A stretch of 64,000 bases of DNA from Rummeliibacillus pycnus (GTDB taxonomy: Bacteria > Bacillota > Bacilli > Bacillales_A > Planococcaceae), in contig NZ_KZ614145.1 of the NCBI RefSeq assembly GCF_002884495.1, positions 2,308,423 to 2,372,422 of the forward strand, given 5' to 3'. A program made the position numbers and the translations under genes. The notes below the pieces were generated by a model that was not told the DNA's origin, made no database searches, and saw only the letters and a program-made list of their open reading frames with translations. Shown here in pieces: positions 1-64,000 of the stretch (positions are counted from its first letter, which is position 1; every line of letters begins with the position of its first letter).

Positions 1-6
1 CACCAG

Positions 7-192
7 TTTGATTTTGAAAGGAAAAACCAATCCGCGAATCATGTGAGCATCAGAGATTTGATTTTCAGGACATAAATTAGTCGAAACGCGGATACAATTC
101 TGGAATCCGCGAGTATTTCACCTGAGAACGAGAGTATTTCTTCACAGAACGCGAGTAAATTCGATGAAATCGCGAGTAAACAGCGAATATCA
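7..192 (-). repeat. Box-array repeat, inverted copy of the element at 2622-2884
   Basis: Read on the minus strand, this stretch matches 2622-2884: the same run of boxes followed by a GTCCTG...CTGATGCTCACAT tail. GAGTA cores (complement of TACTC) start at 111, 132, 153 and 174, exactly 21 bp apart, with a related GGATA box one step earlier at 90. The tail lies at about 7-87. The two copies face each other across the wall-hydrolase, small hypothetical and LysE genes. No protein-coding potential is evident. Confidence 0.85.
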
Positions 193-222
193 TGAGATCA
201 GAAATGGTTGAATTAAAAAAAG

Positions 223-254
223 AAAAAACCATCTAATCCACATAGATTAGATGG
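223..254 (-). terminator. Rho-independent terminator of the LysM/NlpC gene
   Basis: Perfect 10-bp stem CCATCTAATC (229-238) with GATTAGATGG (245-254) and a 6-nt loop. On the minus strand it is followed by a T run (complement of 223-228). It lies about 30 bp beyond the stop of the minus-strand hydrolase gene. Confidence 0.85.
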
Positions 255-285
255 CGATAAAAATTTAATGTTTACGTTTAATTCA

Positions 286-1284
286 TTATAGATGTCTATA
301 TCCAGCAAAATGACTGCTCCAGTATGATTCATAAACTGAGCTTACTTGTACTCTTGTGCCACTAGCACTTACAAATCTGCCATTACCCATGTACAATCCT
401 ATATGAGAAATACCAGATTTATAGGTATTTTTAAAGAATACTAAATCTCCTACTTTAGGTGAGCTTGTTGCTGTTGAAATAGAGTAAAAGCCTGCAGCTG
501 TTGTACGATAAGCAGTAAGACCAGCATTTTTATATGCATAGTATACAAGTCCACTACAATCAAATCCACTTGGAGTAGATCCTCCAAATACATAAGGTAC
601 ACCTTGTTGTGCTAATGCGATTGATACAGCTTTTTGTAATTTTGTGCTAGCAGATGTTGTTACAACACTATTGCTAACTTTTTTAGTAGTTCCTTTAACT
701 TTTAGCTTTTGACCAACTCTGATGCTTGTGGATTTTAAATTATTCCAGCTCATTAACGTTTTATACGATACACCATATTTTTTAGCAATACTAGATAACG
801 TGTCACCTGATTTTACTTTATATGTAGAAGTTGCTGTAGAAGTACTTTTCTTACTAGGGCTTGATGATGAGCTTGAGCTACCTTTTACTTTAAGTTTTTG
901 ACCAGCGTTAATGCTTGTAGACTTTAAATTATTCCAACTCATTAGCGTTTTATACGATACACCATATTTTTTAGCAATACTAGATAGAGAATCACCTTTT
1001 TTTACTGTGTATGTAGAAGATGAAGCACTTGTCTTACTAGAGCTAGTTGATGAGCTACCTTTTACTTTAAGTTTTTGACCAGCCTTAATATTTGTAGATT
1101 TTAAATTATTCCAACTCATTAGCGTTTTATAGGAAATATGATATTTTGTAGCAATACCAGATAATGTATCGCCTTTTTTAACTGTATATGTAGAAGACGC
1201 TGCTAATGCAGTTGTTTGTTCACTAATTGTTGAAAACAGCATAATCGAGCTTAATGCCATTGCTGAGATGATTGTTTTTTTCAA
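286..1284 (-). CDS. Secreted LysM x3 - NlpC/P60 peptidoglycan endopeptidase (LytE/LytF/CwlS type)
   Basis: Predicted cell-wall hydrolase of 332 residues. Residues 1-29 form a signal peptide (KK charge, hydrophobic core, ALAAS cleavage region). Three LysM peptidoglycan-binding modules lie at about 32-75, 91-134 and 155-198, each with YxVKxGDxLSxIA and NNLKS, separated by Ser/Thr-rich linkers. The NlpC/P60 catalytic domain runs from about 215 to 332, with Cys243 in [11 protein letters not shown] and His294 in SHIGLYMG. The family cleaves the D-Glu-DAP peptide bond in the septum or sidewall. The third catalytic position is not obvious: the segment after MGNGRF reads VSASG where many relatives have His or Asn. 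It is a single gene with its own terminator. The three LysM modules are nearly identical to each other, which points to recent internal duplication. Confidence 0.93.
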
Positions 1285-1465
1285 TTGATTTAACTCCCTT
1301 TATATTTTAACCTAATATAGACTATTATAAAGAGGTTATGTAACAAAATCGTAATATTAATATCAAATTAATATTACAAAATGTAAAATTAGATTACAAA
1401 TTAATAGATTTCTGTTTTTTTATTTCATTTTCATCCAATTAATGTTATTTCAAAATGGATAGGAC

Positions 1466-1496
1466 TAAAAATTTGGTTATAAATACCAATTTTTTA
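1466..1496. terminator. Hairpin between the small hypothetical gene and the LysM hydrolase
   Basis: AAATTGGT pairs with ACCAAATTT around a short AT loop, with T runs on both strands. It lies about 50 bp beyond the stop of the minus-strand gene at 1546-1806 and probably ends that transcript. Confidence 0.5.
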
Positions 1497-1545
1497 GATG
1501 ACAAATATCCCCTTCTATCCTTTCTACATATTCTCAGCAAGAAAT

Positions 1546-1806
1546 TTAGGAATAAAAGTTATTTTGATCAAAACTATCTTCCTTTGCCTTTTTACTTTTG
1601 TCCACTCTATGGTATTCAGAGATTTGAATAATTCGAACCTTATTCGTATTCAATTCATGGTATATTCCTCTGCTGTCTGTAAAAGAAATATATTGATCAC
1701 GTTCACTCTGAACAAGCTTTTCTGCTGCTTCTTGTGATTCAATAAAGATAAAGCGTCTTACATAATGCTCTTGATCAAAAAAATAAGTAACCTTGAATTC
1801 TTTCAT
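1546..1806 (-). CDS. Small charged protein of unknown function (86 aa)
   Basis: I do not recognise the family. The protein is soluble, opens with a probable beta-hairpin (MKEFKVTYFF, then VRRFIFIES) and an acidic helix, and ends in a lysine- and acid-rich tail. The start is supported by AGGTG about 10 nt upstream of the ATG. No signal peptide or membrane segment is visible. It stands alone between the wall hydrolase and the LysE gene, with a hairpin after its stop. The overlapping plus-strand frame has no ribosome site and is taken as a shadow. Confidence 0.6.
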   Translation of the reverse strand: MKEFKVTYFFDQEHYVRRFIFIESQEAAEKLVQSERDQYISFTDSRGIYHELNTNKVRIIQISEYHRVDKSKKAKEDSFDQNNFYS

Positions 1807-1991
1807 TATTCATACACCTCGAATATTCTTTAGTTATTAATATGTACCTTTTATAGGATATCCAACTACATATAAATGAAACATTATGAATGAAAATTTT
1901 TTTGAATGATGCTTAATTTCCCCTTCACTGTCCTATTGGTTGTCTCATCGGAATATGATATTACAACTTAATAAAACGGAGGAAAATAATT

Positions 1992-2618
1992 ATGCATTCC
2001 TATATTCCCTATTTCTTTTTAGGGGTTTCTCTTGCTGCTCCTATTGGTCCAGTAAAAGCGACTTTGCTTAATTTAGGCATTAAAAATGGCTTTTTTCATG
2101 CCTGGTTTTTTAGTTTGGGGGCAATTGCAACGGATTTGTTGTACATGTTGTTGGTTTATATCGGTATTGGACGTTTTATAGAGTATCCCATTATTAAGTC
2201 AATTCTATGGTCATTCGGCTGTTTTGTTCTATTATATACTGGGATTGAAAATTTACTGACAATGCATAAAGTTAAACTTGATTCTAATTTTAAAAAAGCG
2301 ACACGTCTAAGACATTCTTTCCTATCAGGATTCCTTATCGCTTTATTAAATCCCTTAACCATTCTGTTTTGGTTAGGAATCTATGGATCTGTCCTTGTTG
2401 GTGGGTCAGGTAGACTAAGTGAATTGAAAATTATCCTATATAGTTTAGTCATATTATTAGGCATTATTCTAGTGGATTTTACAATGGCAACCATCTCAAG
2501 TGGTTCGAGAAAAATTTTATCCACAAAGTTTTTAAATATTGTTTCGATTATTTCCTCTATTTCAATGATTGGATTTGGGATTCATTTTGGGATTTTAGCT
2601 TACCATTCACTTTTTTAG
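1992..2618 (+). CDS. LysE/RhtB-family amino-acid exporter
   Basis: A 208-residue membrane protein with about six hydrophobic segments. It begins with the family's usual N-terminus: a first helix followed by a Pro-Ile-Gly-Pro turn (SLAAPIGPVKATLLNLGIKNG), then an Asp-containing second helix (LGAIATDLLYMLLVYIGIG). A second Asn-Pro turn (ALLNPLTILFWLGIYG) starts the C-terminal half. LysE/RhtB proteins export amino acids or related compounds by proton antiport, but substrates cannot be read from sequence. The start follows GGAGG at 1979-1983. No terminator is seen; the stop runs straight into a repeat element. Confidence 0.88.
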   Translation: MHSYIPYFFLGVSLAAPIGPVKATLLNLGIKNGFFHAWFFSLGAIATDLLYMLLVYIGIGRFIEYPIIKSILWSFGCFVLLYTGIENLLTMHKVKLDSNFKKATRLRHSFLSGFLIALLNPLTILFWLGIYGSVLVGGSGRLSELKIILYSLVILLGIILVDFTMATISSGSRKILSTKFLNIVSIISSISMIGFGIHFGILAYHSLF

Positions 2619-2621
2619 TTC

Positions 2622-2884
2622 GACTATTTTACGTCCTGGAAATCAAACCGCTGATGCTCACATAATCCGCGGACTGATTTTTCTTTCAAAGTCAAACTAC
2701 TGCCGCGAAAGATGTGCTGACCTCCTGCTTTTCGCTGTTTACTTGCGATTTCATCGAATTTACTCGCGTTCTGTGAAGAAATACTCTCGTTCTCAGGTGA
2801 AATACTCGTGGATTTCTGAATTGTATCCGCGTTTCGACTATTTTACGTCCTGGAAATCAAACCGCTGATGCTCACATAATCGAC
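2622..2884 (+). repeat. Box-array repeat element with duplicated 50-bp tail
   Basis: The segments starting at 2622 and 2834 are direct copies of about 50 bp (TTCGACTATTTTACGTCCTG followed by GAAATCAAACCGCTGATGCT). Between them lie boxes starting at 2738, 2759, 2780, 2801 and 2822: TTTACTTGCG, TTTACTCGCG, AATACTCTCG, AATACTCGTG and TGTATCCGCG. Each step is exactly 21 bp. The whole is matched in reverse orientation at 7-192. No gene is seen from 2619 to 3018. Confidence 0.88.
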
Positions 2885-3018
2885 TCATAACATTAAATGT
2901 TCGAATTTAGTATTGCATTATGAAATTGACTCAATAGTTGGTCATTATAACTCCTCCATAGAATAAAAACAGTCCTTTTGGAAATCATACCTATATAAAA
3001 AAATATAGAGGTGTTTTT

Positions 3019-4245
3019 ATGGAGAGTTCTGATAGAAATGAGGAAAAAGTCAGTATATGGTGTATCACTAGCTTAGCCTCTATTCCTCTTGTTATGACCC
3101 TAGGCAATTCAATGCTTATTCCTGTTCTCCCCATTTTAGAGAAAAAGGTGGGCATCTCTTCATTTCAATCGAGTATGATTATTACAAGTTTCTCAGTTGC
3201 GTCCATCCTTCTCATTCCAGTTGCTGGCTATTTATCCGATCGCTTTGGTCGTAAAATCGTGATCGTCCCCAGTTTACTGTTAACAATTATCGGTGGATTA
3301 ATAGCCGCTTTTGCTTCCTGGAAAATGCAAAATCCCTATAGCCTGATAATTGTAGGAAGAATTTTACAAGGGATTGGAGCTGCAGGAGCTATGCCAATTG
3401 TAATCCCACTCGTGGGTGATTTATATAATGGTGATGATGAAAAAACGAGCGCAACTCTTGGAATCATTGAAACATCAAATACCTTTGGAAAAGTGTTAAG
3501 CCCTATTCTCGGTTCAGCTTTGGCAGCCTTTTTGTGGTTTCTACCATTTTTCTCTATATCCGTACTTAGCTTAATCGCAGTTATATTAATTATCTTCTTT
3601 GTGAAAACTCCAAAAGACAAAAATCCCCCCGTAGCTTTTGCAGAATTTTGGAAAAGGGTCAAGCAAACGTTTAAGAAAGATGGCAGCTGGTTATTAGTAG
3701 TATTTCTCAATGGTATTTTTGTTATGCTTGTGCTATTCGGCATGTTATTTTTCTTATCAGAATATCTCGAAAAAACGCATCATATAAAAGGGATTAAAAA
3801 GGGATTTGTTTTAGCGATTCCTTTGTTATTACTGTGCATTGCGTCATACTTTACTGGCCGGAAAATTAAAGGAAACTTGAAAACAATTAAGAAAATCATC
3901 ATTGTCTGCTTAATTATTGTTTCCTGCAGTATTGTGTTTGTTGGCTATTCAAAGGAAAGATTAATATTATTATTGGTTGTCACTAGCATCGCAGGAATTG
4001 CATTAGGTGCACTGCTTCCAGTTCTGGACTCAATCATTACAGAAAATATTCGAAAAGAAGAACGTGGTACTGTCACCTCTTTCTATAGCTCTGCAAGATA
4101 TATCGGTGTTGCTGCTGGCCCTCCCATTATGTCACTCGTTATGAAGAATTATTTAAATACAAGCTATATTGTGGCAGCTATTTTAGGGTTCGTTCTTTTA
4201 TTTTTAGTATTTAAATATATTAAAATTGAGGCTATTGACAAGTAA
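3019..4245 (+). CDS. MFS drug/metabolite exporter (DHA1-like)
   Basis: A 408-residue protein with about 12 membrane segments. The loop between helices 2 and 3 carries MFS motif A (GYLSDRFGRKIVI, about residues 75-87). Helix 4 has the GRILQGIGAAGAMPIVIPLVGD stretch, and helix 5 contains a P-rich antiporter-type sequence (GKVLSPILGSALA). These features place it in the 12-helix proton-coupled drug antiporter group, such as Bmr or Blt relatives; the substrate is unknown. The ATG follows AGAGGTG at 3007-3013. It is monocistronic, ending in a strong bidirectional terminator shared with yqhV. Confidence 0.88.
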   Translation: MESSDRNEEKVSIWCITSLASIPLVMTLGNSMLIPVLPILEKKVGISSFQSSMIITSFSVASILLIPVAGYLSDRFGRKIVIVPSLLLTIIGGLIAAFASWKMQNPYSLIIVGRILQGIGAAGAMPIVIPLVGDLYNGDDEKTSATLGIIETSNTFGKVLSPILGSALAAFLWFLPFFSISVLSLIAVILIIFFVKTPKDKNPPVAFAEFWKRVKQTFKKDGSWLLVVFLNGIFVMLVLFGMLFFLSEYLEKTHHIKGIKKGFVLAIPLLLLCIASYFTGRKIKGNLKTIKKIIIVCLIIVSCSIVFVGYSKERLILLLVVTSIAGIALGALLPVLDSIITENIRKEERGTVTSFYSSARYIGVAAGPPIMSLVMKNYLNTSYIVAAILGFVLLFLVFKYIKIEAIDK

Positions 4246-4270
4246 ATTTAAACTTATTCTTTAACAATGA

Positions 4271-4305
4271 AAGGACCGATTCTTTTAAATACAGAATCGG
4301 TCCTT
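4271..4305. terminator. Bidirectional terminator between MFS gene and yqhV
   Basis: Perfect 13-bp stem AAGGACCGATTCT (4271-4283) with AGAATCGGTCCTT (4293-4305). It sits between convergent genes and has short T runs on either side. Confidence 0.9.
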
Positions 4306-4307
4306 CT

Positions 4308-4583
4308 TTACTTAGCATTTAGGCTAATAAGAATAAGCGTAATTCCTGCAAATAAGCAAATCATTCTTGTCACAGAAATTTTATCAGCTAGTCCAAATAA
4401 AGCAATTGCCGTCGTTACGATTAATACTGTTGGCCCTACTAGCGCAAGCATGGTATTAATATAGAATGCTTTTTCTAAACTATTAGATTTTAACATCAAA
4501 AAAGCAGCAGTTACTTCAATACTTCCAGACAATACACGCAAGATAACCATAGCAAGAAGTGATTTTTCAATAATTGTCATCAT
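4308..4583 (-). CDS. yqhV: YqhV-family membrane protein (DUF2619)
   Basis: A 91-residue integral membrane protein with three hydrophobic segments. The pattern LLAMVILRVLSGSIEVTAAFLMLK, then EKAFYINTMLALVGPTVLIVTT and GLADKISVTRM, matches what I remember of B. subtilis YqhV, whose gene sits next to the spoIIIA sporulation operon. Here the gene stands alone; no spoIIIA gene is present. The function is not established. The gene is convergent with the MFS exporter. No good Shine-Dalgarno is obvious ahead of the doubled ATG, so the second Met is an alternative start. Confidence 0.8.
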   Translation of the reverse strand: MMTIIEKSLLAMVILRVLSGSIEVTAAFLMLKSNSLEKAFYINTMLALVGPTVLIVTTAIALFGLADKISVTRMICLFAGITLILISLNAK

Positions 4584-4596
4584 CCAATCTCTATAG

Positions 4597-4960
4597 ATTA
4601 ATCTTTGTACTAAAAAATGAAGCCTCTTATTTCTATTATTATTTTTCGTATATGGACTTCTGTTTTATTGAATTACTTAAGTCAATATATGTTTGATTGG
4701 TTTTAAATATTTTTATTAGGTTTCAAATTCTTTTTTAATTCAATCAATTTTATAAACAAATTTCACTTTTTAATGCAATTTACATTTGTATGTTCCACTC
4801 AACAGACTGTTCTAGCGAGCTACATTACTTTCACTAGGCGTTTTTTAGGTGATCCTAAAGACGATGTGGGGACTTAAATTATCTGTTTCGTAGATTGAAC
4901 TAATTCTTCCATGGATAATAATTTGTTAGACCCTAATATTTAAATTTACTTTTTTTCAAA
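4597..4960. other. AT-rich intergenic stretch, no gene seen
   Basis: Between yqhV and the terminator of the HpaB-family gene. I find no reading frame with a ribosome site, no repeat box and no clear structured element; it presumably holds the yqhV promoter. Confidence 0.6.
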
Positions 4961-4965
4961 TAAAA

Positions 4966-4996
4966 AGCCATCTGATCTAGTATCGGTCAGATAGCT
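4966..4996 (-). terminator. Terminator of the minus-strand HpaB-family gene
   Basis: Imperfect 12-bp stem AGCCATCTGATC / GGTCAGATAGCT, including a G-U pair, followed on the minus strand by TTTTTATTTG. Confidence 0.75.
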
Positions 4997-5019
4997 ATCA
5001 TAATGACAGAGCCTCTATA

Positions 5020-6453
5020 CTACTTTAGTTGTTTCTTCACAAAATCAACATATGGTGTCTTATCATAATCATGATAGAGTGCCATCATAACTCTAACAGG
5101 ATCTCCAAAGAAGAAGCGTTCATAAAGTGTTTGCCGTGTTCCAAATGAGCTCATTGTAGCATCCCATGCTAAGCGGAATAGTTTGACACGATCTTCTGCA
5201 TTATTTGAGGCGGATTGTAGGTACTGATCTAAATCTTTTCGAATGGGTGATTGAAATGCGTTTTCTGTAGGAATCGACATTAAACCACTTGCTCCTAATA
5301 ACTGTACAATTTCAGTAAATCGTGGATATATTTTAGGGAAAATATTAATAGCGATTCTAAGCGTTGTAAAATCAGGTTGCATTAAACCAGACTCATTTAG
5401 TTTTGCATCGACTTCAGATTTAATAGCCAACGCCTTTAGGGTCTCTAAAGCAACAATGATTTCAGTGGCCTTTTCTTGTACATGTGGATAGCCTGAGATA
5501 TTGATGGAATCGATAATAGATTGAACGATTCCTAGCATAAATTCTGTTTTCACGATTTGTCTTGAGAGAACTTGGTGTAAGGCAAATGGTTGAAATGAAC
5601 CTTGACTAAGATAAGTTTGTGCAACATCTATATTGTCATAAAAGAAGACACGCTTCCAAGGTACTAAGACATTATCAAAAACAACAATCGTATCCATTTC
5701 TTCAAAGCGGGAACTTAATGGATAATTAAATTTAGAATCTCCACCTACAAAGGATTCTCTACATATAAATTTTAGTCCTTTTGAGTTACTAGGAATGGAG
5801 AATGCAAATCCACTCTCATCATCATACGGTCTACCAGCTGAAACAAATAACATTTCATCTGTAATACCACCTTGTGTCGCTAGTAAACGAGCTCCCTTTA
5901 CAATTAATCCTTCACTTGTTCGATCCATTATTCGTGCAGCAATCGGCTCTTTTGAATCCTCCCAATATTTATAACTTCGATCAACTTGTGGCTCAATAAA
6001 CGTATGGGTAAGAGATAAATCATTTTCACGTACATGTTCATAATAGGCTTTAATATGATCAGGAAAACAATTTTCCTCACCTTCCAATAAATGAGCGGAT
6101 GCCGCGAGTGTCATTAATGTAGTGTTCATGTAATCAGGACTTCTCCCCATCATTCCATTGCTCTCTCTCGCCCAATGCTGAACCATTTCTCTCTTCTTTG
6201 CCAAATCTTCTTTTGTTTTCGGCATTAAAAAGGAGAGCCCCACTCGATCTCCAGTTGTCGGTGACTTATACGTCATCAAATCCGTTAATTTTTCATCATG
6301 TTGCAAATCATAAAGACGAGCCTGGCTTTTCATGACCCCCTTAAAAGCAGGATGCTCAGAAATATTCCCCGTCACTTGTTTCCCATCTATCCATACATTT
6401 GTTTTAAGCTTATTGATACGATCAAGGTATTGTGCACCTGTAATAGCAGGCAT
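5020..6453 (-). CDS. HpaB/YoaI-like FADH2-dependent monooxygenase (4-hydroxyphenylacetate 3-hydroxylase family)
   Basis: Large component of a two-component flavin monooxygenase, 477 residues, the usual family length. It has the family's N-terminal signature (GAQYLDRINKLKTNVWIDGK, then EHPAFKGV), the central YPLSSRFEEMDTIVVFDNVLVPWKRVF block, and the C-terminal SFGTRQTLYERFFFGDPVR block. Such enzymes use FADH2 supplied by a separate reductase to hydroxylate aromatic substrates or oxidise other compounds; the substrate here is unknown. No HpaC-type reductase gene lies nearby. The gene is divergent from an SDR dehydrogenase (gap 214 bp), which may act in the same pathway. The ATG has AAGGAGG directly upstream. 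Two further paralogues lie at 45244 and 46676. Confidence 0.87.
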   Translation of the reverse strand: MPAITGAQYLDRINKLKTNVWIDGKQVTGNISEHPAFKGVMKSQARLYDLQHDEKLTDLMTYKSPTTGDRVGLSFLMPKTKEDLAKKREMVQHWARESNGMMGRSPDYMNTTLMTLAASAHLLEGEENCFPDHIKAYYEHVRENDLSLTHTFIEPQVDRSYKYWEDSKEPIAARIMDRTSEGLIVKGARLLATQGGITDEMLFVSAGRPYDDESGFAFSIPSNSKGLKFICRESFVGGDSKFNYPLSSRFEEMDTIVVFDNVLVPWKRVFFYDNIDVAQTYLSQGSFQPFALHQVLSRQIVKTEFMLGIVQSIIDSINISGYPHVQEKATEIIVALETLKALAIKSEVDAKLNESGLMQPDFTTLRIAINIFPKIYPRFTEIVQLLGASGLMSIPTENAFQSPIRKDLDQYLQSASNNAEDRVKLFRLAWDATMSSFGTRQTLYERFFFGDPVRVMMALYHDYDKTPYVDFVKKQLK

Positions 6454-6667
6454 AACTTTCCTCCTTGTTCTTCACTTTAAAAACGTCCGATTGGGTATTC
6501 CCCTAAATTTATACTATGAAAATTACTGCCAAATGGTGACAATATGGTAGGAGTATAGCAAAAAGAACATCATTGAAAAATACAATATTTCATACTTTTA
6601 ATGATTGTTATTTGTATTAAACCGGTTACACTAATGATACTTTGAATGCTGTAGGGAGGTCGCTAAC

Positions 6668-7429
6668 ATGAGATTTAAAAACAAAGTCGTATTAATTACA
6701 GGTGCAGCTGGGAAAATTGGAACTGCGATTGCTCATTTATTAGCTGCAGAAGGCGCTCTTCTTGCTTTAGTTGATGTTAAATTGGATGCTGTTAAAAAGT
6801 TTTCGACTGAATTGAAGATTGACGATGAGCGTTTCATTATTTTAAAAGCGGATGTAACAAAAGAATCTGATGTTAAGGCTTATGTCGTCGCAACTATAGA
6901 AAAATTTGGCCGCATCGACTGCTTCTTTAACAATGCCGATATTGATGGGAAAAAGGCCTCCCTAACTGATTATCCTGTTGAAATGTTTGAAGCTGTGATG
7001 AACGTCAATGTGAAAGGCACATTCTTAGGCTTAAAGTACGTAATGATAGAAATGAAAAAAGCTGGCAAAGGTTCTATTGTAAACACTGTTTCTATCGAAG
7101 GTCTTTTAGGTGGTCATTGCATGGTTGCTTATAATACTTCAAAACACGCTGTAATTGGTTTAACAAAAGTGGCAGCTAATGAAGCTGCCGAGTTCGGCAT
7201 TCGCGTAAATGTCCTAGCTCAAGGAAAAGTTTTACCGAATGGAAATAACGCAGAAGAACCTAGTAAACAAAAGGACGATGAAAACGAAGCATCTGAAATT
7301 AGAATTCCTCTTAGACGCACTGCTACTCCAAATGAAATCGCAAAAGTGGCCTTATTTTTACTTTCAGATGATGCTAGTTATGTAACAAACTCGATCTATA
7401 CAGTGGATGGTGGCATCACCGTCTTCTAA
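6668..7429 (+). CDS. Short-chain dehydrogenase/reductase (classical SDR)
   Basis: A 253-residue NAD(P)-dependent oxidoreductase. The Rossmann motif T11GAAGKIG18 is followed by Asp36 after the second strand, which favours NAD over NADP. The catalytic residues Ser142, Tyr155 and Lys159 are present (YxxxK in YNTSK). Two conserved spots deviate: the NNAG motif reads NNAD at 88-91, and the usual PG after the sixth strand reads QG. The C-terminus (YVTNSIYTVDGGITVF) is typical. The substrate is unknown. The gene is divergent from the HpaB-family gene. The start follows AGGGAGG at 6653-6659. Confidence 0.9.
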   Translation: MRFKNKVVLITGAAGKIGTAIAHLLAAEGALLALVDVKLDAVKKFSTELKIDDERFIILKADVTKESDVKAYVVATIEKFGRIDCFFNNADIDGKKASLTDYPVEMFEAVMNVNVKGTFLGLKYVMIEMKKAGKGSIVNTVSIEGLLGGHCMVAYNTSKHAVIGLTKVAANEAAEFGIRVNVLAQGKVLPNGNNAEEPSKQKDDENEASEIRIPLRRTATPNEIAKVALFLLSDDASYVTNSIYTVDGGITVF

Positions 7430-7450
7430 GAAATTTTTCGAAACAAATGA

Positions 7451-7484
7451 TAAAAAATGCCACTTTAATAGCGGCATTTTTTTA
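7451..7484. terminator. Bidirectional terminator between SDR and SASP-like genes
   Basis: AAAAAATGCC pairs with GGCATTTTTTT across a loop that can extend the stem. It serves convergent genes from both sides. Confidence 0.8.
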
Positions 7485-7489
7485 TCACT

Positions 7490-7786
7490 TTATCTATATT
7501 CATTTTTATTCTGTTCAACTAATTGTTTATCAAGCATCTCAAATATCTCGTTATAACTAGGACCGGATTCGGCGTTTAGTCTTTTGACTTCATTAATATC
7601 CGTTCCAGTCCAAGTGTACTTTTTTGGCTCATCTAGATCTGGCATATCGTTCGAAGAAAATGTGTTTCCTGCATCATTATCTGCAATAATTTCTTTGATT
7701 TCATTATATGTTGGGCCAGATTGTGCATTTTGTCTTTTTACTTCTTCAATGTCCGTTCCGACAGATGTAAACTTCTTAGCACTCAT
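7490..7786 (-). CDS. Gamma-SASP-like protein with two internal repeats
   Basis: A 98-residue acidic, Asn/Glu-rich protein built from two copies of one unit: GTDIEEVKRQNAQSGPTYNE at about 7-28 and a second copy, GTDINEVKRLNAESGPSYNE, at about 59-78. The TDxxEVKxxNAxS core resembles the repeats of gamma-type small acid-soluble spore proteins such as SspE, which store amino acids in the spore. The usual TEFASE site for the germination protease GPR is not visible, so this is a divergent relative or a separate spore-protein family. The ATG has a strong AGGAGGTGAG ribosome site. It follows the 8076 gene by 32 bp, so the two are probably co-transcribed. Confidence 0.6.
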   Translation of the reverse strand: MSAKKFTSVGTDIEEVKRQNAQSGPTYNEIKEIIADNDAGNTFSSNDMPDLDEPKKYTWTGTDINEVKRLNAESGPSYNEIFEMLDKQLVEQNKNEYR

Positions 7787-7818
7787 TTACTCACCTCCTA
7801 AAACTGAAATGGTCATGG

Positions 7819-8076
7819 CTATTCTGCACTCATTTGATCTTCTGCATCATGATTCGTAGAATGAGGCACTTCACTTTGCCCCTGCGCTTCATGGATACTA
7901 AGTCCACCAGAAGAGAATATTGGTGGTTTATTATAGTTCACCGGATGGCTATAAGCGGAGGTTGCCGTTCCTCCAAAATCTGCAACAACTGATTTGATTG
8001 CATTATTCGTTACACTTGGATAGGTGCCTTTCCCTATAACCTTTTCAACGCCTGTATCAGACTGATCTTTTTTCAT
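7819..8076 (-). CDS. Small hydrophilic protein of unknown function, upstream of SASP-like gene
   Basis: The start at 8076 (MKKDQSDTGVEK) is chosen because GGAGGTGA lies 5 nt upstream; a longer frame exists but lacks a ribosome site. The 85-residue protein is low in hydrophobic residues and rich in Gly, Ser, His and Asn, with no membrane segment. I do not recognise the family. Its composition and operon position with a SASP-like gene suggest a minor spore protein, but that is inference. Confidence 0.6.
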   Translation of the reverse strand: MKKDQSDTGVEKVIGKGTYPSVTNNAIKSVVADFGGTATSAYSHPVNYNKPPIFSSGGLSIHEAQGQSEVPHSTNHDAEDQMSAE

Positions 8077-8422
8077 CAAATCACCTCCATTGTATATACT
8101 TTTATACTCCCACAAAAGAAAATTTTTATGAGAATGTTTATAGAAATCGTTTTAATTTTTAAGAGAAACTTCAAATGATTGAGGATTTTTTAAGGACATT
8201 AATTATTGATATCCCGGATGGGGATTAACAAAAAAACCGTTGATTTTCGGAGGACACTGAAAAAGTTGGATTTTTAGTTACTACACTTTTTAGTGCCTTG
8301 ATTTTCGTGGAGAGATTTTTTCATTTGCTATGTGTTATGGACTAATTCTAATAACTAGTTATAATTTCTTACCTTTTTGGAAAGGATGTATTTAGCTTTT
8401 TAAGAAGGAGGTGGAAAAATTG
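8077..8422. repeat. Intergenic region with a degenerate mini-element at 8251-8298
   Basis: GGAGGACACTGAAAAAGT (8251-8268) faces ACTTTTTAGTGCC (about 8285-8297), forming an imperfect inverted repeat around an 18-bp centre. Similar arms flank the larger element at 29361-29660, so this may be a decayed short relative. The rest should hold the promoters of the two divergent genes. Confidence 0.5.
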
Positions 8423-8794
8423 ATGAAGAAATTATTCAGTATTGTACTTGTATGTGCAATATCATTTCTAGCAGGATCGTATTATGCTATGAACAATCCT
8501 TCCACTCCCCTAAATAGTTGGAATAAAAATAGTGTTGAGTTATTTGCTTCTACACCTGCAACTTTAAATTCGGCTTTTGAAGATTTGAAGATTGTCTTCA
8601 CTACATCAATGGATTATATTGATAGCAAAATAGACAACTTACTAACGCCGAAAAATGATGTTTCCAATAAAATAGAAAAAAATCAGCTTAAACAGGATAG
8701 CCGTTTACAAAAACCAACCGATGATTTGCAAAATATAGATGTTGATCACGAGGAAAAAGATAAAATGCCAGCGAGAGGCGGGATGGCAATTTGA
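8423..8794 (+). CDS. Small membrane-anchored or secreted protein (123 aa), unknown
   Basis: The ATG at 8423 sits 8 nt after AGGAGGTGG (8406-8414); the in-frame GTG at 8411 lies inside that ribosome site and is not a credible start. Residues 1-24 form a signal anchor or signal peptide (MKKLFSIVLVCAISFLAGSYYA). The rest is a hydrophilic stretch with a predicted helical middle (LNSAFEDLKIVFTTSMDYIDSKI) and a charged tail. No lipobox is present and no family is recognised. A terminator follows at once. Confidence 0.6.
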   Translation: MKKLFSIVLVCAISFLAGSYYAMNNPSTPLNSWNKNSVELFASTPATLNSAFEDLKIVFTTSMDYIDSKIDNLLTPKNDVSNKIEKNQLKQDSRLQKPTDDLQNIDVDHEEKDKMPARGGMAI

Positions 8795-8821
8795 GCAACA
8801 TTCATCCTTTATCTAACATAT

Positions 8822-8859
8822 AATCCCTTATCCGAAGTCGTTTCTTAAGGATAGGGATT
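8822..8859 (+). terminator. Terminator of the small membrane-protein gene
   Basis: AATCCCTTATCC (8822-8833) pairs with GGATAGGGATT (8849-8859) with one bulge, followed by TTTTTTG. Confidence 0.8.
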
Positions 8860-8904
8860 TTTTGTAGTTACGTTCGAATTCGTAGCGTTACTGGCTGGGT
8901 TCCG

Positions 8905-9205
8905 AGAATTTACTTGCATTCTCGGGGGGTTTACTCGCGGTTTACGAGAATTTACTCGCGTTCTCGGATGGTTTACTCGCGGATTCCAGGAATTTACTCG
9001 CGTTCTCGGGTTTACTCGCGAATTCGGTTGGTTTACTCGCGCTTTCCAGGAATTTACTCGCGTTCTCGGATGGTTTACTCGCGGATTCCAGGAATTTACT
9101 CGCATTCTCGGGTTTACTCACATTCTCGGGTTTACTCGCGAATTCGGTTGGTTTACTCGCGCTTTCCGGGAATTTACTCGCGTTCTCGGTTGGTTTACTC
9201 GCATA
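8905..9205 (+). repeat. TTTACTCGCG box array, 15 boxes at 21/18-bp spacing
   Basis: TTTACT cores start at 8909, 8930, 8951, 8972, 8993, 9011, 9032, 9053, 9074, 9095, 9113, 9131, 9152, 9173 and 9194. Steps are 21 bp (11 times) or 18 bp (3 times). Spacers alternate among a few types (TTCTCGGATGG, GATTCCAGGAA, TTCTCGGG, AATTCGGTTGG, CTTTCCAGGAA). A 102-bp higher-order unit recurs from 8951 to 9053. Because all steps are multiples of three, open frames of repeated peptides run through both strands, but neither has a ribosome site. Confidence 0.93.
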
Positions 9206-9244
9206 AGGTTAATTCTTTAATGTCGTCTTATTTCCTAAAGAAAA

Positions 9245-9282
9245 AAATAGCACCTAGTTTCCTGCGAAACTAGGTGCTATTT
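9245..9282 (-). terminator. Terminator of the YknX-like gene
   Basis: Perfect 17-bp stem AAATAGCACCTAGTTTC / GAAACTAGGTGCTATTT with a 4-nt loop and T runs on both sides, just beyond the stop at 9290. Confidence 0.92.
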
Positions 9283-9289
9283 ATTTTAG

Positions 9290-10714
9290 CTACTCAAATA
9301 ACCCCGTTAATATATATTTAGCCTGTTGTTTTTTAGTCATGCTCTTTAACTCTTTCTTTTGGAGTACTACCGTTTTGATTGGTGTGATAAAGTTTGATGT
9401 TGATACGAGTGAGATCGCGTCTTTGTCTTGAACAATTACATCATTTGCTTGAAGCCCTTTTACAACTTGATTTTTACCTCTATAGGCTACACCCAAAGTA
9501 ATTGGATGTTTTTGAACAACACCGTTTGTAGTGAGCTGATATACATAATGTTTATTTCCAGATTTCCACATAGATTTAGAAGCAATGATTGGTACACCTG
9601 TTGCTTCGTCTACTGTTACTTGCATTTTCATGTTTGTTCCAACCAATAAAGGCTTATCTTCTTTGCCTGTATTTTGATTTTGCGTATCTGTTGGTTGCCC
9701 TGTTTGAGCTTGTTCAGTAGTAGCGTTAGTTATTTGCCCGTCTTTAGCTTGTCCATCTTTCTTCCCATCAACAGATGCAGATTCTGTGTTAGCTGTCTTT
9801 GCTTTCGAATCAGCATTCGCTTCATTTACTGCTTCTGTATTGAGCTTTACTAAAAATGAATACATAGGTACTTTATTTTTCTTTTTATCTTTAATCGGAT
9901 AAGTGATAACTTTTGATACGGTCCCCTTGTAAGTTTGATCTGTTAATTTAGAATACAATGCTACTTGTTGACCGTTCATTACTTCTTGTACTTGTTTTGC
10001 TGGTACAATAGCCTTTACAACGGAATTCGTTGAAGCGATGGTCATCATCGGATCTTTTAAATCTGAGTTGATATTCACAATCTGCCCATCAACCTTACTT
10101 ACAACATTTAAATCAGCTAGCTCTTTCTCCACTCTAGCTTTCTTTGCTTCATTTTCAGTTAAGGCTGCTTCAAGTTTTCCCTTTTCCACTTCTGCCTCTG
10201 CAATTTTCTCTTGAACATTTCCTTTCACAATAGAGGATACATCGACATTTACATCCAAACTAATCTTTTTGCTGTTAGAATTTGTACTAGTGTCTGAAGT
10301 TGCATTTGTATCAATTTGTTGTAATTGGGAAATTTCTTGATCAATACTGTCCATTTCACTTTGCACACGCTTTGCTTCATCTTCTAAATTCGCTTTTCTT
10401 TCTTCAAGCTTTTGTGAATCGTATGAAAATAAAGGAGTACCACTTATAACTACGTCTCCTTCTTTTACTAAAATTTCACCCAAAGAACCTTTTTGACTGT
10501 CAAAATACACATGTGTTTCAGTTTCTGGCTGTGTAACACCATTGGTATGTAATAATTTTTTTACATTACCTTTATTTACTGTTGTCCAATCACTTATGTT
10601 AATCGTTCGAGCGGCCTTACTATCTTCCTTTAATAAGAGGAAAAGATTACTCCCAACAAAAATAACGACAACTGCAGCAATAAGATACTTGCCCCATTTT
10701 TTCAAGTCTCTCAT
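9290..10714 (-). CDS. HlyD/MacA/YknX-like membrane-fusion adaptor subunit
   Basis: A 474-residue efflux adaptor. One N-terminal membrane segment at about 10-28 is followed by a barrel-sandwich half (GSLGEILVKEGDVVISGTPLFSYDS), a long coiled coil at about 105-205 (LEERKANLEDEAKRVQSEMD onward), the second lipoyl-like half (VVSKVDGQIVNINSDLKDP), and beta-barrel and membrane-proximal domains. An insertion of about 60 residues rich in Gln, Thr, Asn and Lys (about 300-360) makes it longer than B. subtilis YknX (about 377 aa). Its start is 6 bp after the stop of the YknW-like gene, so the two form an operon. The ATPase and permease genes that normally follow are absent. Confidence 0.85.
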   Translation of the reverse strand: MRDLKKWGKYLIAAVVVIFVGSNLFLLLKEDSKAARTINISDWTTVNKGNVKKLLHTNGVTQPETETHVYFDSQKGSLGEILVKEGDVVISGTPLFSYDSQKLEERKANLEDEAKRVQSEMDSIDQEISQLQQIDTNATSDTSTNSNSKKISLDVNVDVSSIVKGNVQEKIAEAEVEKGKLEAALTENEAKKARVEKELADLNVVSKVDGQIVNINSDLKDPMMTIASTNSVVKAIVPAKQVQEVMNGQQVALYSKLTDQTYKGTVSKVITYPIKDKKKNKVPMYSFLVKLNTEAVNEANADSKAKTANTESASVDGKKDGQAKDGQITNATTEQAQTGQPTDTQNQNTGKEDKPLLVGTNMKMQVTVDEATGVPIIASKSMWKSGNKHYVYQLTTNGVVQKHPITLGVAYRGKNQVVKGLQANDVIVQDKDAISLVSTSNFITPIKTVVLQKKELKSMTKKQQAKYILTGLFE

Positions 10715-10720
10715 CCCCCT

Positions 10721-11383
10721 TTAGAAAAAGAATCCTATTTTGATATAAGACATAAAACTTGCAAAAATCCAATATAGTAAAAACAAAATACAGATAGCAG
10801 TTATTAGCTTCTTTTTACGAATTTCTACGATTCTGGATAAATAGTAGTACGAATATACGAACATAGCTATTCGGAATAATGTAATTTCCCCAAGGAAGTG
10901 AATAATTACTTCATTATTCGTCATATATTGTGCAATAATACCAAATGAAAAAATGTTAGAAGTTACATCAATATTTAACAATAAGAATAATGGAATCTGA
11001 ATCATCTTTTCCATTAAGAAAATACCAAATACATTCATTTGAGCGATGACTAATTTGCGGAATCCACCATTAATAAATGCAAAATAATATAATGCACTTC
11101 CAAAAAGAAATACACATGGAATTAAAATCCCTTGCAATAATCTTCCGACTAAAAATAATTGTTTTCTTGCCTCAAATGCGTGATGGCTAATACTTGATAA
11201 ATCCTTTGATAGCGACTCAGTCCCTATTCCAAATGCTCCGCTTACTACATATACGCACATACTTATTACAAAAAGTATCAATATATTTAACTTATAATAA
11301 GAATAATCTTCAGCCTCTTGTAACATAGTACGATACTCTTTTGGTTTAAAAATCCCCTTTAACGGTTGTACCTTCAAACTCAT
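10721..11383 (-). CDS. YknW/Yip1-like multi-pass membrane protein
   Basis: A 220-residue protein with about five hydrophobic segments after a short basic N-terminus (MSLKVQPLKGIFKPKEYRTML). Topology and context, directly before an HlyD-type adaptor, match YknW of the B. subtilis yknWXYZ efflux operon that protects against the SdpC toxin. The similarity is by architecture and order and I cannot confirm it by alignment. AGGAG lies about 8 nt upstream of the ATG. The first gene of a two-gene operon. Confidence 0.65.
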   Translation of the reverse strand: MSLKVQPLKGIFKPKEYRTMLQEAEDYSYYKLNILILFVISMCVYVVSGAFGIGTESLSKDLSSISHHAFEARKQLFLVGRLLQGILIPCVFLFGSALYYFAFINGGFRKLVIAQMNVFGIFLMEKMIQIPLFLLLNIDVTSNIFSFGIIAQYMTNNEVIIHFLGEITLFRIAMFVYSYYYLSRIVEIRKKKLITAICILFLLYWIFASFMSYIKIGFFF

Positions 11384-11592
11384 GTTTACTTCTCCTTTTA
11401 ATCATGATGGCTTAACATTAAAATCCCTTCATTATAGGCCATCTCATTTCTATTGCTGAATTTATTCCTTAAAAATGCGGAATAGCCACTACATCTCTAA
11501 GTACTTCCCCTCATTTCTACTTGTACCCTAATCCGAATTAATCGTTTAGTGTCTCTAATCTATCAACTAAAAATTTGTTAATAGAAATACAG

Positions 11593-11628
11593 AAAGCCCT
11601 GTAGAGAGGGTTCTCATAACAGAGCTTT
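11593..11628 (+). terminator. Plus-oriented terminator hairpin without an upstream plus gene
   Basis: AAAGCCCTGT (11593-11602) pairs with ACAGAGCTTT (11619-11628), with one G-U pair, followed by TTTTTT on the plus strand. The nearest plus-strand gene upstream ends near 8.8 kb, so either an unannotated short transcript ends here or it is a leader element of the hybrid kinase gene downstream. The rest of 11384-11925 holds no recognisable gene. Confidence 0.6.
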
Positions 11629-11925
11629 TTTAAAATACATTATGTATTTTAGTTAATAGTTACAGTCTCATTTCATTCTTCCCTCTTATTTTAGTAACAT
11701 ATTGAATAACTTGTCAACACTCTACTAAGCTAATTTTACGTTAAAAATTGTTCAGTTTTTGTAAATTAATGTTAGTAAATTAATGAAAAAGTCAGCATTT
11801 TAATACTTACTTCTAAGTTTTTTATTCGGATGATTCTTGTAATGCAACTACCTAATTCTGCTATTAACTGTAATATTTTTGCTATACTAGACTTATTACA
11901 TACCATAAAGAACTGGAGTAATGAA

Positions 11926-14880
11926 ATGAAAAGAAACAAATGGTTAGGTAGAACTTTTTATATCCTATTATTTTTAACTATATTGGCATGTGGGAGACTT
12001 GCATGGCTAAACTACTTTTACCCTGAAACACAACCAAAAGCTACAAATGGTGAACTAAATATTCTAAGCAATTTAATAGATCAAGATGCTCTCATCTATT
12101 TACAAGGTGAATGGCTAGTTTACCAAGATGTAAAAAAAGATCAAATGCATCATCTATCAAAACAGAATAGCCGATTAATTACTACAAATGAGAACACCAT
12201 GTTAACAGGTACTTCTGCTGTTGCAGAAATAATATTACATACAAAGAAATCATTCGATTCAAAACAATTAACACTGCGCATTCCAAAGAGTCCCTATAGC
12301 ACCACTACTTATGTAAATGGAAAGGAAATAGCAAAATCTACAAATAAAAACAAAGGGCAATATGATGATTATTTGGTGTCTTTCACTCCTAAAAGCAGTG
12401 ATATTAAAATTGATCTATTGGTGCAAGGAACCGAAAATTTACAATTTCCATTTTTCAGCAAATCCATTGTTCTAGGTACATCTGATGCCATTCATTCAGC
12501 CATCAATTTTAATAAATTATTGATATTAATCATTATCGTTACACTTGTTCTCAATAGTTTGTATAGTCTAATTGTTTATTTTTTCGTATTTCGTCATAAA
12601 AGTGTTTTCTTATGCGCACTAGCCTTCTTATTTCCAATCTTAGATGAATTATATCGAGTTGATCAAAGAATAAATACTTGGTTGAATATCAGCCCTACAA
12701 CTGAACTTAGAATTTCTTCAATGTTTTTTATTCTTCCAGCTTTATTCTTCGCAATTGTAATTCATTCGATTATAGCTGATCAAGAAGTAAAGTATTATCG
12801 ATTCATCATAAAATGCTATATTTTAGGAATTTTGAGTATTATCTTTGTACCGACACAATATTTCTCACTTCTTAATCTATTCCTTTATAGTTTATATATT
12901 GGATCATTCATCTATCTTTTCTTGTTTATTCGAAAAACTACTCGATTAACGGAAACAGAAATCATATTTTTATTATTTACTGTATGCGCCGCTACATCCG
13001 GTATAATTTGGGATTATATTAAATCTAAGCTGTATTTTGATATTCCTTTTTATCCAGTTGACTATATTTGTATTGAATTGGGGTTTGCTGGTTTTTGGAT
13101 CTATCGTTACTATTTAAATCAGAAGAAAGTAGACTCTTTAGTTTCACAATTAAAAAGATCCAATGAAATGAAAGAGGAGTTTTTAGAAAGTAGTTCACAA
13201 AAACTCTTTGCACCTTTGAGCAAAGTAATGATTTTAGCAGAACATATTAAAGACAATCCAGCAAATAAATTAACACAAACAAGTATAAAACAACTAGATG
13301 ATCTTTTAAAAGTTGGTCAAGGTATGTATTTTTCTTTGAATGAAGTTATTGACTATACGAGGATAAAAGAAAACGTTTTAACCCATGAACTAAACCCTGT
13401 AAACCTTAATGGTGTACTCCATCATGTCACAAATTTATTGCAATACATTACAGATTACAGTCAGACCAATATTCAAGTCCATATTAAACGTGACTTTCCA
13501 TATGTATTAGCCGATGAAAACAGAATGATTCAAATGCTATTTAACTTACTCTATTACGCAATAAAAAATACGGAAAATGAAACTATTAAAATTAGTACTA
13601 CCAATAGCAATAATAAAGCCGTATTAAAGATAATAGGCGTTTCCATCAATGACGATAAAAATGAAGCATTAATCAATAATAACGGTGAAAGTATGAATTT
13701 AAGTTTATTTGTTTGTCAAAAATTAGCCGAATTACAAGGAGGAAATTTACAAATAGATGAAAATGAAGATAAAAAAGTTGATTTAGTTTTATCATTACAA
13801 CTTGCTGATGAGGCAAATATAATTCCAACAGAAATTAACCTTGAGCCTACTTATGGAGAAATGAAACACGAAGCATCTATTAACATCTTAGTCATAACGG
13901 AGTCATTAGAGGAAATTCAACTAATACGTGCAGTCTTTTCTACAGATGAGTACGCATTACATTTTGCTCGATCCTCTGATCATGTAATGGATTATTTGAA
14001 AGAACGTGAATGGAATTTAATTATAATCGATTCAATTCTTTCTTCTCAATCTGGCTATTCTTTTATAAAGCAAATTCGTGATAAATTCTCAACAGTCGAA
14101 TTACCCATACTTTATATAACAACCAGACAAGATTCACTGGAAGCCAATAGCTGCTTTAAGGCTGGTGCTAATGATTATATGATTAAACCACTACAGCCAA
14201 TTGAATTAAAAAACCGATGCCAGGCTTTAATAGAAATGCAATTAAATGTAGAAGAAAAATTATCATTAGAATCTGCTTTATTACAAGCACAAATTCAGCC
14301 ACATTTCTTATTTAATACACTGAATTCTATTGCTTCATTGAGTAGAACTGACACTGAAAAAATGATTGATTTATTAATTACTTTCGGTGATTACTTGAAT
14401 GCCAGCTTTAACCCTAGAAATACACAGAGACTTATTCCATTAGATGAAGAATTAAAACTTGTACAATCATATACCTATATTGAGGAACAACGTTTTGCTC
14501 CTCGATTAAAAGTTGACTGGGACATAGATTCTGATGTAAACGCAATGATTCCGCCTTTTTCTTTACAAACACTTGTAGAAAATTCAATTCGCCATGGTAT
14601 TCAGAAAAAAATAGAAGGTGGTACGGTCAAAATCATGATAAAGAATGAAGAAAATGATGTTCTGATTAGCGTTATTGATGATGGTGTAGGGATACAACAT
14701 GAAAAGTTAGCGACCATATTTGAAGAAACTCATAACCGTGGCATAGGCATTATCAATACCAATAAGCGCTTAAAACAAAGTTATGGCGAAGAGTTACATA
14801 TTCAAAGTGAGTATGGAAAAGGAACAAGTGTATCTATGAAAATCCCTAAAAAGATTCCTTTATTATCGACGCAAAGTTGA
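11926..14880 (+). CDS. Hybrid sensor kinase: 7TMR-DISM-like sensor, degenerate kinase, receiver, LytS-type kinase
   Basis: The start at 11926 (MKRNKW) is preferred: GGAG lies 8 nt upstream, while the longer frame from 11830 has none; this gives 984 residues. Order: membrane segment (about 8-25); extracellular beta-rich domain to about 190; about seven membrane segments (200-400) as in 7TMR-DISM sensors; a HisKA-like helix at 416-431 reading SSSQKLFAPL where active kinases have SHELRTPL, so the phospho-accepting His is missing; a weak ATPase domain (about 510-640); a receiver domain with Asp702 and a Lys in YMIKPLQ; then a LytS-type kinase with His793 in QPHFLFNTLN and an ATPase domain with the N-box VENSIRHG near 886. 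No separate response regulator gene is adjacent. Ligand and targets are unknown. Confidence 0.85.
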   Translation: MKRNKWLGRTFYILLFLTILACGRLAWLNYFYPETQPKATNGELNILSNLIDQDALIYLQGEWLVYQDVKKDQMHHLSKQNSRLITTNENTMLTGTSAVAEIILHTKKSFDSKQLTLRIPKSPYSTTTYVNGKEIAKSTNKNKGQYDDYLVSFTPKSSDIKIDLLVQGTENLQFPFFSKSIVLGTSDAIHSAINFNKLLILIIIVTLVLNSLYSLIVYFFVFRHKSVFLCALAFLFPILDELYRVDQRINTWLNISPTTELRISSMFFILPALFFAIVIHSIIADQEVKYYRFIIKCYILGILSIIFVPTQYFSLLNLFLYSLYIGSFIYLFLFIRKTTRLTETEIIFLLFTVCAATSGIIWDYIKSKLYFDIPFYPVDYICIELGFAGFWIYRYYLNQKKVDSLVSQLKRSNEMKEEFLESSSQKLFAPLSKVMILAEHIKDNPANKLTQTSIKQLDDLLKVGQGMYFSLNEVIDYTRIKENVLTHELNPVNLNGVLHHVTNLLQYITDYSQTNIQVHIKRDFPYVLADENRMIQMLFNLLYYAIKNTENETIKISTTNSNNKAVLKIIGVSINDDKNEALINNNGESMNLSLFVCQKLAELQGGNLQIDENEDKKVDLVLSLQLADEANIIPTEINLEPTYGEMKHEASINILVITESLEEIQLIRAVFSTDEYALHFARSSDHVMDYLKEREWNLIIIDSILSSQSGYSFIKQIRDKFSTVELPILYITTRQDSLEANSCFKAGANDYMIKPLQPIELKNRCQALIEMQLNVEEKLSLESALLQAQIQPHFLFNTLNSIASLSRTDTEKMIDLLITFGDYLNASFNPRNTQRLIPLDEELKLVQSYTYIEEQRFAPRLKVDWDIDSDVNAMIPPFSLQTLVENSIRHGIQKKIEGGTVKIMIKNEENDVLISVIDDGVGIQHEKLATIFEETHNRGIGIINTNKRLKQSYGEELHIQSEYGKGTSVSMKIPKKIPLLSTQS

Positions 14881-14916
14881 TGGATGTTGAATGGTCATAT
14901 TAATGGTCATATCAAT

Positions 14917-14958
14917 AAAAACTCGGAGATCCTTTTGACAAAGGAACTTCGGGTTTTT
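14917..14958 (+). terminator. Terminator of the hybrid kinase gene
   Basis: AAAAACTCGGAGATCCTTT (14917-14935) pairs with AAAGGAACTTCGGGTTTTT (14940-14958) around TGAC. Confidence 0.85.
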
Positions 14959-14959
14959 A

Positions 14960-15365
14960 TATGATTATGAGCAAACCATAGAGTAAATTGTAATTTCTGA
15001 CCCTATTCTCTAAGAAAGAAAAAAATTGCTACAATTATGTAGATTGATTCGTTCAGTATTGCTATAAAGACATAAAAATTTTGCAGAAAGATTGAGAAAA
15101 TTATTGAATGAATAAGCTTCCTTAATTAGTTGACGTTTTATCCAAAATACTTTATGAAAATAAAGAAAAACTGAACAAGAAAAAATCGGTTCAAAAGGAT
15201 TAAAAGTAGATAAAAATATGTATTCATAAGTTTAATTAATACCAGTTATTTTACTTATAAGTAAAACTATCATCATAAAAAAACATTTTTCTACAAATAT
15301 ATATTGAAGCTTCTAAATAATCAGAATATAATTAATTTTATATCACAATAATGGGGTGAAGTTTT
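14960..15365 (+). other. AT-rich leader/intergenic region before the symporter gene
   Basis: About 400 bp without a reading frame that has a ribosome site. I looked for glycine-riboswitch or T-box features and saw none. The ribosome site GGGGTGAAG lies just before 15366. Confidence 0.5.
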
Positions 15366-16853
15366 ATGGAGGAAATGTTAACGAAGATTAATGCTTGGCT
15401 ATGGAGCCCAGTACTTATTTATGGGATTTTAGTAGTAGGTTTAATCTTTACATTTAGTACAAAATTTATGCAAGTCCGCTTCTTTAAAGACATGTTTGTA
15501 CAGTTGGCGAAAGGTGAAAAATCGTCCTCTGGTGTATCTTCTTTTGAAGCATTATCAATGGCACTAGCAGGGCGTATCGGGGTAGGGAATATTGCTGGTA
15601 CAGCAACAGCAATTGCTTACGGTGGCCCAGGCTCGATCTTCTGGATGTGGGTGTTAGGATTTATCGGTGCCGCAACCTCTTATGTCGAATCAACACTTGC
15701 TCAAATTTATAAAGATGAGAAAGACGGCATCTACCGTGGTGGCCCAGCATACTATCTTTACAAATTTACACAAAAGAAATGGATTGGCATGATTTTTGCT
15801 GTTGTCGGTGTAATTGCTATGGCTGCATTAATGCCATCTATTCAAGCAAACTCAATTGCGGGTGCTATGAATAATGCATTCCATATCCCTGCATGGATTA
15901 CTGGTGCATTTTTAGTCGTGTTGATTGGTGTCATTATTATTGGTGGGGTTAAACGTATTGCAACAGCTGCTTCCATTATCGTTCCATTCATGGCGGGAAT
16001 GTATATTTTAATGGCAATAGTTATTATCATTTTAAACTTCGATAAAATTCCAGAAGTATTTAGCTTGATCTTCTCAAGTGCATTCGGTCAAGATAAAATG
16101 TTCGGTGGAATTTTAGGGGCAGCAATTGCTTGGGGTGTAAAACGTGGTATCTACGCCAATGAAGCAGGACAAGGTACAGGTCCTCATCATGCAGCTGCTG
16201 CAGAGGTATCACATCCAGTTAAGCAAGGTTTCGTTCAAGCTTTCTCAATTTACTTTGATACTTTCTTAGTATGTACAGCAACAGCCTTTATCATCTTATT
16301 TACAGGAGCTTACAACGTACAAAATGAAAAAACAGGGGCATATTTAGTAGAAAATATTCCAGGCGTAAATCCAGGTGAAGCTTATACGCAATCAGCAATT
16401 GAACAAGCCTTCCCACTTGCAGGCTTAGGTTCAGGCTTTATCGCCATTGCATTATTATTCTTTGCCTTTACGACGATTATGGCCTATTACTATATCGCAG
16501 AAACAAACTTAGCCTTTATGATGGAAGGGGCGAAGCTAAGAATTTCGATTCGAATCATGCAAGTAGTGTTCTTAGCACTATTATTCTTTGGATCCGTAAA
16601 AACAGCTTCAACTGCTTGGGCACTTGGTGACACTGGTCTTGGTTTAATGGTATATGTCAACGTTATTGGTTTATTGTTCTTATTAAAGCCTGCATTAATA
16701 GCTTTGAAAGATTACGAAGAACAGAAAAAACAAGGCTTAGACCCTGTCTTTGACCCTCGTAAATTAGGAATTAAAAATGCAGATTATTGGGAAAAACGTG
16801 TAGACGAGATGAACAAATTAAATACACAAACATCCCTTCGTAAAGAAAGCTAA
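15366..16853 (+). CDS. Sodium:alanine/glycine symporter (AGCS family, AlsT type)
   Basis: A 495-residue transporter with about ten or more membrane segments. Family hallmarks: the opening INAWLWSPVLIYGILVVGLIFT; the motif SFEALSMALAGRIGVGNIAGTATAIAYGGPGSIFWMWVLGFIGAATSYVES; and GGILGAAIAWGVKRGIYANEAGQGTGPHHAAAAEVSHPVKQGFVQAFSIYFDT. The family imports small neutral amino acids (Ala, Gly or Gln in Bacillus relatives) with Na+. It ends with a hydrophilic C-terminal tail. Codon use looks more GC-balanced than its neighbours, as expected for a highly expressed gene. The ATG follows GGGGTGAAG. It is monocistronic, with a clear terminator. Confidence 0.95.
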   Translation: MEEMLTKINAWLWSPVLIYGILVVGLIFTFSTKFMQVRFFKDMFVQLAKGEKSSSGVSSFEALSMALAGRIGVGNIAGTATAIAYGGPGSIFWMWVLGFIGAATSYVESTLAQIYKDEKDGIYRGGPAYYLYKFTQKKWIGMIFAVVGVIAMAALMPSIQANSIAGAMNNAFHIPAWITGAFLVVLIGVIIIGGVKRIATAASIIVPFMAGMYILMAIVIIILNFDKIPEVFSLIFSSAFGQDKMFGGILGAAIAWGVKRGIYANEAGQGTGPHHAAAAEVSHPVKQGFVQAFSIYFDTFLVCTATAFIILFTGAYNVQNEKTGAYLVENIPGVNPGEAYTQSAIEQAFPLAGLGSGFIAIALLFFAFTTIMAYYYIAETNLAFMMEGAKLRISIRIMQVVFLALLFFGSVKTASTAWALGDTGLGLMVYVNVIGLLFLLKPALIALKDYEEQKKQGLDPVFDPRKLGIKNADYWEKRVDEMNKLNTQTSLRKES

Positions 16854-16929
16854 TAGATTTAAAACTTTGCATTAAGTGTCAATATAATATTTGCTTATGT
16901 GAACTATCAGTTTAAAAATGTAGTACATT

Positions 16930-16962
16930 AAGGCCTTAATATCCGTCGGAAATTAAGGCCTT
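16930..16962 (+). terminator. Terminator of the symporter gene
   Basis: Perfect 11-bp stem AAGGCCTTAAT / ATTAAGGCCTT followed by TTG and T-rich sequence. Confidence 0.85.
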
Positions 16963-17167
16963 TTGTATTTGATTTGAATGCTAAACTATACTTTCTTTAA
17001 ATACTAACTAAAGAAAATGGAATTATTCAAATATTATTTAACCCGCTTTATTTGCTACGAATCAATATGCATTGTAGTTTACTTAATAGATTCTTTGAAT
17101 GAACATGAGTGGAATCTAGATCCAATGCTTTTATAATTACTTTATAAAAAGATATAAAATAACAGAA

Positions 17168-17222
17168 ATGTGGATACAATTCAAAATTTCGTGGATAACA
17201 TGTCTCGAAATCGCGGATTGCC
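17168..17222. repeat. GTGGATA box array (3 boxes)
   Basis: GTGGATA starts at 17170 and 17191 (21 bp apart), and GCGGATT at 17213. The first box plus spacer (GTGGATACAATTC) resembles the GCGGATACAATTC box at the window start (about 88-100), linking the two arrays. No gene is seen in 16963-17472. Confidence 0.65.
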
Positions 17223-17244
17223 TTAACCTAAGAAAAAATACGCA

Positions 17245-17309
17245 AAAAAGATTCCAGCCTCATAAGAGACTGGAACCTGCATTGTTCAATATTGTGTGTA
17301 CCAGACACC
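17245..17309. repeat. Hairpin plus GTGTACCAGACACC motif
   Basis: A short hairpin (TTCCAG ... CTGGAA at about 17251-17275) is followed by GTGTACCAGACACC (17296-17309). The same arrangement, hairpin then a GGTACCTGGCACC-type palindrome, occurs near 28450, 62440, 63500 and 63870. Confidence 0.55.
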
Positions 17310-17318
17310 GTTACTTTT

Positions 17319-17432
17319 TCGCACTACTCATCGACCTACTTGCACCACTCGAGCTCTAACTTGCACCACTTACAGCTCAACTTGCACTACTCGGCTTGTC
17401 TTGCACCACTCATAACTCGGTTAGCATCACTG
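17319..17432 (+). repeat. TTGCACYACTC box array (6 boxes)
   Basis: Boxes start at 17319 (TCGCACTACTC), 17340, 17361, 17382, 17401 and about 17422 (TAGCATCAC). The first three steps are exactly 21 bp; the later ones are 19-21. The array lies just downstream of the NERD gene, and a second array of the same boxes lies just upstream of that gene at 18548-18600. Confidence 0.85.
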
Positions 17433-17472
17433 ACCTTTTAATCTTTCATTAGCAAAGAGATTATTGTAGTTT

Positions 17473-18447
17473 CTATTTAAACAGGGCTTTTTTATAGTCA
17501 TAGTGATAGAGTCTAGAACTGGTATTTCCAGTAGTTACGAGATTCATATTTTTTAATATTCTCGTAATGGTGTTTCTTGAATCTATTTGAAGTAGTTCGC
17601 AACATTCTCGATTAGAAATGCTTGATTTAAAGAGTAAGAACCAATCATAAAGTGTATATTCAATTGCTTTATGTATTGATTTTTGGCATTTATTGCAGAT
17701 CCATGTTCTTTGAGTTTTACGTTGTCCACTCCCACCGCATGGGCAAATGATTCCTGTTCTAAAATGTTTGATTGGTATATTATATTTTTTGGATAAAGGA
17801 AAGTTATTGAATGGTGTATGTTCATTTTTAATTGTCTCAATAATATGTTGAAATTGTTGTAGAGAGAAAAGGTTGGGGTGTTGGTCTAGCCCCTGCAAAA
17901 ATAAGGGAATTTCCCGAGGACTAAGTAATCTTACTTTTGTTGGGGAATTTTCGATTAATACTTGTTGATTAGGCAGAACGATTGCTTTTTGAATGGGGAT
18001 GTTCAGATTGAAACGCTGCTGAAGCCAATATTGTAAACTATCTGCAGCTCTTTTCACCTGCTGTTGTGGACATGGATAGCTATAAGTTTTGCCATTAATC
18101 ATTTGATGCAACGAATAGGGGTTTTCGTTGAATTTTAAAGAACCTCTGAGATTTTTCACTTCAAAAATGCAAAGAAAGCATTGAGTAGCAATAAGCGTAT
18201 CTATTTCAACATGCCTATGAGGCGAAACCCTTAGCTCAACATTAGGCAAGACATGAAACGGTCCTCTGAAGTGGGTTTCCTTTATGAGTTGATCTACTCT
18301 TGCTTCTCCTTTAAAGCCAATCTGGAGATTCTTAAAATCTTTTTCAATTTCCACCCTTTTTGATGAAGCAGGATTTATACGGATCAATAATCGTTGATAG
18401 GCAGAAAACAGCAATGATTTAGATCTTGTTTCGATAATTGCTACCAA
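17473..18447 (-). CDS. NERD-domain protein with C-terminal zinc ribbon
   Basis: A 324-residue protein. The NERD (nuclease-related) domain covers about residues 40-150, with the conserved acidic pattern: Gly47-Glu48 in GFKGEAR, Asp83 in VEIDTLIA, and Glu96-x-Lys98 in FEVKNLRG, followed by a Gln-rich QQQVKRAADSL segment. This is the PD-(D/E)xK-like layout, which suggests nucleic-acid cleavage or processing, though few NERD proteins are characterised. A Cys cluster (C235, C237, C251, C254) forms a likely zinc ribbon, and the C-terminus has a small winged-helix-like stretch (NRECCELLQIDSRNTITRILKNM). The gene stands alone, flanked on both sides by TTGCACTACTC box arrays. Confidence 0.85.
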   Translation of the reverse strand: MVAIIETRSKSLLFSAYQRLLIRINPASSKRVEIEKDFKNLQIGFKGEARVDQLIKETHFRGPFHVLPNVELRVSPHRHVEIDTLIATQCFLCIFEVKNLRGSLKFNENPYSLHQMINGKTYSYPCPQQQVKRAADSLQYWLQQRFNLNIPIQKAIVLPNQQVLIENSPTKVRLLSPREIPLFLQGLDQHPNLFSLQQFQHIIETIKNEHTPFNNFPLSKKYNIPIKHFRTGIICPCGGSGQRKTQRTWICNKCQKSIHKAIEYTLYDWFLLFKSSISNRECCELLQIDSRNTITRILKNMNLVTTGNTSSRLYHYDYKKALFK

Positions 18448-18545
18448 CTCCTAATAATATATTTTTAACTATATATTAACATTTTTATACTATTATTCAA
18501 GTTAATAGAGTCCATTTTAGTTAGAAAGTGATAAGAGATTATTAA

Positions 18546-18600
18546 ACTTGCACTACTCATCAATCTACTTGCACTACTCGGTCTGGCTTGCACTATTCAA
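18546..18600 (+). repeat. TTGCACTACTC box array (3 boxes)
   Basis: Boxes start at 18548, 18569 (21 bp) and 18588 (19 bp). Same family as 17319-17432, on the opposite side of the NERD gene. Confidence 0.8.
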
Positions 18601-18620
18601 CCTTCTTTTCCATCAAAAAA

Positions 18621-18644
18621 GCCACACTTGTTCTCCAAGTGTGG
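18621..18644 (-). terminator. Terminator of the rbs operon
   Basis: Perfect 10-bp stem GCCACACTTG / CAAGTGTGGC with a 4-nt loop, followed on the minus strand by TTTTTTG, about 25 bp after the rbsB stop. Confidence 0.92.
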
Positions 18645-18668
18645 CCCTCTATTTCAATAAATCATCTA

Positions 18669-19592
18669 TTATTTTTTAATCAATTCAAGATCAACTGGAA
18701 TAGATTTTGCTACTTTTTCACCTTTCAGTGATTTTACAGCTGTGTCAACTGCGATTTCACCGATTTGAGTTGGTTTTTGTGCAATTGTTGCAGCCATTTT
18801 GCCTTGTTTAATTGCTTTTTGTGCATCGTCAGTAGCGTCAAAACCTACAACTTTGATGTCTTTATGAGCAGCTTCGATTGCTTCAAGTGCACCTAGAGCC
18901 ATTTCGTCATTTTGAGCGAATACACCTTTGATATCTGGGTTAGATTGAAGAATGTTTTCCATTACTGTTAAACCTTCAGAACGGTTGAAGTTAGCAGTTT
19001 GAGATTTTACTACTTTTAAATCTTTATCTGCAACTTTGTGGAAACCTTCACCACGGTCACGAGCAGCAGATGAACCAGCTACACCTTCAAGTTCAGCAAC
19101 TTTTGCACCTTTACCTACTAATTTTTCTAGGTATTCGCCTGCCATTTGACCACCTTTTACGTTATCTGATGCGATGTGTGATACAACTTGTCCACCATCA
19201 GATGTACGGTCAACTGTGATTACAGGAATATTCGCATCATTAGCAGATTGTACTGCTGAAGCAACTGCTTCTGAATCTGTTGGGTTAATGATGATTAAAT
19301 CTACTTTTTGTTGGATCAAATCTTCAACATCAGAAGCTTGTTTTGAAGCATTATCTTGTGCATCTACTACAGTTAGATTCACTTTATCTTTTTTCGCTTC
19401 GTCTTTTGCACCTTCAGATAATGTTACGAAGAATGGGTTATTTAATGTTGATATTGACATACCAATTTTCATATCGTCAGTAGATTTTTTTGCAGCTTTG
19501 TCAGATGATGCGTTATCACCATTTGGTGACATTGAACATGCACCTAGTAGTAATGAAGCTGATAGAGCTAATGTCCATGATAGTTTTTTCAT
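18669..19592 (-). CDS. rbsB: Ribose ABC transporter substrate-binding lipoprotein RbsB
   Basis: A 307-residue extracellular sugar-binding lipoprotein. The lipobox LLLGAC at about 15-20 precedes a Ser/Lys-rich linker. The mature part shows the periplasmic-binding-protein type 1 pattern: MKIGMSISTLNNPFFVTLSEGAK, LIQQKVDLIIINPTDSEAV, IPVITVDRTSDG and VVGFDATDDAQKAIKQGKMAATIAQKP. It delivers ribose to RbsAC. It is the last gene of rbsRKDACB, 15 bp after rbsC, and ends in a strong terminator. As in other such operons it probably has the highest mRNA level. Confidence 0.95.
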   Translation of the reverse strand: MKKLSWTLALSASLLLGACSMSPNGDNASSDKAAKKSTDDMKIGMSISTLNNPFFVTLSEGAKDEAKKDKVNLTVVDAQDNASKQASDVEDLIQQKVDLIIINPTDSEAVASAVQSANDANIPVITVDRTSDGGQVVSHIASDNVKGGQMAGEYLEKLVGKGAKVAELEGVAGSSAARDRGEGFHKVADKDLKVVKSQTANFNRSEGLTVMENILQSNPDIKGVFAQNDEMALGALEAIEAAHKDIKVVGFDATDDAQKAIKQGKMAATIAQKPTQIGEIAVDTAVKSLKGEKVAKSIPVDLELIKK

Positions 19593-19607
19593 TGTATTGA
19601 TACTCTC

Positions 19608-20543
19608 CTATGCTGTTTTTTTACGGTCAAGAAGAACCGCGATTAATATGACGACACCCTTCACAACTTGTTGGAAGAATGAAGATACCCCAATAAGATT
19701 TAAACCATTATTTAGTACACCGATGATTAAGGCACCCACTAATGTACCGAAGATCCAACCACGACCACCGGTTAATGAAGTACCACCTAGTACAACTGCT
19801 GCGATGGCATCAAGTTCATATGATTCACCAGCAGTTGGTTGAGCTGAGTTTAGACGTGAAGTTAAGATTAAAGCAGATAGCGCAGCAAGCATACCTGTAA
19901 TTGCATAAACAGCGATTGTCACGCGGTCTACGTTAATACCTGAAAGGCGAGATGCTTCTTCGTTGCCACCGATCGCATAGACGCGGCGGCCAAAAGTTGT
20001 TTTACGTAAGATAAAGTAAAGAACAAAGAATGCCACAATCATAGTGACAACTGGTACTGGAATTCCTAAAAAGTAGCCTTTCCCAAACATTTGGAAAGCC
20101 ATTGAATCCCCAAGGCCAGAGACTGGTTTACCATCTGTATAAACAAGTGTTAAACCCCGATAGATTGTCATTGTTGCTAAAGTTGCGATGAAAGGAGCAA
20201 CTTTCCCTTTTGCAATGATGACACCATTGACAGCACCAAGCACTGCTCCTAGTGCTAATCCGATAATCATTGCTAAAATTGGATCCATTCCGCTAGCAAG
20301 CATACCAGCACTAATGGCACCAGTTAAAGCTAGAGTGGAACCGACTGATAAATCGATACCGCCAGTTAAGATAACAAAAGTCATCCCGAATGCGATTAAC
20401 GCACTAACGGATACTTGACGAAGTACGTTGAAAATATTTGTAGCTGTTAAAAAGCTAGGACTCATAATCGAAATGATAATGATGATTAAAAGGAGTCCTA
20501 GTAATGGTCCAAGTTTTTGGATTAAACCTTTAGATTTGGACAA
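19608..20543 (-). CDS. rbsC: Ribose ABC transporter permease RbsC
   Basis: Membrane channel of the ribose importer with about eight to ten hydrophobic segments. It carries the family's [20 protein letters not shown] and EAxRLSGI ([17 protein letters not shown]) cytoplasmic loop that contacts the ATPase, and ends [41 protein letters not shown]. The TTG at 20543 is chosen as start because GGAGGTG lies 6 nt upstream; an in-frame ATG at 20564 has no ribosome site of its own. Either start overlaps the end of rbsA (14 or 35 bp), which indicates translational coupling. Confidence 0.93.
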
Positions 20544-22026
20544 CTTTGTCACCTCCAGTGGCATAATACATAATTTTTTCTTGTGTCATTTCTTCTTTTG
20601 CGACTTCACCAGTGATTTTACCTTCATGCATAACTAACACTCGATCAGCCATACCGATAATTTCTGGTAACTCTGATGAAATCATTAAAATCGCAACACC
20701 TTGTTCTGCAAGGTCATTGATAATTTGATAAATTTCTTTTTTGGCACCGATATCGACACCACGAGTTGGTTCATCAAGTATTAAAATTTTCGGTTCATCA
20801 CCTAACCATTTAGCGATTACCACTTTTTGTTGGTTACCACCACTTAATGATTTTGCTGTTTGTGCAGCACCAGATGTGCGAACGCCAAGCTTTTTAATAA
20901 GCTTATCTACAAAACTCGTTTCCTTTTTACGATCGATAATGCCTAATCTAGATGCTTTATCTAAGTTTGTTAGCATAATATTTTCTTTAATCGAAAAATC
21001 AACTACTAACCCTTCCGTTTTCCGGTCTTCTGTTACATAGCCAATACCATGTTTTTTCGCTTGAATTGGGTTGGAAATTCTTACTTTTTTGCCATCGATG
21101 AAGATTTCACCTTTGTTCATCTTGCGATAGCCAAACAATGCTTGTACAACTTCGGTACGACCAGCTCCCATTAAACCAGCAATACCAAGTACTTCACCTT
21201 TTCGAAGTTGGAAGTTAATATCATCACAATATCCATTTCTTGTAAGACCTTTCACTTCAAGCTTAACATCACCGATTTTAGCCTTTCTTTCTGGGAATCG
21301 GTCCCCTAGTTCACGTCCAACCATCATTTTCACGATTTCATCAAATGTTGTTTCTTTAATCACTCGAACACCAATATACTGACCATCTCGTAAAATGGTG
21401 ATGCGATCACAAATAGCAAAAATCTCTTCCATACGGTGTGAAATATAGACAAACGAAACACCTTGTGATTGTAATTTACGAATGGTTTTAAACAACGTTT
21501 CGATTTCACGATCTGTTAGAGCAGCTGTCGGTTCATCCATAATAATTACTTTGGCATGTGTTTCAATTGCTTTGGCAATTTCAATAATTTGTTGTTTCCC
21601 AACAGATAGTTGTCCTGCAGGTGTTTTGACATCAACATCTAATCCAAGTTGGCTTAAAATTCGGCTTGCTTCTACATTCATTTCTTTTGTCTTTAATATG
21701 CCTGATTTACCAATAGTTCGTTCATTTCCTAAAAATAAGTTTTCTGCGACTGTTAAGTCCGGTAAAATATTTAGCTCCTGATGGATTACGGCAATCCCCA
21801 TTGCTTCTGCTTCTTTAGGTGATTTAAAATGAACTTCTTGTCCATCTACTTTAATAACGCCTGCATCTCGTTCGTAAATCCCAGTTAAAATTTTCATAAG
21901 CGTTGATTTACCAGCGCCGTTTTCACCCATTAGGGCATGAATTTCTCCATCTGCAAGGGAAAATTGAACACCCTGCAACACGACATTTCCGCTAAAAGCT
22001 TTATCAATGCCTGTCATTTCAATCAT
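20530..22026 (-). CDS. rbsA: Ribose ABC transporter ATP-binding protein RbsA (duplicated ATPase)
   Basis: A 498-residue protein made of two ATPase halves. The first has Walker [10 protein letters not shown] (about 34-42), Q-loop HQELN, signature LSVGKQQ and Walker B VIIMDEP. The second has a degenerate Walker A (GLMGAGRTE), signature LSGGNQQK and Walker [13 protein letters not shown]. This asymmetric pattern is typical of sugar importers of the RbsA/MglA/XylG group. It powers RbsC on the inner face of the membrane. The gene lies 17 bp after rbsD. Confidence 0.96.
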
Positions 22027-22043
22027 GTGATCTCACCACCTCG

Positions 22044-22436
22044 TTAAAATATAACGCCTGATTGCAAAATGATATTTGCAAACGGTGTTGCTTCTCCAGT
22101 ACGAATAATAACTTTTGCTTTAGATGAAAGTTGCTTAAGTTCTTCATGACTTACTGTTTCAATTGGAACGTAAAGAACTTGCTGAACAAGACTGTGTAAT
22201 GCCGTATTTTGGCGTTCCATTTCTTGTGCGATGACAGCTTTTTCAGCTTTAAAATCATCTAAAACCACTTCTAAAATATCCGCGAAACTTGGTTTTCCTA
22301 ATGTATAAGCCAAATCTATACAAGGAACACCATCTGGAATTGGTAATCCACAATCGGCAATCATAATCGTATCCGTGTGACCAATTTTGGCAAAAATCCC
22401 AGCTAGCTCACGATTTAAAATTCCATGTTTTTTCAA
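22044..22436 (-). CDS. rbsD: D-ribose pyranase RbsD
   Basis: A 130-residue enzyme that interconverts the beta-pyranose and beta-furanose forms of ribose so that RbsK can act. Conserved features: MKKHGILNRELAGIFAKIGHTD with His20, ADCGLPIP, and the C-terminal VIIRTGEATPFANIILQSGV. It is full length and lies 2 bp after the rbsK stop, so it is tightly coupled. Confidence 0.95.
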   Translation of the reverse strand: MKKHGILNRELAGIFAKIGHTDTIMIADCGLPIPDGVPCIDLAYTLGKPSFADILEVVLDDFKAEKAVIAQEMERQNTALHSLVQQVLYVPIETVSHEELKQLSSKAKVIIRTGEATPFANIILQSGVIF

Positions 22437-22438
22437 AA

Positions 22439-23317
22439 TTATTTTCCTCCCAAGCGACTTTCCACCATTTGAAGCGTTGGCATTCCACCTTGTGCTCCAA
22501 ATTTTTCGACTGATAATGATGCTGCGATATTCGCAAATCGAACTGCCTCTTTAAGAGACTGTCCAGATGTAAGTGCATAAGCTAAGGCACCATTAAATGT
22601 GTCACCGGCACCAGTCGTATCCACCGCTTGTGTCTTAAATCCTTCGACGAAAATATGCTCTTTCCCATTAAAATAACGAGCACCTTGAGAACCAAGTGTG
22701 ACGATTAGTTTATTTGGATATTTTTCTAATGTGCTTTCTAAATCACCTGGGAAAATATCTGCACATTCGGTTTCATTTGGTGTGATATAGGTGATCTTCT
22801 CCATCCAAGTTGGGTCAAAGTTTTCTGATGGAGCAGGATTTAGTAATACTGGTACATCAAGTTCCTTACAAAGATTTAATGTATAATGCACTGTTTCTGC
22901 TGGTATTTCAAGCTGCATTATGACCATTTCACTTTGTCCAATAATTTCTTTAGCTGCATCAATTTCAGCTGATGTTACAAAACCATTGGCACCCGGAACA
23001 ACGATGATTCGATTATCATTTTGATAGAGTAGTATATTGGCAATACCAGTAGCTGCTTTTGTTGTAGTAGATACATATTGTGTATGAATGCCTTCATCTA
23101 TTAAATTATTCGTAAGTTCTTGCCCAAAGCCATCCTTACCAACGACACCTACCATTTGTATGTTTCCACCAAGTCTTGCCGCTGCCACAGCTTGGTTTGC
23201 ACCTTTACCACCCGGTACTGTTTCAAAACGATTTCCTAAAACCGTCTCACCTTGTTTAGGGAAAATTGTTGTATCAACTACTAAATCCATATTGATACTG
23301 CCTATTACGGTAATCAT
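22439..23317 (-). CDS. rbsK: Ribokinase RbsK (PfkB family)
   Basis: A 292-residue kinase that phosphorylates ribose to ribose 5-phosphate. The N-terminal sugar-binding motif is GSINMDLVVDT, PfkB signature 1 is PGGKGANQAVAAARLGG (about 32-48), and signature 2, with the catalytic Asp, is DTTGAGDTFNGALAYAL near 237-252. It lies 11 bp after the rbsR stop, with GGAGAG in front of the ATG. Confidence 0.96.
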   Translation of the reverse strand: MITVIGSINMDLVVDTTIFPKQGETVLGNRFETVPGGKGANQAVAAARLGGNIQMVGVVGKDGFGQELTNNLIDEGIHTQYVSTTTKAATGIANILLYQNDNRIIVVPGANGFVTSAEIDAAKEIIGQSEMVIMQLEIPAETVHYTLNLCKELDVPVLLNPAPSENFDPTWMEKITYITPNETECADIFPGDLESTLEKYPNKLIVTLGSQGARYFNGKEHIFVEGFKTQAVDTTGAGDTFNGALAYALTSGQSLKEAVRFANIAASLSVEKFGAQGGMPTLQMVESRLGGK

Positions 23318-23328
23318 GACATCTCTCC

Positions 23329-24303
23329 TTACATCGTAGAACCTCGAACAACTAATGTTGCGGGTAATTCAATTAAATTATTTTCTATTACCTCATCTTC
23401 AATCTTTTTTATAAGCAATTCAGTAGCAACAGTCCCCAACTTATAGATATCTTGTGCGACAGTTGTCAATTCTGGCGTTAGCAGTTTGCCAATACTGATT
23501 CCATCAAATCCTACTAATTGAAGATCACCAGGAATTTGTATACCTAGTGAATGCGCTGCTTTCATCGCACCAATGGCTGATGCATCACTTGTCGCAAATA
23601 TCCCGTCAACTGTTTCATGTGTTTTGAGAAATTCGAATGCTTCGCGTTCTGCTTCATCAAAATCAAATAAACTTGTAATCACATCTGTTTTTATATTGGG
23701 ATAATGACTGATTGTTTCTGTAAAGCCTGTCATTCGATCTTCCGCAACATCTAGTCCAATTGGTCCGCGCATACAAAGTATGTGCTTACATCCTCTTCCT
23801 ATTAAATATTCCGTTGCGATCTTCGCACCATCAACATTGTTCGTAGTTACAGTTGGAATAGACGGGTCTAATCGTCTGTCGAGAGCAACAATTGGTAATT
23901 GAATACTTCGGTAATAGTCCGCTTCGAGATGATTGGTCGTTACAATAAACCCTGCAGCATACTTTTGCTGAAGTGATTCTATATAATGAATTTCCTTTTC
24001 TTTCTGTTCTCCCGAATTACACAGCACAACTGTATAGCCATTTGCAAACGCTGTATCTTCTACAGCACGAGCTAACTCAGGAAAAAAAGGATTGGTAATA
24101 TCCGGTACAAGTAAACCAATAATATTAGTTTTCTTTGTGCTTAATGATCGAGCGAGTTGATTGGGCTTATAATCTAACTCAGCAATAGCCTTTTCGATTA
24201 CTTGTTTTGCATCGTCACTAACATAGCCTTTACCATTCAAGTACCTGGAAACAGTAGCAACAGAAACGCCTGCACGCTTCCCTACATCCTTAATCGTTAC
24301 CAT
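23329..24303 (-). CDS. rbsR: LacI-family ribose operon repressor RbsR
   Basis: A 324-residue repressor. Helix-turn-helix at residues 1-26 (MVTIKDVGKRAGVSVATVSRYLN) with the hinge AIAELDYKPNQLARSLSTKKT, then a periplasmic-binding-like ligand domain (IGLLVPDITNPFFPELARAVED ... GIFATSDASAIGAMKAA ... LVGFDGISIGKLLTPELTTVAQD). It is the first gene of rbsRKDACB, as in B. subtilis. GGAGGAGG lies 5 nt upstream of the ATG. It should bind the two palindromes at 24327-24358 and thus control its own operon. Confidence 0.94.
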   Translation of the reverse strand: MVTIKDVGKRAGVSVATVSRYLNGKGYVSDDAKQVIEKAIAELDYKPNQLARSLSTKKTNIIGLLVPDITNPFFPELARAVEDTAFANGYTVVLCNSGEQKEKEIHYIESLQQKYAAGFIVTTNHLEADYYRSIQLPIVALDRRLDPSIPTVTTNNVDGAKIATEYLIGRGCKHILCMRGPIGLDVAEDRMTGFTETISHYPNIKTDVITSLFDFDEAEREAFEFLKTHETVDGIFATSDASAIGAMKAAHSLGIQIPGDLQLVGFDGISIGKLLTPELTTVAQDIYKLGTVATELLIKKIEDEVIENNLIELPATLVVRGSTM

Positions 24304-24326
24304 ATTCCTCCTCCTTTGCAGTTGTG

Positions 24327-24358
24327 TGTAACCGATTACATGTGTAATCGATTACACA
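24327..24358 (-). promoter_or_regulatory. Two abutting LacI/CcpA-type operators upstream of rbsR
   Basis: TGTAACCGATTACA (24327-24340) and TGTGTAATCGATTACACA (24341-24358, a perfect 18-bp palindrome) lie end to end, with centres 16 bp apart. Both fit the LacI-family pattern, and both fit the cre consensus TGWNANCGNTNWCA, so RbsR, CcpA or both may bind. The second site covers the predicted transcription start. Confidence 0.85.
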
Positions 24359-24360
24359 AT

Positions 24361-24389
24361 AATATACTGAAATTCTATCAATATGTCAA
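24361..24389 (-). promoter_or_regulatory. SigmaA promoter of the rbs operon
   Basis: On the minus strand: -35 TTGACA (24384-24389), 17-bp spacer, -10 TATATT (24361-24366). Near-consensus, with the operator just downstream. Confidence 0.85.
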
Positions 24390-24653
24390 CACAATAAGAG
24401 AATTATGTCATACTAAATGTTACTTTTTTATAAACAGGCATAGTTTAGGGGTTAAATTTTAGTATTTATAGTAATTCAGGGGATGTTTTTAGGAGTTTTT
24501 ATTAAAAAAAATTTCACGTTTTATATTTTTTTATGAAAATTTATTTAATAAGGATATACTATTTATTGATTAGTACATATCAATACTTGACTGAAATTGT
24601 GGCGTTAAATTGTTAACTTATCCATTTTGAATGATAATTTGTTTGGTGTGAAG

Positions 24654-25240
24654 TTTACTCGCGTTCTTGGTTGGTTTACTCGCGTTCTCAGGCAATTTAC
24701 TCGCGTTCTCTACTCTTTTATTCGCGAAAAATATATTTTTATCAAACATCATAAATAATTATCATCTTATTTATCTGGTCACAAGTTGGTTAGTTCAGTG
24801 ATCAAGTTTTTTTATCTCAAATAATATATATTTGATTTTCTTGTTATTTATTCACTCTATATCTTTGTGAGAATGACTGATTTTATTTTTACTCGCGTTC
24901 TTGGCCGATTTACTCACGTTCTCCTTTGATTTACTCGCGTTCTCAGGCAATTTACTCGCGTTCTCCACTCTTTTATTCGTGAAAAATATATTTTTATCAA
25001 ATATCATAAATAATTACTATCTTATTTATCTTGTCACAAGTTGGTTAGTTCAGTGATCAAGTTTTTTTCATCTCATATAATATATATTTGATTTTTTTGT
25101 TATTTATTCATTCTATATCTTTGTAGAGAATGACTGATTTTATTTTTACTCGCGTTCTTGGCTGGTTTACTCACGTTCTCCTTTGATTTACTCGCGTTCT
25201 CAGGCAATTTACTCGCGTTCTCCACTCTTTTATTCGCGAA
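24654..25240 (+). repeat. Tandem ~256-bp repeat (about 2.5 copies), each with a TTTACTCGCG array
   Basis: Box starts: 24654, 24675, 24696, 24717; then 24888, 24909, 24930, 24951, 24972; then 25145, 25166, 25187, 25208, 25229. Every step within a copy is exactly 21 bp, and the last box of each reads TTTATTCG. Between arrays lies a conserved AT-rich stretch of about 150 bp, carrying GTCACAAGTTGGTTAGTTCA and ending with GAATGACTGATTTTATTTTT. Copies are offset by 255-257 bp. The part from 24359 to 24640 has no gene or repeat. Confidence 0.92.
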
Positions 25241-25377
25241 AAATATATTTTTATCAAACATCACAAATAAATACCATCTCATTCATACTGATATTTATTT
25301 GTCATAAATAATTGAGGAAGTAAGGGAAACAATATCATGTAAGGATTATCTTTCTGTAGAAAGAAGGAGGAAGAAAA

Positions 25378-26022
25378 ATGAGACTTATTTCAAAAATAGT
25401 CGTACTGATTATTACACCTATTATATTATTGGTCAGTTTAGGATTTCACGATCCGTCATCAGTCTTAGCCTCTCCAACGCCTCCAAAAATCACGATTAAA
25501 ACATACAAAAACAACAAGAACTTTCAGTATGCCGTCATTAGTGGTAAGGATTATGATGCAGCGAACTATCAAATGTTGAAATACGTGGCAAGTATCTACG
25601 AAGCTGATCAAAAATTAAAAAATGAAAATCCACAGTATTCCTCCTATAGCATCAGCAAAGTGATGTACAATCAGGATGATAAAATTAGTATTTCTTATAT
25701 TAATGCATTTTATAAAGATGGGGTTCAGGATGATGTGACGATGACGGTATTCAATTTTTATAAAGGAAAGAACATTACATTAAAAAAAGCTTTCAAAGAT
25801 ACCAAATCGTATAACGAGGCAAATAAATATGTGAAAAATTACATCGAAAATCATCCATATCTGTATCCATTAGCTGATCAAAATACTAAAATGTACAATC
25901 ACCAATTCTATTGGACTCCAAAAGGAATGAATATTGTGTTCGATCCGAACGAATTGGATTCTATTGCTGCAGGTTTTAAATATGTCCCCGTTCCAAAGAA
26001 ATTTTTAAAATACAAAAAGTGA
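25378..26022 (+). CDS. Secreted protein with DUF3298-like C-terminal domain
   Basis: A 214-residue protein with a signal peptide (about 1-31, cleaved near VLASP). A middle region contains repeated Tyr/Asn/Lys-rich strands. The last 60 residues fit the DUF3298 pattern seen at the C-terminus of RsiV and PdaC: FYWTPKGMNIVFDPNELDSIAAGFKYVPVPKKFL. That domain fold is extracellular, and in RsiV it binds lysozyme; the role here is unknown. A strong AGAAGGAGG ribosome site lies before the ATG. A terminator follows. Confidence 0.7.
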   Translation: MRLISKIVVLIITPIILLVSLGFHDPSSVLASPTPPKITIKTYKNNKNFQYAVISGKDYDAANYQMLKYVASIYEADQKLKNENPQYSSYSISKVMYNQDDKISISYINAFYKDGVQDDVTMTVFNFYKGKNITLKKAFKDTKSYNEANKYVKNYIENHPYLYPLADQNTKMYNHQFYWTPKGMNIVFDPNELDSIAAGFKYVPVPKKFLKYKK

Positions 26023-26038
26023 TATAACTCATTTTAAG

Positions 26039-26070
26039 AAGAACGCTGTAGAATTTACTACAACGTTCTT
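26039..26070 (+). terminator. Terminator of the DUF3298-like gene
   Basis: AAGAACGCTGTAG pairs with CTACAACGTTCTT (one C:A mismatch), then TTTA. Confidence 0.75.
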
Positions 26071-26089
26071 TACTTATAAAAAACAATCT

Positions 26090-26140
26090 TTAACATCCCC
26101 TTAATATTCCATTAATAGTTATTATGTGTAATTGTTATAG
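26090..26140 (+). promoter_or_regulatory. PhoP box and -10 region of phoX
   Basis: Four hexamers related to TTAACA start at 26090 (TTAACA), 26101 (TTAATA), 26112 (TTAATA) and 26123 (TATGTG), spaced exactly 11 bp. This is the layout of Bacillus Pho boxes, on which PhoP dimers bind direct TT(A/T/C)ACA repeats. A TTATAG -10-like sequence follows at about 26134. It implies induction under phosphate starvation. Confidence 0.78.
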
Positions 26141-26175
26141 GAAGACTATTAATTTTTCAGGAGGATGAATGATTT

Positions 26176-28326
26176 ATGAATATGAAATTTGTTAAAAAAG
26201 GTGCTGCTGCAGCTCTAGCATTAGCTATTGCAATCCCAGCTATTACACCTTCACAAGCAGCTGCTAAGGAACAATTAAAAATTGAATCGGTTCAGTTCAA
26301 CGGAATGCAATCCCCTACTACAATTGATCAAATGGTGAAAACATATACAACTGCTTCAGTTAAGGTGAAATATAGTAATGGAAAAGTAAAAACATTCCCT
26401 CTTTCTTATAAAAGTCTCTTTAAATCTGAAGATCCTGTAGCAACCGTTAAAGGTGAAAAAGTCCCTGCTGGCACGCCAATTGATGTTAATGGCGATCCAA
26501 TTGTTGACCCAAGTGTTTCTGGAAACAAATATTTTGTGTCAGATGCTCCAGACTCAAACAGCCTTTTGAATCCTATTGACGGGAAGCTTTTCATGGTTAC
26601 GCATTATGAATACCAAACAATTGATGCTTCTGGTAAATCTGCATATGGTTTAGTTCCAGCTTCCATGTCTTTAACGGAATTGGAACAAAACAAGAAGAAT
26701 GGCGAACTTAAGGCTAAAAAAGTAAGCAAAATTGACTTTTCATCAGTGAACGGTCTTTGGATTCCTTGTAACGGATCATTATCACCGTGGAATACACACT
26801 TAGGCTCTGAAGAATATGAACCAGACGCACGTCTATTCTTAGATCCAAATTCTCAAACACGTAGTCAAGTTGAAACATTTGCAGGATTTTATTTTAAAGA
26901 TAAAACAAAAGCAAATCCTTATTTCTACGGTTACTCACCTGAAATTACAGTAAGCAAAAATGGCGAGGCTTCCGTTGTGAAGCATTACAGTACAGGTCGT
27001 TTCTCTCATGAATTGATGAAAGTAATGCCTGATAACAAGACAGTATTTTTCGGAGATGATGGTGCAAATACAGGAATGTTCATGTATGTAGCGGACAATG
27101 CAAAAGATTTATCAGCCGGTACATTATATGCAACTAAATTTAAACAAACAGGTACTGAAAATGGTGGTTCTGGAGACCTTGAATGGATCCAATTAGGACA
27201 TGCAACAGACAAAGAAGTGAAAGATATTATTGATAGTGGCATTAAGTTCAGTGATATATTCGAAACTTCAGATGTTCCAAAAGATGGATTTAAAGCCATT
27301 AAACAATATTCATATGGTAAAGTTGAATACTTAAAATTGAAACCTGGTAAAGAAAAGGCAGCAGCATTCCTCGAAACTCGCCGTTATGCCGCATTACTTG
27401 GTGCAACTACTGAATTTAACAAAATGGAAGGCGTCACACTGAATGCTAAGGATAAAAAAGTATATATCGCTATTTCCGATCAAAGTAAAAGTATGGAAAA
27501 AGACTCAACCGGAAAAGACCCCGTAGACGATATTCAATTACCGAAGATTAAAGCTGGCGTAACCTACCAATTAGATTTGAAAAAAGACCAAAAAGATAGC
27601 AAGGGTTCATCTATTAATAGTTCCTATGTTGCTTCTTCCATGTCTGGTTTAGTTGTAGGTGAAGATCTTCCAGCAGCTGATGCGTATGGTAATACAGCAA
27701 ATGTGGACAAAGTAGCAAATCCAGATAACTTAAGTTATTCTGAAGCAATGCGAACACTATTTATCGGTGAAGATAGCGGTAATCATACAAATAATTATGT
27801 CTGGGCTTATAATGTAGATACGAAAAAACTTGATCGAATTTTATCCATACCAGCTGGAGCTGAAGCAACAGGATTATTTGCAGCAGACAACCGTAATAAC
27901 TTCCCTTATATCTTTAGTAATTTCCAACATCCTGGAGATGAACTCGATACAAAAGCAATCACAGCCGTGAACAAAGCTGAACTAGAAAAAGCCATCGATA
28001 CACAAATCGGTATTAACAAAACAGGTGGTATCGGCTACATCTCCGGTATACCTTCTTTAGTGAAAATGCCAGATTTTGCTGCACCTAAAATGCCAACTGT
28101 GAAAAAAGTAACTCAAAAAACAACCTCTGTAACTGGTAAAACAGAGGCCAAAGCTACTGTATTCATCTATAGTGGCAATAAGTTACTTGGAAAAACAGTC
28201 GCTAATTCAAAAGGTGATTACAAAGTGAAAATCAAAGCTCAAAAGAAAGGTACTACTTTAAAAGTTCATGCTCAAGACAATGCTGGTAACAAAAGTAAAG
28301 CTACTACCGTTAAAGTAAGTAAATAG
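26176..28326 (+). CDS. phoX: PhoX-family alkaline phosphatase with C-terminal Ig-like domain
   Basis: A 716-residue secreted enzyme. Signal peptide at about 1-31 (KK, Ala-rich core, cut near AAAK). The PhoX/DUF839 domain contains the Cys and Glu-rich metal site region GLWIPCNGSLSPWNTHLGSEEYEPDAR (193-219), GRFSHELMKVMPDNKTVFFGDDGANTGMFMYVADN, and FIGEDSGNHTNNYVWAYN. PhoX enzymes are Ca/Fe-dependent phosphomonoesterases. Residues about 640-716 form an Ig-like module (TTSVTGKTEAKATVFIYSGNK and following) that may hold the protein at the cell wall. The preceding PhoP box supports a role in phosphate acquisition. GGAGGATG serves as ribosome site. Confidence 0.92.
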   Translation: MNMKFVKKGAAAALALAIAIPAITPSQAAAKEQLKIESVQFNGMQSPTTIDQMVKTYTTASVKVKYSNGKVKTFPLSYKSLFKSEDPVATVKGEKVPAGTPIDVNGDPIVDPSVSGNKYFVSDAPDSNSLLNPIDGKLFMVTHYEYQTIDASGKSAYGLVPASMSLTELEQNKKNGELKAKKVSKIDFSSVNGLWIPCNGSLSPWNTHLGSEEYEPDARLFLDPNSQTRSQVETFAGFYFKDKTKANPYFYGYSPEITVSKNGEASVVKHYSTGRFSHELMKVMPDNKTVFFGDDGANTGMFMYVADNAKDLSAGTLYATKFKQTGTENGGSGDLEWIQLGHATDKEVKDIIDSGIKFSDIFETSDVPKDGFKAIKQYSYGKVEYLKLKPGKEKAAAFLETRRYAALLGATTEFNKMEGVTLNAKDKKVYIAISDQSKSMEKDSTGKDPVDDIQLPKIKAGVTYQLDLKKDQKDSKGSSINSSYVASSMSGLVVGEDLPAADAYGNTANVDKVANPDNLSYSEAMRTLFIGEDSGNHTNNYVWAYNVDTKKLDRILSIPAGAEATGLFAADNRNNFPYIFSNFQHPGDELDTKAITAVNKAELEKAIDTQIGINKTGGIGYISGIPSLVKMPDFAAPKMPTVKKVTQKTTSVTGKTEAKATVFIYSGNKLLGKTVANSKGDYKVKIKAQKKGTTLKVHAQDNAGNKSKATTVKVSK

Positions 28327-28340
28327 AATTGAAATTGGAG

Positions 28341-28366
28341 GAGGCTACGAATCACTTCGTAGCCTC
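28341..28366 (+). terminator. Terminator of phoX
   Basis: Perfect 11-bp stem GAGGCTACGAA / TTCGTAGCCTC with a 4-nt loop, followed by TTTTC. Confidence 0.92.
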
Positions 28367-28449
28367 TTTTCATTTTCTAAGTTGGTTGGGCTATTTAGGG
28401 CTTGTTGTGTTTCGTGGATTGGTTCATTTTTGATTCGCCCTACAAACTA

Positions 28450-28496
28450 AAACCTTCTAATAGATTGTCTCTATTAGAAGGTTTAGGTACCAATTC
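28450..28496 (-). terminator. Terminator of the DUF1643 gene with adjacent GGTACC motif
   Basis: Perfect 15-bp stem AAACCTTCTAATAGA / TCTATTAGAAGGTTT followed by AGGTACCAATTC. It repeats the hairpin-plus-GGTACC arrangement seen at 17245, 62440 and 63870. Confidence 0.85.
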
Positions 28497-29033
28497 TTAA
28501 ATTCGAACATTTTGATTCTCTTGGTAATGATATTCTTTAAAATGAGTGACGGCTTTTATGCAGATTGGATGCATAGGGTAGCCGTATGCATCCGTATGAA
28601 GATAATGCAGATTTTTACCGTTATCCTCCATGTATTTTAGAATAGAATAGTTTGCATTAAACCATGCCCCTTCCTTTCCCCATGCAGCGATTATCATGTC
28701 TGTTTCGTCAATCGATTGCTTTACAATGTCTATATTTTGAGGAATTGTACGAACATTAGATTCTAGCAATTTTTCAGGAGTAGCGGTTCGCAGAGAAAAT
28801 AAGTTTACAATAATTATCGAACCATACCCATTATAAGAAGCAATTTTAATACATGTATCAATGGTTTGATCACATTTATCTAATTCAACTGAACTCGGGT
28901 TTAGCATAATATACAAACATTCTGGCAGGTTCTCATCCCATGTACAAATAAGTTTTAATCGATGCTGTTTCGATTCATCGTACATAACTTTTACAAGCTC
29001 GTTCGATTTCCACGGTCTCATCATCATTATCAA
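28497..29033 (-). CDS. DUF1643 family protein
   Basis: A 178-residue soluble protein. It matches the DUF1643 signature as I remember it: YIMLNPSSVELDKCDQTIDTCIKIA, then YGSIIIVNLFSLRTATPEKLL, IDETDMIIAAWGKEGAW and LHTDAYGYPMHPICI. The family is widespread in bacteria, phages and mobile elements and has no established activity. The first residues (MIMMM) offer several starts. It is a single gene, convergent with phoX. Confidence 0.82.
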   Translation of the reverse strand: MIMMMRPWKSNELVKVMYDESKQHRLKLICTWDENLPECLYIMLNPSSVELDKCDQTIDTCIKIASYNGYGSIIIVNLFSLRTATPEKLLESNVRTIPQNIDIVKQSIDETDMIIAAWGKEGAWFNANYSILKYMEDNGKNLHYLHTDAYGYPMHPICIKAVTHFKEYHYQENQNVRI

Positions 29034-29360
29034 CCACTCCGTTTATGCAGTTATTCTATATAAATTTTTTGTCTCCATATATTTTCTAATACTTTTCATA
29101 AGAGACTTACTATAATTTGAAGGACCGGTTACTATAAACCCTATAATTGATAGTGGTTTCATTTTCTTATCTTAATCTCCTCTGTCTTTTCTCCTCCTAC
29201 CCCATTCAGCCGATTTGAACTAATTTTCTTTACTTGATTTTAATATTATCTAATAATACAAACTAAAATTCTACAAATAATTTTTCTATTCTACTATTTA
29301 GAATTCCTAAAAATGCGAATAATTAAGTGCTAGCTATTGCCCAAAAACCACCTAACAAAA
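29034..29360. other. AT-rich intergenic region upstream of the DUF1643 gene
   Basis: Contains no credible reading frame, repeat box or hairpin; presumably the DUF1643 promoter region. Confidence 0.5.
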
Positions 29361-29660
29361 AAGGAGGCCACTAAAAAAGTGGAGTAACACAAAAATTCAC
29401 AGTATTTATCTACTTTTGACTGAAAGTGGAATTAGCTCCGCTTTTCGCGGGCGAACTGACGAGCCTCCTCGTTCCTGCGGAGTCTCGTCTAGTTCGTTTT
29501 CCCACAGGACATTGAATGAACTTCACTGAATGAACATCGCACGAAGAAAATGCAAATGCATTTTCTAGGACTCTACGCTAATTCCACTTTCAACTAAGAT
29601 TGTAATACAAGATTTTTATGATAAAAATCTTGCTATTTTTACTTTTTCAGTTACCTCCTA
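29361..29660. mobile_element. MITE-like element with nested inverted repeats
   Basis: Outer arms AGGAGGCCACTAAAAAAGT (29361-29379) and ACTTTTTCAGTTACCTCCT (about 29641-29659) are imperfect inverted repeats. Inside lies a 170-bp core with perfect 15-bp ends, GAAAGTGGAATTAGC (29422-29436) and GCTAATTCCACTTTC (29577-29591). The core contains CGAGCCTCCTCG...TGCGGAGTCTCGT...TTTTCCC, which resembles a repeat I remember from many Bacillaceae genomes. It has no coding capacity and probably forms a long cruciform or RNA hairpin. Confidence 0.7.
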
Positions 29661-29771
29661 AAAAGTTTGTTAGATGTTGAATTGTCATGTTCAATTTTCT
29701 TTAAAATTTAAAATAAAAACATTGGTATAATAAAAAAATTCAAGGAGTCTTTGAATCTTCATTGTCTTTGT

Positions 29772-31556
29772 TTATACAACTACATTTAACTGTTTTCCTA
29801 ACCGTTTTAATTCTGCCGTTATATAAGATTGACTATAATCATAGCCAATTATCGCTTTTACATCACCTTCATCAGTTATTAGAGGTGCAAAGCATGTTTT
29901 CCAAGATCCGTAACGGTCCTCATAAACAGATGTAATGGAAACATTTCCTTTAAAGGCATCATTGGCAGCATTCATCACTTCTGTTGGACCTAGGTATGCT
30001 TCACCAATCTCCATAACAAAATCATCACAAGCTGACACATGTACCAAATTCCCTTCTTTACTCATCTTAAATACATATACCCAATGAATAATACCTTCAA
30101 GACGTTTTATATCCGTTAGTTTTTTTGTCAGCAACTCTGTAGCCTTACACTTTTCATCCTCAATAGCTTGTTGAACCAGCTTTAATGGGATTGTGACAGC
30201 TGTTACGATGGCAATCGATCTTAACCTTTTATCTAACTCTTCTTCTAGCACTGCTCGTTTGGTTTTAACCGGTAATTGTTCTTGTTGCCGTATTTTTTGC
30301 AACTTGCGACTCATTGTTGGTTGGCTAATCCCTAACATATCAGCAGCTAACTTTGGCGATTTATAGCGAGTCATTGCCATTTCGATTAACTCTTTCTCTA
30401 CTAGATCAAACGCATCTTTTAAAGGTAAAACTTGTGAGAAAAAATGATTAATTTTAGTCGGCTTCTTTTCTATATTTAGAATCTCTAAGATTTCTCTACT
30501 TGTTATAATCTCTGTTTCCGTTAAAACAACTAGACGTTCTATACTATTTTCTAGTTCACGAACATTCCCTGGCCAATCTTGAATGCATAGATAATCCACA
30601 GCATCATCGGTAAAGACGACGTTTAAATTATATTTGTGATTAAATTTAGTAACGAAATGATGGATAAGATCAGGTATTTCTTGTACACGATTCCGTAGAG
30701 CAGGAATTTGAATAGGCACAATATTTAAACGATAAAATAGATCTTCTCTAAATTTTCCTTCTTGAACAAGTTTAGTTAAGTTCTGATTGGTCGCTGATAC
30801 AATTTGAACATCAATTGGATAAGCCTTTTGACTACCGATTGGCGTCACTGTACGCTCTTGAAGTACGCGAAGTAACTTTACTTGCATTGGAAGTGGCAGC
30901 TCTCCGATTTCATCTAAAAACAAAATGCCCTGATCAGCTTGGCGAAATTTACCGATACTTCCTCCTTTGGATGCACCTGTATAAGCACCCTCAACATGTC
31001 CAAATAATTCATTTTCAATTAAATTTTCTGGAATTGCGCCACAGTTAATCGCAACAAATGGTCCCTTTTTTCGCATACCTGACAGATGAATCGTACGTGC
31101 AGCCATTTCTTTTCCTACTCCTGATTCTCCTAAAAGTAGCACAGTAACGCCCGTTGTAGCCGTTTTACGTAATTTTTCATATACTTCATACATTTCAGGA
31201 CTATTTACGATAAACGGAAAATCAGCTGAAATTGGTTTATATAATTTATTTTTACGATTACTATAATTCTCTACTTTACTATATGTGTAGATGTACTTAG
31301 TTTCGTATGTTAAAACTTTTGTAATGATCTGCAGTCCTGTTTTCGTCTTTTGAAGAAATGATTGCTTTTCTTTTTCTTCGATCAATGAAAAAATTGCTTT
31401 CTCAAAAACTCTCATCTCTAATTCTTGAATAGTATGTAAGATTGTCCCCTCAAACAAAAAGCTATTATGTCCTACCAAAAACTCTTCAATTGCACCAGTA
31501 CTATCTGCAATTACTACACCATCATATTGTTGTAATACAAATTGCTTCCAGTCCAT
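29772..31556 (-). CDS. Sigma-54-dependent activator with an extra C-terminal sensory domain
   Basis: A 594-residue activator. An N-terminal sensor region (1-110) is followed by an AAA+ domain with Walker A GESGVGKE (143-150), the sigma-54 contact loop GAYTGA (190-195), Walker B ILFLDEIG (211-218) and the WPGNVREL motif at 328-335. A Fis-type helix-turn-helix lies at 399-423 (SPKLAADMLGISQPTMSRKL). Unusually, about 170 residues follow it; their end (GSWKTCFAPLITDEGDVKAIIGYDYS) resembles the closing strands of Cache/PAS-like ligand domains. It is divergent from the N-demethylase operon, whose -24/-12 promoter it most likely activates. A 19-bp near-palindrome at 31584-31602 could be its upstream binding site. 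Confidence 0.9.
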   Translation of the reverse strand: MDWKQFVLQQYDGVVIADSTGAIEEFLVGHNSFLFEGTILHTIQELEMRVFEKAIFSLIEEKEKQSFLQKTKTGLQIITKVLTYETKYIYTYSKVENYSNRKNKLYKPISADFPFIVNSPEMYEVYEKLRKTATTGVTVLLLGESGVGKEMAARTIHLSGMRKKGPFVAINCGAIPENLIENELFGHVEGAYTGASKGGSIGKFRQADQGILFLDEIGELPLPMQVKLLRVLQERTVTPIGSQKAYPIDVQIVSATNQNLTKLVQEGKFREDLFYRLNIVPIQIPALRNRVQEIPDLIHHFVTKFNHKYNLNVVFTDDAVDYLCIQDWPGNVRELENSIERLVVLTETEIITSREILEILNIEKKPTKINHFFSQVLPLKDAFDLVEKELIEMAMTRYKSPKLAADMLGISQPTMSRKLQKIRQQEQLPVKTKRAVLEEELDKRLRSIAIVTAVTIPLKLVQQAIEDEKCKATELLTKKLTDIKRLEGIIHWVYVFKMSKEGNLVHVSACDDFVMEIGEAYLGPTEVMNAANDAFKGNVSITSVYEDRYGSWKTCFAPLITDEGDVKAIIGYDYSQSYITAELKRLGKQLNVVV

Positions 31557-31583
31557 TATCTATTCACTCCGTTCAATTTCAGA

Positions 31584-31602
31584 TTTGAAAAGCTTTTTCA
31601 AA
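31584..31602. promoter_or_regulatory. Candidate upstream activator site
   Basis: TTTGAAAAGCTTTTTCAAA is nearly palindromic and lies about 50 bp upstream of the -24 element, between the two divergent genes. Its binding by the sigma-54 activator is inference. Confidence 0.45.
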
Positions 31603-31650
31603 ATTGAATAGTAAAAAGTTTTTAATTATTGAAATAATCTAAATTTTCAA

Positions 31651-31667
31651 TTGGCATGTTTCTTGCA
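31651..31667 (+). promoter_or_regulatory. Sigma-54 (-24/-12) promoter
   Basis: TTGGCATGTTTCTTGCA matches the sigma-54 consensus TTGGCAC-N5-TTGCA with one change in the -24 element and correct spacing between GG and GC. It lies 50 bp upstream of the 31717 gene. Confidence 0.9.
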
Positions 31668-31716
31668 TAATTATTATGTAGCTGTCAAAAATCTTCACAT
31701 AAGGAGGTGATGCAAT

Positions 31717-31920
31717 GTGACAGAATTTACAAACAAATCACCAGAAAATCTTGTAACGTGCTCTCTACAAAATCGACTAACAGCTGAACTCGAAAAAAAA
31801 ATCGATGCATTTGAGCAAGAAGAATCGCAATACAGAGGCGATTTTCGGTTGATCGATACGCTAGATGTGTTTATCTTCATGGCTTTTGTAGGACTTTTCT
31901 TCATTATAACAGTAATTTAA
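31717..31920 (+). CDS. Small single-pass membrane protein at the head of the N-demethylase operon
   Basis: A 67-residue protein starting at GTG 31717, since the overlapping ATG runs straight into TGA; AAGGAGGTG lies upstream at 31701-31708. A charged, helical N-terminal half (QNRLTAELEKKIDAFEQEESQ) is followed by one C-terminal membrane helix (DVFIFMAFVGLFFIITVI). I do not recognise the family. Placement between the sigma-54 promoter and the permease gene suggests an accessory subunit of the permease or of the oxidative enzymes at the membrane. Confidence 0.6.
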   Translation: MTEFTNKSPENLVTCSLQNRLTAELEKKIDAFEQEESQYRGDFRLIDTLDVFIFMAFVGLFFIITVI

Positions 31921-31980
31921 AGATAAATTATCTAAATGTAAATAAAAATAACATCGAAAAAGTACAAAGGGGGTCAGTAT

Positions 31981-33399
31981 TTGTCTAAAGAAAACTCGAA
32001 TATAGCCAATGATGTTGCTCTTGGCTATTTACCAACAGACAAAAAGGGAAAAATTTTCGGTTTGTGGGATTTAATCTTGGTACAAGTAGTGATTGGATTA
32101 TCCGCCTTTGGACTTTTAACAGGTGCATATACAGGAAGTATGTTGAATGCAAAAGATTCAATAGCTGTCATCCTATTTGGAAATGCTTTTCCGATGTTTT
32201 TAATCGCACCGATTGTTTTACTTTTTGCACGCTATGGAATTGATACATTTATCGGTTTTCGAAGTTCACTTGGCTATTTAGGAGCCACTCTCTTCTTCTT
32301 ATTATTTCTCGTGTTAACGCTTGGTTACATATCTGTTGCGTTATTTATGTCAGGGCAAATACTTGTCGAACTAGCTACTTGGCTTGGATTACCTAAATTC
32401 TTCATAGATTCTACAACTGGAACACCCTTTTTTTCAATTATTTTATTTTTTGTCGCCTTTCTCGTAGCATCTAATGGACCAATTGCTATCAAGAAATTTA
32501 ACATCTTGGCTGTTCCTTCATTTTTACTATTTTTAGCAGGATTACTTGGAATTTTAATGTTCAGTTCTCACATCCCAGCCATTCGTTCACTTATACCATC
32601 CGAACCATTAGACATGAAATCACAATCTTTTATGACTGCACTTGAAATTAATATTGGTATGGGATTTTCTTGGTTACCCTACCTTGGACAATATGCTCGC
32701 CTAGCAAAAAACGGAACGAGTGCCTATAAAGCTAGTTTTTATAGTTATGGCATGATAATCTGCCTTGCAGCTTTGGTTGGTGCTCTAGCAACATTAGTAA
32801 TTGGTACGATTGATCCAGCTTCTTGGATGTTTCCAATAGGTGGCACTTATCTAGGAGTTGCTGGCTTACTTCTATTAACCTTGGCAAATGTAGGTGCGGT
32901 TATTTTCCTAATGTACTCACAAGCAATTAGCTTTAAAACAATGTTCCATTCAAAGTCTTGGAAATTCTCGATGAGTACAACAATTCCTGCAATTCTATTA
33001 CTCATTAGTCCAACTTTCTATAATGCATTTGGTTCATTTATGTCATTTATCTCCTTTGTAATGGCTAGTCTAGGAGGAATTATTATCTCCGATTACTTCT
33101 TTATCAAAAAACAAAAAATTTCACTTCGTGAGCTCTATAACTTGAAAGGTGACTACTACTACTATAAAGGTGTTAATCCATCTGCTGTAATAGCAGTTAG
33201 CATCAGTACGATTGTGTACTGGTCTTTATACAATCCGCTCACAATGGAATCTAGCAAACTCTTTTTGTATTTATCAGCAGGGCTTCCAACCTACTTTGTG
33301 GCTCTTGTGACTTATTATCTCTCTGCAAAATATGTATTTAATTTCGCTGTTGATCATTCAACAGCATTATCAAAGATTCAACCTACTAAAGATCATTAA
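31981..33399 (+). CDS. NCS1-family permease (cytosine/purine/allantoin-type)
   Basis: A 472-residue importer with about 12 membrane segments. The N-terminus (DVALGYLPTDKKGKIFGLWDLILVQVVIGLSAFGLLTGAY) and FPMFLIAPIVLLFARYGIDTFIGFRSSLGYLGA fit the NCS1 family, which takes up nucleobases, hydantoins, allantoin or vitamins with H+ or Na+. Substrate residues cannot be assigned. The start is TTG at 31981 after AAGGGGGT. It lies 61 bp after the small membrane gene and 15 bp before the DUF3445 gene, so it is in the same operon and probably imports the N-methylated substrate. Confidence 0.85.
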   Translation: MSKENSNIANDVALGYLPTDKKGKIFGLWDLILVQVVIGLSAFGLLTGAYTGSMLNAKDSIAVILFGNAFPMFLIAPIVLLFARYGIDTFIGFRSSLGYLGATLFFLLFLVLTLGYISVALFMSGQILVELATWLGLPKFFIDSTTGTPFFSIILFFVAFLVASNGPIAIKKFNILAVPSFLLFLAGLLGILMFSSHIPAIRSLIPSEPLDMKSQSFMTALEINIGMGFSWLPYLGQYARLAKNGTSAYKASFYSYGMIICLAALVGALATLVIGTIDPASWMFPIGGTYLGVAGLLLLTLANVGAVIFLMYSQAISFKTMFHSKSWKFSMSTTIPAILLLISPTFYNAFGSFMSFISFVMASLGGIIISDYFFIKKQKISLRELYNLKGDYYYYKGVNPSAVIAVSISTIVYWSLYNPLTMESSKLFLYLSAGLPTYFVALVTYYLSAKYVFNFAVDHSTALSKIQPTKDH

Positions 33400-33414
33400 A
33401 AGGAGGAAATTTAA

Positions 33415-34401
33415 ATGTTTACACAAGATTTAGATTTTAAATGCACTGATTTGAATACTTTCCCATTCCCTTTCCGTTCGGATAATTACCGATATTCTAA
33501 TGATTTACGGAAACTTGAAAACTTAAACTGTATTGAAATTACGCCAGAATACAAATTGCAAGTGAAAGCTAAACGACGTTTACTTGACGAGCAACCCGAT
33601 GTGCGCTTTCAAGCATTAGAAGGAACAGATGAATTTCAATGGGAGATTTTAGAAATGTTAGTTGAAATGGCTATCGATCGCTATCCACAATATTTTTCCT
33701 TAGAAAAAAGAGATCCCGTTTGGACTTTTGAAAACCATATCTTCAAGGAAAAAGATACATTCACATTTGGAGATAGCAGTACACTTCCCTATGCACCATT
33801 AGATTATATAGGTCGTCATTTTCATAACGATTTTGTCTTAATGGTTCATCGTGATCAAAACTTCTATTTAGAAGTTGGCCAAGTTTCGTATGCTGCTCTT
33901 TTTTCGGCAAATTGGAATGCAGGTATGTCTTTTGATGAAATTCATGCACCTGTTCCGTTTGTTTCACGAAAAGGTGATCAGTTAGTAGATAGAATTCGCC
34001 GTTTTTTGTTATCTATTAACCCTGGTGAACCTTGGACACGAATCAATTGGAATCTAATGGCGGATCGTTGGGATGTTAACTACGAAACAATGGATGTATG
34101 GGAACCTCAACGCAGTCTTATTACACCAGAAAACGCCGGGAAACTCGTTCGCTTACGAGTAGAAGAGCAAAAATTTTATCGTATGCCACGTAGTAATGCG
34201 ATTCTATTTGTTTTAAACACTCAATTTTTACCTTTGGAAGATTTAAAGCTACGTCAAGAATGGTTTGATCTAACCTATAACGTACTACAAGATATACCGA
34301 AAGCAATGGCAGAGTACAAAGGGATTGCACCTTTTTTGCCTCAATCTGTCGAGTACTTACGCAGGGAAGCTGAAAAAATGAAAAAGGGAGGAGACTTATG
34401 A
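33415..34401 (+). CDS. Haem-dependent oxidative N-demethylase catalytic subunit (DUF3445/HODM family)
   Basis: A 328-residue protein. Family features: the opening FPFPFRSDNYRYSNDLRKL, the central IGRHFHNDFVLMVHRDQNFYLEVGQVSYAALFSANWNAGMSFDEIHAPVPF with the conserved IHAPVP, and LRVEEQKFYRMPRSNAILFVLNTQF. DUF3445 proteins are the PAS-fold haem subunit of a dimethylamine-type oxidative demethylase, which uses O2 and reductant to release formaldehyde. The true substrate here is unknown. The stop overlaps the ATG of the next gene (ATGA), so the two are translationally coupled. AAGGAGG precedes the ATG. Confidence 0.87.
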   Translation: MFTQDLDFKCTDLNTFPFPFRSDNYRYSNDLRKLENLNCIEITPEYKLQVKAKRRLLDEQPDVRFQALEGTDEFQWEILEMLVEMAIDRYPQYFSLEKRDPVWTFENHIFKEKDTFTFGDSSTLPYAPLDYIGRHFHNDFVLMVHRDQNFYLEVGQVSYAALFSANWNAGMSFDEIHAPVPFVSRKGDQLVDRIRRFLLSINPGEPWTRINWNLMADRWDVNYETMDVWEPQRSLITPENAGKLVRLRVEEQKFYRMPRSNAILFVLNTQFLPLEDLKLRQEWFDLTYNVLQDIPKAMAEYKGIAPFLPQSVEYLRREAEKMKKGGDL

Positions 34402-34898
34402 TCCCACAACGTCCAAGACTTTATGATGGTTCTATCGTTATAACTGACGGCCCCTTTATCTGTCGGGAATCCACAAAAAAAATGATCGTTTTCCGAGAAA
34501 AAGATATACCGTTTTCCAAAGAACAATTTCCTAAAACCATTCCTGTTAAAGAAGTGATGATCCCGGAAAAAAAAGAAATAATTCGTCAATTCATACAAAG
34601 CCAAACCATCGGTACACACATTTTTGTTCTTGCCCCTTGGGACACAGCAAGTATGGTCTTTGACGTTTGTATAGAAGAAGGCATGTCCGAAGAAGAGCTA
34701 CAAATTCAAATAATAGGTGACAAAAAACGGAAGGTCTATTGTATGAAATGTTATCAATTACATGAAGTGAAACTAGACGCGACAACAACACAGTGCTCAT
34801 GTGGAGCTCACTTAACTGTTGGCCCCTTCTTCTCTGCACTGCGACAAGGGTACATTGGCTATCCGTTCCAACCAATTATCGAAAAAGTGAGGAGTTGA
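34398..34898 (+). CDS. Small subunit of dimethylamine-type monooxygenase (metal-ribbon protein)
   Basis: A 166-residue protein. The N-terminal two-thirds carries a ferredoxin-reductase-like NAD-domain remnant (IGTHIFVLAPWDTASMVFDVCIEEGMSEEELQIQIIGDK). The C-terminus has a metal-ribbon Cys pattern, C115xxC118 and C133xC135 (YCMKCYQLHEV ... QCSCGAHLTVGPFFSALRQGYIGYP). This fits the small subunit found with DUF3445 oxygenases in DMA monooxygenase clusters. It likely relays electrons or binds the partner reductase. The ATG overlaps the preceding stop by 4 nt. Confidence 0.75.
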   Translation: MIPQRPRLYDGSIVITDGPFICRESTKKMIVFREKDIPFSKEQFPKTIPVKEVMIPEKKEIIRQFIQSQTIGTHIFVLAPWDTASMVFDVCIEEGMSEEELQIQIIGDKKRKVYCMKCYQLHEVKLDATTTQCSCGAHLTVGPFFSALRQGYIGYPFQPIIEKVRS

Positions 34899-34900
34899 AT

Positions 34901-35869
34901 ATGATGAGAGTTGCTGGAAACATCGAAGTAAAAATAGAAAAAATTATCCATGAGACACCTAATGTAAAACGTTTTCGACTTGTTCCAACCGATCAATCTC
35001 TTTTACCACCTTTTACAGGGGGATCTCATATTGAAACGACCATTGAAAATAATGATCAACGTTTTGTTCGTTCCTATTCTTTAACAAGTCCCCCAACCGA
35101 ACGTAATTTTTATGAAATTGCCATTCAACGAGATCCACATTCTCGTGGTGGATCAGTGTTTTGGCATGAACAGGCTGAGATTGGTCAAACACTATGTATC
35201 AGTTTTCCAAGAAATCATTTTCCACTTAGTTCACGTGGCCGTCACCATGCATTTTATGCGGCAGGTATTGGGATTACACCATTCCTAACCATGATTCGTG
35301 ATTTGCCAAAAGAAGATACTTTTGAATTGCATTATGCAGCTAGAACAAAACAATCTTGTGCTTTTTATGATTATTTACAAGAGCACTATCCGGATCAAAC
35401 AACGTTTTACTTTAGCCGAGTTCAAAATCCCCAACGGTTGACAACGGACATAATGGCAACTCATCGCGTTGGAACTCACGTTTACTTTTGTGGGCCAACG
35501 CCCATGGTAGAAGAATTTCGTAACGCAGCCAAATCTATAGGCTATCCTGTTAGTGCTATTCATTTTGAATTGTTCGGTAACAACGCTGACAACTTACCAA
35601 AAAATCCTTTCATCGTGGAACTTACTGAAAGTGAGCAAATACTTGAAGTATCTGACAAAGAAACTTTACTTGAAACACTTTTAAAGGCAGGCATTGATGC
35701 TCCTCATTCTTGCCGTATTGGTGGTTGTGGAAGTTGTGAAGTAGATGTTATCGAGGGTGAAGTAGATCACCGAGATGTTTTCTTAAGTGAGGAAAATAAA
35801 AAGACGCGTAAAACGATCTTAACTTGCTGTTCACGTGCCAAATCAGAAAAACTTACTTTAAAACTATAA
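34901..35869 (+). CDS. Ferredoxin-type oxidoreductase (flavin + NAD + 2Fe-2S), electron donor subunit
   Basis: A 322-residue phthalate-dioxygenase-reductase-like protein. Start ATG 34901, with GGAG 6 nt upstream; a longer in-frame stretch upstream lies inside the preceding gene. Flavin-binding motif RSYSLTSPP, NAD-domain opening FYAAGIGITPFLTMI and CGPTPMVEEF, then a plant-type 2Fe-2S domain with C271, C276, C279 and C309 (SCRIGGCGSCEVDVIEGEVDHRD ... LTCC). It would pass electrons from NAD(P)H to the haem oxygenase. It lies 2 bp after the small subunit gene. Confidence 0.9.
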   Translation: MMRVAGNIEVKIEKIIHETPNVKRFRLVPTDQSLLPPFTGGSHIETTIENNDQRFVRSYSLTSPPTERNFYEIAIQRDPHSRGGSVFWHEQAEIGQTLCISFPRNHFPLSSRGRHHAFYAAGIGITPFLTMIRDLPKEDTFELHYAARTKQSCAFYDYLQEHYPDQTTFYFSRVQNPQRLTTDIMATHRVGTHVYFCGPTPMVEEFRNAAKSIGYPVSAIHFELFGNNADNLPKNPFIVELTESEQILEVSDKETLLETLLKAGIDAPHSCRIGGCGSCEVDVIEGEVDHRDVFLSEENKKTRKTILTCCSRAKSEKLTLKL

Positions 35870-35886
35870 AAAGGGAGAGAATGAAA

Positions 35887-37374
35887 ATGACAATTCAAAC
35901 AAGTGTATTAACATTAAAAAACTATATTAACGGTCAATGGAGTGAACCCATTTCAAAACAATACGAAGAAGTGATTAATCCTGCTAACCAAGAAGTAATT
36001 GCTTACGCTCCCCTTTCAACAAAAGAAGAAACAGAACTCGCTATTCAAGCAGCAAAAGAAAGTTTTCATTCAGGTATTTGGGCTTCTAAAACTACACACG
36101 AACGAGCAGCAGTATTAGTCGAAATCGCCAATAAAATTGATGAAATGGCAGAAGAATTAACAATCCTAGAAACACTCGATAATGGTAAACGAAAAGATGA
36201 AGCAAGCTTTGATATTGCGGATGCCGCAACAGCCTTCCGATACTATGCAGGTCTAATCTTACATCCAGATGGCGAGACTTATCCCGTACCTGATAATGTG
36301 CAGGCAATGGTGATAAAAGAACCAATCGGGGTTGCAGGATTGATCGTACCATGGAATTTTCCTCTATTAATGGCTGTATGGAAAATCGCTCCGGCATTAG
36401 CAGCAGGTAATAGTATTGTTTTCAAACCCTCTGAGGTCACACCTGTAACAGCTATGAAACTGTTTGAAATTATGCATGATGCTGGTGTACCAAAAGGTGT
36501 TGCTAATATGGTCATCGGACATGGTGATCCCGTTGGCCAAACGATTGCAGAAAGCATAGATGTTGATATCATCTCCTTTACTGGTAGTACAAATACTGGA
36601 CGTAAAATAATGCAGGCAGCAAGCAGTAATCTGAAGAAGATTTCCTTAGAACTTGGGGGCAAATCACCTAATATTATTTTTGCTGATGCAGATTTAGAAA
36701 CAGCTGTTGATTATGGATTATTTGGGATTTTCTATGGTGCAGGTCAAGTTTGTTCTTCAGGTAGTCGGATTTTAGTTGAAGAGAGCATATATGATGAGTT
36801 TGTTGCACGGTATATTAAGCGGGCCAACAATATTAAAGTAGGTCCCGGACTTGCAGAAGAAACAGAAATGGGTGCAATTGTTAGTGAACAACAGATGAAT
36901 CGCATTTTAAATTATATTGAAAGTGGGATTCAAGAAGGTGCTACACTTGCTACTGGTGGTAAACGCCTCATAGAAAATGGATTAGACAAAGGATTCTTTA
37001 TAGCTCCAACTGTTTTCACAGATGTTACAAACGATATGCGTATCGTCCGCGAAGAAATCTTTGGCCCAGTAGTTACTATCCAAAAGTTCCATTCTGAAGA
37101 AGAGGCCATTCAACTCGCAAATGATACGGATTATGGCTTAGCTGGTGGCGTTTTTTCCAATGATGGCGCAAAAGCCTTACGTGTGATTAAAAAAGTTCGC
37201 GCGGGTATTACGTGGGTTAATGATTATCACCCAACTTATGTAGAAGCTCCTTGGGGTGGTTACAAACAAAGTGGAATTGGGCGCAGTTTAGGTAAATACG
37301 GTCTAGAGGAATTCCAAGAAACAAAACAGATCAATATTCGCCTAAATGTTGAACCAAATGGTTGGTTTAACTAA
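35887..37374 (+). CDS. Aldehyde dehydrogenase (NAD-dependent, ALDH superfamily)
   Basis: A 495-residue enzyme. The ATG at 35887 is preferred because GGGAG (35873-35877) is 9 nt away; the ATG at 35881 would be only 3 nt away. Catalytic Glu255 in LELGGKSP and nucleophile Cys289 in GAGQVCSSGSR are present, as are PWNFPLL and FGPVVTI. The closest general type is the betaine/amino-aldehyde group. In this operon it may oxidise formaldehyde released by demethylation, or an aldehyde made from the demethylated product. It ends the operon with a terminator. Confidence 0.93.
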   Translation: MTIQTSVLTLKNYINGQWSEPISKQYEEVINPANQEVIAYAPLSTKEETELAIQAAKESFHSGIWASKTTHERAAVLVEIANKIDEMAEELTILETLDNGKRKDEASFDIADAATAFRYYAGLILHPDGETYPVPDNVQAMVIKEPIGVAGLIVPWNFPLLMAVWKIAPALAAGNSIVFKPSEVTPVTAMKLFEIMHDAGVPKGVANMVIGHGDPVGQTIAESIDVDIISFTGSTNTGRKIMQAASSNLKKISLELGGKSPNIIFADADLETAVDYGLFGIFYGAGQVCSSGSRILVEESIYDEFVARYIKRANNIKVGPGLAEETEMGAIVSEQQMNRILNYIESGIQEGATLATGGKRLIENGLDKGFFIAPTVFTDVTNDMRIVREEIFGPVVTIQKFHSEEEAIQLANDTDYGLAGGVFSNDGAKALRVIKKVRAGITWVNDYHPTYVEAPWGGYKQSGIGRSLGKYGLEEFQETKQINIRLNVEPNGWFN

Positions 37375-37410
37375 CAAAAAAGTAAATCATTGAATTAGTA
37401 TATAAAAAAC

Positions 37411-37451
37411 AAAACGCCAAAATGCTGTGATTCTTTGCATGTTGGCGTTTT
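37411..37451 (+). terminator. Terminator of the N-demethylase operon
   Basis: AAAACGCCAA and TTGGCGTTTT pair, with an extended inner stem ATGC/GCAT, followed by TCAATTTT. Confidence 0.88.
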
Positions 37452-37611
37452 CAATTTTAAGTCAATGGCCTATTAAAAGGTAGCGAATTAGATGTTGTAG
37501 TAAACTTTGTAAAACTATTGTGAAGTGTTTTGTAAATTCAATCATACTACCTTCAATTGTACTAAAATAGTCTTTAGAATTGGACAATTTTACTTTGTAA
37601 AGGAGATCCGT

Positions 37612-38595
37612 ATGTTTAAAGGCGAAAAAGTATTCGAAAGTGAAAAATCCATCAAATATCTGTTCCAAAAATCATATGCAAAGACAAATAACTTAGTTAT
37701 TATCTTTTCAGCATTTCCTACTAAAGGAAAGCAACCAACATATAATTTTGTTCGAACCTTATCGGAGTTCGATTGTAACAAGCTATTTATATTAGACGAT
37801 TTCGGTAGTCGAGCAAGTTACTATCTATGTGAAAAGAAAGACTTCGCCATCGAAAGATCCGTCATTTCTTTAATTAATTTTATTATCAAAGAAAATGACA
37901 TTAATTTTATCATTTCTTGTGGTTCTAGCAAAGGTGGCTATGCAGCATTATATTATGGCATTAAGTATGGATTCGATCACATTATCGCTGCTTCGCCTCA
38001 ATATTATTTAGGTGACTATTTATTAGATCAGACAAATTCACAGGATGTGACTCTTTTTATGTCCGGAGTTTCAGCAGATGAAGATCACCGATTTCTGAAT
38101 GAGATTATGCCGAAGATGATTGAGAAAACACAAAACAAGCCTAATATTTTCATTCATCTGGGTAAAGATGAGCCACACTATGAAAATCATGTAAAGCCCT
38201 TATTAGCAAAATTAGATGAAGTTCATATCAATTACGAACTTAATTTGGGTAACTATCATAAACATAGTGATGTTGGCAAATTCTTTCCTACTCTATTGAA
38301 AAACACGATTCGAGAGTTATTAAATTATCCATCACTTGAAATCATCCAATCGATGAAGGGAAAGCAATCCATTGGTTCACAATGCATATTTGAGGTTATA
38401 ACCGACTCTGAGAAAAATAATATTGCATGGTATGTCTACCGTGATAACGAACGAATTGATATGAAAAATTATTCGACCGATCATCAACTTTCAGTAACAT
38501 TTGACCGAGTTGGAAAATATCATGCAAAAGCATTTGCAGTTAATAGCTTAAAGCATAAAGTTTCTGTTAGTTCTGAAGAGATTGAGGTTTTTTAA
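37612..38595 (+). CDS. XcbB/CpsF-like alpha/beta-hydrolase with C-terminal Ig-like tail
   Basis: A 327-residue protein; ATG 37612 follows AAAGGAGAT, whereas the longer frame upstream has no ribosome site. The core has IIFSAFPTKGKQPTYNFVRTL, KLFILDDFGSRASYYLCEKKDFAIERSVISLI, the nucleophile elbow SCGSSKGGYAALYYGIKYG and IAASPQYYLGDYLL. This pattern matches the XcbB/CpsF capsule-synthesis family, related to the Asp2 accessory secretion esterases. Residues about 245-327 form an Ig-like beta module. It stands alone with no other capsule genes, so a surface-polysaccharide role is only suggestive. Confidence 0.72.
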   Translation: MFKGEKVFESEKSIKYLFQKSYAKTNNLVIIFSAFPTKGKQPTYNFVRTLSEFDCNKLFILDDFGSRASYYLCEKKDFAIERSVISLINFIIKENDINFIISCGSSKGGYAALYYGIKYGFDHIIAASPQYYLGDYLLDQTNSQDVTLFMSGVSADEDHRFLNEIMPKMIEKTQNKPNIFIHLGKDEPHYENHVKPLLAKLDEVHINYELNLGNYHKHSDVGKFFPTLLKNTIRELLNYPSLEIIQSMKGKQSIGSQCIFEVITDSEKNNIAWYVYRDNERIDMKNYSTDHQLSVTFDRVGKYHAKAFAVNSLKHKVSVSSEEIEVF

Positions 38596-38647
38596 TATCT
38601 GCTGGGGCATTCAACTAAAATACGAATTTAAAACAAGCAAACTTTAC

Positions 38648-38692
38648 TTGCACCATTCAGGGAGGACTCGATCGTTTACTTACCCTACTCAT
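38648..38692 (+). repeat. Degenerate TTGCACYACTC boxes
   Basis: TTGCACCATTC at 38648 and TTACCCTACTC at 38680 resemble the TTGCAC family, but the 21-bp spacing is lost. Probably a decayed array. Confidence 0.4.
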
Positions 38693-38735
38693 TGCTTAAG
38701 AGTTCCAAAAAATAGTTGATTAAATAATTTAAAAA

Positions 38736-38754
38736 CCCCATGGGATGCATGGGG
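38736..38754 (-). terminator. Terminator of the Ig/FnIII secreted-protein gene
   Basis: CCCCATG pairs with CATGGGG; on the minus strand TTTTTAAAT follows. Confidence 0.75.
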
Positions 38755-38791
38755 TCAGTGAAATGTTACTTGGTATTAAATATTACCACTT

Positions 38792-39862
38792 CTATTTCGT
38801 TATCTTTACTGATTTTACCTGACTATCGTTATAAATTTCACTATTATAAACGGCTCTTATTTTGAATTTATAAGTATTGCCTCTGCCAAAATACGATAGT
38901 TTCTTTGAGGTACTCTTTGTTGTATAAAATTTATAATAATAGTTTGATCCACTGTGTGCATAGTAGATTTCATACTTTTTGGCACCCGTCACTTTTTTCC
39001 ATTTTAATGTAACCGTATATTTACTTGAGTTGGAAGCTGTTATAATGGTTGGTGACTTAGGTTTGATGATAAATGTAAATGATCTGGTTATGCCTTCATA
39101 TTGTCCTTTACCTTTAATGGTAACAGTAGCTTTTCCAACGTTTTTGTTGTTTTTATATGAAACGGTATAATCCACATTCTTCTTTAGAGTTGTTTTTGGT
39201 GTTTTAACTGTAATTGATGGTTGAATTGCTTTTCCCGTATAAGCATAGCTACTTTTCGCATTGGATCTGACTGAAAAAGCTTTTGGGTCAGTTGAGAACC
39301 AATAATACGTACCATTTGCTTTACGGATTCTGAATAATGGATAACCATCAGATTTTTTTAGTAATGCTCCGGCATATGCATAGCTTTGTGCTCCTGGATA
39401 TAAAAGTACTTTGCGGGCATCGTATTCCTTCAAATCCCCGTAAAATATTGCCGTACTAATCGGCTGAATCCCTCGATAATTTTTTGAAAAGTAAAAATCA
39501 GAGGTATATTGGTTGTTATATATAATATCAGTCGCAGCCAATTGCTCATCTTTGCTATTTTTTATGTGTTTTAAGTTATATTTAAAAAATAGCCATTGTT
39601 CATCACTTTGTGGCAGCACATTATATTTGTATTCTTGTTGCACAATTTGATTTGCCTTTTCACCTGTTGTCAATTCTAATAATTGAAGTTCAACTTCTTT
39701 CTTGGTTTTAAAAGAATATGGTTGATAAGTAAAGATTGTTTTCTCATATGCGTTAAAAGGATTTTCTCTAGTACCGAGCACTGATGCTTCAGCTCGATCT
39801 ACAATCGACAAACTTAAAAATAAAGTACATGCAAAAATAAATGAATAGAATAGTTTTTTCAT
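38792..39862 (-). CDS. Secreted protein with Ig-like and fibronectin-III-like domains
   Basis: A 356-residue exported protein. Signal peptide at about 1-27 (MKKLFYSFIFACTLFLSLSIVDRAEAS). Residues 28-155 form a beta-rich domain starting GTRENPFNAYEKTIF, with the opening often seen in DUF4352-type modules. Residues about 205-275 match the bacterial Ig-type repeat YTGKAIQPSITVK...LKKNVDYTVSYKNNKNVGKATVTIKGKGQYEG. Residues about 280-356 look like a fibronectin III domain (VTLKWKKVTGAKKYEIYYA ... YKFKIRAVY). It is probably a cell-surface binding protein with an unknown partner. AAGGAGG lies upstream of the ATG. Confidence 0.75.
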   Translation of the reverse strand: MKKLFYSFIFACTLFLSLSIVDRAEASVLGTRENPFNAYEKTIFTYQPYSFKTKKEVELQLLELTTGEKANQIVQQEYKYNVLPQSDEQWLFFKYNLKHIKNSKDEQLAATDIIYNNQYTSDFYFSKNYRGIQPISTAIFYGDLKEYDARKVLLYPGAQSYAYAGALLKKSDGYPLFRIRKANGTYYWFSTDPKAFSVRSNAKSSYAYTGKAIQPSITVKTPKTTLKKNVDYTVSYKNNKNVGKATVTIKGKGQYEGITRSFTFIIKPKSPTIITASNSSKYTVTLKWKKVTGAKKYEIYYAHSGSNYYYKFYTTKSTSKKLSYFGRGNTYKFKIRAVYNSEIYNDSQVKSVKITK

Positions 39863-40150
39863 TGTTCACCCTCCTTACCAAATATTATCTATATAATGAA
39901 TTTTATTCCATAATCATAATCTATCATTTTACTCAAAATCCATTCAGTCCGATAGCATTAGTAATAGTAAAATGAGTAACCATAAAACCTCACAAAATTA
40001 TTAAATCTCTAATTTTAAAACAGAAATTTGAATTTCCTTCGGTTACAGTAGAATCTATATGTACTTTTAAATCCTTATTAGAAGTAAAAATTATTACTCC
40101 AAATCTATTTTCCGTTTGGATTATCTAACCTTCGAATGCTTATAGTATTA
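39863..40150. other. Intergenic region upstream of the secreted-protein gene
   Basis: AT-rich, with no gene or repeat seen; it should contain the promoter of the minus-strand gene at 38792-39862. Confidence 0.5.
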
Positions 40151-40151
40151 T

Positions 40152-40310
40152 GCGACCTTTGTAAAACAATTGTGAAGAATTTTTACTGTCTAATACAACC
40201 TTCAATTGCAAAAAAATAATGAATGATTTGATATGATGAATTTTACTTTACGAAGGAAAGCCCCATGTAGATAGATAGATACAAACATCGTGGTCATTAG
40301 TATTTATTGT
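40152..40310 (+). pseudogene. Decayed copy of the XcbB-like gene leader plus a short chemoreceptor-like fragment
   Basis: 40152-40265 resembles 37503-37611, the leader of the XcbB-like gene: shared CTTTGTAAAACWATTGTGAAG, CTTCAATTG and AATTTTACTTT followed by an AAGGA ribosome site. Here the ATG at 40265 is followed at once by TAG. Then 40288-40303 (ATCGTGGTCATTAGTA) matches a 16-bp stretch inside the chemoreceptor gene near 42127. Likely a rearrangement scar left by loss of a paralogue. Confidence 0.5.
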
Positions 40311-40415
40311 TTTCGAAAATCTTCTTACATTTTCAATGGTTTGATGTATTTTCACTGAGTCATCTTTAAAATACATATTAGATTTTCTCAAGTTTCAGTA
40401 GTAACTTAACTTGAT

Positions 40416-40468
40416 TTTCACCACTTAGGAGATTTTATGCTACACTCGTGGGGGCTTTTGCTTCACTC
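40416..40468 (+). repeat. Degenerate TTGCACYACTC-type box array
   Basis: TTTCACCACTT (40416), ATGCTACACTC (40437) and TTGCTTCACTC (40458) keep exact 21-bp spacing although the box sequence has drifted. Confidence 0.55.
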
Positions 40469-40502
40469 ACCAGCATTATTGAAAAATCGCGAATACATAA
40501 AA

Positions 40503-40544
40503 AACCCTATAAAGTAAAATGTTAATCATTTACTTTATAGGGTT
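40503..40544 (-). terminator. Terminator of the chemoreceptor gene
   Basis: Perfect 16-bp stem AACCCTATAAAGTAAA / TTTACTTTATAGGGTT with a 10-nt loop, followed by TTTTTTATG on the minus strand. Confidence 0.92.
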
Positions 40545-40594
40545 ACTATTAATTTTAATCGATTCTGACTTTACAAACTCTGATAAATTCTATT

Positions 40595-42685
40595 TTAGTA
40601 CTTGAATTTTGATAATGATTGGTCAAGTGATTCTGCCATATGGGAAAGGTCTTGAGCCATTCCTAGAATTTCTTGCATGGATGCATTTTGTTCTTCCATG
40701 GTTGCTGATAATTCTTCTGTCCCTGCAGATGATTCTTGGCTGATTGCCGCAATACTTTCAACAGCTTTTAGCACTTCTGTGGTTGCATCATGAATCGTTT
40801 TAGATGCACTGTTGACGTGATCGATTTTGTTAACCATATCATCAATATTTTGGTGGATATCATCAAAAGCTTGTCTATTTTGATCAATTAAATTGGCACC
40901 TACTTGAACTTCTTGAACAACACCGTTCATAGATTGTTCAACTTCCTGTGTTTCTTTTAATACACCATCAATAATGGTCGAAATTTGACTTGTAGATTGT
41001 GCTGATTGTTCGGCAAGTTTTCTTACCTCATCAGCTACGACTGAAAAGCCTTTTCCGTGCTCACCAGCACGTGCTGCTTCAATAGCTGCATTTAAAGCCA
41101 ATAAATTCGTTTGATCCGCAATGTCATTAATTACATCAAGAATTCTTCTAATTTCTTTTGACTTTTCACCTAATTGTTGAACAATACTTGCAGTGGATGC
41201 TACTTTCTCCTCGATTACTTGCATACCTTGTATCGATTGCTTAGCACTTTGTAATCCTTTTTCAACCGAAGCTTCTGTTCTTTGTGAACTATTCGTCATC
41301 TCTTCCAAATATTGACCGATATTTTTCCCTGCTTGATCTACATGTTGAACTTTTTCTAACGTTTCATTAGCATGTTGAGCCTGATCAGTCGAACCAGCAG
41401 CTAATTGTTCCGTTGTTGCAGATACTTGTTCAATGCCATCACTTATTTCATTGGTATATGTCAATAAATTTTCACTATATGAAGATACTTGTTTAGAAAT
41501 ATCTGCAGCATCTTTAATCAGTGTGTGAGTATTAGAGGTCATATCATTCATAGCTTTCGCTAATTGACCGATTTCATCTTTTGACTGAATCGTTAAAGCT
41601 TCTGTTGTTAAATTACCACCAGCAATTTCTTCTACTTTATCGACTACTTTTACTATTGGCTTAACTAATCCTCTCGCAATGAATGTAACCAATATGGCAA
41701 GAATCAGGATACCAATTAGACTGATCATAATGGAATACTTGGTCAATGAATTGGCTTCTTGTTTTACCTCGTTTAAAGGCACAGTAACCATGAGTGACCA
41801 AGGTGTATTTGTAGATTCTATATGGATTGGTGTATACACTTTATAGACATCATCACCATTTGAGGCTACATCAGTATAGGATAGAGATTGACCTGTTTGT
41901 ACCGCGTTTGATACTTTACTTGAATTTGTACCAGCAAGCTTAAAGCTACTCTTTCCGATTAATTTATGTAATTTGTGAGATACAATTGTTCCATCATTCG
42001 ATATAATCGCCCCATAACCACTGTTATAGAGATGAATCGAGTTGCTTATTTTTTGCATAGAATCTAGACTAATATCTACCCCAGCAGCCCCAACTACCTT
42101 GTCATTAATCTTAATAGGTACGACAATCGTGGTCATTAGTACTTTTTTTCCACTTATTTGATAAGTGTATGGATTGAGGATGACTTCTTTGCCCGTCTTT
42201 TTAGCAAGCTGATAATAATCATTTTCTCCAGGCTTATCATAATCATCTGATGCTAACAAACTTACCTGATCATTTTCCCAAGTCCAATAAGGGATAAATC
42301 TCCCTGTTTGATCATGTCCCTTGGTGTTCTTATACTTTTTATCTTGACCGTCGAAAGCATTTGGCTCCCATATCGTCCAAGTACCCGTAAAATTCGGATT
42401 TTCTTGAAGCGTTTTTGCTAAAATAGTATTTGCTAGTTGGCGATTCGCTTTATGATTTTCTACCATTGAGCCCAATGTAGTGCCAATCCCTTTAGAAATA
42501 TCCATCGCATAATTTAGCTTTGCTTCAACACCTCTAGCCTGTTTTTCACTTTCCGTGGAGGCTAATTTTTCTGCATTTTTTACGGATGATTGATTGACTT
42601 GGTATATGTTAAATCCTACGATCGTAACAAATACAATCATACATGTACCAAGAATCGATAATAATATTTTGGTTAATAACTTCAT
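40595..42685 (-). CDS. Methyl-accepting chemotaxis protein with double-Cache sensor
   Basis: A 696-residue chemoreceptor. Membrane segment 1 at about 7-27; an extracellular dCache domain to about 310 ([36 protein letters not shown]); membrane segment 2 at about 316-338; HAMP at about 340-390 ([16 protein letters not shown]); then a long signalling coiled coil whose tip is [50 protein letters not shown]. Glu/Gln pairs around the coiled coil are candidate methylation sites. The ligand is not predictable, though dCache receptors often sense amino acids or carboxylates. AAGGAGAC precedes the ATG. Confidence 0.94.
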
Positions 42686-43261
42686 CGAATACAGTCTCCT
42701 TCAAATGTACGACACTATGAAGTTCAAACTGAAGTTGCCCCTTCAAATTCTGTTTGACTATCACTGAAATGTCTTTCTATTTTTTACCCTTTTCACCCAA
42801 TAGAAATTTACAATTTCGCATTACAATACACATTTCAGATTAATTACGACAAATTTTGCAAATCTAACGTTTTTCTTTTCTATAGTATTTATGTATTTCT
42901 AATATATAAATTAGATGCACAGCACATACTTTATATCTATCTACACAACTAGGAACAAAAAACTATATTTAAAGAAAAAAAAAGAAAATTAAAGCGCACA
43001 AAGAAATACTATTACGTCCAATTATAAATGTCAATAAAATTCAAATACCATGAAATATAAGGAAGTCGTCTATTGGTACTTTTACACTTATTATTTTTCC
43101 TTTTATGATGGATCTCTAGAAGAGTTCGAATTGATTGTGTCCGCTTCCGCTCTGTAATCTAAAATGATTGTTGCATTCGTAATATTATGCTCTTATACTA
43201 TTCAAGTGGTATCGTCCTCCTTCAGTACCATATTTTTTAAATGAAAGAAGGAAAAGCATAA
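42686..43261. other. AT-rich intergenic region, no gene seen
   Basis: Between the divergent chemoreceptor and HsmA-like genes. No frame with a ribosome site, no box array and no strong hairpin was found. I looked for a sigma-D promoter of the chemoreceptor and found nothing convincing. Confidence 0.5.
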
Positions 43262-43645
43262 ATGGGTAGTATATTACTTTTATCAATCATTACCATTACT
43301 CTTGCACTGATTTTCTACACATGGGGTGTATTTAACGAAAAACGTTCAGGAACCATTAAAAAGAGTCACATTTTCAGTTTTGTATTTGGTATTATATTCG
43401 ATACAATTGGGACAACTACAATGGGAACTATTGCCGAAACGACCGGCGGATCAAAATTAGGTCTACACCAAATAGCAGGCGCTGCAGCTATTGTTTTAAT
43501 GGCTATCCATCTTATTTGGGCAATTTACGTCTATCGAAAAGGAACTGAAAATGCCAAACATCAATTCCACAAATTCAGCATAGGTGTATGGGCTTTATGG
43601 CTTATCTCTTATTTGTTAGGTGCTTTTTTAGGTATTACACGCTAA
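43262..43645 (+). CDS. HsmA-family (TIGR03987-like) membrane protein
   Basis: A 127-residue protein with four membrane segments: LLLSIITITLALIFYTWGVF, IFSFVFGIIFDTIGTTTMGTI, LHQIAGAAAIVLMAIHLIWAIYVY and FSIGVWALWLISYLLGAFLGI. The FDTIGTTTMGTIAE stretch and conserved His residues in helix 3 match the small HsmA/TIGR03987 family as I recall it, whose function is uncertain. The start follows GAAGGAAAA. Confidence 0.7.
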   Translation: MGSILLLSIITITLALIFYTWGVFNEKRSGTIKKSHIFSFVFGIIFDTIGTTTMGTIAETTGGSKLGLHQIAGAAAIVLMAIHLIWAIYVYRKGTENAKHQFHKFSIGVWALWLISYLLGAFLGITR

Positions 43646-43911
43646 AAGACAAAAAACAGTTCCTTTCATTGGAGCCATTTTTAAGATTCCTTTGAAAACA
43701 GGCTTATTCTAAAACTAATATCATCTGAACTGCACCTCAATTGGAGCTGAAGTTTTGAATGGCAAACACAATTAGTGCAAATAACATCTAATTCCCTCAA
43801 AAAAACTTTATATAGATGTTATTGATATGACCAGTGTACATATTTATGCATTTGAATATAGAGGAAAAGAATAAGGTCATTAGAAAAATAGATACGCAAC
43901 TAAATGCAATA
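43646..43911. other. Intergenic stretch, no gene seen
   Basis: About 265 bp after the HsmA-like gene without recognised features, apart from a GAACTGCACC string that recalls the end of some IS3-type elements (see rejected items). Confidence 0.5.
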
Positions 43912-43959
43912 AAAAAAGTCGATTTGTCACAATAGCATTGTGGTAAATCGACTTTTTTA
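43912..43959. terminator. Strong bidirectional terminator
   Basis: AAAAAAGTCGATTTGTCACAA (43912-43932) pairs with TTGTGGTAAATCGACTTTTTT with minimal mismatch. It lies between the HsmA-like gene and the convergent metQ-like gene. Confidence 0.88.
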
Positions 43960-44059
43960 CATGCATCCATCAACTATCTAATTACAAATATATTTGCATA
44001 GCTATTTGAATAGAGCAATAGTTTACAATGGATCAACTAATTTTTAGAGCACCAACAAG

Positions 44060-44914
44060 TTATTTTTTAAAATAAGTTGGCATCCAAAATCCTTTGAATT
44101 CAGGATCCGTTTCGATTAAGTTTTGGAAATTTTCAGATTTATACGTTTCTATTAAATCTTTTACAAACTGTTTGTTCTTATCTTCCGTGCGGACAGCTAT
44201 CAAATTTTGATATTCATAAGGTGGATTTTCTAAATACAAGCTATCTGATAATTTTCGATGAGAGGCTAATATAAAGTTTCCATTTACAAGCGCAAAATCA
44301 ACATCAGGAATTGTACGTGCTAATTGAGCCTGCTCTACCTCTACAAATTTAATTTTCACATTATAAGATTGGATATCCTTTGTACTCACAGTTATTGGTT
44401 TGTAATTATCTTTGAGCTTGATCAAGTTCACTTGTTCTAAAATTCGTAATGCACGAGCAATATTGGGCGGATCATTTGGTATGGCAATTGAATATTCTTT
44501 AGATTTACTTAGATTCTTATAGCTATCAAATTTGTCAGAATATAACCCCATCGGTGCAGTAGGTACTTTCAATACTTCTGTTAAATCTAAATTATTTTCA
44601 GAGATAAAATTTTTAAAATAAGCAGTATGTTGGAAAATATCTGCATCAAGATCACCCTTTGCTAAAGCAAAGTTTACTTCATTTCCATTTGTAAATTCAG
44701 TGTATTTCACTTCATACCCTTTCTTTTTTAAAATGGGGGCAATCCCTTTTTTCACTTGATCACTATAAGGTCCTGGTGTAAAACCAATACGAATAATCTT
44801 TGTTTCGTCTGCATTTGCTTTGTCTGTAGTTGTTTTTGTATTGCTATTATTTCCGCAAGCAGCAATAAAGCTGAAGGTAAAAAGTAATAAAAAACTCAGT
44901 AGTAATCTTTTCAA
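44060..44914 (-). CDS. MetQ/NlpA-family ABC substrate-binding lipoprotein
   Basis: A 284-residue lipoprotein. The TTG at 44914 is preferred, with GGAG 8 nt upstream; the GTG at 44923 lies on that ribosome site. Signal peptide with lipobox ending at Cys20 (FSFIAACG). The mature domain has the NlpA pattern: IIRIGFTPGPYSDQVKKGIAPILKKKGYEVKYTEF, DLDADIFQHTAYFKNF, VPTAPMGLYSDKF, IAIPNDPPNIARALRILEQVNLIKLK and the closing FWMPTYFKK. Relatives bind methionine. Being divergent from a sulfur operon that encodes the matching ATPase and permease, this one probably binds another organosulfur compound. Confidence 0.9.
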   Translation of the reverse strand: MKRLLLSFLLLFTFSFIAACGNNSNTKTTTDKANADETKIIRIGFTPGPYSDQVKKGIAPILKKKGYEVKYTEFTNGNEVNFALAKGDLDADIFQHTAYFKNFISENNLDLTEVLKVPTAPMGLYSDKFDSYKNLSKSKEYSIAIPNDPPNIARALRILEQVNLIKLKDNYKPITVSTKDIQSYNVKIKFVEVEQAQLARTIPDVDFALVNGNFILASHRKLSDSLYLENPPYEYQNLIAVRTEDKNKQFVKDLIETYKSENFQNLIETDPEFKGFWMPTYFKK

Positions 44915-44944
44915 CTGTAACACTCCATTCTTGATAAAAATAAA

Positions 44945-44992
44945 GGAGACATACTATAACAATTCGTACGTAATTGTTATAAATACGTCTCC
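44945..44992 (-). promoter_or_regulatory. Terminator-like hairpin in the metQ-like leader
   Basis: On the minus strand a long imperfect stem, GGAGACGTATTTATAACAAT pairing back to GTCTCC, is followed by TTTATTTTTATC, about 30 bp before the start codon. It could be an attenuator of the lipoprotein gene. Confidence 0.55.
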
Positions 44993-45020
44993 TCCGGTCA
45001 TCCGGTCAGATAATATATAG

Positions 45021-45135
45021 TTAACCAATTGGAATTAAATGAATTTTAACAAAGCCTTTATGAGGAATCAACTATTTTCTTGAAAATAATTCCTCAAAAA
45101 AAAGACTTGACTAATAGGAATAATATGTTTAACAT
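45021..45135 (+). promoter_or_regulatory. Promoter region of the sulfur operon with possible CymR-like sites
   Basis: TTGACT (45107-45112), 17-bp spacer and TAACAT (45130-45135) make a plausible sigmaA promoter. TTAACCAATTGGAATTAAAT (45021-45040) and AATAGGAATAATAT (45113-45126) share a GGAAT core that recalls binding sites of CymR, the sulfur repressor of Bacillus. A hairpin with GAGGAAT/ATTCCTC arms lies at 45062-45095. Confidence 0.5.
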
Positions 45136-45173
45136 AATTTTCAAGTTTTAACTACAAGTGACTGGTCAACCAG

Positions 45174-45225
45174 AACTCTTAACAAGACGTCTTTTGCAAT
45201 CTGTCTATGTTAAGAGTTTTTTATT
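45174..45225 (+). promoter_or_regulatory. Terminator hairpin in the leader of the sulfur operon
   Basis: AACTCTTAACA (45174-45184) pairs with TGTTAAGAGTT (45208-45218), followed by TTTTTATTT, only 10 bp before the GGAG ribosome site of the first gene. There is no gene upstream for it to terminate, so it is probably an attenuator. No S-box or T-box consensus is visible. Confidence 0.65.
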
Positions 45226-45243
45226 TAAAAAAGGAGTGAGAAT

Positions 45244-46698
45244 ATGAACAACTGGTTAAAACACTTTCAAGATGGTAGAAATGTTTGGTTGAATGGTGAA
45301 AAAGTTGAAAATTTAATCGAGCATGATGCCTTTAAAGGGACTATTCAAACCATCTCTACTTTGATGAGAGAAATTGAAGAAAGAGACGAAGTTGGCTTTT
45401 GGAATGAGACATTAAATCAACACTCTCATAAAGCCTTTCTAATTCCTAAGACATTAGAAGATTTACAGCAAAGAAAAGCAGCTTTTCAATTTTGGTCGAA
45501 AAAAACATACGGTGTAATGAGTAGACTATCTGATTATGCCTATTCTTTAATCACTGGTTATTACATTGACCGATTTGAGTTTGATGTTTATGATCCCGAA
45601 TTTTCTCGAAAGATTGAAAAATATTTTCATGAAGTACAAACAGAAAAACGTCTAGTGACGACTGCGATTGCAGATCCTCAAATCGATCGTTCTAAACCGA
45701 TTGAAGAGCGTGATGAAGATGCGATTTTACGAATCGTTAAGGAAACAGATGAGGGTGTCGTCATACGAGGTGCAAAAATGATTGCTACTGGAGCTCCTTA
45801 TGTAGATGATGTAATTATTAACACACCATTTAAAGATAAAGAACGCGAAAAAACGTATGCAAACTTCTTTATAGTTCCTGTAAATTCAAAGGGATTACAA
45901 ATTATTTGTCGAGATAGTTATGCATGTACAGATATTGAAAAGTATCCTCTGTCTAGCCAATATGATGAAATGGATGCCGTTTTAATCTTTGATGATGTAT
46001 TGGTTTCTTGGGATCGAGTATTTATCCATGGTTCAGCTGAAGGAGTTACCAAGGCACATCGCCATCAACAACTGAATTCTTTAGCACATCATCAAACGGT
46101 TGTGCGATTATTAGTCAAATTACAATTTATTGCTGGTGTTGCAACAGCAATTGCAGAGTCAATTGGCGCCAATCATTTTTTGCATGTGCAAGAAAAGTTA
46201 GGCGAATTATACACACAAATTGATAGTATTGAAGCACTTCTTATCTCAGCAGAAGTTCAAGGAAAGCCATCAGAGAAAGGCATTTTCCTACCAGATAGCG
46301 TTCCACTTCAAGTCGCAAGAAATTTAGGAACGCATTATTATGGAGAGGCTCTCCAGATTTTAAAACAAATTGGTGCTGGAGGTTATACACAACTTCCTTC
46401 TACTCTCATCAATCGCTATGATCAATCATTAATTCCTTTATTAGAAAAATATTATAAAGGTGTGAGCGTCGATGCTAAAACAAAAACGACTTTATTAAGA
46501 ATAGGTTGGGAGTTAATAGGTAGTACTTTAGGAACGCGTCATGATTTATATGAACGATATTATACAGGTGATCCTGTTCGAATAAACGAACAATTTTTTG
46601 AAAATTACGATAAAAAATATCTAGAAAAAAGATTAGAAAACTTCTTCGGTAAATACAAAATACAGGAGGAATTGTATGAACACGAAACAACCATATAG
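45244..46698 (+). CDS. HpaB-family FADH2-dependent monooxygenase, paralogue 1 of the sulfur operon
   Basis: A 484-residue protein with the family landmarks RNVWLNGEKVENLIEHDAFKGTIQT at the N-terminus, KTYGVMSRLSDYAYSLITGYY, YPLSSQYDEMDAVLIFDDVLVSWDRVF, and LIGSTLGTRHDLYERYYTGDPVRINE at the C-terminus. It would use reduced flavin and O2; placement with SsuD, SfnG and DszC-like genes suggests cleavage of an organosulfur (perhaps aromatic) compound rather than 4-hydroxyphenylacetate. First gene of the operon; AAGGAGTGAG precedes the ATG. Its 3' end overlaps the next gene by 23 bp. Confidence 0.87.
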   Translation: MNNWLKHFQDGRNVWLNGEKVENLIEHDAFKGTIQTISTLMREIEERDEVGFWNETLNQHSHKAFLIPKTLEDLQQRKAAFQFWSKKTYGVMSRLSDYAYSLITGYYIDRFEFDVYDPEFSRKIEKYFHEVQTEKRLVTTAIADPQIDRSKPIEERDEDAILRIVKETDEGVVIRGAKMIATGAPYVDDVIINTPFKDKEREKTYANFFIVPVNSKGLQIICRDSYACTDIEKYPLSSQYDEMDAVLIFDDVLVSWDRVFIHGSAEGVTKAHRHQQLNSLAHHQTVVRLLVKLQFIAGVATAIAESIGANHFLHVQEKLGELYTQIDSIEALLISAEVQGKPSEKGIFLPDSVPLQVARNLGTHYYGEALQILKQIGAGGYTQLPSTLINRYDQSLIPLLEKYYKGVSVDAKTKTTLLRIGWELIGSTLGTRHDLYERYYTGDPVRINEQFFENYDKKYLEKRLENFFGKYKIQEELYEHETTI

Positions 46699-48088
46699 CC
46701 AACGAATAGTTGATCATCGAAATGTTTGGATTAATGGCAGTAAAGTAGACAATATTTCGGAACATAAGGCGTTCAAAGGAACCATTCAAACCATCGAACA
46801 TTTACTATCCTTACAGCATGGAACCAAAAAAGAGGACTTAACGTATGTCACTGAAGAAGGCGAAAATGCTCATTTATCATTTTTGGTCCCTACTACTTTG
46901 GAAGAATTAGAACGAAAAAATCGTGCTTACAAGTTATGGGCAGACGAAACCTTTGGAATCATGAGTCGGCTTTCAGAATATTCAAGAGTGTTGTTTGCTG
47001 GATGGTATGGAAATCGTCGCCATTTAAATACAATCGTTCCAGGGATACATGAAAAATTAGAGCAGTTCTATACACGATCAAGAAATCTAGATTACTTGTC
47101 TACAATAGCTTCACAAGACATTCAAAAAAATCGTGGAAAATCTCTATTAGAAAAAGAGCAAGGGCAATTACGAATCATCTCGAAAAATACTGAAGGCGTT
47201 ATTGTTCGTGGTGCCAAAACCATTGCAACTGCTGCACCTTATGTAGATGAATATATTATCTCTTCCTTTCATAAAAGAGGCGAAGATGAAGAACAATTGG
47301 CCAATATTTTCTTTATTCCTGCGGCATTAGAAGGATTACACATTGTATGTCGTCCATCTTTTGCAAGTCTAGCTTCAGAAGATCAACCTTTAAGCGCTCG
47401 TTATGATGAAATGGATGCTGTTCTTATTTTTGATGATGTTCTCATCCATTGGGAAAATGTCTTAGTGTATGAAGATCCTGAAGCTGCATGGAAATTACAA
47501 AAAGATATTCCCGCAAACTTATTAAGTCAACATCAAACCGTTGTACGCCTTATTAGCAAATTAGAAACAGTCGCTTCCGTTGCTTTGGCACTTGGAAAAA
47601 CGGCCGATACAATCGTTTTTTCACATGTTAAAGGAAAATTATCTGAATTATTTGTTCAAATTGAAACGATTAAGAGCTTATTACAAGCAGCGGAACAAAC
47701 AGCAACACTCCATCATGATATTTTACTACCGAATGGCCGGTTTTTAACGGCTGCTCGCAATCTCGGTACGCGTTACTACCCAAGAGGAATTGAAATTATT
47801 CAACAAATTGGAGCAAGCGGATTATTACAAGTTCCTTCAACAATTGAAGAACTAAAGGGACCCATTGGCGATTTAATCCTCCCCTATTTTACGGGTACTA
47901 CGACCAGTGCATATGATCGAACACGTTTAATTAAACTGGCATGGGATTTAATAGGAAGTCCACTTGCAGCAAGACACGAGTTATATGAACGTTTTTATTC
48001 TGGAGATCCAGTTCGCACTTATGCAGCCCATTACAATCAATATCCCGATAAACAGCAATTAGTAAAATTTGCTTATCAATTAATCTAA
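46676..48088 (+). CDS. HpaB-family FADH2-dependent monooxygenase, paralogue 2 of the sulfur operon
   Basis: A 470-residue tandem paralogue of the preceding protein: RNVWINGSKVDNISEHKAFKGTIQT, DETFGIMSRLSEYSRVLFAGWYGNR, QPLSARYDEMDAVLIFDDVLIHWENVL and DLIGSPLAARHELYERFYSGDPVRTYA. The two share the N-terminal, central and C-terminal blocks but differ widely between them, so the duplication is old. They may form a heteromer or act on different substrates. The ATG lies 7 nt after AGGAGG, inside the previous gene, indicating coupled translation. Confidence 0.87.
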   Translation: MNTKQPYSQRIVDHRNVWINGSKVDNISEHKAFKGTIQTIEHLLSLQHGTKKEDLTYVTEEGENAHLSFLVPTTLEELERKNRAYKLWADETFGIMSRLSEYSRVLFAGWYGNRRHLNTIVPGIHEKLEQFYTRSRNLDYLSTIASQDIQKNRGKSLLEKEQGQLRIISKNTEGVIVRGAKTIATAAPYVDEYIISSFHKRGEDEEQLANIFFIPAALEGLHIVCRPSFASLASEDQPLSARYDEMDAVLIFDDVLIHWENVLVYEDPEAAWKLQKDIPANLLSQHQTVVRLISKLETVASVALALGKTADTIVFSHVKGKLSELFVQIETIKSLLQAAEQTATLHHDILLPNGRFLTAARNLGTRYYPRGIEIIQQIGASGLLQVPSTIEELKGPIGDLILPYFTGTTTSAYDRTRLIKLAWDLIGSPLAARHELYERFYSGDPVRTYAAHYNQYPDKQQLVKFAYQLI

Positions 48089-48101
48089 AGGAGAGAATGT
48101 T

Positions 48102-49169
48102 ATGACAAATCCACATTTTTACTGGTTTGCACCTACCAATGGAGACGGTGAATTTTTAGGTTTAAAAGAGGCAGAAAGAAACCCAACAGCAGACTATTTA
48201 GTAAAGGTTGCTCAAACTGCTGAAGATGCCGGTTTTGAAGGGATTTTAATACCAACTGGCATACCTTATTTAGATTCATGGATGGTTGGATCTGCTATTA
48301 TTCATCGTACAAAGAATATTAAACCTCTTGTTGCATTTCGTCCGGGATTTATTTCTCCAACTGTTGCTTCCAAGTTGGCAGCTACTTTCGATCAATTTGC
48401 CCACGGTCGCCTACTTATAAATGTCGTAACAGGCGGATCTGCAAAGGAATTAGGGCAAGACGGAGACTTTGTAGATCACCAAACACGTTATGAACGTACC
48501 GAAGAATTTTTGGATGTTATCAAAAAATCTTGGCATCATCATCCATTTGATCATAAAGGTGAATTTTTCAATATCGAGCAAGGTACATTAATGCCTTCCC
48601 TATACCAACAAGATGGGATTCCGATTTATTTTGGTGGCTCATCAGATATTGCAAAAGAAATCGCAGCAAAGTCAGCAGATGTATATCTACAATGGGGAGA
48701 ACCCGTATTAAAAATTCAAGAACAAATAGAGGATGTAAAAAAACGTGCGACCAAATATAATCGTTCTTTAGAATTTGGCATACGCATTCATGTGGTTGTT
48801 CGAGAAACGGAAGAAGAAGCTTGGGAAGCTGCCCATCACATTATTAGCCAAGTTGATCAGTCTGTCCAAACTAAAATGACAGGTGTCTTTTCAGAATCCG
48901 ATTCTGTTGCTCAAAAAAGAATGACGGAAATTACTCAACAAGGAGATCGTTTTGATAAATACTCTTGGTCAGGGATTGGAAAAATACGAAAAGGCGCAGG
49001 AACAGCGATTGTCGGAACACCTGAACAGGTTCAAGAAGCTTTACAGGATTATATAAAAGTGGGCGTTCAACACTTTATATTATCTGGATTTCCACACATA
49101 GAAGAAGCCGAACGATTTGGTAAATTAGTTTTACCAAAGTTTAATGCTGTATCGATTCAACAATCATAA
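48102..49169 (+). CDS. ssuD: FMNH2-dependent alkanesulfonate monooxygenase (SsuD-like LLM enzyme)
   Basis: A 355-residue luciferase-like monooxygenase. Strong SsuD pattern: YWFAPTNGDGEFLGL, AEDAGFEGILIPTG, DSWMVGSAIIHRTKNIKPLVAFRPGFISPTVASKLAATFDQFAHGRLLINVVTGG, HQTRYERTEEFLDVI, PIYFGGSSDIAKEIAAKSADVYLQWGEP and SGIGKIRKGAGTAIVGTPEQV. SsuD releases sulfite from alkanesulfonates using FMNH2 and O2. The SsuE reductase it normally needs is not in the window. It lies 13 bp after the second HpaB gene. Confidence 0.9.
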   Translation: MTNPHFYWFAPTNGDGEFLGLKEAERNPTADYLVKVAQTAEDAGFEGILIPTGIPYLDSWMVGSAIIHRTKNIKPLVAFRPGFISPTVASKLAATFDQFAHGRLLINVVTGGSAKELGQDGDFVDHQTRYERTEEFLDVIKKSWHHHPFDHKGEFFNIEQGTLMPSLYQQDGIPIYFGGSSDIAKEIAAKSADVYLQWGEPVLKIQEQIEDVKKRATKYNRSLEFGIRIHVVVRETEEEAWEAAHHIISQVDQSVQTKMTGVFSESDSVAQKRMTEITQQGDRFDKYSWSGIGKIRKGAGTAIVGTPEQVQEALQDYIKVGVQHFILSGFPHIEEAERFGKLVLPKFNAVSIQQS

Positions 49170-49184
49170 AGGAGGAAGGACAAG

Positions 49185-50243
49185 ATGAAATTTGTTATTT
49201 GGGGAGCGAATTTATCAGGTGGCTTTTTAAGAGCCAATGTAGATCAAGCACAAGATGCAGGCATTGAATATAATGAAAAACTAGCAACATTAGCAGACCA
49301 TTTAGGTGTGGATTCTATTTTATATCCAATTCGTTACGTAGGAAATATCGGAGGAACCGGCTCCAATACAGGTCAATTGGATCCTTTATCCATCATTACC
49401 GCTATCGCAACAAAAACCGAACGAATTCATTTAATTGCAGCGGTCTTACCAGGCTTCATCCATCCAGCTACACTGGCAAAGATTGGTGCTACAATTGATA
49501 TTATTTCAAAAGGACGTTTCCATATCAATCTTGTCAGTGGCTGGTTTAAAGCCGAACAAGAAATGTTTGGTATTGAATGGATCAAACATGAGGAACGATA
49601 TAGAAGATCTGAAGAATATTTAAAGGTTTTAAAAGGATTGTGGACAGAGGATGAATTTCAATTTGAAGGTAATTTTTACAACATTCAAAAAGGTACTTTA
49701 AATCCAAAACCACTTCAAAAGCCTTATCCGCCTATTTATCAAGGAGGTAACTCTCAAGAATCCCAAATAATAGCAGGTACATTATCTGATTATTATTTCA
49801 TGAATGGTGCACCTCTTTCAGAATTGAAAGAGCAAATTGCTGCGGTTCAACAATATGCAGCTAATCATCAACGATACATTAAATTTGCTGTGGCTGCATT
49901 TGTCATTGCCCGTCCGACAGAAGAAGAAGCTCAAAAAGAATACGAATATATTTTAAATAATGCAGATCAATCAGCAATTACTCATTTTAAACAAAGGAAA
50001 GAGACAAAAGGTATGTGGAAAAATGCTACGACAATTAGCGATTATGTTGCAAATAATGAAGGGTTTCGCACAGGATTAATCGGCAGCTATGAACAAGTAG
50101 CTCAAAGATTAAAGGAATTAGAAGCCATAGGCATCGAAAAAGTATTAGTTGCTTTTCGTCATCCGACAGATGAATTACCGACATTTTTTGAGCATGTCGT
50201 TCCAAAAGTGAACAACGATATTTTACTCCCTAATACCAAGTAA
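49185..50243 (+). CDS. sfnG: Dimethylsulfone-type FMNH2 monooxygenase (SfnG-like LLM enzyme)
   Basis: A 352-residue luciferase-like monooxygenase. The opening KFVIWGANLSGGFLRANVDQAQDAGIEYNEKLATLADHLGVDSIL..IRY and the FHINLVSGWFKAEQEMFGIEWIKHEERYRRSEEYLKVLKGLWTEDEFQFEGNFY block match SfnG, which oxidises dimethylsulfone to methanesulfinate; the product is normally handed to an SsuD-type enzyme, and one lies just upstream. A different small organosulfur substrate is possible. AAAGGAGGAAGG precedes the ATG, 15 bp after ssuD. Confidence 0.85.
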   Translation: MKFVIWGANLSGGFLRANVDQAQDAGIEYNEKLATLADHLGVDSILYPIRYVGNIGGTGSNTGQLDPLSIITAIATKTERIHLIAAVLPGFIHPATLAKIGATIDIISKGRFHINLVSGWFKAEQEMFGIEWIKHEERYRRSEEYLKVLKGLWTEDEFQFEGNFYNIQKGTLNPKPLQKPYPPIYQGGNSQESQIIAGTLSDYYFMNGAPLSELKEQIAAVQQYAANHQRYIKFAVAAFVIARPTEEEAQKEYEYILNNADQSAITHFKQRKETKGMWKNATTISDYVANNEGFRTGLIGSYEQVAQRLKELEAIGIEKVLVAFRHPTDELPTFFEHVVPKVNNDILLPNTK

Positions 50244-50282
50244 AATAATAAGTAAACTAAAAAATGAAATGGAGATGATTTG

Positions 50283-51077
50283 ATGATTGAGCTTCGAAAT
50301 GTTAGTAAAAAGTTTAAAACAAAAGAAAAAGAATTTCATGCAGTCCACCCTACTAATCTTTCAATTCGTAAGGGGGAAGTTTACGGCATTATTGGCTATA
50401 GTGGTGCAGGAAAATCAACATTATTACGGTTATTCAATTTAATTGAAAAGCCAACAACTGGAGAAGTGTTGTTTAAGGGAGAAAATTTACTAACGCTAAA
50501 AGCCAGTGAATTGCAAAAACGCCGTCACTCAATCGGTATGATTTTTCAACATTTTAACTTATTACTGAATAAAACCGTATACGGCAACATCGAATTTGCT
50601 TTAAAAACTGCCAAAACTCCAAAATCGCTAAGAAAAGAAAAAATCGAGCATGTCTTAGAGATTGTCGGACTCTCAGACAAAATCGATCATTATCCATCTC
50701 AATTGAGTGGTGGTCAGAAACAACGTGTAGCCATTGCACGTGCTTTAGTATTAAATCCAGAAGTATTACTTTGTGATGAACCGACCTCTGCTTTGGACCC
50801 ACAGACAACAAACAATATTTTGCATTTTTTAAAAGAAATCAATAAAGAACTGGGCGTGACATTAATTATTGTGACGCATGAAATGGAAGTGGTAAACACC
50901 ATTTGCAGTCGCGTAGCAGTAATGGAAAATGGCATCATTCAAGAAGAACTACAATTACAAAATAAGCAAGATTATGCACATACGAATATTGGTCAATTAT
51001 TATTACAAAATCGATACGGTGAATTAGTAGAAGATTCAATAGAACTTGAAATCAACGGAGGTGTTGTACATGTTTAA
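50283..51077 (+). CDS. MetN-like ABC transporter ATP-binding protein lacking the NIL domain
   Basis: A 264-residue ATPase. Start ATG 50283 with GGAG 8 nt upstream. Walker A GYSGAGKST, Q-loop MIFQHFNLL, signature LSGGQKQRVAIARAL, Walker B LLCDEPTSALDP and switch HEMEVV are intact. MetN proteins are normally about 340 residues with a C-terminal regulatory NIL domain; here the protein ends soon after about residue 245, so methionine feedback is probably absent. This fits import of another sulfur compound together with the 51070 permease and the 44914 lipoprotein. Confidence 0.9.
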   Translation: MIELRNVSKKFKTKEKEFHAVHPTNLSIRKGEVYGIIGYSGAGKSTLLRLFNLIEKPTTGEVLFKGENLLTLKASELQKRRHSIGMIFQHFNLLLNKTVYGNIEFALKTAKTPKSLRKEKIEHVLEIVGLSDKIDHYPSQLSGGQKQRVAIARALVLNPEVLLCDEPTSALDPQTTNNILHFLKEINKELGVTLIIVTHEMEVVNTICSRVAVMENGIIQEELQLQNKQDYAHTNIGQLLLQNRYGELVEDSIELEINGGVVHV

Positions 51078-51735
51078 TAACATCATTTCTTTAATTCCAG
51101 AGATTTATGAAAGTATTGGTCAAACATTTTTGATGGTTTCTTTATCAGTATCCGCCGCTATCGTGATTGGTACCCCATTAGGCGTTTTTGTGTATTTAAC
51201 AGAAGCTGGCTCTATTCAAGCAAACCTGATTATCAATCGAATTTTAAATTATACGATTAATCTAATTCGCTCTTTTCCCTTCATTATTTTATTGGTTGTA
51301 TTAATACCATTTACAAGATTTTTACTTGGAACATCCGTTGGACCACTGGCAGCATCTGTTTCTCTCTCAATTGCGGCCATCCCTTATTTTGCCCGATTAG
51401 TTGAGCAGGCTTTAAAAGATGTCCCTGTGGGAACAATTGAAGCTGCTGTTGCTATTGGAGCTCCAAAGCGTTTAATCATTAAAGATGTCTTGTTAAATGA
51501 GGCTCGTTCAGGTTTAGTATTAGCTCTTACAGTAACAGCTATTAGCTTCATCTCCTATTCGGCAGTTGCAGGAATTATTGGTGGAGGTGGAATCGGTGAT
51601 TTAGCGATTCGCTATGGATACTATCGTTTCCAAACGGATGTTATGATTGCCATGGTTATTTTATTGATTATTATTGTTCAAAGCGTTCAGTTTATAGGTA
51701 ACTTAACAGCAAAAAGATTGGATCATCGCCATTAA
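51070..51735 (+). CDS. MetI-like ABC transporter permease
   Basis: A 221-residue permease with about five or six membrane segments. Start ATG 51070, after GGAGG at 51058-51062; it overlaps the ATPase gene by 8 bp. The EAA-like cytoplasmic loop reads VPVGTIEAAVAIGAPKRLIIKDVLLNEARSG, and the end is GIIGGGGIGDLAIRYGYYRFQTDVMIAMVILL, both typical of MetI. It pairs with the MetN-like ATPase. Confidence 0.92.
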   Translation: MFNNIISLIPEIYESIGQTFLMVSLSVSAAIVIGTPLGVFVYLTEAGSIQANLIINRILNYTINLIRSFPFIILLVVLIPFTRFLLGTSVGPLAASVSLSIAAIPYFARLVEQALKDVPVGTIEAAVAIGAPKRLIIKDVLLNEARSGLVLALTVTAISFISYSAVAGIIGGGGIGDLAIRYGYYRFQTDVMIAMVILLIIIVQSVQFIGNLTAKRLDHRH

Positions 51736-51763
51736 TATGTGTTATATAAGGAGGAAGGAAAAC

Positions 51764-52975
51764 ATGGTTAATCTCTCATCAACAAATTCGGAAAAAACAA
51801 TCGATTTAAATTCTGAATATTTCAAAAGAATAGTATTAGAGATAAAGGAAGATGCTGAAAAGCGCCGCCAATCCAAAGAACGTTTACATCCCTATAAAGC
51901 CTTACAATTAGTAAAGGAAGCAAAATTAGGTGCTCTTCGACTTCCAATTGAAGCAGGAGGAGCTGGAATATCCATTCGCGAACTTTTTGAGGTCATCATT
52001 CAATTAGCAGCTGCCGATTCTGATTTAACACATGCCTTACGATCTCATTTTATTTTTGTGGAGGATACGTTAGCAGCTCCACCTAGTCTAGAAAGAACAA
52101 GAAGACTACAGTTCATTGCAAATGGCGAACTTGTCGGAAATGCAACAACCGAAATTTCAAATAAGCCACAAGGAAGTAAGCAATATGAAACCACGCTCAT
52201 TCGGCAAGGAGATCATTTTCTTTTAAATGGAACAAAATATTTTACGACCGGTACACTTTATGCTGATTGGGTATCAGTGATTGCAGCAGGCGAAAACAAA
52301 AATGTCCATGTTAGCGTCATTCCAACAAACCGGGAAGGCATTGAAATAATGGATGATTGGGATGGTTTTGGTCAACAATTAACCGCTAGTGGAACCACCA
52401 AGTTTACAAATGTTATCGTTAAGGAAAATGAAGCCATTCAATTAGAAAAAGAAAAGTTATCTTATGTTACCATTCGTCAGCTCTTCTTACAGGGAGTAAT
52501 TGCGGGAATTACACAACAAATCGTTGAGGACAGCATCAAAGTAATCAAAGGACGAAAACGAACTTTTACACATGCATCTATTGATACACCTACTCAAGAT
52601 CCACAGTTATTACAAACAGTTGGTGAAATTGACGCAATTGCTTTTTCCTTAAAAACTTTGGTGTTACAGGCAGCAGACTTATTAGATCACACATTGCTCA
52701 GTACAAATAGCGTAGAACAAAAAGAATATTATGAACATGAAGCAGCTCTTCGGTCAGCTCAAGTAAAAATAATAGGCGAACGACTTGCTTTACAAGCAGC
52801 TACCCAAATTTTTGATACGGGAGGTGCTTCTGCAACAAGACAATCCGCTCAATTAGATCGTCATTGGCGAAATATACGGACAATCGCCTCTCATAACCCA
52901 GCTTCATATAAAGCAAAGGATATTGGAAATTATCTTGTCAATCAGAAAACTCTACCGATAAATGGTTATTATTAA
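51764..52975 (+). CDS. DszC/SfnB-like flavin monooxygenase (acyl-CoA dehydrogenase fold)
   Basis: A 403-residue protein. Start ATG 51764 with AAGGAGGAAGG upstream. It has the acyl-CoA dehydrogenase fold but not its active-site Glu pattern; instead the C-terminal LDRHWRNIRTIASHNPASYKAKDIGNYLVN block is that of DszC and the SfnB sulfur-acquisition oxidoreductases. DszC oxidises dibenzothiophene sulfur using reduced flavin; the substrate here is unknown. Last gene of the operon, 28 bp after the permease, followed by a strong terminator. Confidence 0.85.
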   Translation: MVNLSSTNSEKTIDLNSEYFKRIVLEIKEDAEKRRQSKERLHPYKALQLVKEAKLGALRLPIEAGGAGISIRELFEVIIQLAAADSDLTHALRSHFIFVEDTLAAPPSLERTRRLQFIANGELVGNATTEISNKPQGSKQYETTLIRQGDHFLLNGTKYFTTGTLYADWVSVIAAGENKNVHVSVIPTNREGIEIMDDWDGFGQQLTASGTTKFTNVIVKENEAIQLEKEKLSYVTIRQLFLQGVIAGITQQIVEDSIKVIKGRKRTFTHASIDTPTQDPQLLQTVGEIDAIAFSLKTLVLQAADLLDHTLLSTNSVEQKEYYEHEAALRSAQVKIIGERLALQAATQIFDTGGASATRQSAQLDRHWRNIRTIASHNPASYKAKDIGNYLVNQKTLPINGYY

Positions 52976-52983
52976 ACCATATA

Positions 52984-53018
52984 AAAAGTGCCATTCAACA
53001 ACTTTGAATGGCACTTTT
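52984..53018 (+). terminator. Terminator of the sulfur operon
   Basis: Perfect 14-bp stem AAAAGTGCCATTCA / TGAATGGCACTTTT, then ATG and T-poor sequence. It faces the convergent LprI-like gene. Confidence 0.88.
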
Positions 53019-53097
53019 ATGTTGAAGAAAGATGGATTTCCACCATAATTAGTGGAATAAAGGTGTTCTCTCGCCACTATAGGCCTCAACCCGTTTT

Positions 53098-53964
53098 TTA
53101 TCGTTGAAGTTGAGCTGCATAATCATTTAATAATTCATAACAACGCTCTTTCGTAACCTCTGCTAAAGACATAGCGTGTGATACTTTTGGTGTGTACGAA
53201 TCCATACTTTCTGCATCTGTACTCGCTTGGTCTGCAGTGGCATCGCGGTCATTAATCCATTGGCGTTGGTAGTTTCGTAGTCGATTAAAATCACTAGCAG
53301 ATAATTTTGTTTTTAATGTACCATAGAGATCATTTAGCAACGCATCCCACTGTGCATAACGTGCATTTTCTGCATTAATCATTTTGTCTTCTGAACCTTG
53401 TGTTGTACCATCAATCATTGCAGCGGGATTATCATAATTTGTAACAATTGAAGATGCACGATTTGAATAGACTTGATACATATTCTCTTTTGTTGATGTT
53501 GGTTGTTGAGATGGAGATGCACTGATGTTACTTGAAGAAGTTTTCTCTTTTTTCGTTTTAGCAGCAAGCATTTTAGCTTGTTTTTTCTTTGCTTCTTGGC
53601 GTAGATTCTCCACTTGTCCACTAACGCTATTGAGTATATCTGTCGAATCAAGTAATCCATCTGCTTCCTTCATCGCATTTTTATATTGCTTATCATCGAT
53701 TAAGTTTTCGATCTCTTTTGTTTTCTTTAATTGCGCTACATAGTTTTTGGCTTGTGAATCTTCTGGTTTTTCATCGAGCGCTAATTCAAAAGACGCTAAT
53801 GCTTTATTAATATCCCCATCTGTTAATGCGAGTTTTCCCTGCTCTACAGCTTTTGTATATGTAGAATTTGCACTTTCTGCACTATTTTTAGGTTCTTCAC
53901 TATTACCGCAACCAGCTAATAGCGCTCCTACTAAAATTATGTATGACAATTTTCTCACGATCAA
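53098..53964 (-). CDS. Lipoprotein with TPR-like region and LprI-type (DUF1311) C-terminal domain
   Basis: A 288-residue lipoprotein. Lipobox LLAGCG (Cys at about 19). Residues 35-130 form TPR-like helices (AVEQGKLALTDGDINKALASFELALDEKPEDSQAKNYVAQL). A Ser/Gln/Thr linker follows. Residues about 190-288 carry the LprI/DUF1311 pattern: NAENARYAQWDALLNDLYGTLKTKLSASDFNRLRNYQRQWINDRDATAD, with the conserved QxxWIxxRD. In mycobacteria LprI inhibits lysozyme; the role in Bacillales is unclear. Confidence 0.8.
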   Translation of the reverse strand: MIVRKLSYIILVGALLAGCGNSEEPKNSAESANSTYTKAVEQGKLALTDGDINKALASFELALDEKPEDSQAKNYVAQLKKTKEIENLIDDKQYKNAMKEADGLLDSTDILNSVSGQVENLRQEAKKKQAKMLAAKTKKEKTSSSNISASPSQQPTSTKENMYQVYSNRASSIVTNYDNPAAMIDGTTQGSEDKMINAENARYAQWDALLNDLYGTLKTKLSASDFNRLRNYQRQWINDRDATADQASTDAESMDSYTPKVSHAMSLAEVTKERCYELLNDYAAQLQR

Positions 53965-54063
53965 ACCACCCTTTACTTACTATTACTCTATTTTAGTATT
54001 ATTTTTGAAACATGACTAGTAAGTGTGTTATTTTCGAAATTACAGGAATGCCTTTAATAAAAG

Positions 54064-54105
54064 AAAAAAATCACTCTACCTCACAAAATGTGGAAGAGTA
54101 ATTTT
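54064..54105 (-). terminator. Terminator of the GDPD gene
   Basis: TTACTCTTCCACA pairs with TGTGAGGTAGAGTGA on the minus strand with small mismatches, followed by TTTTTTTC. Confidence 0.7.
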
Positions 54106-54239
54106 CAACTAATTAACGAACTACTTTTCAAATTAACAAATTATCTTACTGGAACTCGATACTTCTTGAAGTAATAATTCCGTATTCATATACTAGCTCC
54201 CCTTCTCTATCTTCTTACTATAAAGATTTAACTACATAA

Positions 54240-55070
54240 TCATTTCAATAATGACTGCGTATCGTTTATATGATTTGTAAATACACCATCTGCTCCGTCT
54301 TTTATGACTCTTTTTTGCTCAGCTAGTTCTGTCTGCGTATTAAAAAAGAATGGATAAACTTTTAAGTGATTTTGATGAAGGTTATTGATCAATGATTGAT
54401 TCACCAAATCTGAACTTAGGCCAATTCCGATTGCGTATTTTTTCCACTGATTTATCTTTTCTGCTGTTATATCCTTTTGATTCTTACAAAGTATTAATTG
54501 CACAAGGGGAATATTATCATTGATGTCATGAATTCTCTTTAGACTCATAGCTGAAAAAGATTCAATGATTACTTTGTGTTTTTGAATAAGTCCTTTCCTA
54601 TTTAATATTTCAACTAATGTCTTTTCCATCTTCAGCTTATGATCGACTAGTCGAGTTTCTATGAAATAATTTGTTTTTGAACCAAAGTGATTAATCAGCT
54701 CTTCAAGCGTAATAATTCTTTCGTTTTTGTATTTTTGGTTGAACCAACTTCCAGCATCAAACTTTTTGAGCTCCTGTAAACGATATTGATTGACCTCTCC
54801 CTTGCCATTTGTTGTTCGATCTATTGTTGGATCATGCATTAGAACTAACTGATTATCTTTTGTTTCCCTTAAATCCATTTCGATATAATTCGCTTTTTCT
54901 TGAACTGCTATTTTATATGCTGGCATTGTTTCCTCGGGAGCCTTGTCATTCGCCCCTCTATGTGCAATCACCATGATCGACCTATTTGCTTGGACTGTAG
55001 AAAAGGATAACATCTTAATAACACTTATTGTAAATATACCCATTATAATAACTAATCGTAACTTCTTCAT
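54240..55070 (-). CDS. Secreted glycerophosphodiester phosphodiesterase (GDPD/GlpQ family)
   Basis: A 276-residue enzyme with a signal peptide (about 1-28, VQA). Catalytic features: His37-Arg38 in IAHRGANDKAPEET with Glu47, Glu64 and Asp66 in YIEMDLRET, and His79-Asp80 in LMHDPTIDRTTNGKG. It hydrolyses glycerophosphodiesters to glycerol 3-phosphate and an alcohol, and can act on teichoic acid. It may serve phosphate supply along with PhoX, but I find no PhoP box before it. It is full length and stands alone. Confidence 0.93.
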   Translation of the reverse strand: MKKLRLVIIMGIFTISVIKMLSFSTVQANRSIMVIAHRGANDKAPEETMPAYKIAVQEKANYIEMDLRETKDNQLVLMHDPTIDRTTNGKGEVNQYRLQELKKFDAGSWFNQKYKNERIITLEELINHFGSKTNYFIETRLVDHKLKMEKTLVEILNRKGLIQKHKVIIESFSAMSLKRIHDINDNIPLVQLILCKNQKDITAEKINQWKKYAIGIGLSSDLVNQSLINNLHQNHLKVYPFFFNTQTELAEQKRVIKDGADGVFTNHINDTQSLLK

Positions 55071-55335
55071 GATCTTATTTTATCCCAAAAATCGATATTT
55101 AGAGCAGGATATTCCAAGTTTTAATTCATTTTTAATTTACGACCTGTTTATAAATTTTATAGAAACCGTTCAAATATATGGAGATAAATAATAAATTTTT
55201 AACAATTTTCTCGAAAATACTGATAATTACTTCAATTAATCAAGGTAGTATTATATATCTATTTTGAGGTTGATTATAATAATTATTTTAGGTATTTTTA
55301 ATTAGTGTTTATTTAACTATTAAGGGGGAAAAGTA

Positions 55336-57021
55336 ATGAGTATTCGCAAAAAGCTATATTCAGCTTTTTTTATATTAATTGCGTTTATAGCTATTATTAC
55401 AATTACAGGATTCACGCAATTATACAGTATTAGAAATACTTATAACCAAATTTTGGACGAACAAGTAGCGAAAGTTTCGGAAATTAAAGAAGTACAATAT
55501 GCTTCAGCAATGCAAGGTTTATATATGCGATCTTATGCCTTAAATCCTGAACAAGGGACATTAGACAATCTGAAAGAAGAACAAGATATCATTTCAAAAA
55601 AAATAGAAGATCTTACACCAAAATTTCAAACAGAACAGATGAAGAAAGAACTTCAAAATATCCAACAAAATCAGGAAAAGTTTTTGACGAGTGCCCAAAG
55701 TGTTGTGGATATGGTAAATAAAAACAAACTCGACAAAGCCATTGATATTATGAAAAATGAATCACGCCCTGCCAACGAAGCAATCTTAGCAAGTATAAAC
55801 AAAATTGTTGATTATCAAACTGCACAAATGAATACAGGCAAGCAAGATGCTGAAGCAAAGGCATATAAAGGAATTATGATCATGATCACTGTTTCTTTGA
55901 TCGCATTCATAGTAGCAGTTGTAAGTGGCTTGTATATAACAAGAAAGATTACTAAACCGGTAATTGCTTTGAAAGAAGCAGCTGCTACAATTGCGCAAGG
56001 TGATTTATCAGAACCTGATATCATTGTAAATTCTAGAGATGAAATTCACTCTTTAGCACAATCATTTAATACGATGAAAAGAAGTTTACAATCATTAATC
56101 TCAAATGTAATGACCAATGTTGAACAAACGACAGCTGCTGCAGAAGAACTTACTGCTAGTACAGATGAAGTCGCAACAACCTCACAAGATGTAGCAAATC
56201 AATTGGAAGCGATCAATGAAGGGGCAAACTCAGCTGCTGAAACAGGGAAAGAAAGCGCAAATGCCGTTGAAGAGACAGCAAATAGTGTTCAAATGATTGC
56301 AAATTCCACACAAGAAGTGCACAGTGGAGCCGTAGAAGCACAAGAAGTTGCTAAACAAGGGAATTTAACCTTACAAACAACTTTTAAACAATTAAAAATT
56401 ATTCAAGAATCATCGTCAGATACGAAAGATAAAATTCGTAAGTTAAGTGAACAATCTGAAAAAATCGGTAGTATCACGAAGGTAATCACAGCTATCACAG
56501 ATCAAACCAATTTACTCGCTCTGAATGCGGCCATTGAGGCAGCACGCGCAGGTGAACATGGTAAAGGCTTTGCAGTGGTAGCAGATGAAGTTCGAAAACT
56601 TGCAGAGGAATCCAAAAAATCTGCAGAAGAAATTGTCCGTTTAACCAATATTATTCAAACAGATACAGTAGATGCAGAACAAGCTGTTGAATTGACCGTT
56701 TCTAATGTGAATGATGGTGTTGGATTAATACAAGAAGCACAAAAATCATTTAATGATATCTTAACTTCTGTTGATACAATGGCTCAAAAATTGGAACAGG
56801 TATCAGCTGCCACACAACAAGTATCAGCAGCGACTGAAGAAGTTGCGGCATCCGTTCTGGAAATGTCTCAAGCAGCAAATACAGCGGCAAGTAGTACAGA
56901 ATTAGTCGCAGCTGCCACTGAAGAACAAGCCGCAACAATTGGCGAGATCAACTCTGTAGCCAAATCACTGACAGAAAACGCAATCAGTTTACAAGAACAA
57001 GTGCAACAATTTAAAGTTTAG
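55336..57021 (+). CDS. Methyl-accepting chemotaxis protein with four-helix-bundle sensor
   Basis: A 561-residue chemoreceptor. Membrane segment 1 at about 8-28, an extracellular helical sensor of the 4HB_MCP type at about 30-175, membrane segment 2 at about 180-200, HAMP ([19 protein letters not shown]) and a signalling coiled coil with the tip [50 protein letters not shown]. It is unrelated in its sensor domain to the dCache receptor at 40595. AAGGGGGAAA precedes the ATG. A terminator follows. Confidence 0.94.
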
Positions 57022-57043
57022 GAATTGAATCAATACTTTTTTT

Positions 57044-57078
57044 AAAAAGGGAGGAGCCCGTTTATCTTCTCCCTTTTT
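57044..57078 (+). terminator. Terminator of the 4HB chemoreceptor gene
   Basis: Perfect 10-bp stem AAAAAGGGAG / CTCCCTTTTT with T run. Confidence 0.85.
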
Positions 57079-57189
57079 TTGAAGGAATTTCTCATTCTAT
57101 TAAATTCCATAAAGGTGTTCCGTACATCAATAAAAGTATAATTCGAACAAGTACATTTTAATTTTCATATAAAGCTTTATAAAAACGGA

Positions 57190-58077
57190 CTAACTCCTCA
57201 AAACCTCCAACAATATCCCTGTTTTATCATCCGACCATTCTACCCTAGGAAATTGTTGACAATACGGATCATTCTTTTCCATAAGCGTAATTTTCGTGTA
57301 GGCGCTTTTAAGTCCCCTGTTGAAAATATATTTTGCGGATTCCATCCATTTTTCATGGCTTGGTAGCTTATGGCTTAGTAATTGAAATCCATCTGTTACC
57401 AATGCGATTTTCTTCACATCCATCAATGGAATTTTCCCAATTTCCCAGAAGCTTGAGGTTTCTCTACTGCCATCAATCATTCCATACCCCTCATACGTAT
57501 TAAAGCTTTCACAACATTGCATACGAAAAGAGCGAGTTATCGCTAATGCATTTTCATAACATTGTCCTAACTTTTTTTCTGAGTAGTTTCTCTTTAAAGT
57601 CCTTTTTAAACCATAAAATGAGGTTTTCCTTTTTTGAATGTACTTTTCTTGAATTTTAGCTGTGTGGTCATAGGTTAAACTACGAATGGTACCATTTTGA
57701 TATTGCACAAATATCATGCAGTTTCCCATTTGAAGATAGTGCAACGTTTCATCTCTTATTTGAATTGCGGCTACACTACAGCAATTTCTTATGTACTTTT
57801 TCATATCACCAAGATCATCCCATATTGTTTTTGCTCTTTTTGCTCTTCTCAATTCGATATTTGCAGATTTTGCAATATGTTCCAACGAATCATTTTCATA
57901 AGATTTATCTAGCATATATTTCCGAATGGTGTCTGCAGCCGCTAGCCCAGAAAAAGGGCCAAAACCAGAATCCCCATCAATTACGGCAAATCGCTTAATT
58001 TTTTCATCACAAACATATACATCCTCTATATCTTTTTTGTTTCCTTCTTCATAAACAACATCTAACACTTTAATCAT
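57190..58077 (-). CDS. PP2C-like serine/threonine phosphatase
   Basis: A 295-residue protein. The ATG at 58077 is chosen because AGGAG lies 10 nt upstream; an upstream GTG at 58158 sits 15 nt from its nearest ribosome site. PP2C metal-binding motifs are present though divergent: IEDVYV, then VIDGDSGFGPFSG (Asp34-Gly35), CSVAAIQIRDETLHYLQMGNCMIFV, ALVTDGFQ and WSDDKTGILLEV at the C-terminus. It probably dephosphorylates Ser/Thr in a signalling pathway. It is divergent from the small sigma factor gene, so a link between the two is possible. Confidence 0.75.
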   Translation of the reverse strand: MIKVLDVVYEEGNKKDIEDVYVCDEKIKRFAVIDGDSGFGPFSGLAAADTIRKYMLDKSYENDSLEHIAKSANIELRRAKRAKTIWDDLGDMKKYIRNCCSVAAIQIRDETLHYLQMGNCMIFVQYQNGTIRSLTYDHTAKIQEKYIQKRKTSFYGLKRTLKRNYSEKKLGQCYENALAITRSFRMQCCESFNTYEGYGMIDGSRETSSFWEIGKIPLMDVKKIALVTDGFQLLSHKLPSHEKWMESAKYIFNRGLKSAYTKITLMEKNDPYCQQFPRVEWSDDKTGILLEVLRS

Positions 58078-58526
58078 ACTAGAACAACTCCTATTCTTTT
58101 TTAGATTAAGTGAATAACTTTCGTTGGCATGATCGATCAACAATATTAAATTAGACACATATCACATGACCTTCCCTCCTTAGCAACATTTAATAACTAA
58201 ATATTACCATTTACAAAATCACAAAGTTACATATTTTGTTATTTTTAACAATCAATTCACAATAAATAAAATATTTTAAAAAATCATAAATTGTATGAAA
58301 ACAGAAAAAAGCACTTGAAAATTTAGGACATATCAATTTTTTATCATCCTACAAACACAGTAATGATGGGGTTCTTTATTTTTCGACATTTCATCGACAG
58401 ACTGATTTCGCGTGTTTTTGGTTACAAAAATGCCATTTTGCGCATTTTACAGATAGCAAAATTAATTTGTATTCTCAAAGCACCTAGGAAAACAAGCATT
58501 GTGCACAATGAGAATGGACAAAAATT
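58078..58526. other. Divergent intergenic region, no credible gene
   Basis: Between the PP2C and sigma-factor genes. A plus frame of 62 codons exists at 58363-58551 but has no ribosome site and overlaps the sigma gene. It should contain both promoters. Confidence 0.5.
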
Positions 58527-59000
58527 ATGTTTCAATTTGATAAAATTTTAGAGCAATATGAACCTATGATCTCAGCAGTCATTCGAAAATGTCGTATTTA
58601 CAAAAACCACGAGCACTATCGTCAAACAGCACGCATTGCCTTATGGAAAGCCTGGGAAAAGTATGATCATGAACAAGGAGACTTTGCGCCCTATGCCTTT
58701 ACTTGCATCCGGGGCAGCATTCTAGATGCGCTAAAAAAAGAGAACCGTTATGAAGAGCGCTATCATCCTGAACAAGATGCGATCATCGAAATTTATATGC
58801 CGACATCAAAAGAATCTGATGTATCCAACATTTTAGAAGGATTACTCAACAACATTACAAAAACCGAGCAACAATTTCTCATAGACTATTACATTGGAGG
58901 CTATTCCTATAAAGAACTGTCTGTGAAATATCATGCTTCTGTTGCTACTTTGCAAAAAAGGCGGATGCGGATATTGGAGAAAGTAAGAAAAAGCATTTAA
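58527..59000 (+). CDS. Small sigma-70-family RNA polymerase sigma factor
   Basis: A 157-residue protein with only regions 2 and 4. Region 2 is at about 30-80 (YRQTARIALWKAWEKYDHEQGDFAPYAFTCIRGSILDALKKENR, as in SigH/SigB-like core-binding helices). Region 4 is at about 107-157 (LNNITKTEQQFLIDYYIGGYSYKELSVKYHASVATLQKRRMRILEKVRKSI). No anti-sigma gene is adjacent; a PP2C phosphatase is divergent. The target promoters are unknown. The ribosome site is weak (AGAATGGA), which suggests low basal expression. Confidence 0.85.
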   Translation: MFQFDKILEQYEPMISAVIRKCRIYKNHEHYRQTARIALWKAWEKYDHEQGDFAPYAFTCIRGSILDALKKENRYEERYHPEQDAIIEIYMPTSKESDVSNILEGLLNNITKTEQQFLIDYYIGGYSYKELSVKYHASVATLQKRRMRILEKVRKSI

Positions 59001-59007
59001 TAGGAAC

Positions 59008-59042
59008 AACACCACCTGTTTTATATTAAGCAGGTGGTGTTG
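59008..59042 (+). terminator. Hairpin after the sigma factor gene
   Basis: Perfect 12-bp stem CAACACCACCTG / CAGGTGGTGTTG, but without a clear T run. Confidence 0.55.
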
Positions 59043-59080
59043 CTATTGTCGATATTACACAATAATGAAGATTTATTTGG

Positions 59081-59152
59081 TTTACTCGCGGTTTTCGGGA
59101 ATTTACTCGCGGTCTCCTTGGTTTACTCGCGGTTTTCGGGAATTTACTCGTA
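59081..59152 (+). repeat. TTTACTCGCG box array (4 boxes)
   Basis: Boxes start at 59081, 59102, 59122 and 59143; steps are 21, 20 and 21 bp. Spacers GTTTTCGGGAA and GTCTCCTTGG resemble those of the 8.9-kb array. Confidence 0.85.
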
Positions 59153-59572
59153 CTATTACGCGATAAATCTTTCAATTTCCCTTCATATATTCAGTCAATG
59201 TAATAAGGATCTGTAAAAATTAGTTTCAAATAAATTACGCAAATATATCAAATATTCATATCAAATATAAAATATATAATATGTAGTATATTTTCTACCA
59301 GACATTCAACCTAAATAATCTCCTTTTCCTATTTCTAAATTTAAAGCTAATACAATACAAAATCCTTAATATTTCGACATACCTACATTTATTTAAAAGT
59401 AAGTACAAATTTCTTTACTCATTTATAGGTAATTAATCACTAAATCGGTGGAAGATTACTTATTTTTTATTTCTTTATAACCACTCCGCAATTGGTATTT
59501 TTATTTCATTTTTACATTTTAAACCACATTGATTTTTAAGGAATGCTATAATCATCTAGAAATTATTATATT
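59153..59572. other. Very AT-rich intergenic region
   Basis: No reading frame with a ribosome site, no box array and no strong hairpin seen; it holds the promoter of the 59586 lipoprotein gene. Confidence 0.5.
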
Positions 59573-59585
59573 GGAGGGATTTGTT

Positions 59586-60665
59586 ATTAATAAGAAAAGG
59601 TGGTTATTCATTAGTTTATTTGCAGTACTTTCGTTGCTTCTAGCAGCATGTGGTTCAAGTGGCAGTGGTTCTGATTCTAAGCAAGAAGCACGTGACGTTG
59701 GATTCAAAGTCAACTCAGGTGAATATATAACAATCACTAAATATGATGACAATGAAGAAAAAACTTACCTCAAGTTAAACATAACCGTACATAATAAATC
59801 TAAAAATGAAATTTCCTTATCGGAAACAGATTTTAGTCTTTATGATAAAAACAATGAAAAGATTGAAACGGTTTATGTAAATCCGCCAGACGAAGATTCT
59901 TATAAAGAATTAACAGGAAGCGTTTCACCAGAGAAAAAGGCATCTGGTGATTTGGCATATCCTATTAATCCAGAAGAAAAATATGAACTTCACTTTCAAC
60001 CACATATTTACGATGATGAAGGTAACAAACACAAAGAATTAGTAGTGAATGTGGATCCATCAAAATATAAAGACGATACTAAAAATGTGAAAAAGGCAAT
60101 TGCCTCTTACATCGATAACGTATTCCTAAGCAGAGAAAACCCTGATTTCAAAACTTTAGTCTCAAATGATGTGATTAAGGATAGTCAAAAATTTGACGAG
60201 GAACTTGGAAATCAAATTAAAGAAGGTTTCAGGGATCACACACCAGATTTAAAAACAGAAAAGATATTTATTGAAAAATACCGTAAAGCTTTAAATCAAA
60301 ATATCAAACCAACTTATTTAATCGAATATGCCGACACAAAAAATGCAAAAGTAATGGTAAGATTTAAAAACTTTGATACATCTGATTTGTTCAAGCAAAG
60401 TCGAAAAGTAAGCGAACAATTTGCGAAAAAAAATCAGAAGAAATATTCATATGATGAATATGATAAAGCGGAAAAAGATGCTTTAGTTTATACCTTTAGT
60501 CGCATTGATCAAATTCTAAATAATACAAAACTAAGCAACAGCTCACGAGATTATTCAATTACTATGAAAAACGTAGATGGTAAGTGGACGATTCTCACTA
60601 CTGACGATGATATGAATAGCGAATATGATGATTTGTTAAAAGCGTTTGTTTTAGAAATGTATTAA
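59586..60665 (+). CDS. DUF4352-like lipoprotein, apparent AUU start
   Basis: A 359-residue lipoprotein if translation starts at ATT 59586: this gives NKKRWLFISLFAVLSLLLAACG, a complete signal peptide with lipobox and Cys near 22. GGAGGG lies 7 nt upstream at 59573-59578. No ATG, GTG or TTG is well placed; in-frame TTG codons at 59529 and 59571 have no ribosome site and would spoil the signal peptide. Residues about 30-165 resemble DUF4352 (YLKLNITVHNKSKNEISLSETDFSLYDKNNEKIE). The rest is a lysine/Asp-rich helical domain (DUF5105-like by position). The function is unknown; it is extracytoplasmic and membrane-anchored. Confidence 0.75.
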   Translation: MNKKRWLFISLFAVLSLLLAACGSSGSGSDSKQEARDVGFKVNSGEYITITKYDDNEEKTYLKLNITVHNKSKNEISLSETDFSLYDKNNEKIETVYVNPPDEDSYKELTGSVSPEKKASGDLAYPINPEEKYELHFQPHIYDDEGNKHKELVVNVDPSKYKDDTKNVKKAIASYIDNVFLSRENPDFKTLVSNDVIKDSQKFDEELGNQIKEGFRDHTPDLKTEKIFIEKYRKALNQNIKPTYLIEYADTKNAKVMVRFKNFDTSDLFKQSRKVSEQFAKKNQKKYSYDEYDKAEKDALVYTFSRIDQILNNTKLSNSSRDYSITMKNVDGKWTILTTDDDMNSEYDDLLKAFVLEMY

Positions 60666-60680
60666 ATCGGCTAAGAGAAA

Positions 60681-60715
60681 AAGAAACACAGACCGTATAC
60701 TGGTCTGTGTTTCTT
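60681..60715. terminator. Bidirectional terminator between lipoprotein and arsB-like genes
   Basis: Perfect 14-bp stem AAGAAACACAGACC / GGTCTGTGTTTCTT with T-rich flanks on both strands. Confidence 0.9.
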
Positions 60716-60773
60716 CTATTATATTTGGCATTTTGGATACTATCAGATTGTTTGGAACGGCACCAAAAACCTT

Positions 60774-62069
60774 TTAAAAAAGGAGTAATGTTACATAGAG
60801 TCCTGTTAAAGTGATCAATAAGATTGGAATGGTTAAAGTAATCCCCATTTTAAAGTAAGTTCCCCATGAAATTTTAATACCTTTTCCAGCTAAAAGATGG
60901 AGCCATACTAATGTTGCCAGTGAACCAATTGGTGTGATTTTTGGTCCTAAATCCGAACCAATGACATTGGCATAGATTAGCCCGTCTCTCACAACACCCG
61001 TTGTATGAGTTTGTGCAATCGCTAAAGCATCAATCATAACCGTTGGCAAATTATTCATCACCGATGACAAAAAGGCTGCGACGAAACCCATTGCCACTGT
61101 TGAAATATATAACCCATGTGTTGGCAATTTTTCAATCATGCCTGCTAATGATGTTGTTAACCAAGCATTGCCAACACCATAAACAACAACATACATGCCA
61201 ATCGAGAAAAAAACGATCGTCCACGGTGCACTTTTTACAACCGCTTTTGTATCAACCACATGACTTTGTTTCGCCATAACTAATAAGAAGATCGCAATCA
61301 TTCCGGCAATGATTGAAACAGGGACCCCCATCCATTCACTCGTTACATAACCGATTAATAACAACACTAATACGACCCACGACAGGCGGAACATTCCTAA
61401 ATCTCGAATCGCTTCTTTTGGATGTTTTAGTTTTGATACATCATATCTACTCGGAATATTTTTTCTAAAATATATGGATAATACGATAATCGTTGCGATT
61501 AAAGAAAAAATATTGGGGAGAATCATTCTTGCCGCATATTCTACAAACCCGATATCAAAAAAATCTGCCGATACAATGTTCACTAAATTACTAATTACAA
61601 AAGGTAGAGATGTCGTATCTGCGATAAACCCACTAGCCATGATAAAAGGAATAATCATAACCTCTTTAAAGTTCAAGTTGCGAACCATCGCTAACACAAT
61701 CGGGGTTAATATTAACGCTGCTCCATCGTTCGAAAAAAACGCAGCAACAATCGCTCCTAAAATACTGACAGAAACAAACATTTTGATGCCATTGCCATTC
61801 GATAACCTTGCCATCTGTAATGCAACCCACTCAAATAATCCAATTTCATCTAAAATTAGCGAAATAATAATAATGGCGACAAACGTTAACGTTGCATTCC
61901 AAGTAATGCCCACTACCTTCTGGACATCTTGAAAATCAACCACACCAACGATTAACCCAAGTATGGCACCCAAGCAGGCCGTTAAACCTATATTCAATCC
62001 TTTTGGCTGCCATATGACAAAAACTAATGTCACCAAAAAGATGAGTGTTGCTACAATCGCCATTTCCAT
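60774..62069 (-). CDS. arsB: ArsB-type arsenite efflux permease
   Basis: A 431-residue protein with about 12 membrane segments, the usual ArsB length (about 430). Landmarks: [104 protein letters not shown] and [15 protein letters not shown] ... [30 protein letters not shown]. ArsB extrudes arsenite or antimonite. No arsR or arsC lies next to it, which is unusual, so control may be elsewhere or the transporter may export another anion. Confidence 0.88.
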
Positions 62070-62434
62070 AATCCTTCTTTCTAAATAAATCCGAAATCCT
62101 TTCTATATAATACCACCATACAATCAGGATGCACGATAGGATTTTTAAACGATCATTGAGCGTGGCGGTTTACTTGGTGAATCTAGTAATATTTGTAAGG
62201 GATCATGGGCGTATTTTTTGCTTCATTGAGTTTGCTGATGAGGACTTAAATTGTTGAGAGAGCGAATACTATGTATTTGGAGCGAATAATCCAGCGTAAG
62301 GGGCGAATGAACGGGTACAGAGAGCGGATAATTCTTTTGAATAAGCTTATCTCTATTATTAACTGCCAAACTCGTTACCTATTTTTAATATAAAAGAAAT
62401 ACATTGGAAAAATTGAGAGAAAAATAACAAACTA
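62070..62434. repeat. Intergenic region with a GCGAATA box array at 62262-62330
   Basis: Boxes GCGAATA (62262), GCGAATAA (62282), GCGAATGA (62303) and GCGGATAA (62324) recur at 20, 21 and 21 bp. The spacing is the same as in the TTTACTCGCG arrays, and the box is related to CGCGAGTAAA read on the other strand. No gene is seen. Confidence 0.75.
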
Positions 62435-62491
62435 AAAAAGCCCTTAACCTCCGAAGAGATTAAGGACTTAAATATTTGGGTACCTGGCACC
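62435..62491. repeat. Hairpin plus GGTACCTGGCACC palindrome
   Basis: The hairpin CCCTTAA ... TTAAGG (62441-62465), a terminator for the minus-strand pseudogene, is followed by GGTACCTGGCACC at 62479-62491. The hairpin is copied almost exactly at 63027-63061, and the palindrome appears in reverse at 63496-63508. Confidence 0.6.
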
Positions 62492-62507
62492 TAGTCTATA
62501 GATGAGT

Positions 62508-62842
62508 CTAATGTGTTTTCTTCAAATGTGCCTGAATCGTCCCCTTCATCTTCTTCAAATTCTCATCTTGATATAAGACAGTATTCTTATTTAACGCAAC
62601 TTTTCCCCCTAGATATTTTTCACCAGTTTTAATTAATTGAGGTAAGTATGCTTTTAAATTTGATGGTCAAGTTCTTGGTATGCTAACTGATACTTTCCGC
62701 CATCGGCAACTTCTGAATGATACAAAGCCTTAAGTGCATAGTTTTTCTCAAGATCAAGATTCACCATCAATTCTTTTAAGTGCTTTTGTAATTCTTTATT
62801 GTCTTTAACCAGCTGGTTCATTTGAGATTTCACGTATTTCAT
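62508..62842 (-). pseudogene. Frameshifted small helical protein gene
   Basis: The 5' part starts at ATG 62842 (MKYVKSQMNQLVKDNKELQKHLKELM, coiled-coil-like) and reads to LAYQELDHQI, where it hits a stop at 62654. In another frame the minus strand continues without stops as NLKAYLPQLIKTGEKYLGGKVALNKNTVLYQDENLKKMKGTIQAHLKKTH to a TAG at 62508-62510. The two pieces join near 62655-62665, giving a protein of about 110 residues before the frameshift. I do not recognise the family. A sequencing error is the alternative. Confidence 0.6.
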
Positions 62843-63026
62843 AGATATAGTCAAACTCCTTTCAGATATCCACAAGTATAGCACTAATCATGGGATTTCG
62901 ATGGTATCCTATCTTCAATGTTGAAAAAGGACTGATCAGAATTATTCTATTGCTAAGAGTGCGGATAAATCTTAGCAATTAGTCAATAAAATGCTATTCT
63001 TCTGTTTTCAAACGTCTTCATATAAA

Positions 63027-63061
63027 AAGCCCTCAACCTCCGATGAGATTAAGGACTTTAG
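63027..63061. repeat. Second copy of the AACCTCCGA hairpin
   Basis: AAAAGCCCTCAACCTCCGAT followed by GAGATTAAGGACTT repeats 62435-62470 with two or three changes. It may end transcription, or may be left over from a duplication. Confidence 0.65.
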
Positions 63062-63089
63062 TACTTATGAAGTGCCCGACTTTAAAGGA

Positions 63090-63395
63090 ATGGACGTGCA
63101 ACCCCTGCAATTTCTTCAAGTAGAAGAAAATTCAATACCGACAGAACAAGTTTTGAAACTTATCTCCAAACATTTATATGAAACAGTGCCTTCACTAAAC
63201 GATGTGCAATACAAACAATTGCTCAAAAAGCAATGCAATCTAGAAGCAGTTTTTCTAGAAAAAAACCACAGCTTATCATTCGAGCAATCAGAAGGCACAG
63301 ATATAGAATTATCATGTTGCGCAGCGTGTATCACCTATTTTGGTCTATCGATTGAACAACTAGCAACCGTATTCATGCAAAATATAAAAAAATAA
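63090..63395 (+). CDS. Hypothetical protein, possibly a gene fragment
   Basis: From ATG 63090 a frame of 101 residues reads MDVQPLQFLQVEENSIPTEQ onward and ends AACITYFGLSIEQLATVFMQNIKK. It has helical character, a CCAAC cysteine cluster and no signal peptide. The frame is open further upstream, through the hairpin at 63027-63061, so the real start is uncertain and the gene may be the truncated remainder of a longer one. No strong ribosome site is present. Family not recognised. Confidence 0.4.
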   Translation: MDVQPLQFLQVEENSIPTEQVLKLISKHLYETVPSLNDVQYKQLLKKQCNLEAVFLEKNHSLSFEQSEGTDIELSCCAACITYFGLSIEQLATVFMQNIKK

Positions 63396-63480
63396 GTTAA
63401 CTATTAAGCCTTAAACTTTAAAATTCTCCACGAACGAATGACGTAAAATCATACCAAAACACCTAACTACTTTTAAACAT

Positions 63481-63508
63481 CAGGTGTTCTGGTCCGGTGC
63501 CTGGTACC
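63481..63508. repeat. GGTGCCTGGTACC palindrome
   Basis: GGTGCCTGGTACC at 63496-63508 is nearly the reverse complement of the motif at 62479-62491, so the two face each other across the pseudogene and the hypothetical gene. Confidence 0.6.
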
Positions 63509-63588
63509 ATAAAAATTGTTTCTTCATGCATTATTTAATACGTGAATGAGAATAATGAAGAAGAACAAAATGAATTGGAGGTTTTTAA

Positions 63589-63768
63589 ATGGATATTCAA
63601 AGAGCACAAGAAATTGCTGCATCACCAGTTTTAGCGAATGTATTACATGATGGCGTTCCTATATACATTCAACATGTAGATGAAACAAAAGGAACAGCTA
63701 GAATATACCCTCTCCATGAACCAGAAAATGAAAAAGAGGTTGCATTGGAAAAGTTAAGAGAACATTAA
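63589..63768 (+). CDS. sspH: H-type small acid-soluble spore protein
   Basis: A 59-residue protein. It matches the SspH family closely: MDIQRAQEIAASPVLANVLHDGVPIYIQHVDETKGTARIYPLHEPENEKEV, with the family's IQHVDExxxTARIY core. B. subtilis SspH is a minor spore-core protein made under SigG in the forespore. GGAGG lies about 8 nt upstream of the ATG. Together with the gamma-SASP-like gene this shows the organism forms endospores. A terminator follows at 63865-63902. Confidence 0.92.
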   Translation: MDIQRAQEIAASPVLANVLHDGVPIYIQHVDETKGTARIYPLHEPENEKEVALEKLREH

Positions 63769-63864
63769 CATTAATATAACAAGTAAGTAAATATCCTGCA
63801 TAATTAACATTCCTATATGTCACAAATAGCCCATTAAACTTTCAAATTAATACAAACCGTATTT

Positions 63865-63902
63865 AAAAAGCCTTCAAAAACTCGGTTGAGATTGAAGGCT
63901 TT
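63865..63902 (+). terminator. Terminator of sspH
   Basis: AAAAAGCCTTCAA pairs with TTGAAGGCTTT, followed by AATAG. The downstream ATACCTGATACC at about 63928 is a degenerate form of the GGTACCTGGCACC motif found after other hairpins here. Confidence 0.75.
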
Positions 63903-64000
63903 AATAGCTTACTTTCAAAGTTATTGAATACCTGATACCAATGTCTAATGTAGTTCAAAACGACATTGAATTCAACTGATGCCACTGTCATTACCCGTAC

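Follow-up and report, generated by a model that had tools for sequence, protein, structure and literature searches.

A conserved sigma-54-type operon of Rummeliibacillus pycnus with a haem-PAS demethylase and a predicted role in the uptake and demethylation of an N-methylated cation

The operon at positions 31717 to 37374 of the analysed stretch of R. pycnus DNA (the window; 64,000 nucleotides) probably serves to import a small acyclic N-methylated organic cation and to demethylate it oxidatively. The original prediction had joined an NCS1 permease, a DUF3445 enzyme, its small subunit, a reductase and an aldehyde dehydrogenase (ALDH) in one operon with a near-consensus -24/-12 promoter and a divergent activator. 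All of these elements were recovered by open reading frames and a family profile search of the window (Table 1), the five genes being co-directional and tightly spaced, and the operon was confirmed. It extends further than had been proposed, since its first gene, which encodes a 67-residue membrane protein, had been missed. Gene order, conservation, family membership, the fold of the alpha subunit, the permease phylogeny and promoter conservation were computed in the current study. Homology and conservation thus uphold the predicted demethylation operon of the sigma-54 type, but not the ring-type substrate that had been assigned to it.

Table 1. Features of the operon and its regulatory region (positions in the window)
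Feature	Position	Strand	Evidence
Sigma-54-dependent activator	29772-31556	-	Divergent; PF00158 227.2 bits, HTH_8
Sigma-54 -24/-12 promoter TGGCATgtttcTTGCA	31652-31667	+	One mismatch; conserved in related loci
One-helix membrane protein, 67 aa, GTG start	31717-31920	+	Homologues in 29/29 loci
NCS1-family permease, apparently of the organic-cation-type branch	31981-33399	+	PF02133 75.6 bits, cut-off 23.5; tree; gene contexts of relatives
Haem oxidative N-demethylase alpha subunit (DUF3445/HODM)	33415-34401	+	PF11927 189.2 bits, cut-off 25; 5lte
DmmA-like small subunit, Cys-rich C-terminus	34398-34898	+	PF22289 26.2 bits, just below cut-off 27.4
Phthalate-dioxygenase-reductase-like oxidoreductase, 2Fe-2S domain	34901-35869	+	Fer2, FAD_binding_6, NAD_binding_1; 2pia_A
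Aldehyde dehydrogenase, betaine-aldehyde-dehydrogenase-like	35881-37374	+	PF00171 599.9 bits

The same gene set was sought in other Bacillales and was found there, with all six genes from the small membrane protein to the ALDH in 29 of 29 loci. These loci represent 28 distinct records, as L053 and L031, whose contigs are equally long, probably stem from one genome, and some genes of L019 and L055 that occur in pieces were scored as present. The permease, whose absence from homologous clusters would have spoken against the original prediction, was thus never missing. The activator gene accompanies 27 of the 29 loci, and the two others (L035 and L055) end at or near a contig end. In the loci whose gene order was mapped, the reductase gene is directly followed by the ALDH gene, and the only gene found inserted within the block is hemA. 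Genes for an Fe-ADH, a further ALDH, an aminotransferase and an alanine dehydrogenase flank some loci; they differ between lineages and were rejected as parts of the module.

Judged from the window alone, the promoter TGGCATGTTTCTTGCA is weak evidence: 36 -24/-12 sites with up to two mismatches were counted where 24.9 were expected, and six of the 36 had a single mismatch, which leaves room for chance. In 28 of the 29 related loci, the region 5' of the first gene contains a site with no more than one mismatch, and the sole exception, L035, starts inside the promoter region; this conservation makes the promoter credible and speaks against a chance occurrence. The host has one rpoN gene, about 0.94 Mb from the operon. 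The activator carries an AAA+ domain with the sequence GAYTGA (a GAFTGA-type loop) and a Fis-type helix-turn-helix, and is thus an enhancer-binding protein of the sigma-54 type. Its structural model (pLDDT 79.9, pTM 0.43) matches NtrC1/FleQ in the AAA+ part. The N- and C-terminal parts gave no Pfam match above cut-off; the C-terminal domain, which is conserved in an 18-row alignment and had no credible sequence match in the PDB, looks Cache/PAS-like in its sequence pattern.

The catalytic core resembles HODM of Pseudomonas mendocina and DmmABC(D) of Ruegeria pomeroyi, with which it shares the family and fold of the alpha subunit, the flavin/2Fe-2S reductase and, as it appears, the DmmA-like subunit. 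The HODM study of 2016 reportedly described this protein as the first case of a PAS domain with enzymatic activity. The alpha subunit of the window has the DUF3445 haem-PAS fold, as shown by PF11927 and by 5lte (197.3 bits against the sequence of 5lte_A; Foldseek E 3.6e-28, TM 0.81). The reductase, a flavin/2Fe-2S subunit according to its domains, scored 179.3 bits against 2pia_A, and the DmmA-like protein stays under both family cut-offs, i.e., that of PF22289 and that of NF041259 (45.6 versus 60). In contrast to HODM and DmmABC(D), the cluster of the window lacks a GcvT gene, adds the NCS1 permease, the small membrane protein and the ALDH, and has a sigma-54 activator and a rebuilt loop in the alpha subunit. 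Seven residues of this loop (M215, A216, W219, V221, N222, Y223 and M226; N213 is set apart) are fixed in 30 of 30 sequences of the clade and occur in none of six dimethylamine-type enzymes, relative to which the loop appears rebuilt. The model of the alpha subunit has a pLDDT below 50 at residues 219 to 228, so the changed loop is not placeable relative to the haem.

The permease belongs to the NCS1 family according to PF02133 and misses the cut-off of TIGR00800 (95.5 versus 353.1 bits). A 40-row tree sets it apart from CodB and AllW of Escherichia coli and from the two other NCS1 proteins of the host, which fall near AllW. It lies in a 33-row clade (support 100/98) together with a metformin-plasmid carrier, agmatinase-cluster permeases and permeases encoded near MTTB and Dimeth_Pyl genes, and it adjoins the MetT group with a support of 95/87, long branches being flagged by the tree tool. 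MetT of Aminobacter NyZ550 is placed on the same 100/98 branch via the plasmid protein of Pseudomonas KHPS1, which we take as its orthologue. According to the excerpted text of the MetT report, the protein imports metformin and 1-methylbiguanide, and mutants grew normally on nucleobase analogues, for which the authors allow redundancy, so nucleobase transport may remain (PMC13390362). The permease was originally read as a pointer to a methylated purine, hydantoin or allantoin-like molecule; that reading was not supported, since the protein groups with metformin-carrier and methylamine-methyltransferase-linked permeases and not with CodB or AllW. Its placement suggests membership of the organic-cation (MetT) branch of NCS1.

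A tryptophan at the position of MetT W231 is found not only in MetT but also throughout three groups, namely that of the window, that of the plasmid and the methyltransferase-linked one, and is missing from CodB, AllW and five other compared NCS1 proteins; the equivalence assumes a numbering offset of one residue, which is our own reading. The window permease is 26% identical to MetT and differs from it at two cavity positions, and the operon lacks metformin hydrolase genes. W43 of MetT is replaced by F in the window and by I in L031-L037. As identity to the plasmid- and methyltransferase-linked relatives amounts to only 23-27%, any transfer of their ligands to the window permease would be weak. 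Gene contexts within the wider group vary: methyltransferase genes also neighbour the permease of L083, which was found later and stands outside the tree, nitrilase-type genes lie beside that of L085, and no methyltransferase was seen among the genes scanned around that of L052. The search for methyltransferase-linked permeases had matches in 2 of 97, 2 of 20 and 1 of 10 genomes, counts that each include the query's own or an already known genome, and newly yielded G679 (L085) and G745 (L083 and L084). The products of mttP and mtbP are methylamine permeases of methanogens, as stated in the part of PMC5688252 consulted. The NCS1 permeases of L051 and L083 resemble these systems in gene context, with a small open reading frame ahead and mtbB and mttB genes nearby. 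Demethylation is corrinoid dependent in the methanogen systems, whereas an O2-dependent reaction is proposed for the window operon.

Such small open reading frames appear to be a wider feature of these transporters. Homologues of the 67-residue protein were found with eight members as queries, and seven members scanned had no Pfam family above cut-off. Small open reading frames, likewise of no Pfam family, lie directly upstream of permeases in the metformin-carrier and methyltransferase-linked groups, where the profile of the small protein gave weak-scoring but rank-specific matches; that of the metformin-carrier plasmid of Pseudomonas KHPS1 is similar and contains an in-frame stop. The 67-residue protein is probably a partner of the NCS1 permease, and its counterparts, including the one at the metformin-carrier locus, point to an overlooked transporter subunit.

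On the basis of domains and the conserved site, the divergent activator would sense the inducer and drive sigma-54 RNA polymerase at position 31652. Phylogeny and gene context suggest that the permease, probably partnered by the small protein, brings in the cation. By homology to HODM and DmmABC, electrons from NAD(P)H would pass via the flavin/2Fe-2S reductase to the haem-PAS alpha subunit, assisted by the DmmA-like subunit, and the alpha subunit with O2 would oxidise an N-methyl group to formaldehyde and the demethylated amine. The ALDH may then oxidise the formaldehyde, or an amino-aldehyde if the other C-N bond is cut. An acyclic methylated cation is likelier than a ring compound: a larger acyclic amine (alkanolamine, diamine or guanidine) takes a little under half of our expectation, dimethylamine or trimethylamine about a third, and a ring compound and all other substrates about a tenth each.

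The strongest rival, to which we give roughly one chance in three, is an ordinary DmmABC dimethylamine operon that differs in permease and regulator alone, with methylamine excreted or oxidised elsewhere and formaldehyde removed by the ALDH. Characterised DUF3445 systems act on dimethylamine, as far as the excerpt of PMC5520151 goes, 5lth is by its title a dimethylamine complex, permeases of the wider clade lie near dimethylamine methyltransferase genes, and the host possesses a copper amine oxidase. The gene order alpha-DmmA-reductase is common to the window and the G240 locus, whereas the five proteobacterial clusters that were inspected have DmmA-reductase-alpha, and a formaldehyde-oxidising ALDH would be useful because the host has no HxlA above cut-off (4 of 14 genomes have one). 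These points are countered by the seven clade-specific loop residues, by the likeness of the ALDH to amino-aldehyde enzymes, and by the proteobacterial clusters, which have an aminomethyltransferase gene in 5 of 5 cases and an APC permease in 2 of 5. The window operon has no GcvT-type folate gene (DmmD), in line with the original statement that a folate-dependent formaldehyde-handling subunit is lacking, whose place the ALDH was tentatively supposed to take. The genes scanned at G240 likewise include no GcvT gene, so its lack is not special to the window clade. Two methylamine routes were searched and are mostly missing. With glnT of Rhizobium as a stand-in query, no convincing GmaS was found in 14 genomes; the best matches (34-37% identity) were read as ordinary glutamine synthetases, and this route was rejected. 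A copper amine oxidase occurs in 5 of the 14 genomes, one of them weak. The host's single copy (L086, 6130-8076) adjoins a protein of about 200 residues that is common to G240 (30%), but it was not counted as a methylamine oxidase since neither Amt nor HODM accompanies it. The rebuilt loop, the missing folate gene and the sparse methylamine routes therefore make dimethylamine itself uncertain.

It is rather unlikely, at about one chance in four, that the substrate is a methylated alkanolamine or diamine which the haem enzyme cleaves at its longer C-N bond, whereupon dimethylamine or methylamine leaves and the ALDH oxidises the resulting aldehyde. The rebuilt loop would fit such a reaction, as would the ALDH, which shows 72-82% identity among the 29 loci and has betaine aldehyde dehydrogenases (BADH; BetB/GbsA type) as its nearest solved relatives (525.6 bits against 4q92_A) and nearest NCBIfam model. 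However, it stays under the cut-off of that model (TIGR01804; 624.3 versus 668.6 bits), has T at the position that we take to be Y450 of Staphylococcus aureus BADH, and belongs to a type of family that is often broad; moreover, such a cleavage is not known to us from any DUF3445 enzyme. Improbable is the originally proposed N-methylated ring compound (methylxanthine, methylhydantoin or allantoin-like): such rings are common cargo of NCS1 proteins and the hydantoin permease Mhp1 provides the only solved structures matched by the permease sequence (E ~1.6e-5), but the tree separates the permease from CodB and AllW, it is the host's two other NCS1 proteins that fall near AllW, and no ring-opening enzyme travels with the block, as hemA is its sole extra gene in the loci whose order was mapped.

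Returning to the acyclic cation, we tentatively propose, with somewhat less than even confidence, that the haem-PAS clade of Bacillales left dimethylamine for another methylated cation, that the NCS1 protein and its one-helix companion form a two-part transporter, an aerobic equivalent of the permease/small-protein pair encoded near pyrrolysine methylamine methyltransferase genes, and that some lineages couple haem synthesis to the pathway via a sigma-54-driven hemA. Substrate diversification thereby becomes open to test, as there is now a second clade that has an uptake system of its own and a loop altered in a consistent way. The hemA insertion would suit a haem enzyme, and the sigma-54 site in front of it hints that some lineages link their haem supply to the pathway: the gene sits before the alpha gene in six loci (55-100% identical to the copy of L033) and has its own zero-mismatch -24/-12 site in all six.

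The predicted operon gene set and its divergent activator were present in the R. pycnus genome (3.85 Mb, one contig), with one addition, i.e., a small membrane-protein gene at the front that had been missed and whose GTG start lies 7 bases past AGGAGGTG. No description of this operon was found in the open-licence literature (titles and abstract starts), searched for DUF3445/HODM (haem oxidative N-demethylase)/dimethylamine monooxygenase, NCS1 with choline or methylamine, mttP, permease plus small protein, and Bacillus dmmABC. Since six sites of this quality occur in the window alone, the near-consensus -24/-12 promoter required outside support; in 28 of 29 compared loci the small gene is preceded by such a site with no more than one mismatch, the exception being a truncated contig.

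These loci comprise 24 Bacillales loci from a contig scan, a Bacillus badius plasmid and four longer stretches; L053 and L031, whose contigs have the same length, probably represent one genome, leaving 28 distinct records, two of them from B. badius. The same gene set was indeed recovered in other Bacillales: the small protein, permease, alpha subunit, DmmA-like subunit, reductase and aldehyde dehydrogenase (ALDH) were each detected in 29/29 loci (tblastn, E 1e-3; eight small-protein queries, seven of them from the 29 loci themselves; certain fragmented genes of L019 and L055 scored as present), so that none of these loci lacked the permease. The activator was found in 27 loci, the remaining two ending at or near a contig edge. 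Of 261 genomes of the order, 13 encode a protein of the DUF3445 family PF11927, the three genus mates listed not being among them, and a permease ORF directly precedes the alpha gene in 12 of the 13. The thirteenth genome, G240, is of a different type; its locus harbors a dimethylamine-type HODM, a copper amine oxidase, an ammonium transporter and a reductase seemingly split into two ORF pieces, and no aminomethyltransferase gene was seen among the genes scanned.

Coordinates of the operon and of related features in the compared loci
Feature	Locus	Position	Remark
Six-gene operon with divergent sigma-54 activator	window	29772-37374	67-residue membrane protein, NCS1 permease, DUF3445 alpha, DmmA-like subunit, reductase, aldehyde dehydrogenase
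Activator C-terminal domain	window	29775-30272 (-)	after HTH
-24/-12 promoter	window	31652-31667	1 mismatch vs TGGCAC-N5-TTGCW
Small gene, GTG start	window	31717	
ORF after operon	window	37525-38595	
Sigma-54 factor gene	L023	2804-4204	adjoins activator
Sigma-54 factor gene	L027	3015-4292	adjoins activator
Sigma-54 factor gene	L057	12206-13534	adjoins activator
hemA sigma-54 site	L033	6547	
hemA sigma-54 site	L034	6513	
hemA sigma-54 site	L035	1762	
hemA sigma-54 site	L036	6539	
hemA sigma-54 site	L037	6550	
hemA sigma-54 site	L043	10547	
Alpha-gene sigma-54 site	L031	4432	zero mismatches
Dimethylamine-type locus (G240)	L054	3047-10339	
Anaerobe-type cluster (G745)	L083	1619-14331	
Small ORF with in-frame stop	L040	just upstream of 5155	

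A sigma-54 factor gene adjoins the activator in three loci; the host has a single copy, away from the operon. The C-terminal domain of the activator (YxDxYGxWKTSxAP...GxDYSK) looks Cache-like, with no Pfam match over the cut-off. In six loci (L033-L037 and L043), a glutamyl-tRNA reductase gene (hemA) is inserted between permease and alpha genes and is preceded in each case by a zero-mismatch -24/-12 site. The L033 copy exceeds the family cut-off (385.5 vs 209.55) and, as a tblastn query, retrieved 55-100% identity in these six loci and no match in L014, L018, L030, L031 and L032; L031 carries a comparable site just upstream of its alpha gene. To judge from these sites, one activator may govern haem supply as well.

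The inference from the NCS1 permease to a methylated ring compound was not supported; an acyclic methylated cation is the likelier substrate. In a maximum likelihood tree of 40 NCS1 proteins, for which the tool cautions that long branches may mislead, the operon permeases form a 26-row group (support 100/100) that joins four relatives carried on plasmids, in one case a metformin plasmid, at 95/87, and then three permeases of other Bacillota classes; the whole clade (100/98) excludes CodB, AllW and both other NCS1 proteins of the host. The Thioclava, Gemmobacter and Ensifer permeases lie beside agmatinase-family genes and ALDH and/or choline-dehydrogenase-like genes, and the Pseudomonas plasmid permease has agmatinase-family and HypA/HypB genes as neighbours, in a region common to metformin-degrading plasmids according to PMC9800807. 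An MTTB gene is located one gene off the L050 permease. After the L051 permease come genes for a dimethylamine methyltransferase, a corrinoid protein and an MTTB protein, with an in-frame TAG in both methyltransferase genes. The same gene kinds are close by in L083, which is absent from the tree and combines an NCS1 permease, a small ORF, a Dimeth_Pyl gene, two MTTB genes, Fe-ADH and an ALDH with 44% identity to that of the window. No methyltransferase was seen among the genes scanned at L052, and the neighbours of the L085 permease are of nitrilase type.

The metformin transporter MetT allows a closer comparison. PMC13390362 reports that MetT is required for metformin and 1-methylbiguanide, that a W231 alanine mutant keeps 11.2% activity, and that a MetT mutant grew normally on nucleobase analogues, for which its authors invoke inability or redundancy. 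Assuming an inferred one-residue offset between Aminobacter and Pseudomonas numbering, W231 aligns with a W in the operon permeases, but with none in CodB, AllW and five other NCS1 proteins compared; W43 is not conserved in the operon permeases.

Characterised DUF3445 enzymes act on dimethylamine (PMC5520151), and the alpha subunit belongs to their family, with 197.3 bits against Pseudomonas mendocina HODM and a model (pLDDT 76.9) whose top structural matches are 5lte and 5lth (TM 0.81, E 3.6e-28), the next reaching only E 0.019. Despite this precedent, dimethylamine is a less than certain substrate here: of two methylamine routes searched in 14 genomes, GmaS gave no convincing hit (query, a Rhizobium glnT stand-in) and copper amine oxidase was present in 5/14, one of them weak, and the alpha loop is rebuilt. 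Thirty operon-clade alphas share 50 invariant residues with six that are classed as dimethylamine-type by their annotation and gene context (Rhizobium, Paracoccus, G240 and three Acinetobacter). In the loop NW..-R.D....W, N213, M215, A216, W219, V221, N222, Y223 and M226 are fixed in 30/30 clade members and occur in 0/6 of the dimethylamine type, which invariably has T215, T221 and Y226; HODM itself aligns with the latter form. In the four clade members displayed, this loop is shorter by one residue. It falls in a low-confidence stretch of the model, so that any placement relative to the haem would be tentative.

The folate-dependent subunit is missing from the cluster, as claimed: an aminomethyltransferase gene adjoins the three Dmm genes in all five proteobacterial clusters opened, whereas the window operon lacks it and has an ALDH. 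In Ruegeria, this gene is described as required for growth on TMA and TMAO and dispensable on DMA (PMC5520151). The ALDH resembles betaine aldehyde dehydrogenases, below that model's cut-off. Since HxlA exceeds its cut-off in 4/14 genomes, the host not among them, the ALDH may plausibly oxidise formaldehyde.

We propose the small protein as a candidate permease partner. The 14 aligned members (53-76 residues) have a charged N-terminal half and one hydrophobic C-terminal helix, with [DE][LI]xxR in 13 (K in the window) and a D ahead of the helix in 12 (E in L036, H in L033); none of seven scanned matched a Pfam family over the cut-off. Kinship with the ORFs preceding related permeases is weakly suggested, by telling positions rather than by the weak scores. 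When 984 ORFs from ten related permease loci were searched with a profile built from eight Bacillales members, the top rank went to the ORF immediately preceding the L052 permease (E 9e-4), and six of the best seven matches stand directly before a permease (L052, L084, L050, L085, L044, L051), five of them at E 0.18-3.2; the upstream ORFs of L038, L039 and L083 are absent among the matches listed. With the reverse profile, four Bacillales members came out ahead among 593 ORFs, the best at E 5e-4, and the top nine included all seven; profile-profile comparison gave a probability of 87.5 (P 3.6e-6). The term "small protein" is absent from the main text of the MetT paper (PMC13390362), and the small ORF of the Pseudomonas metformin plasmid contains a stop. 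The ORF after the R. pycnus operon bears a weak likeness to XcbB/CpsF capsule proteins (45 bits against a cut-off of 125).
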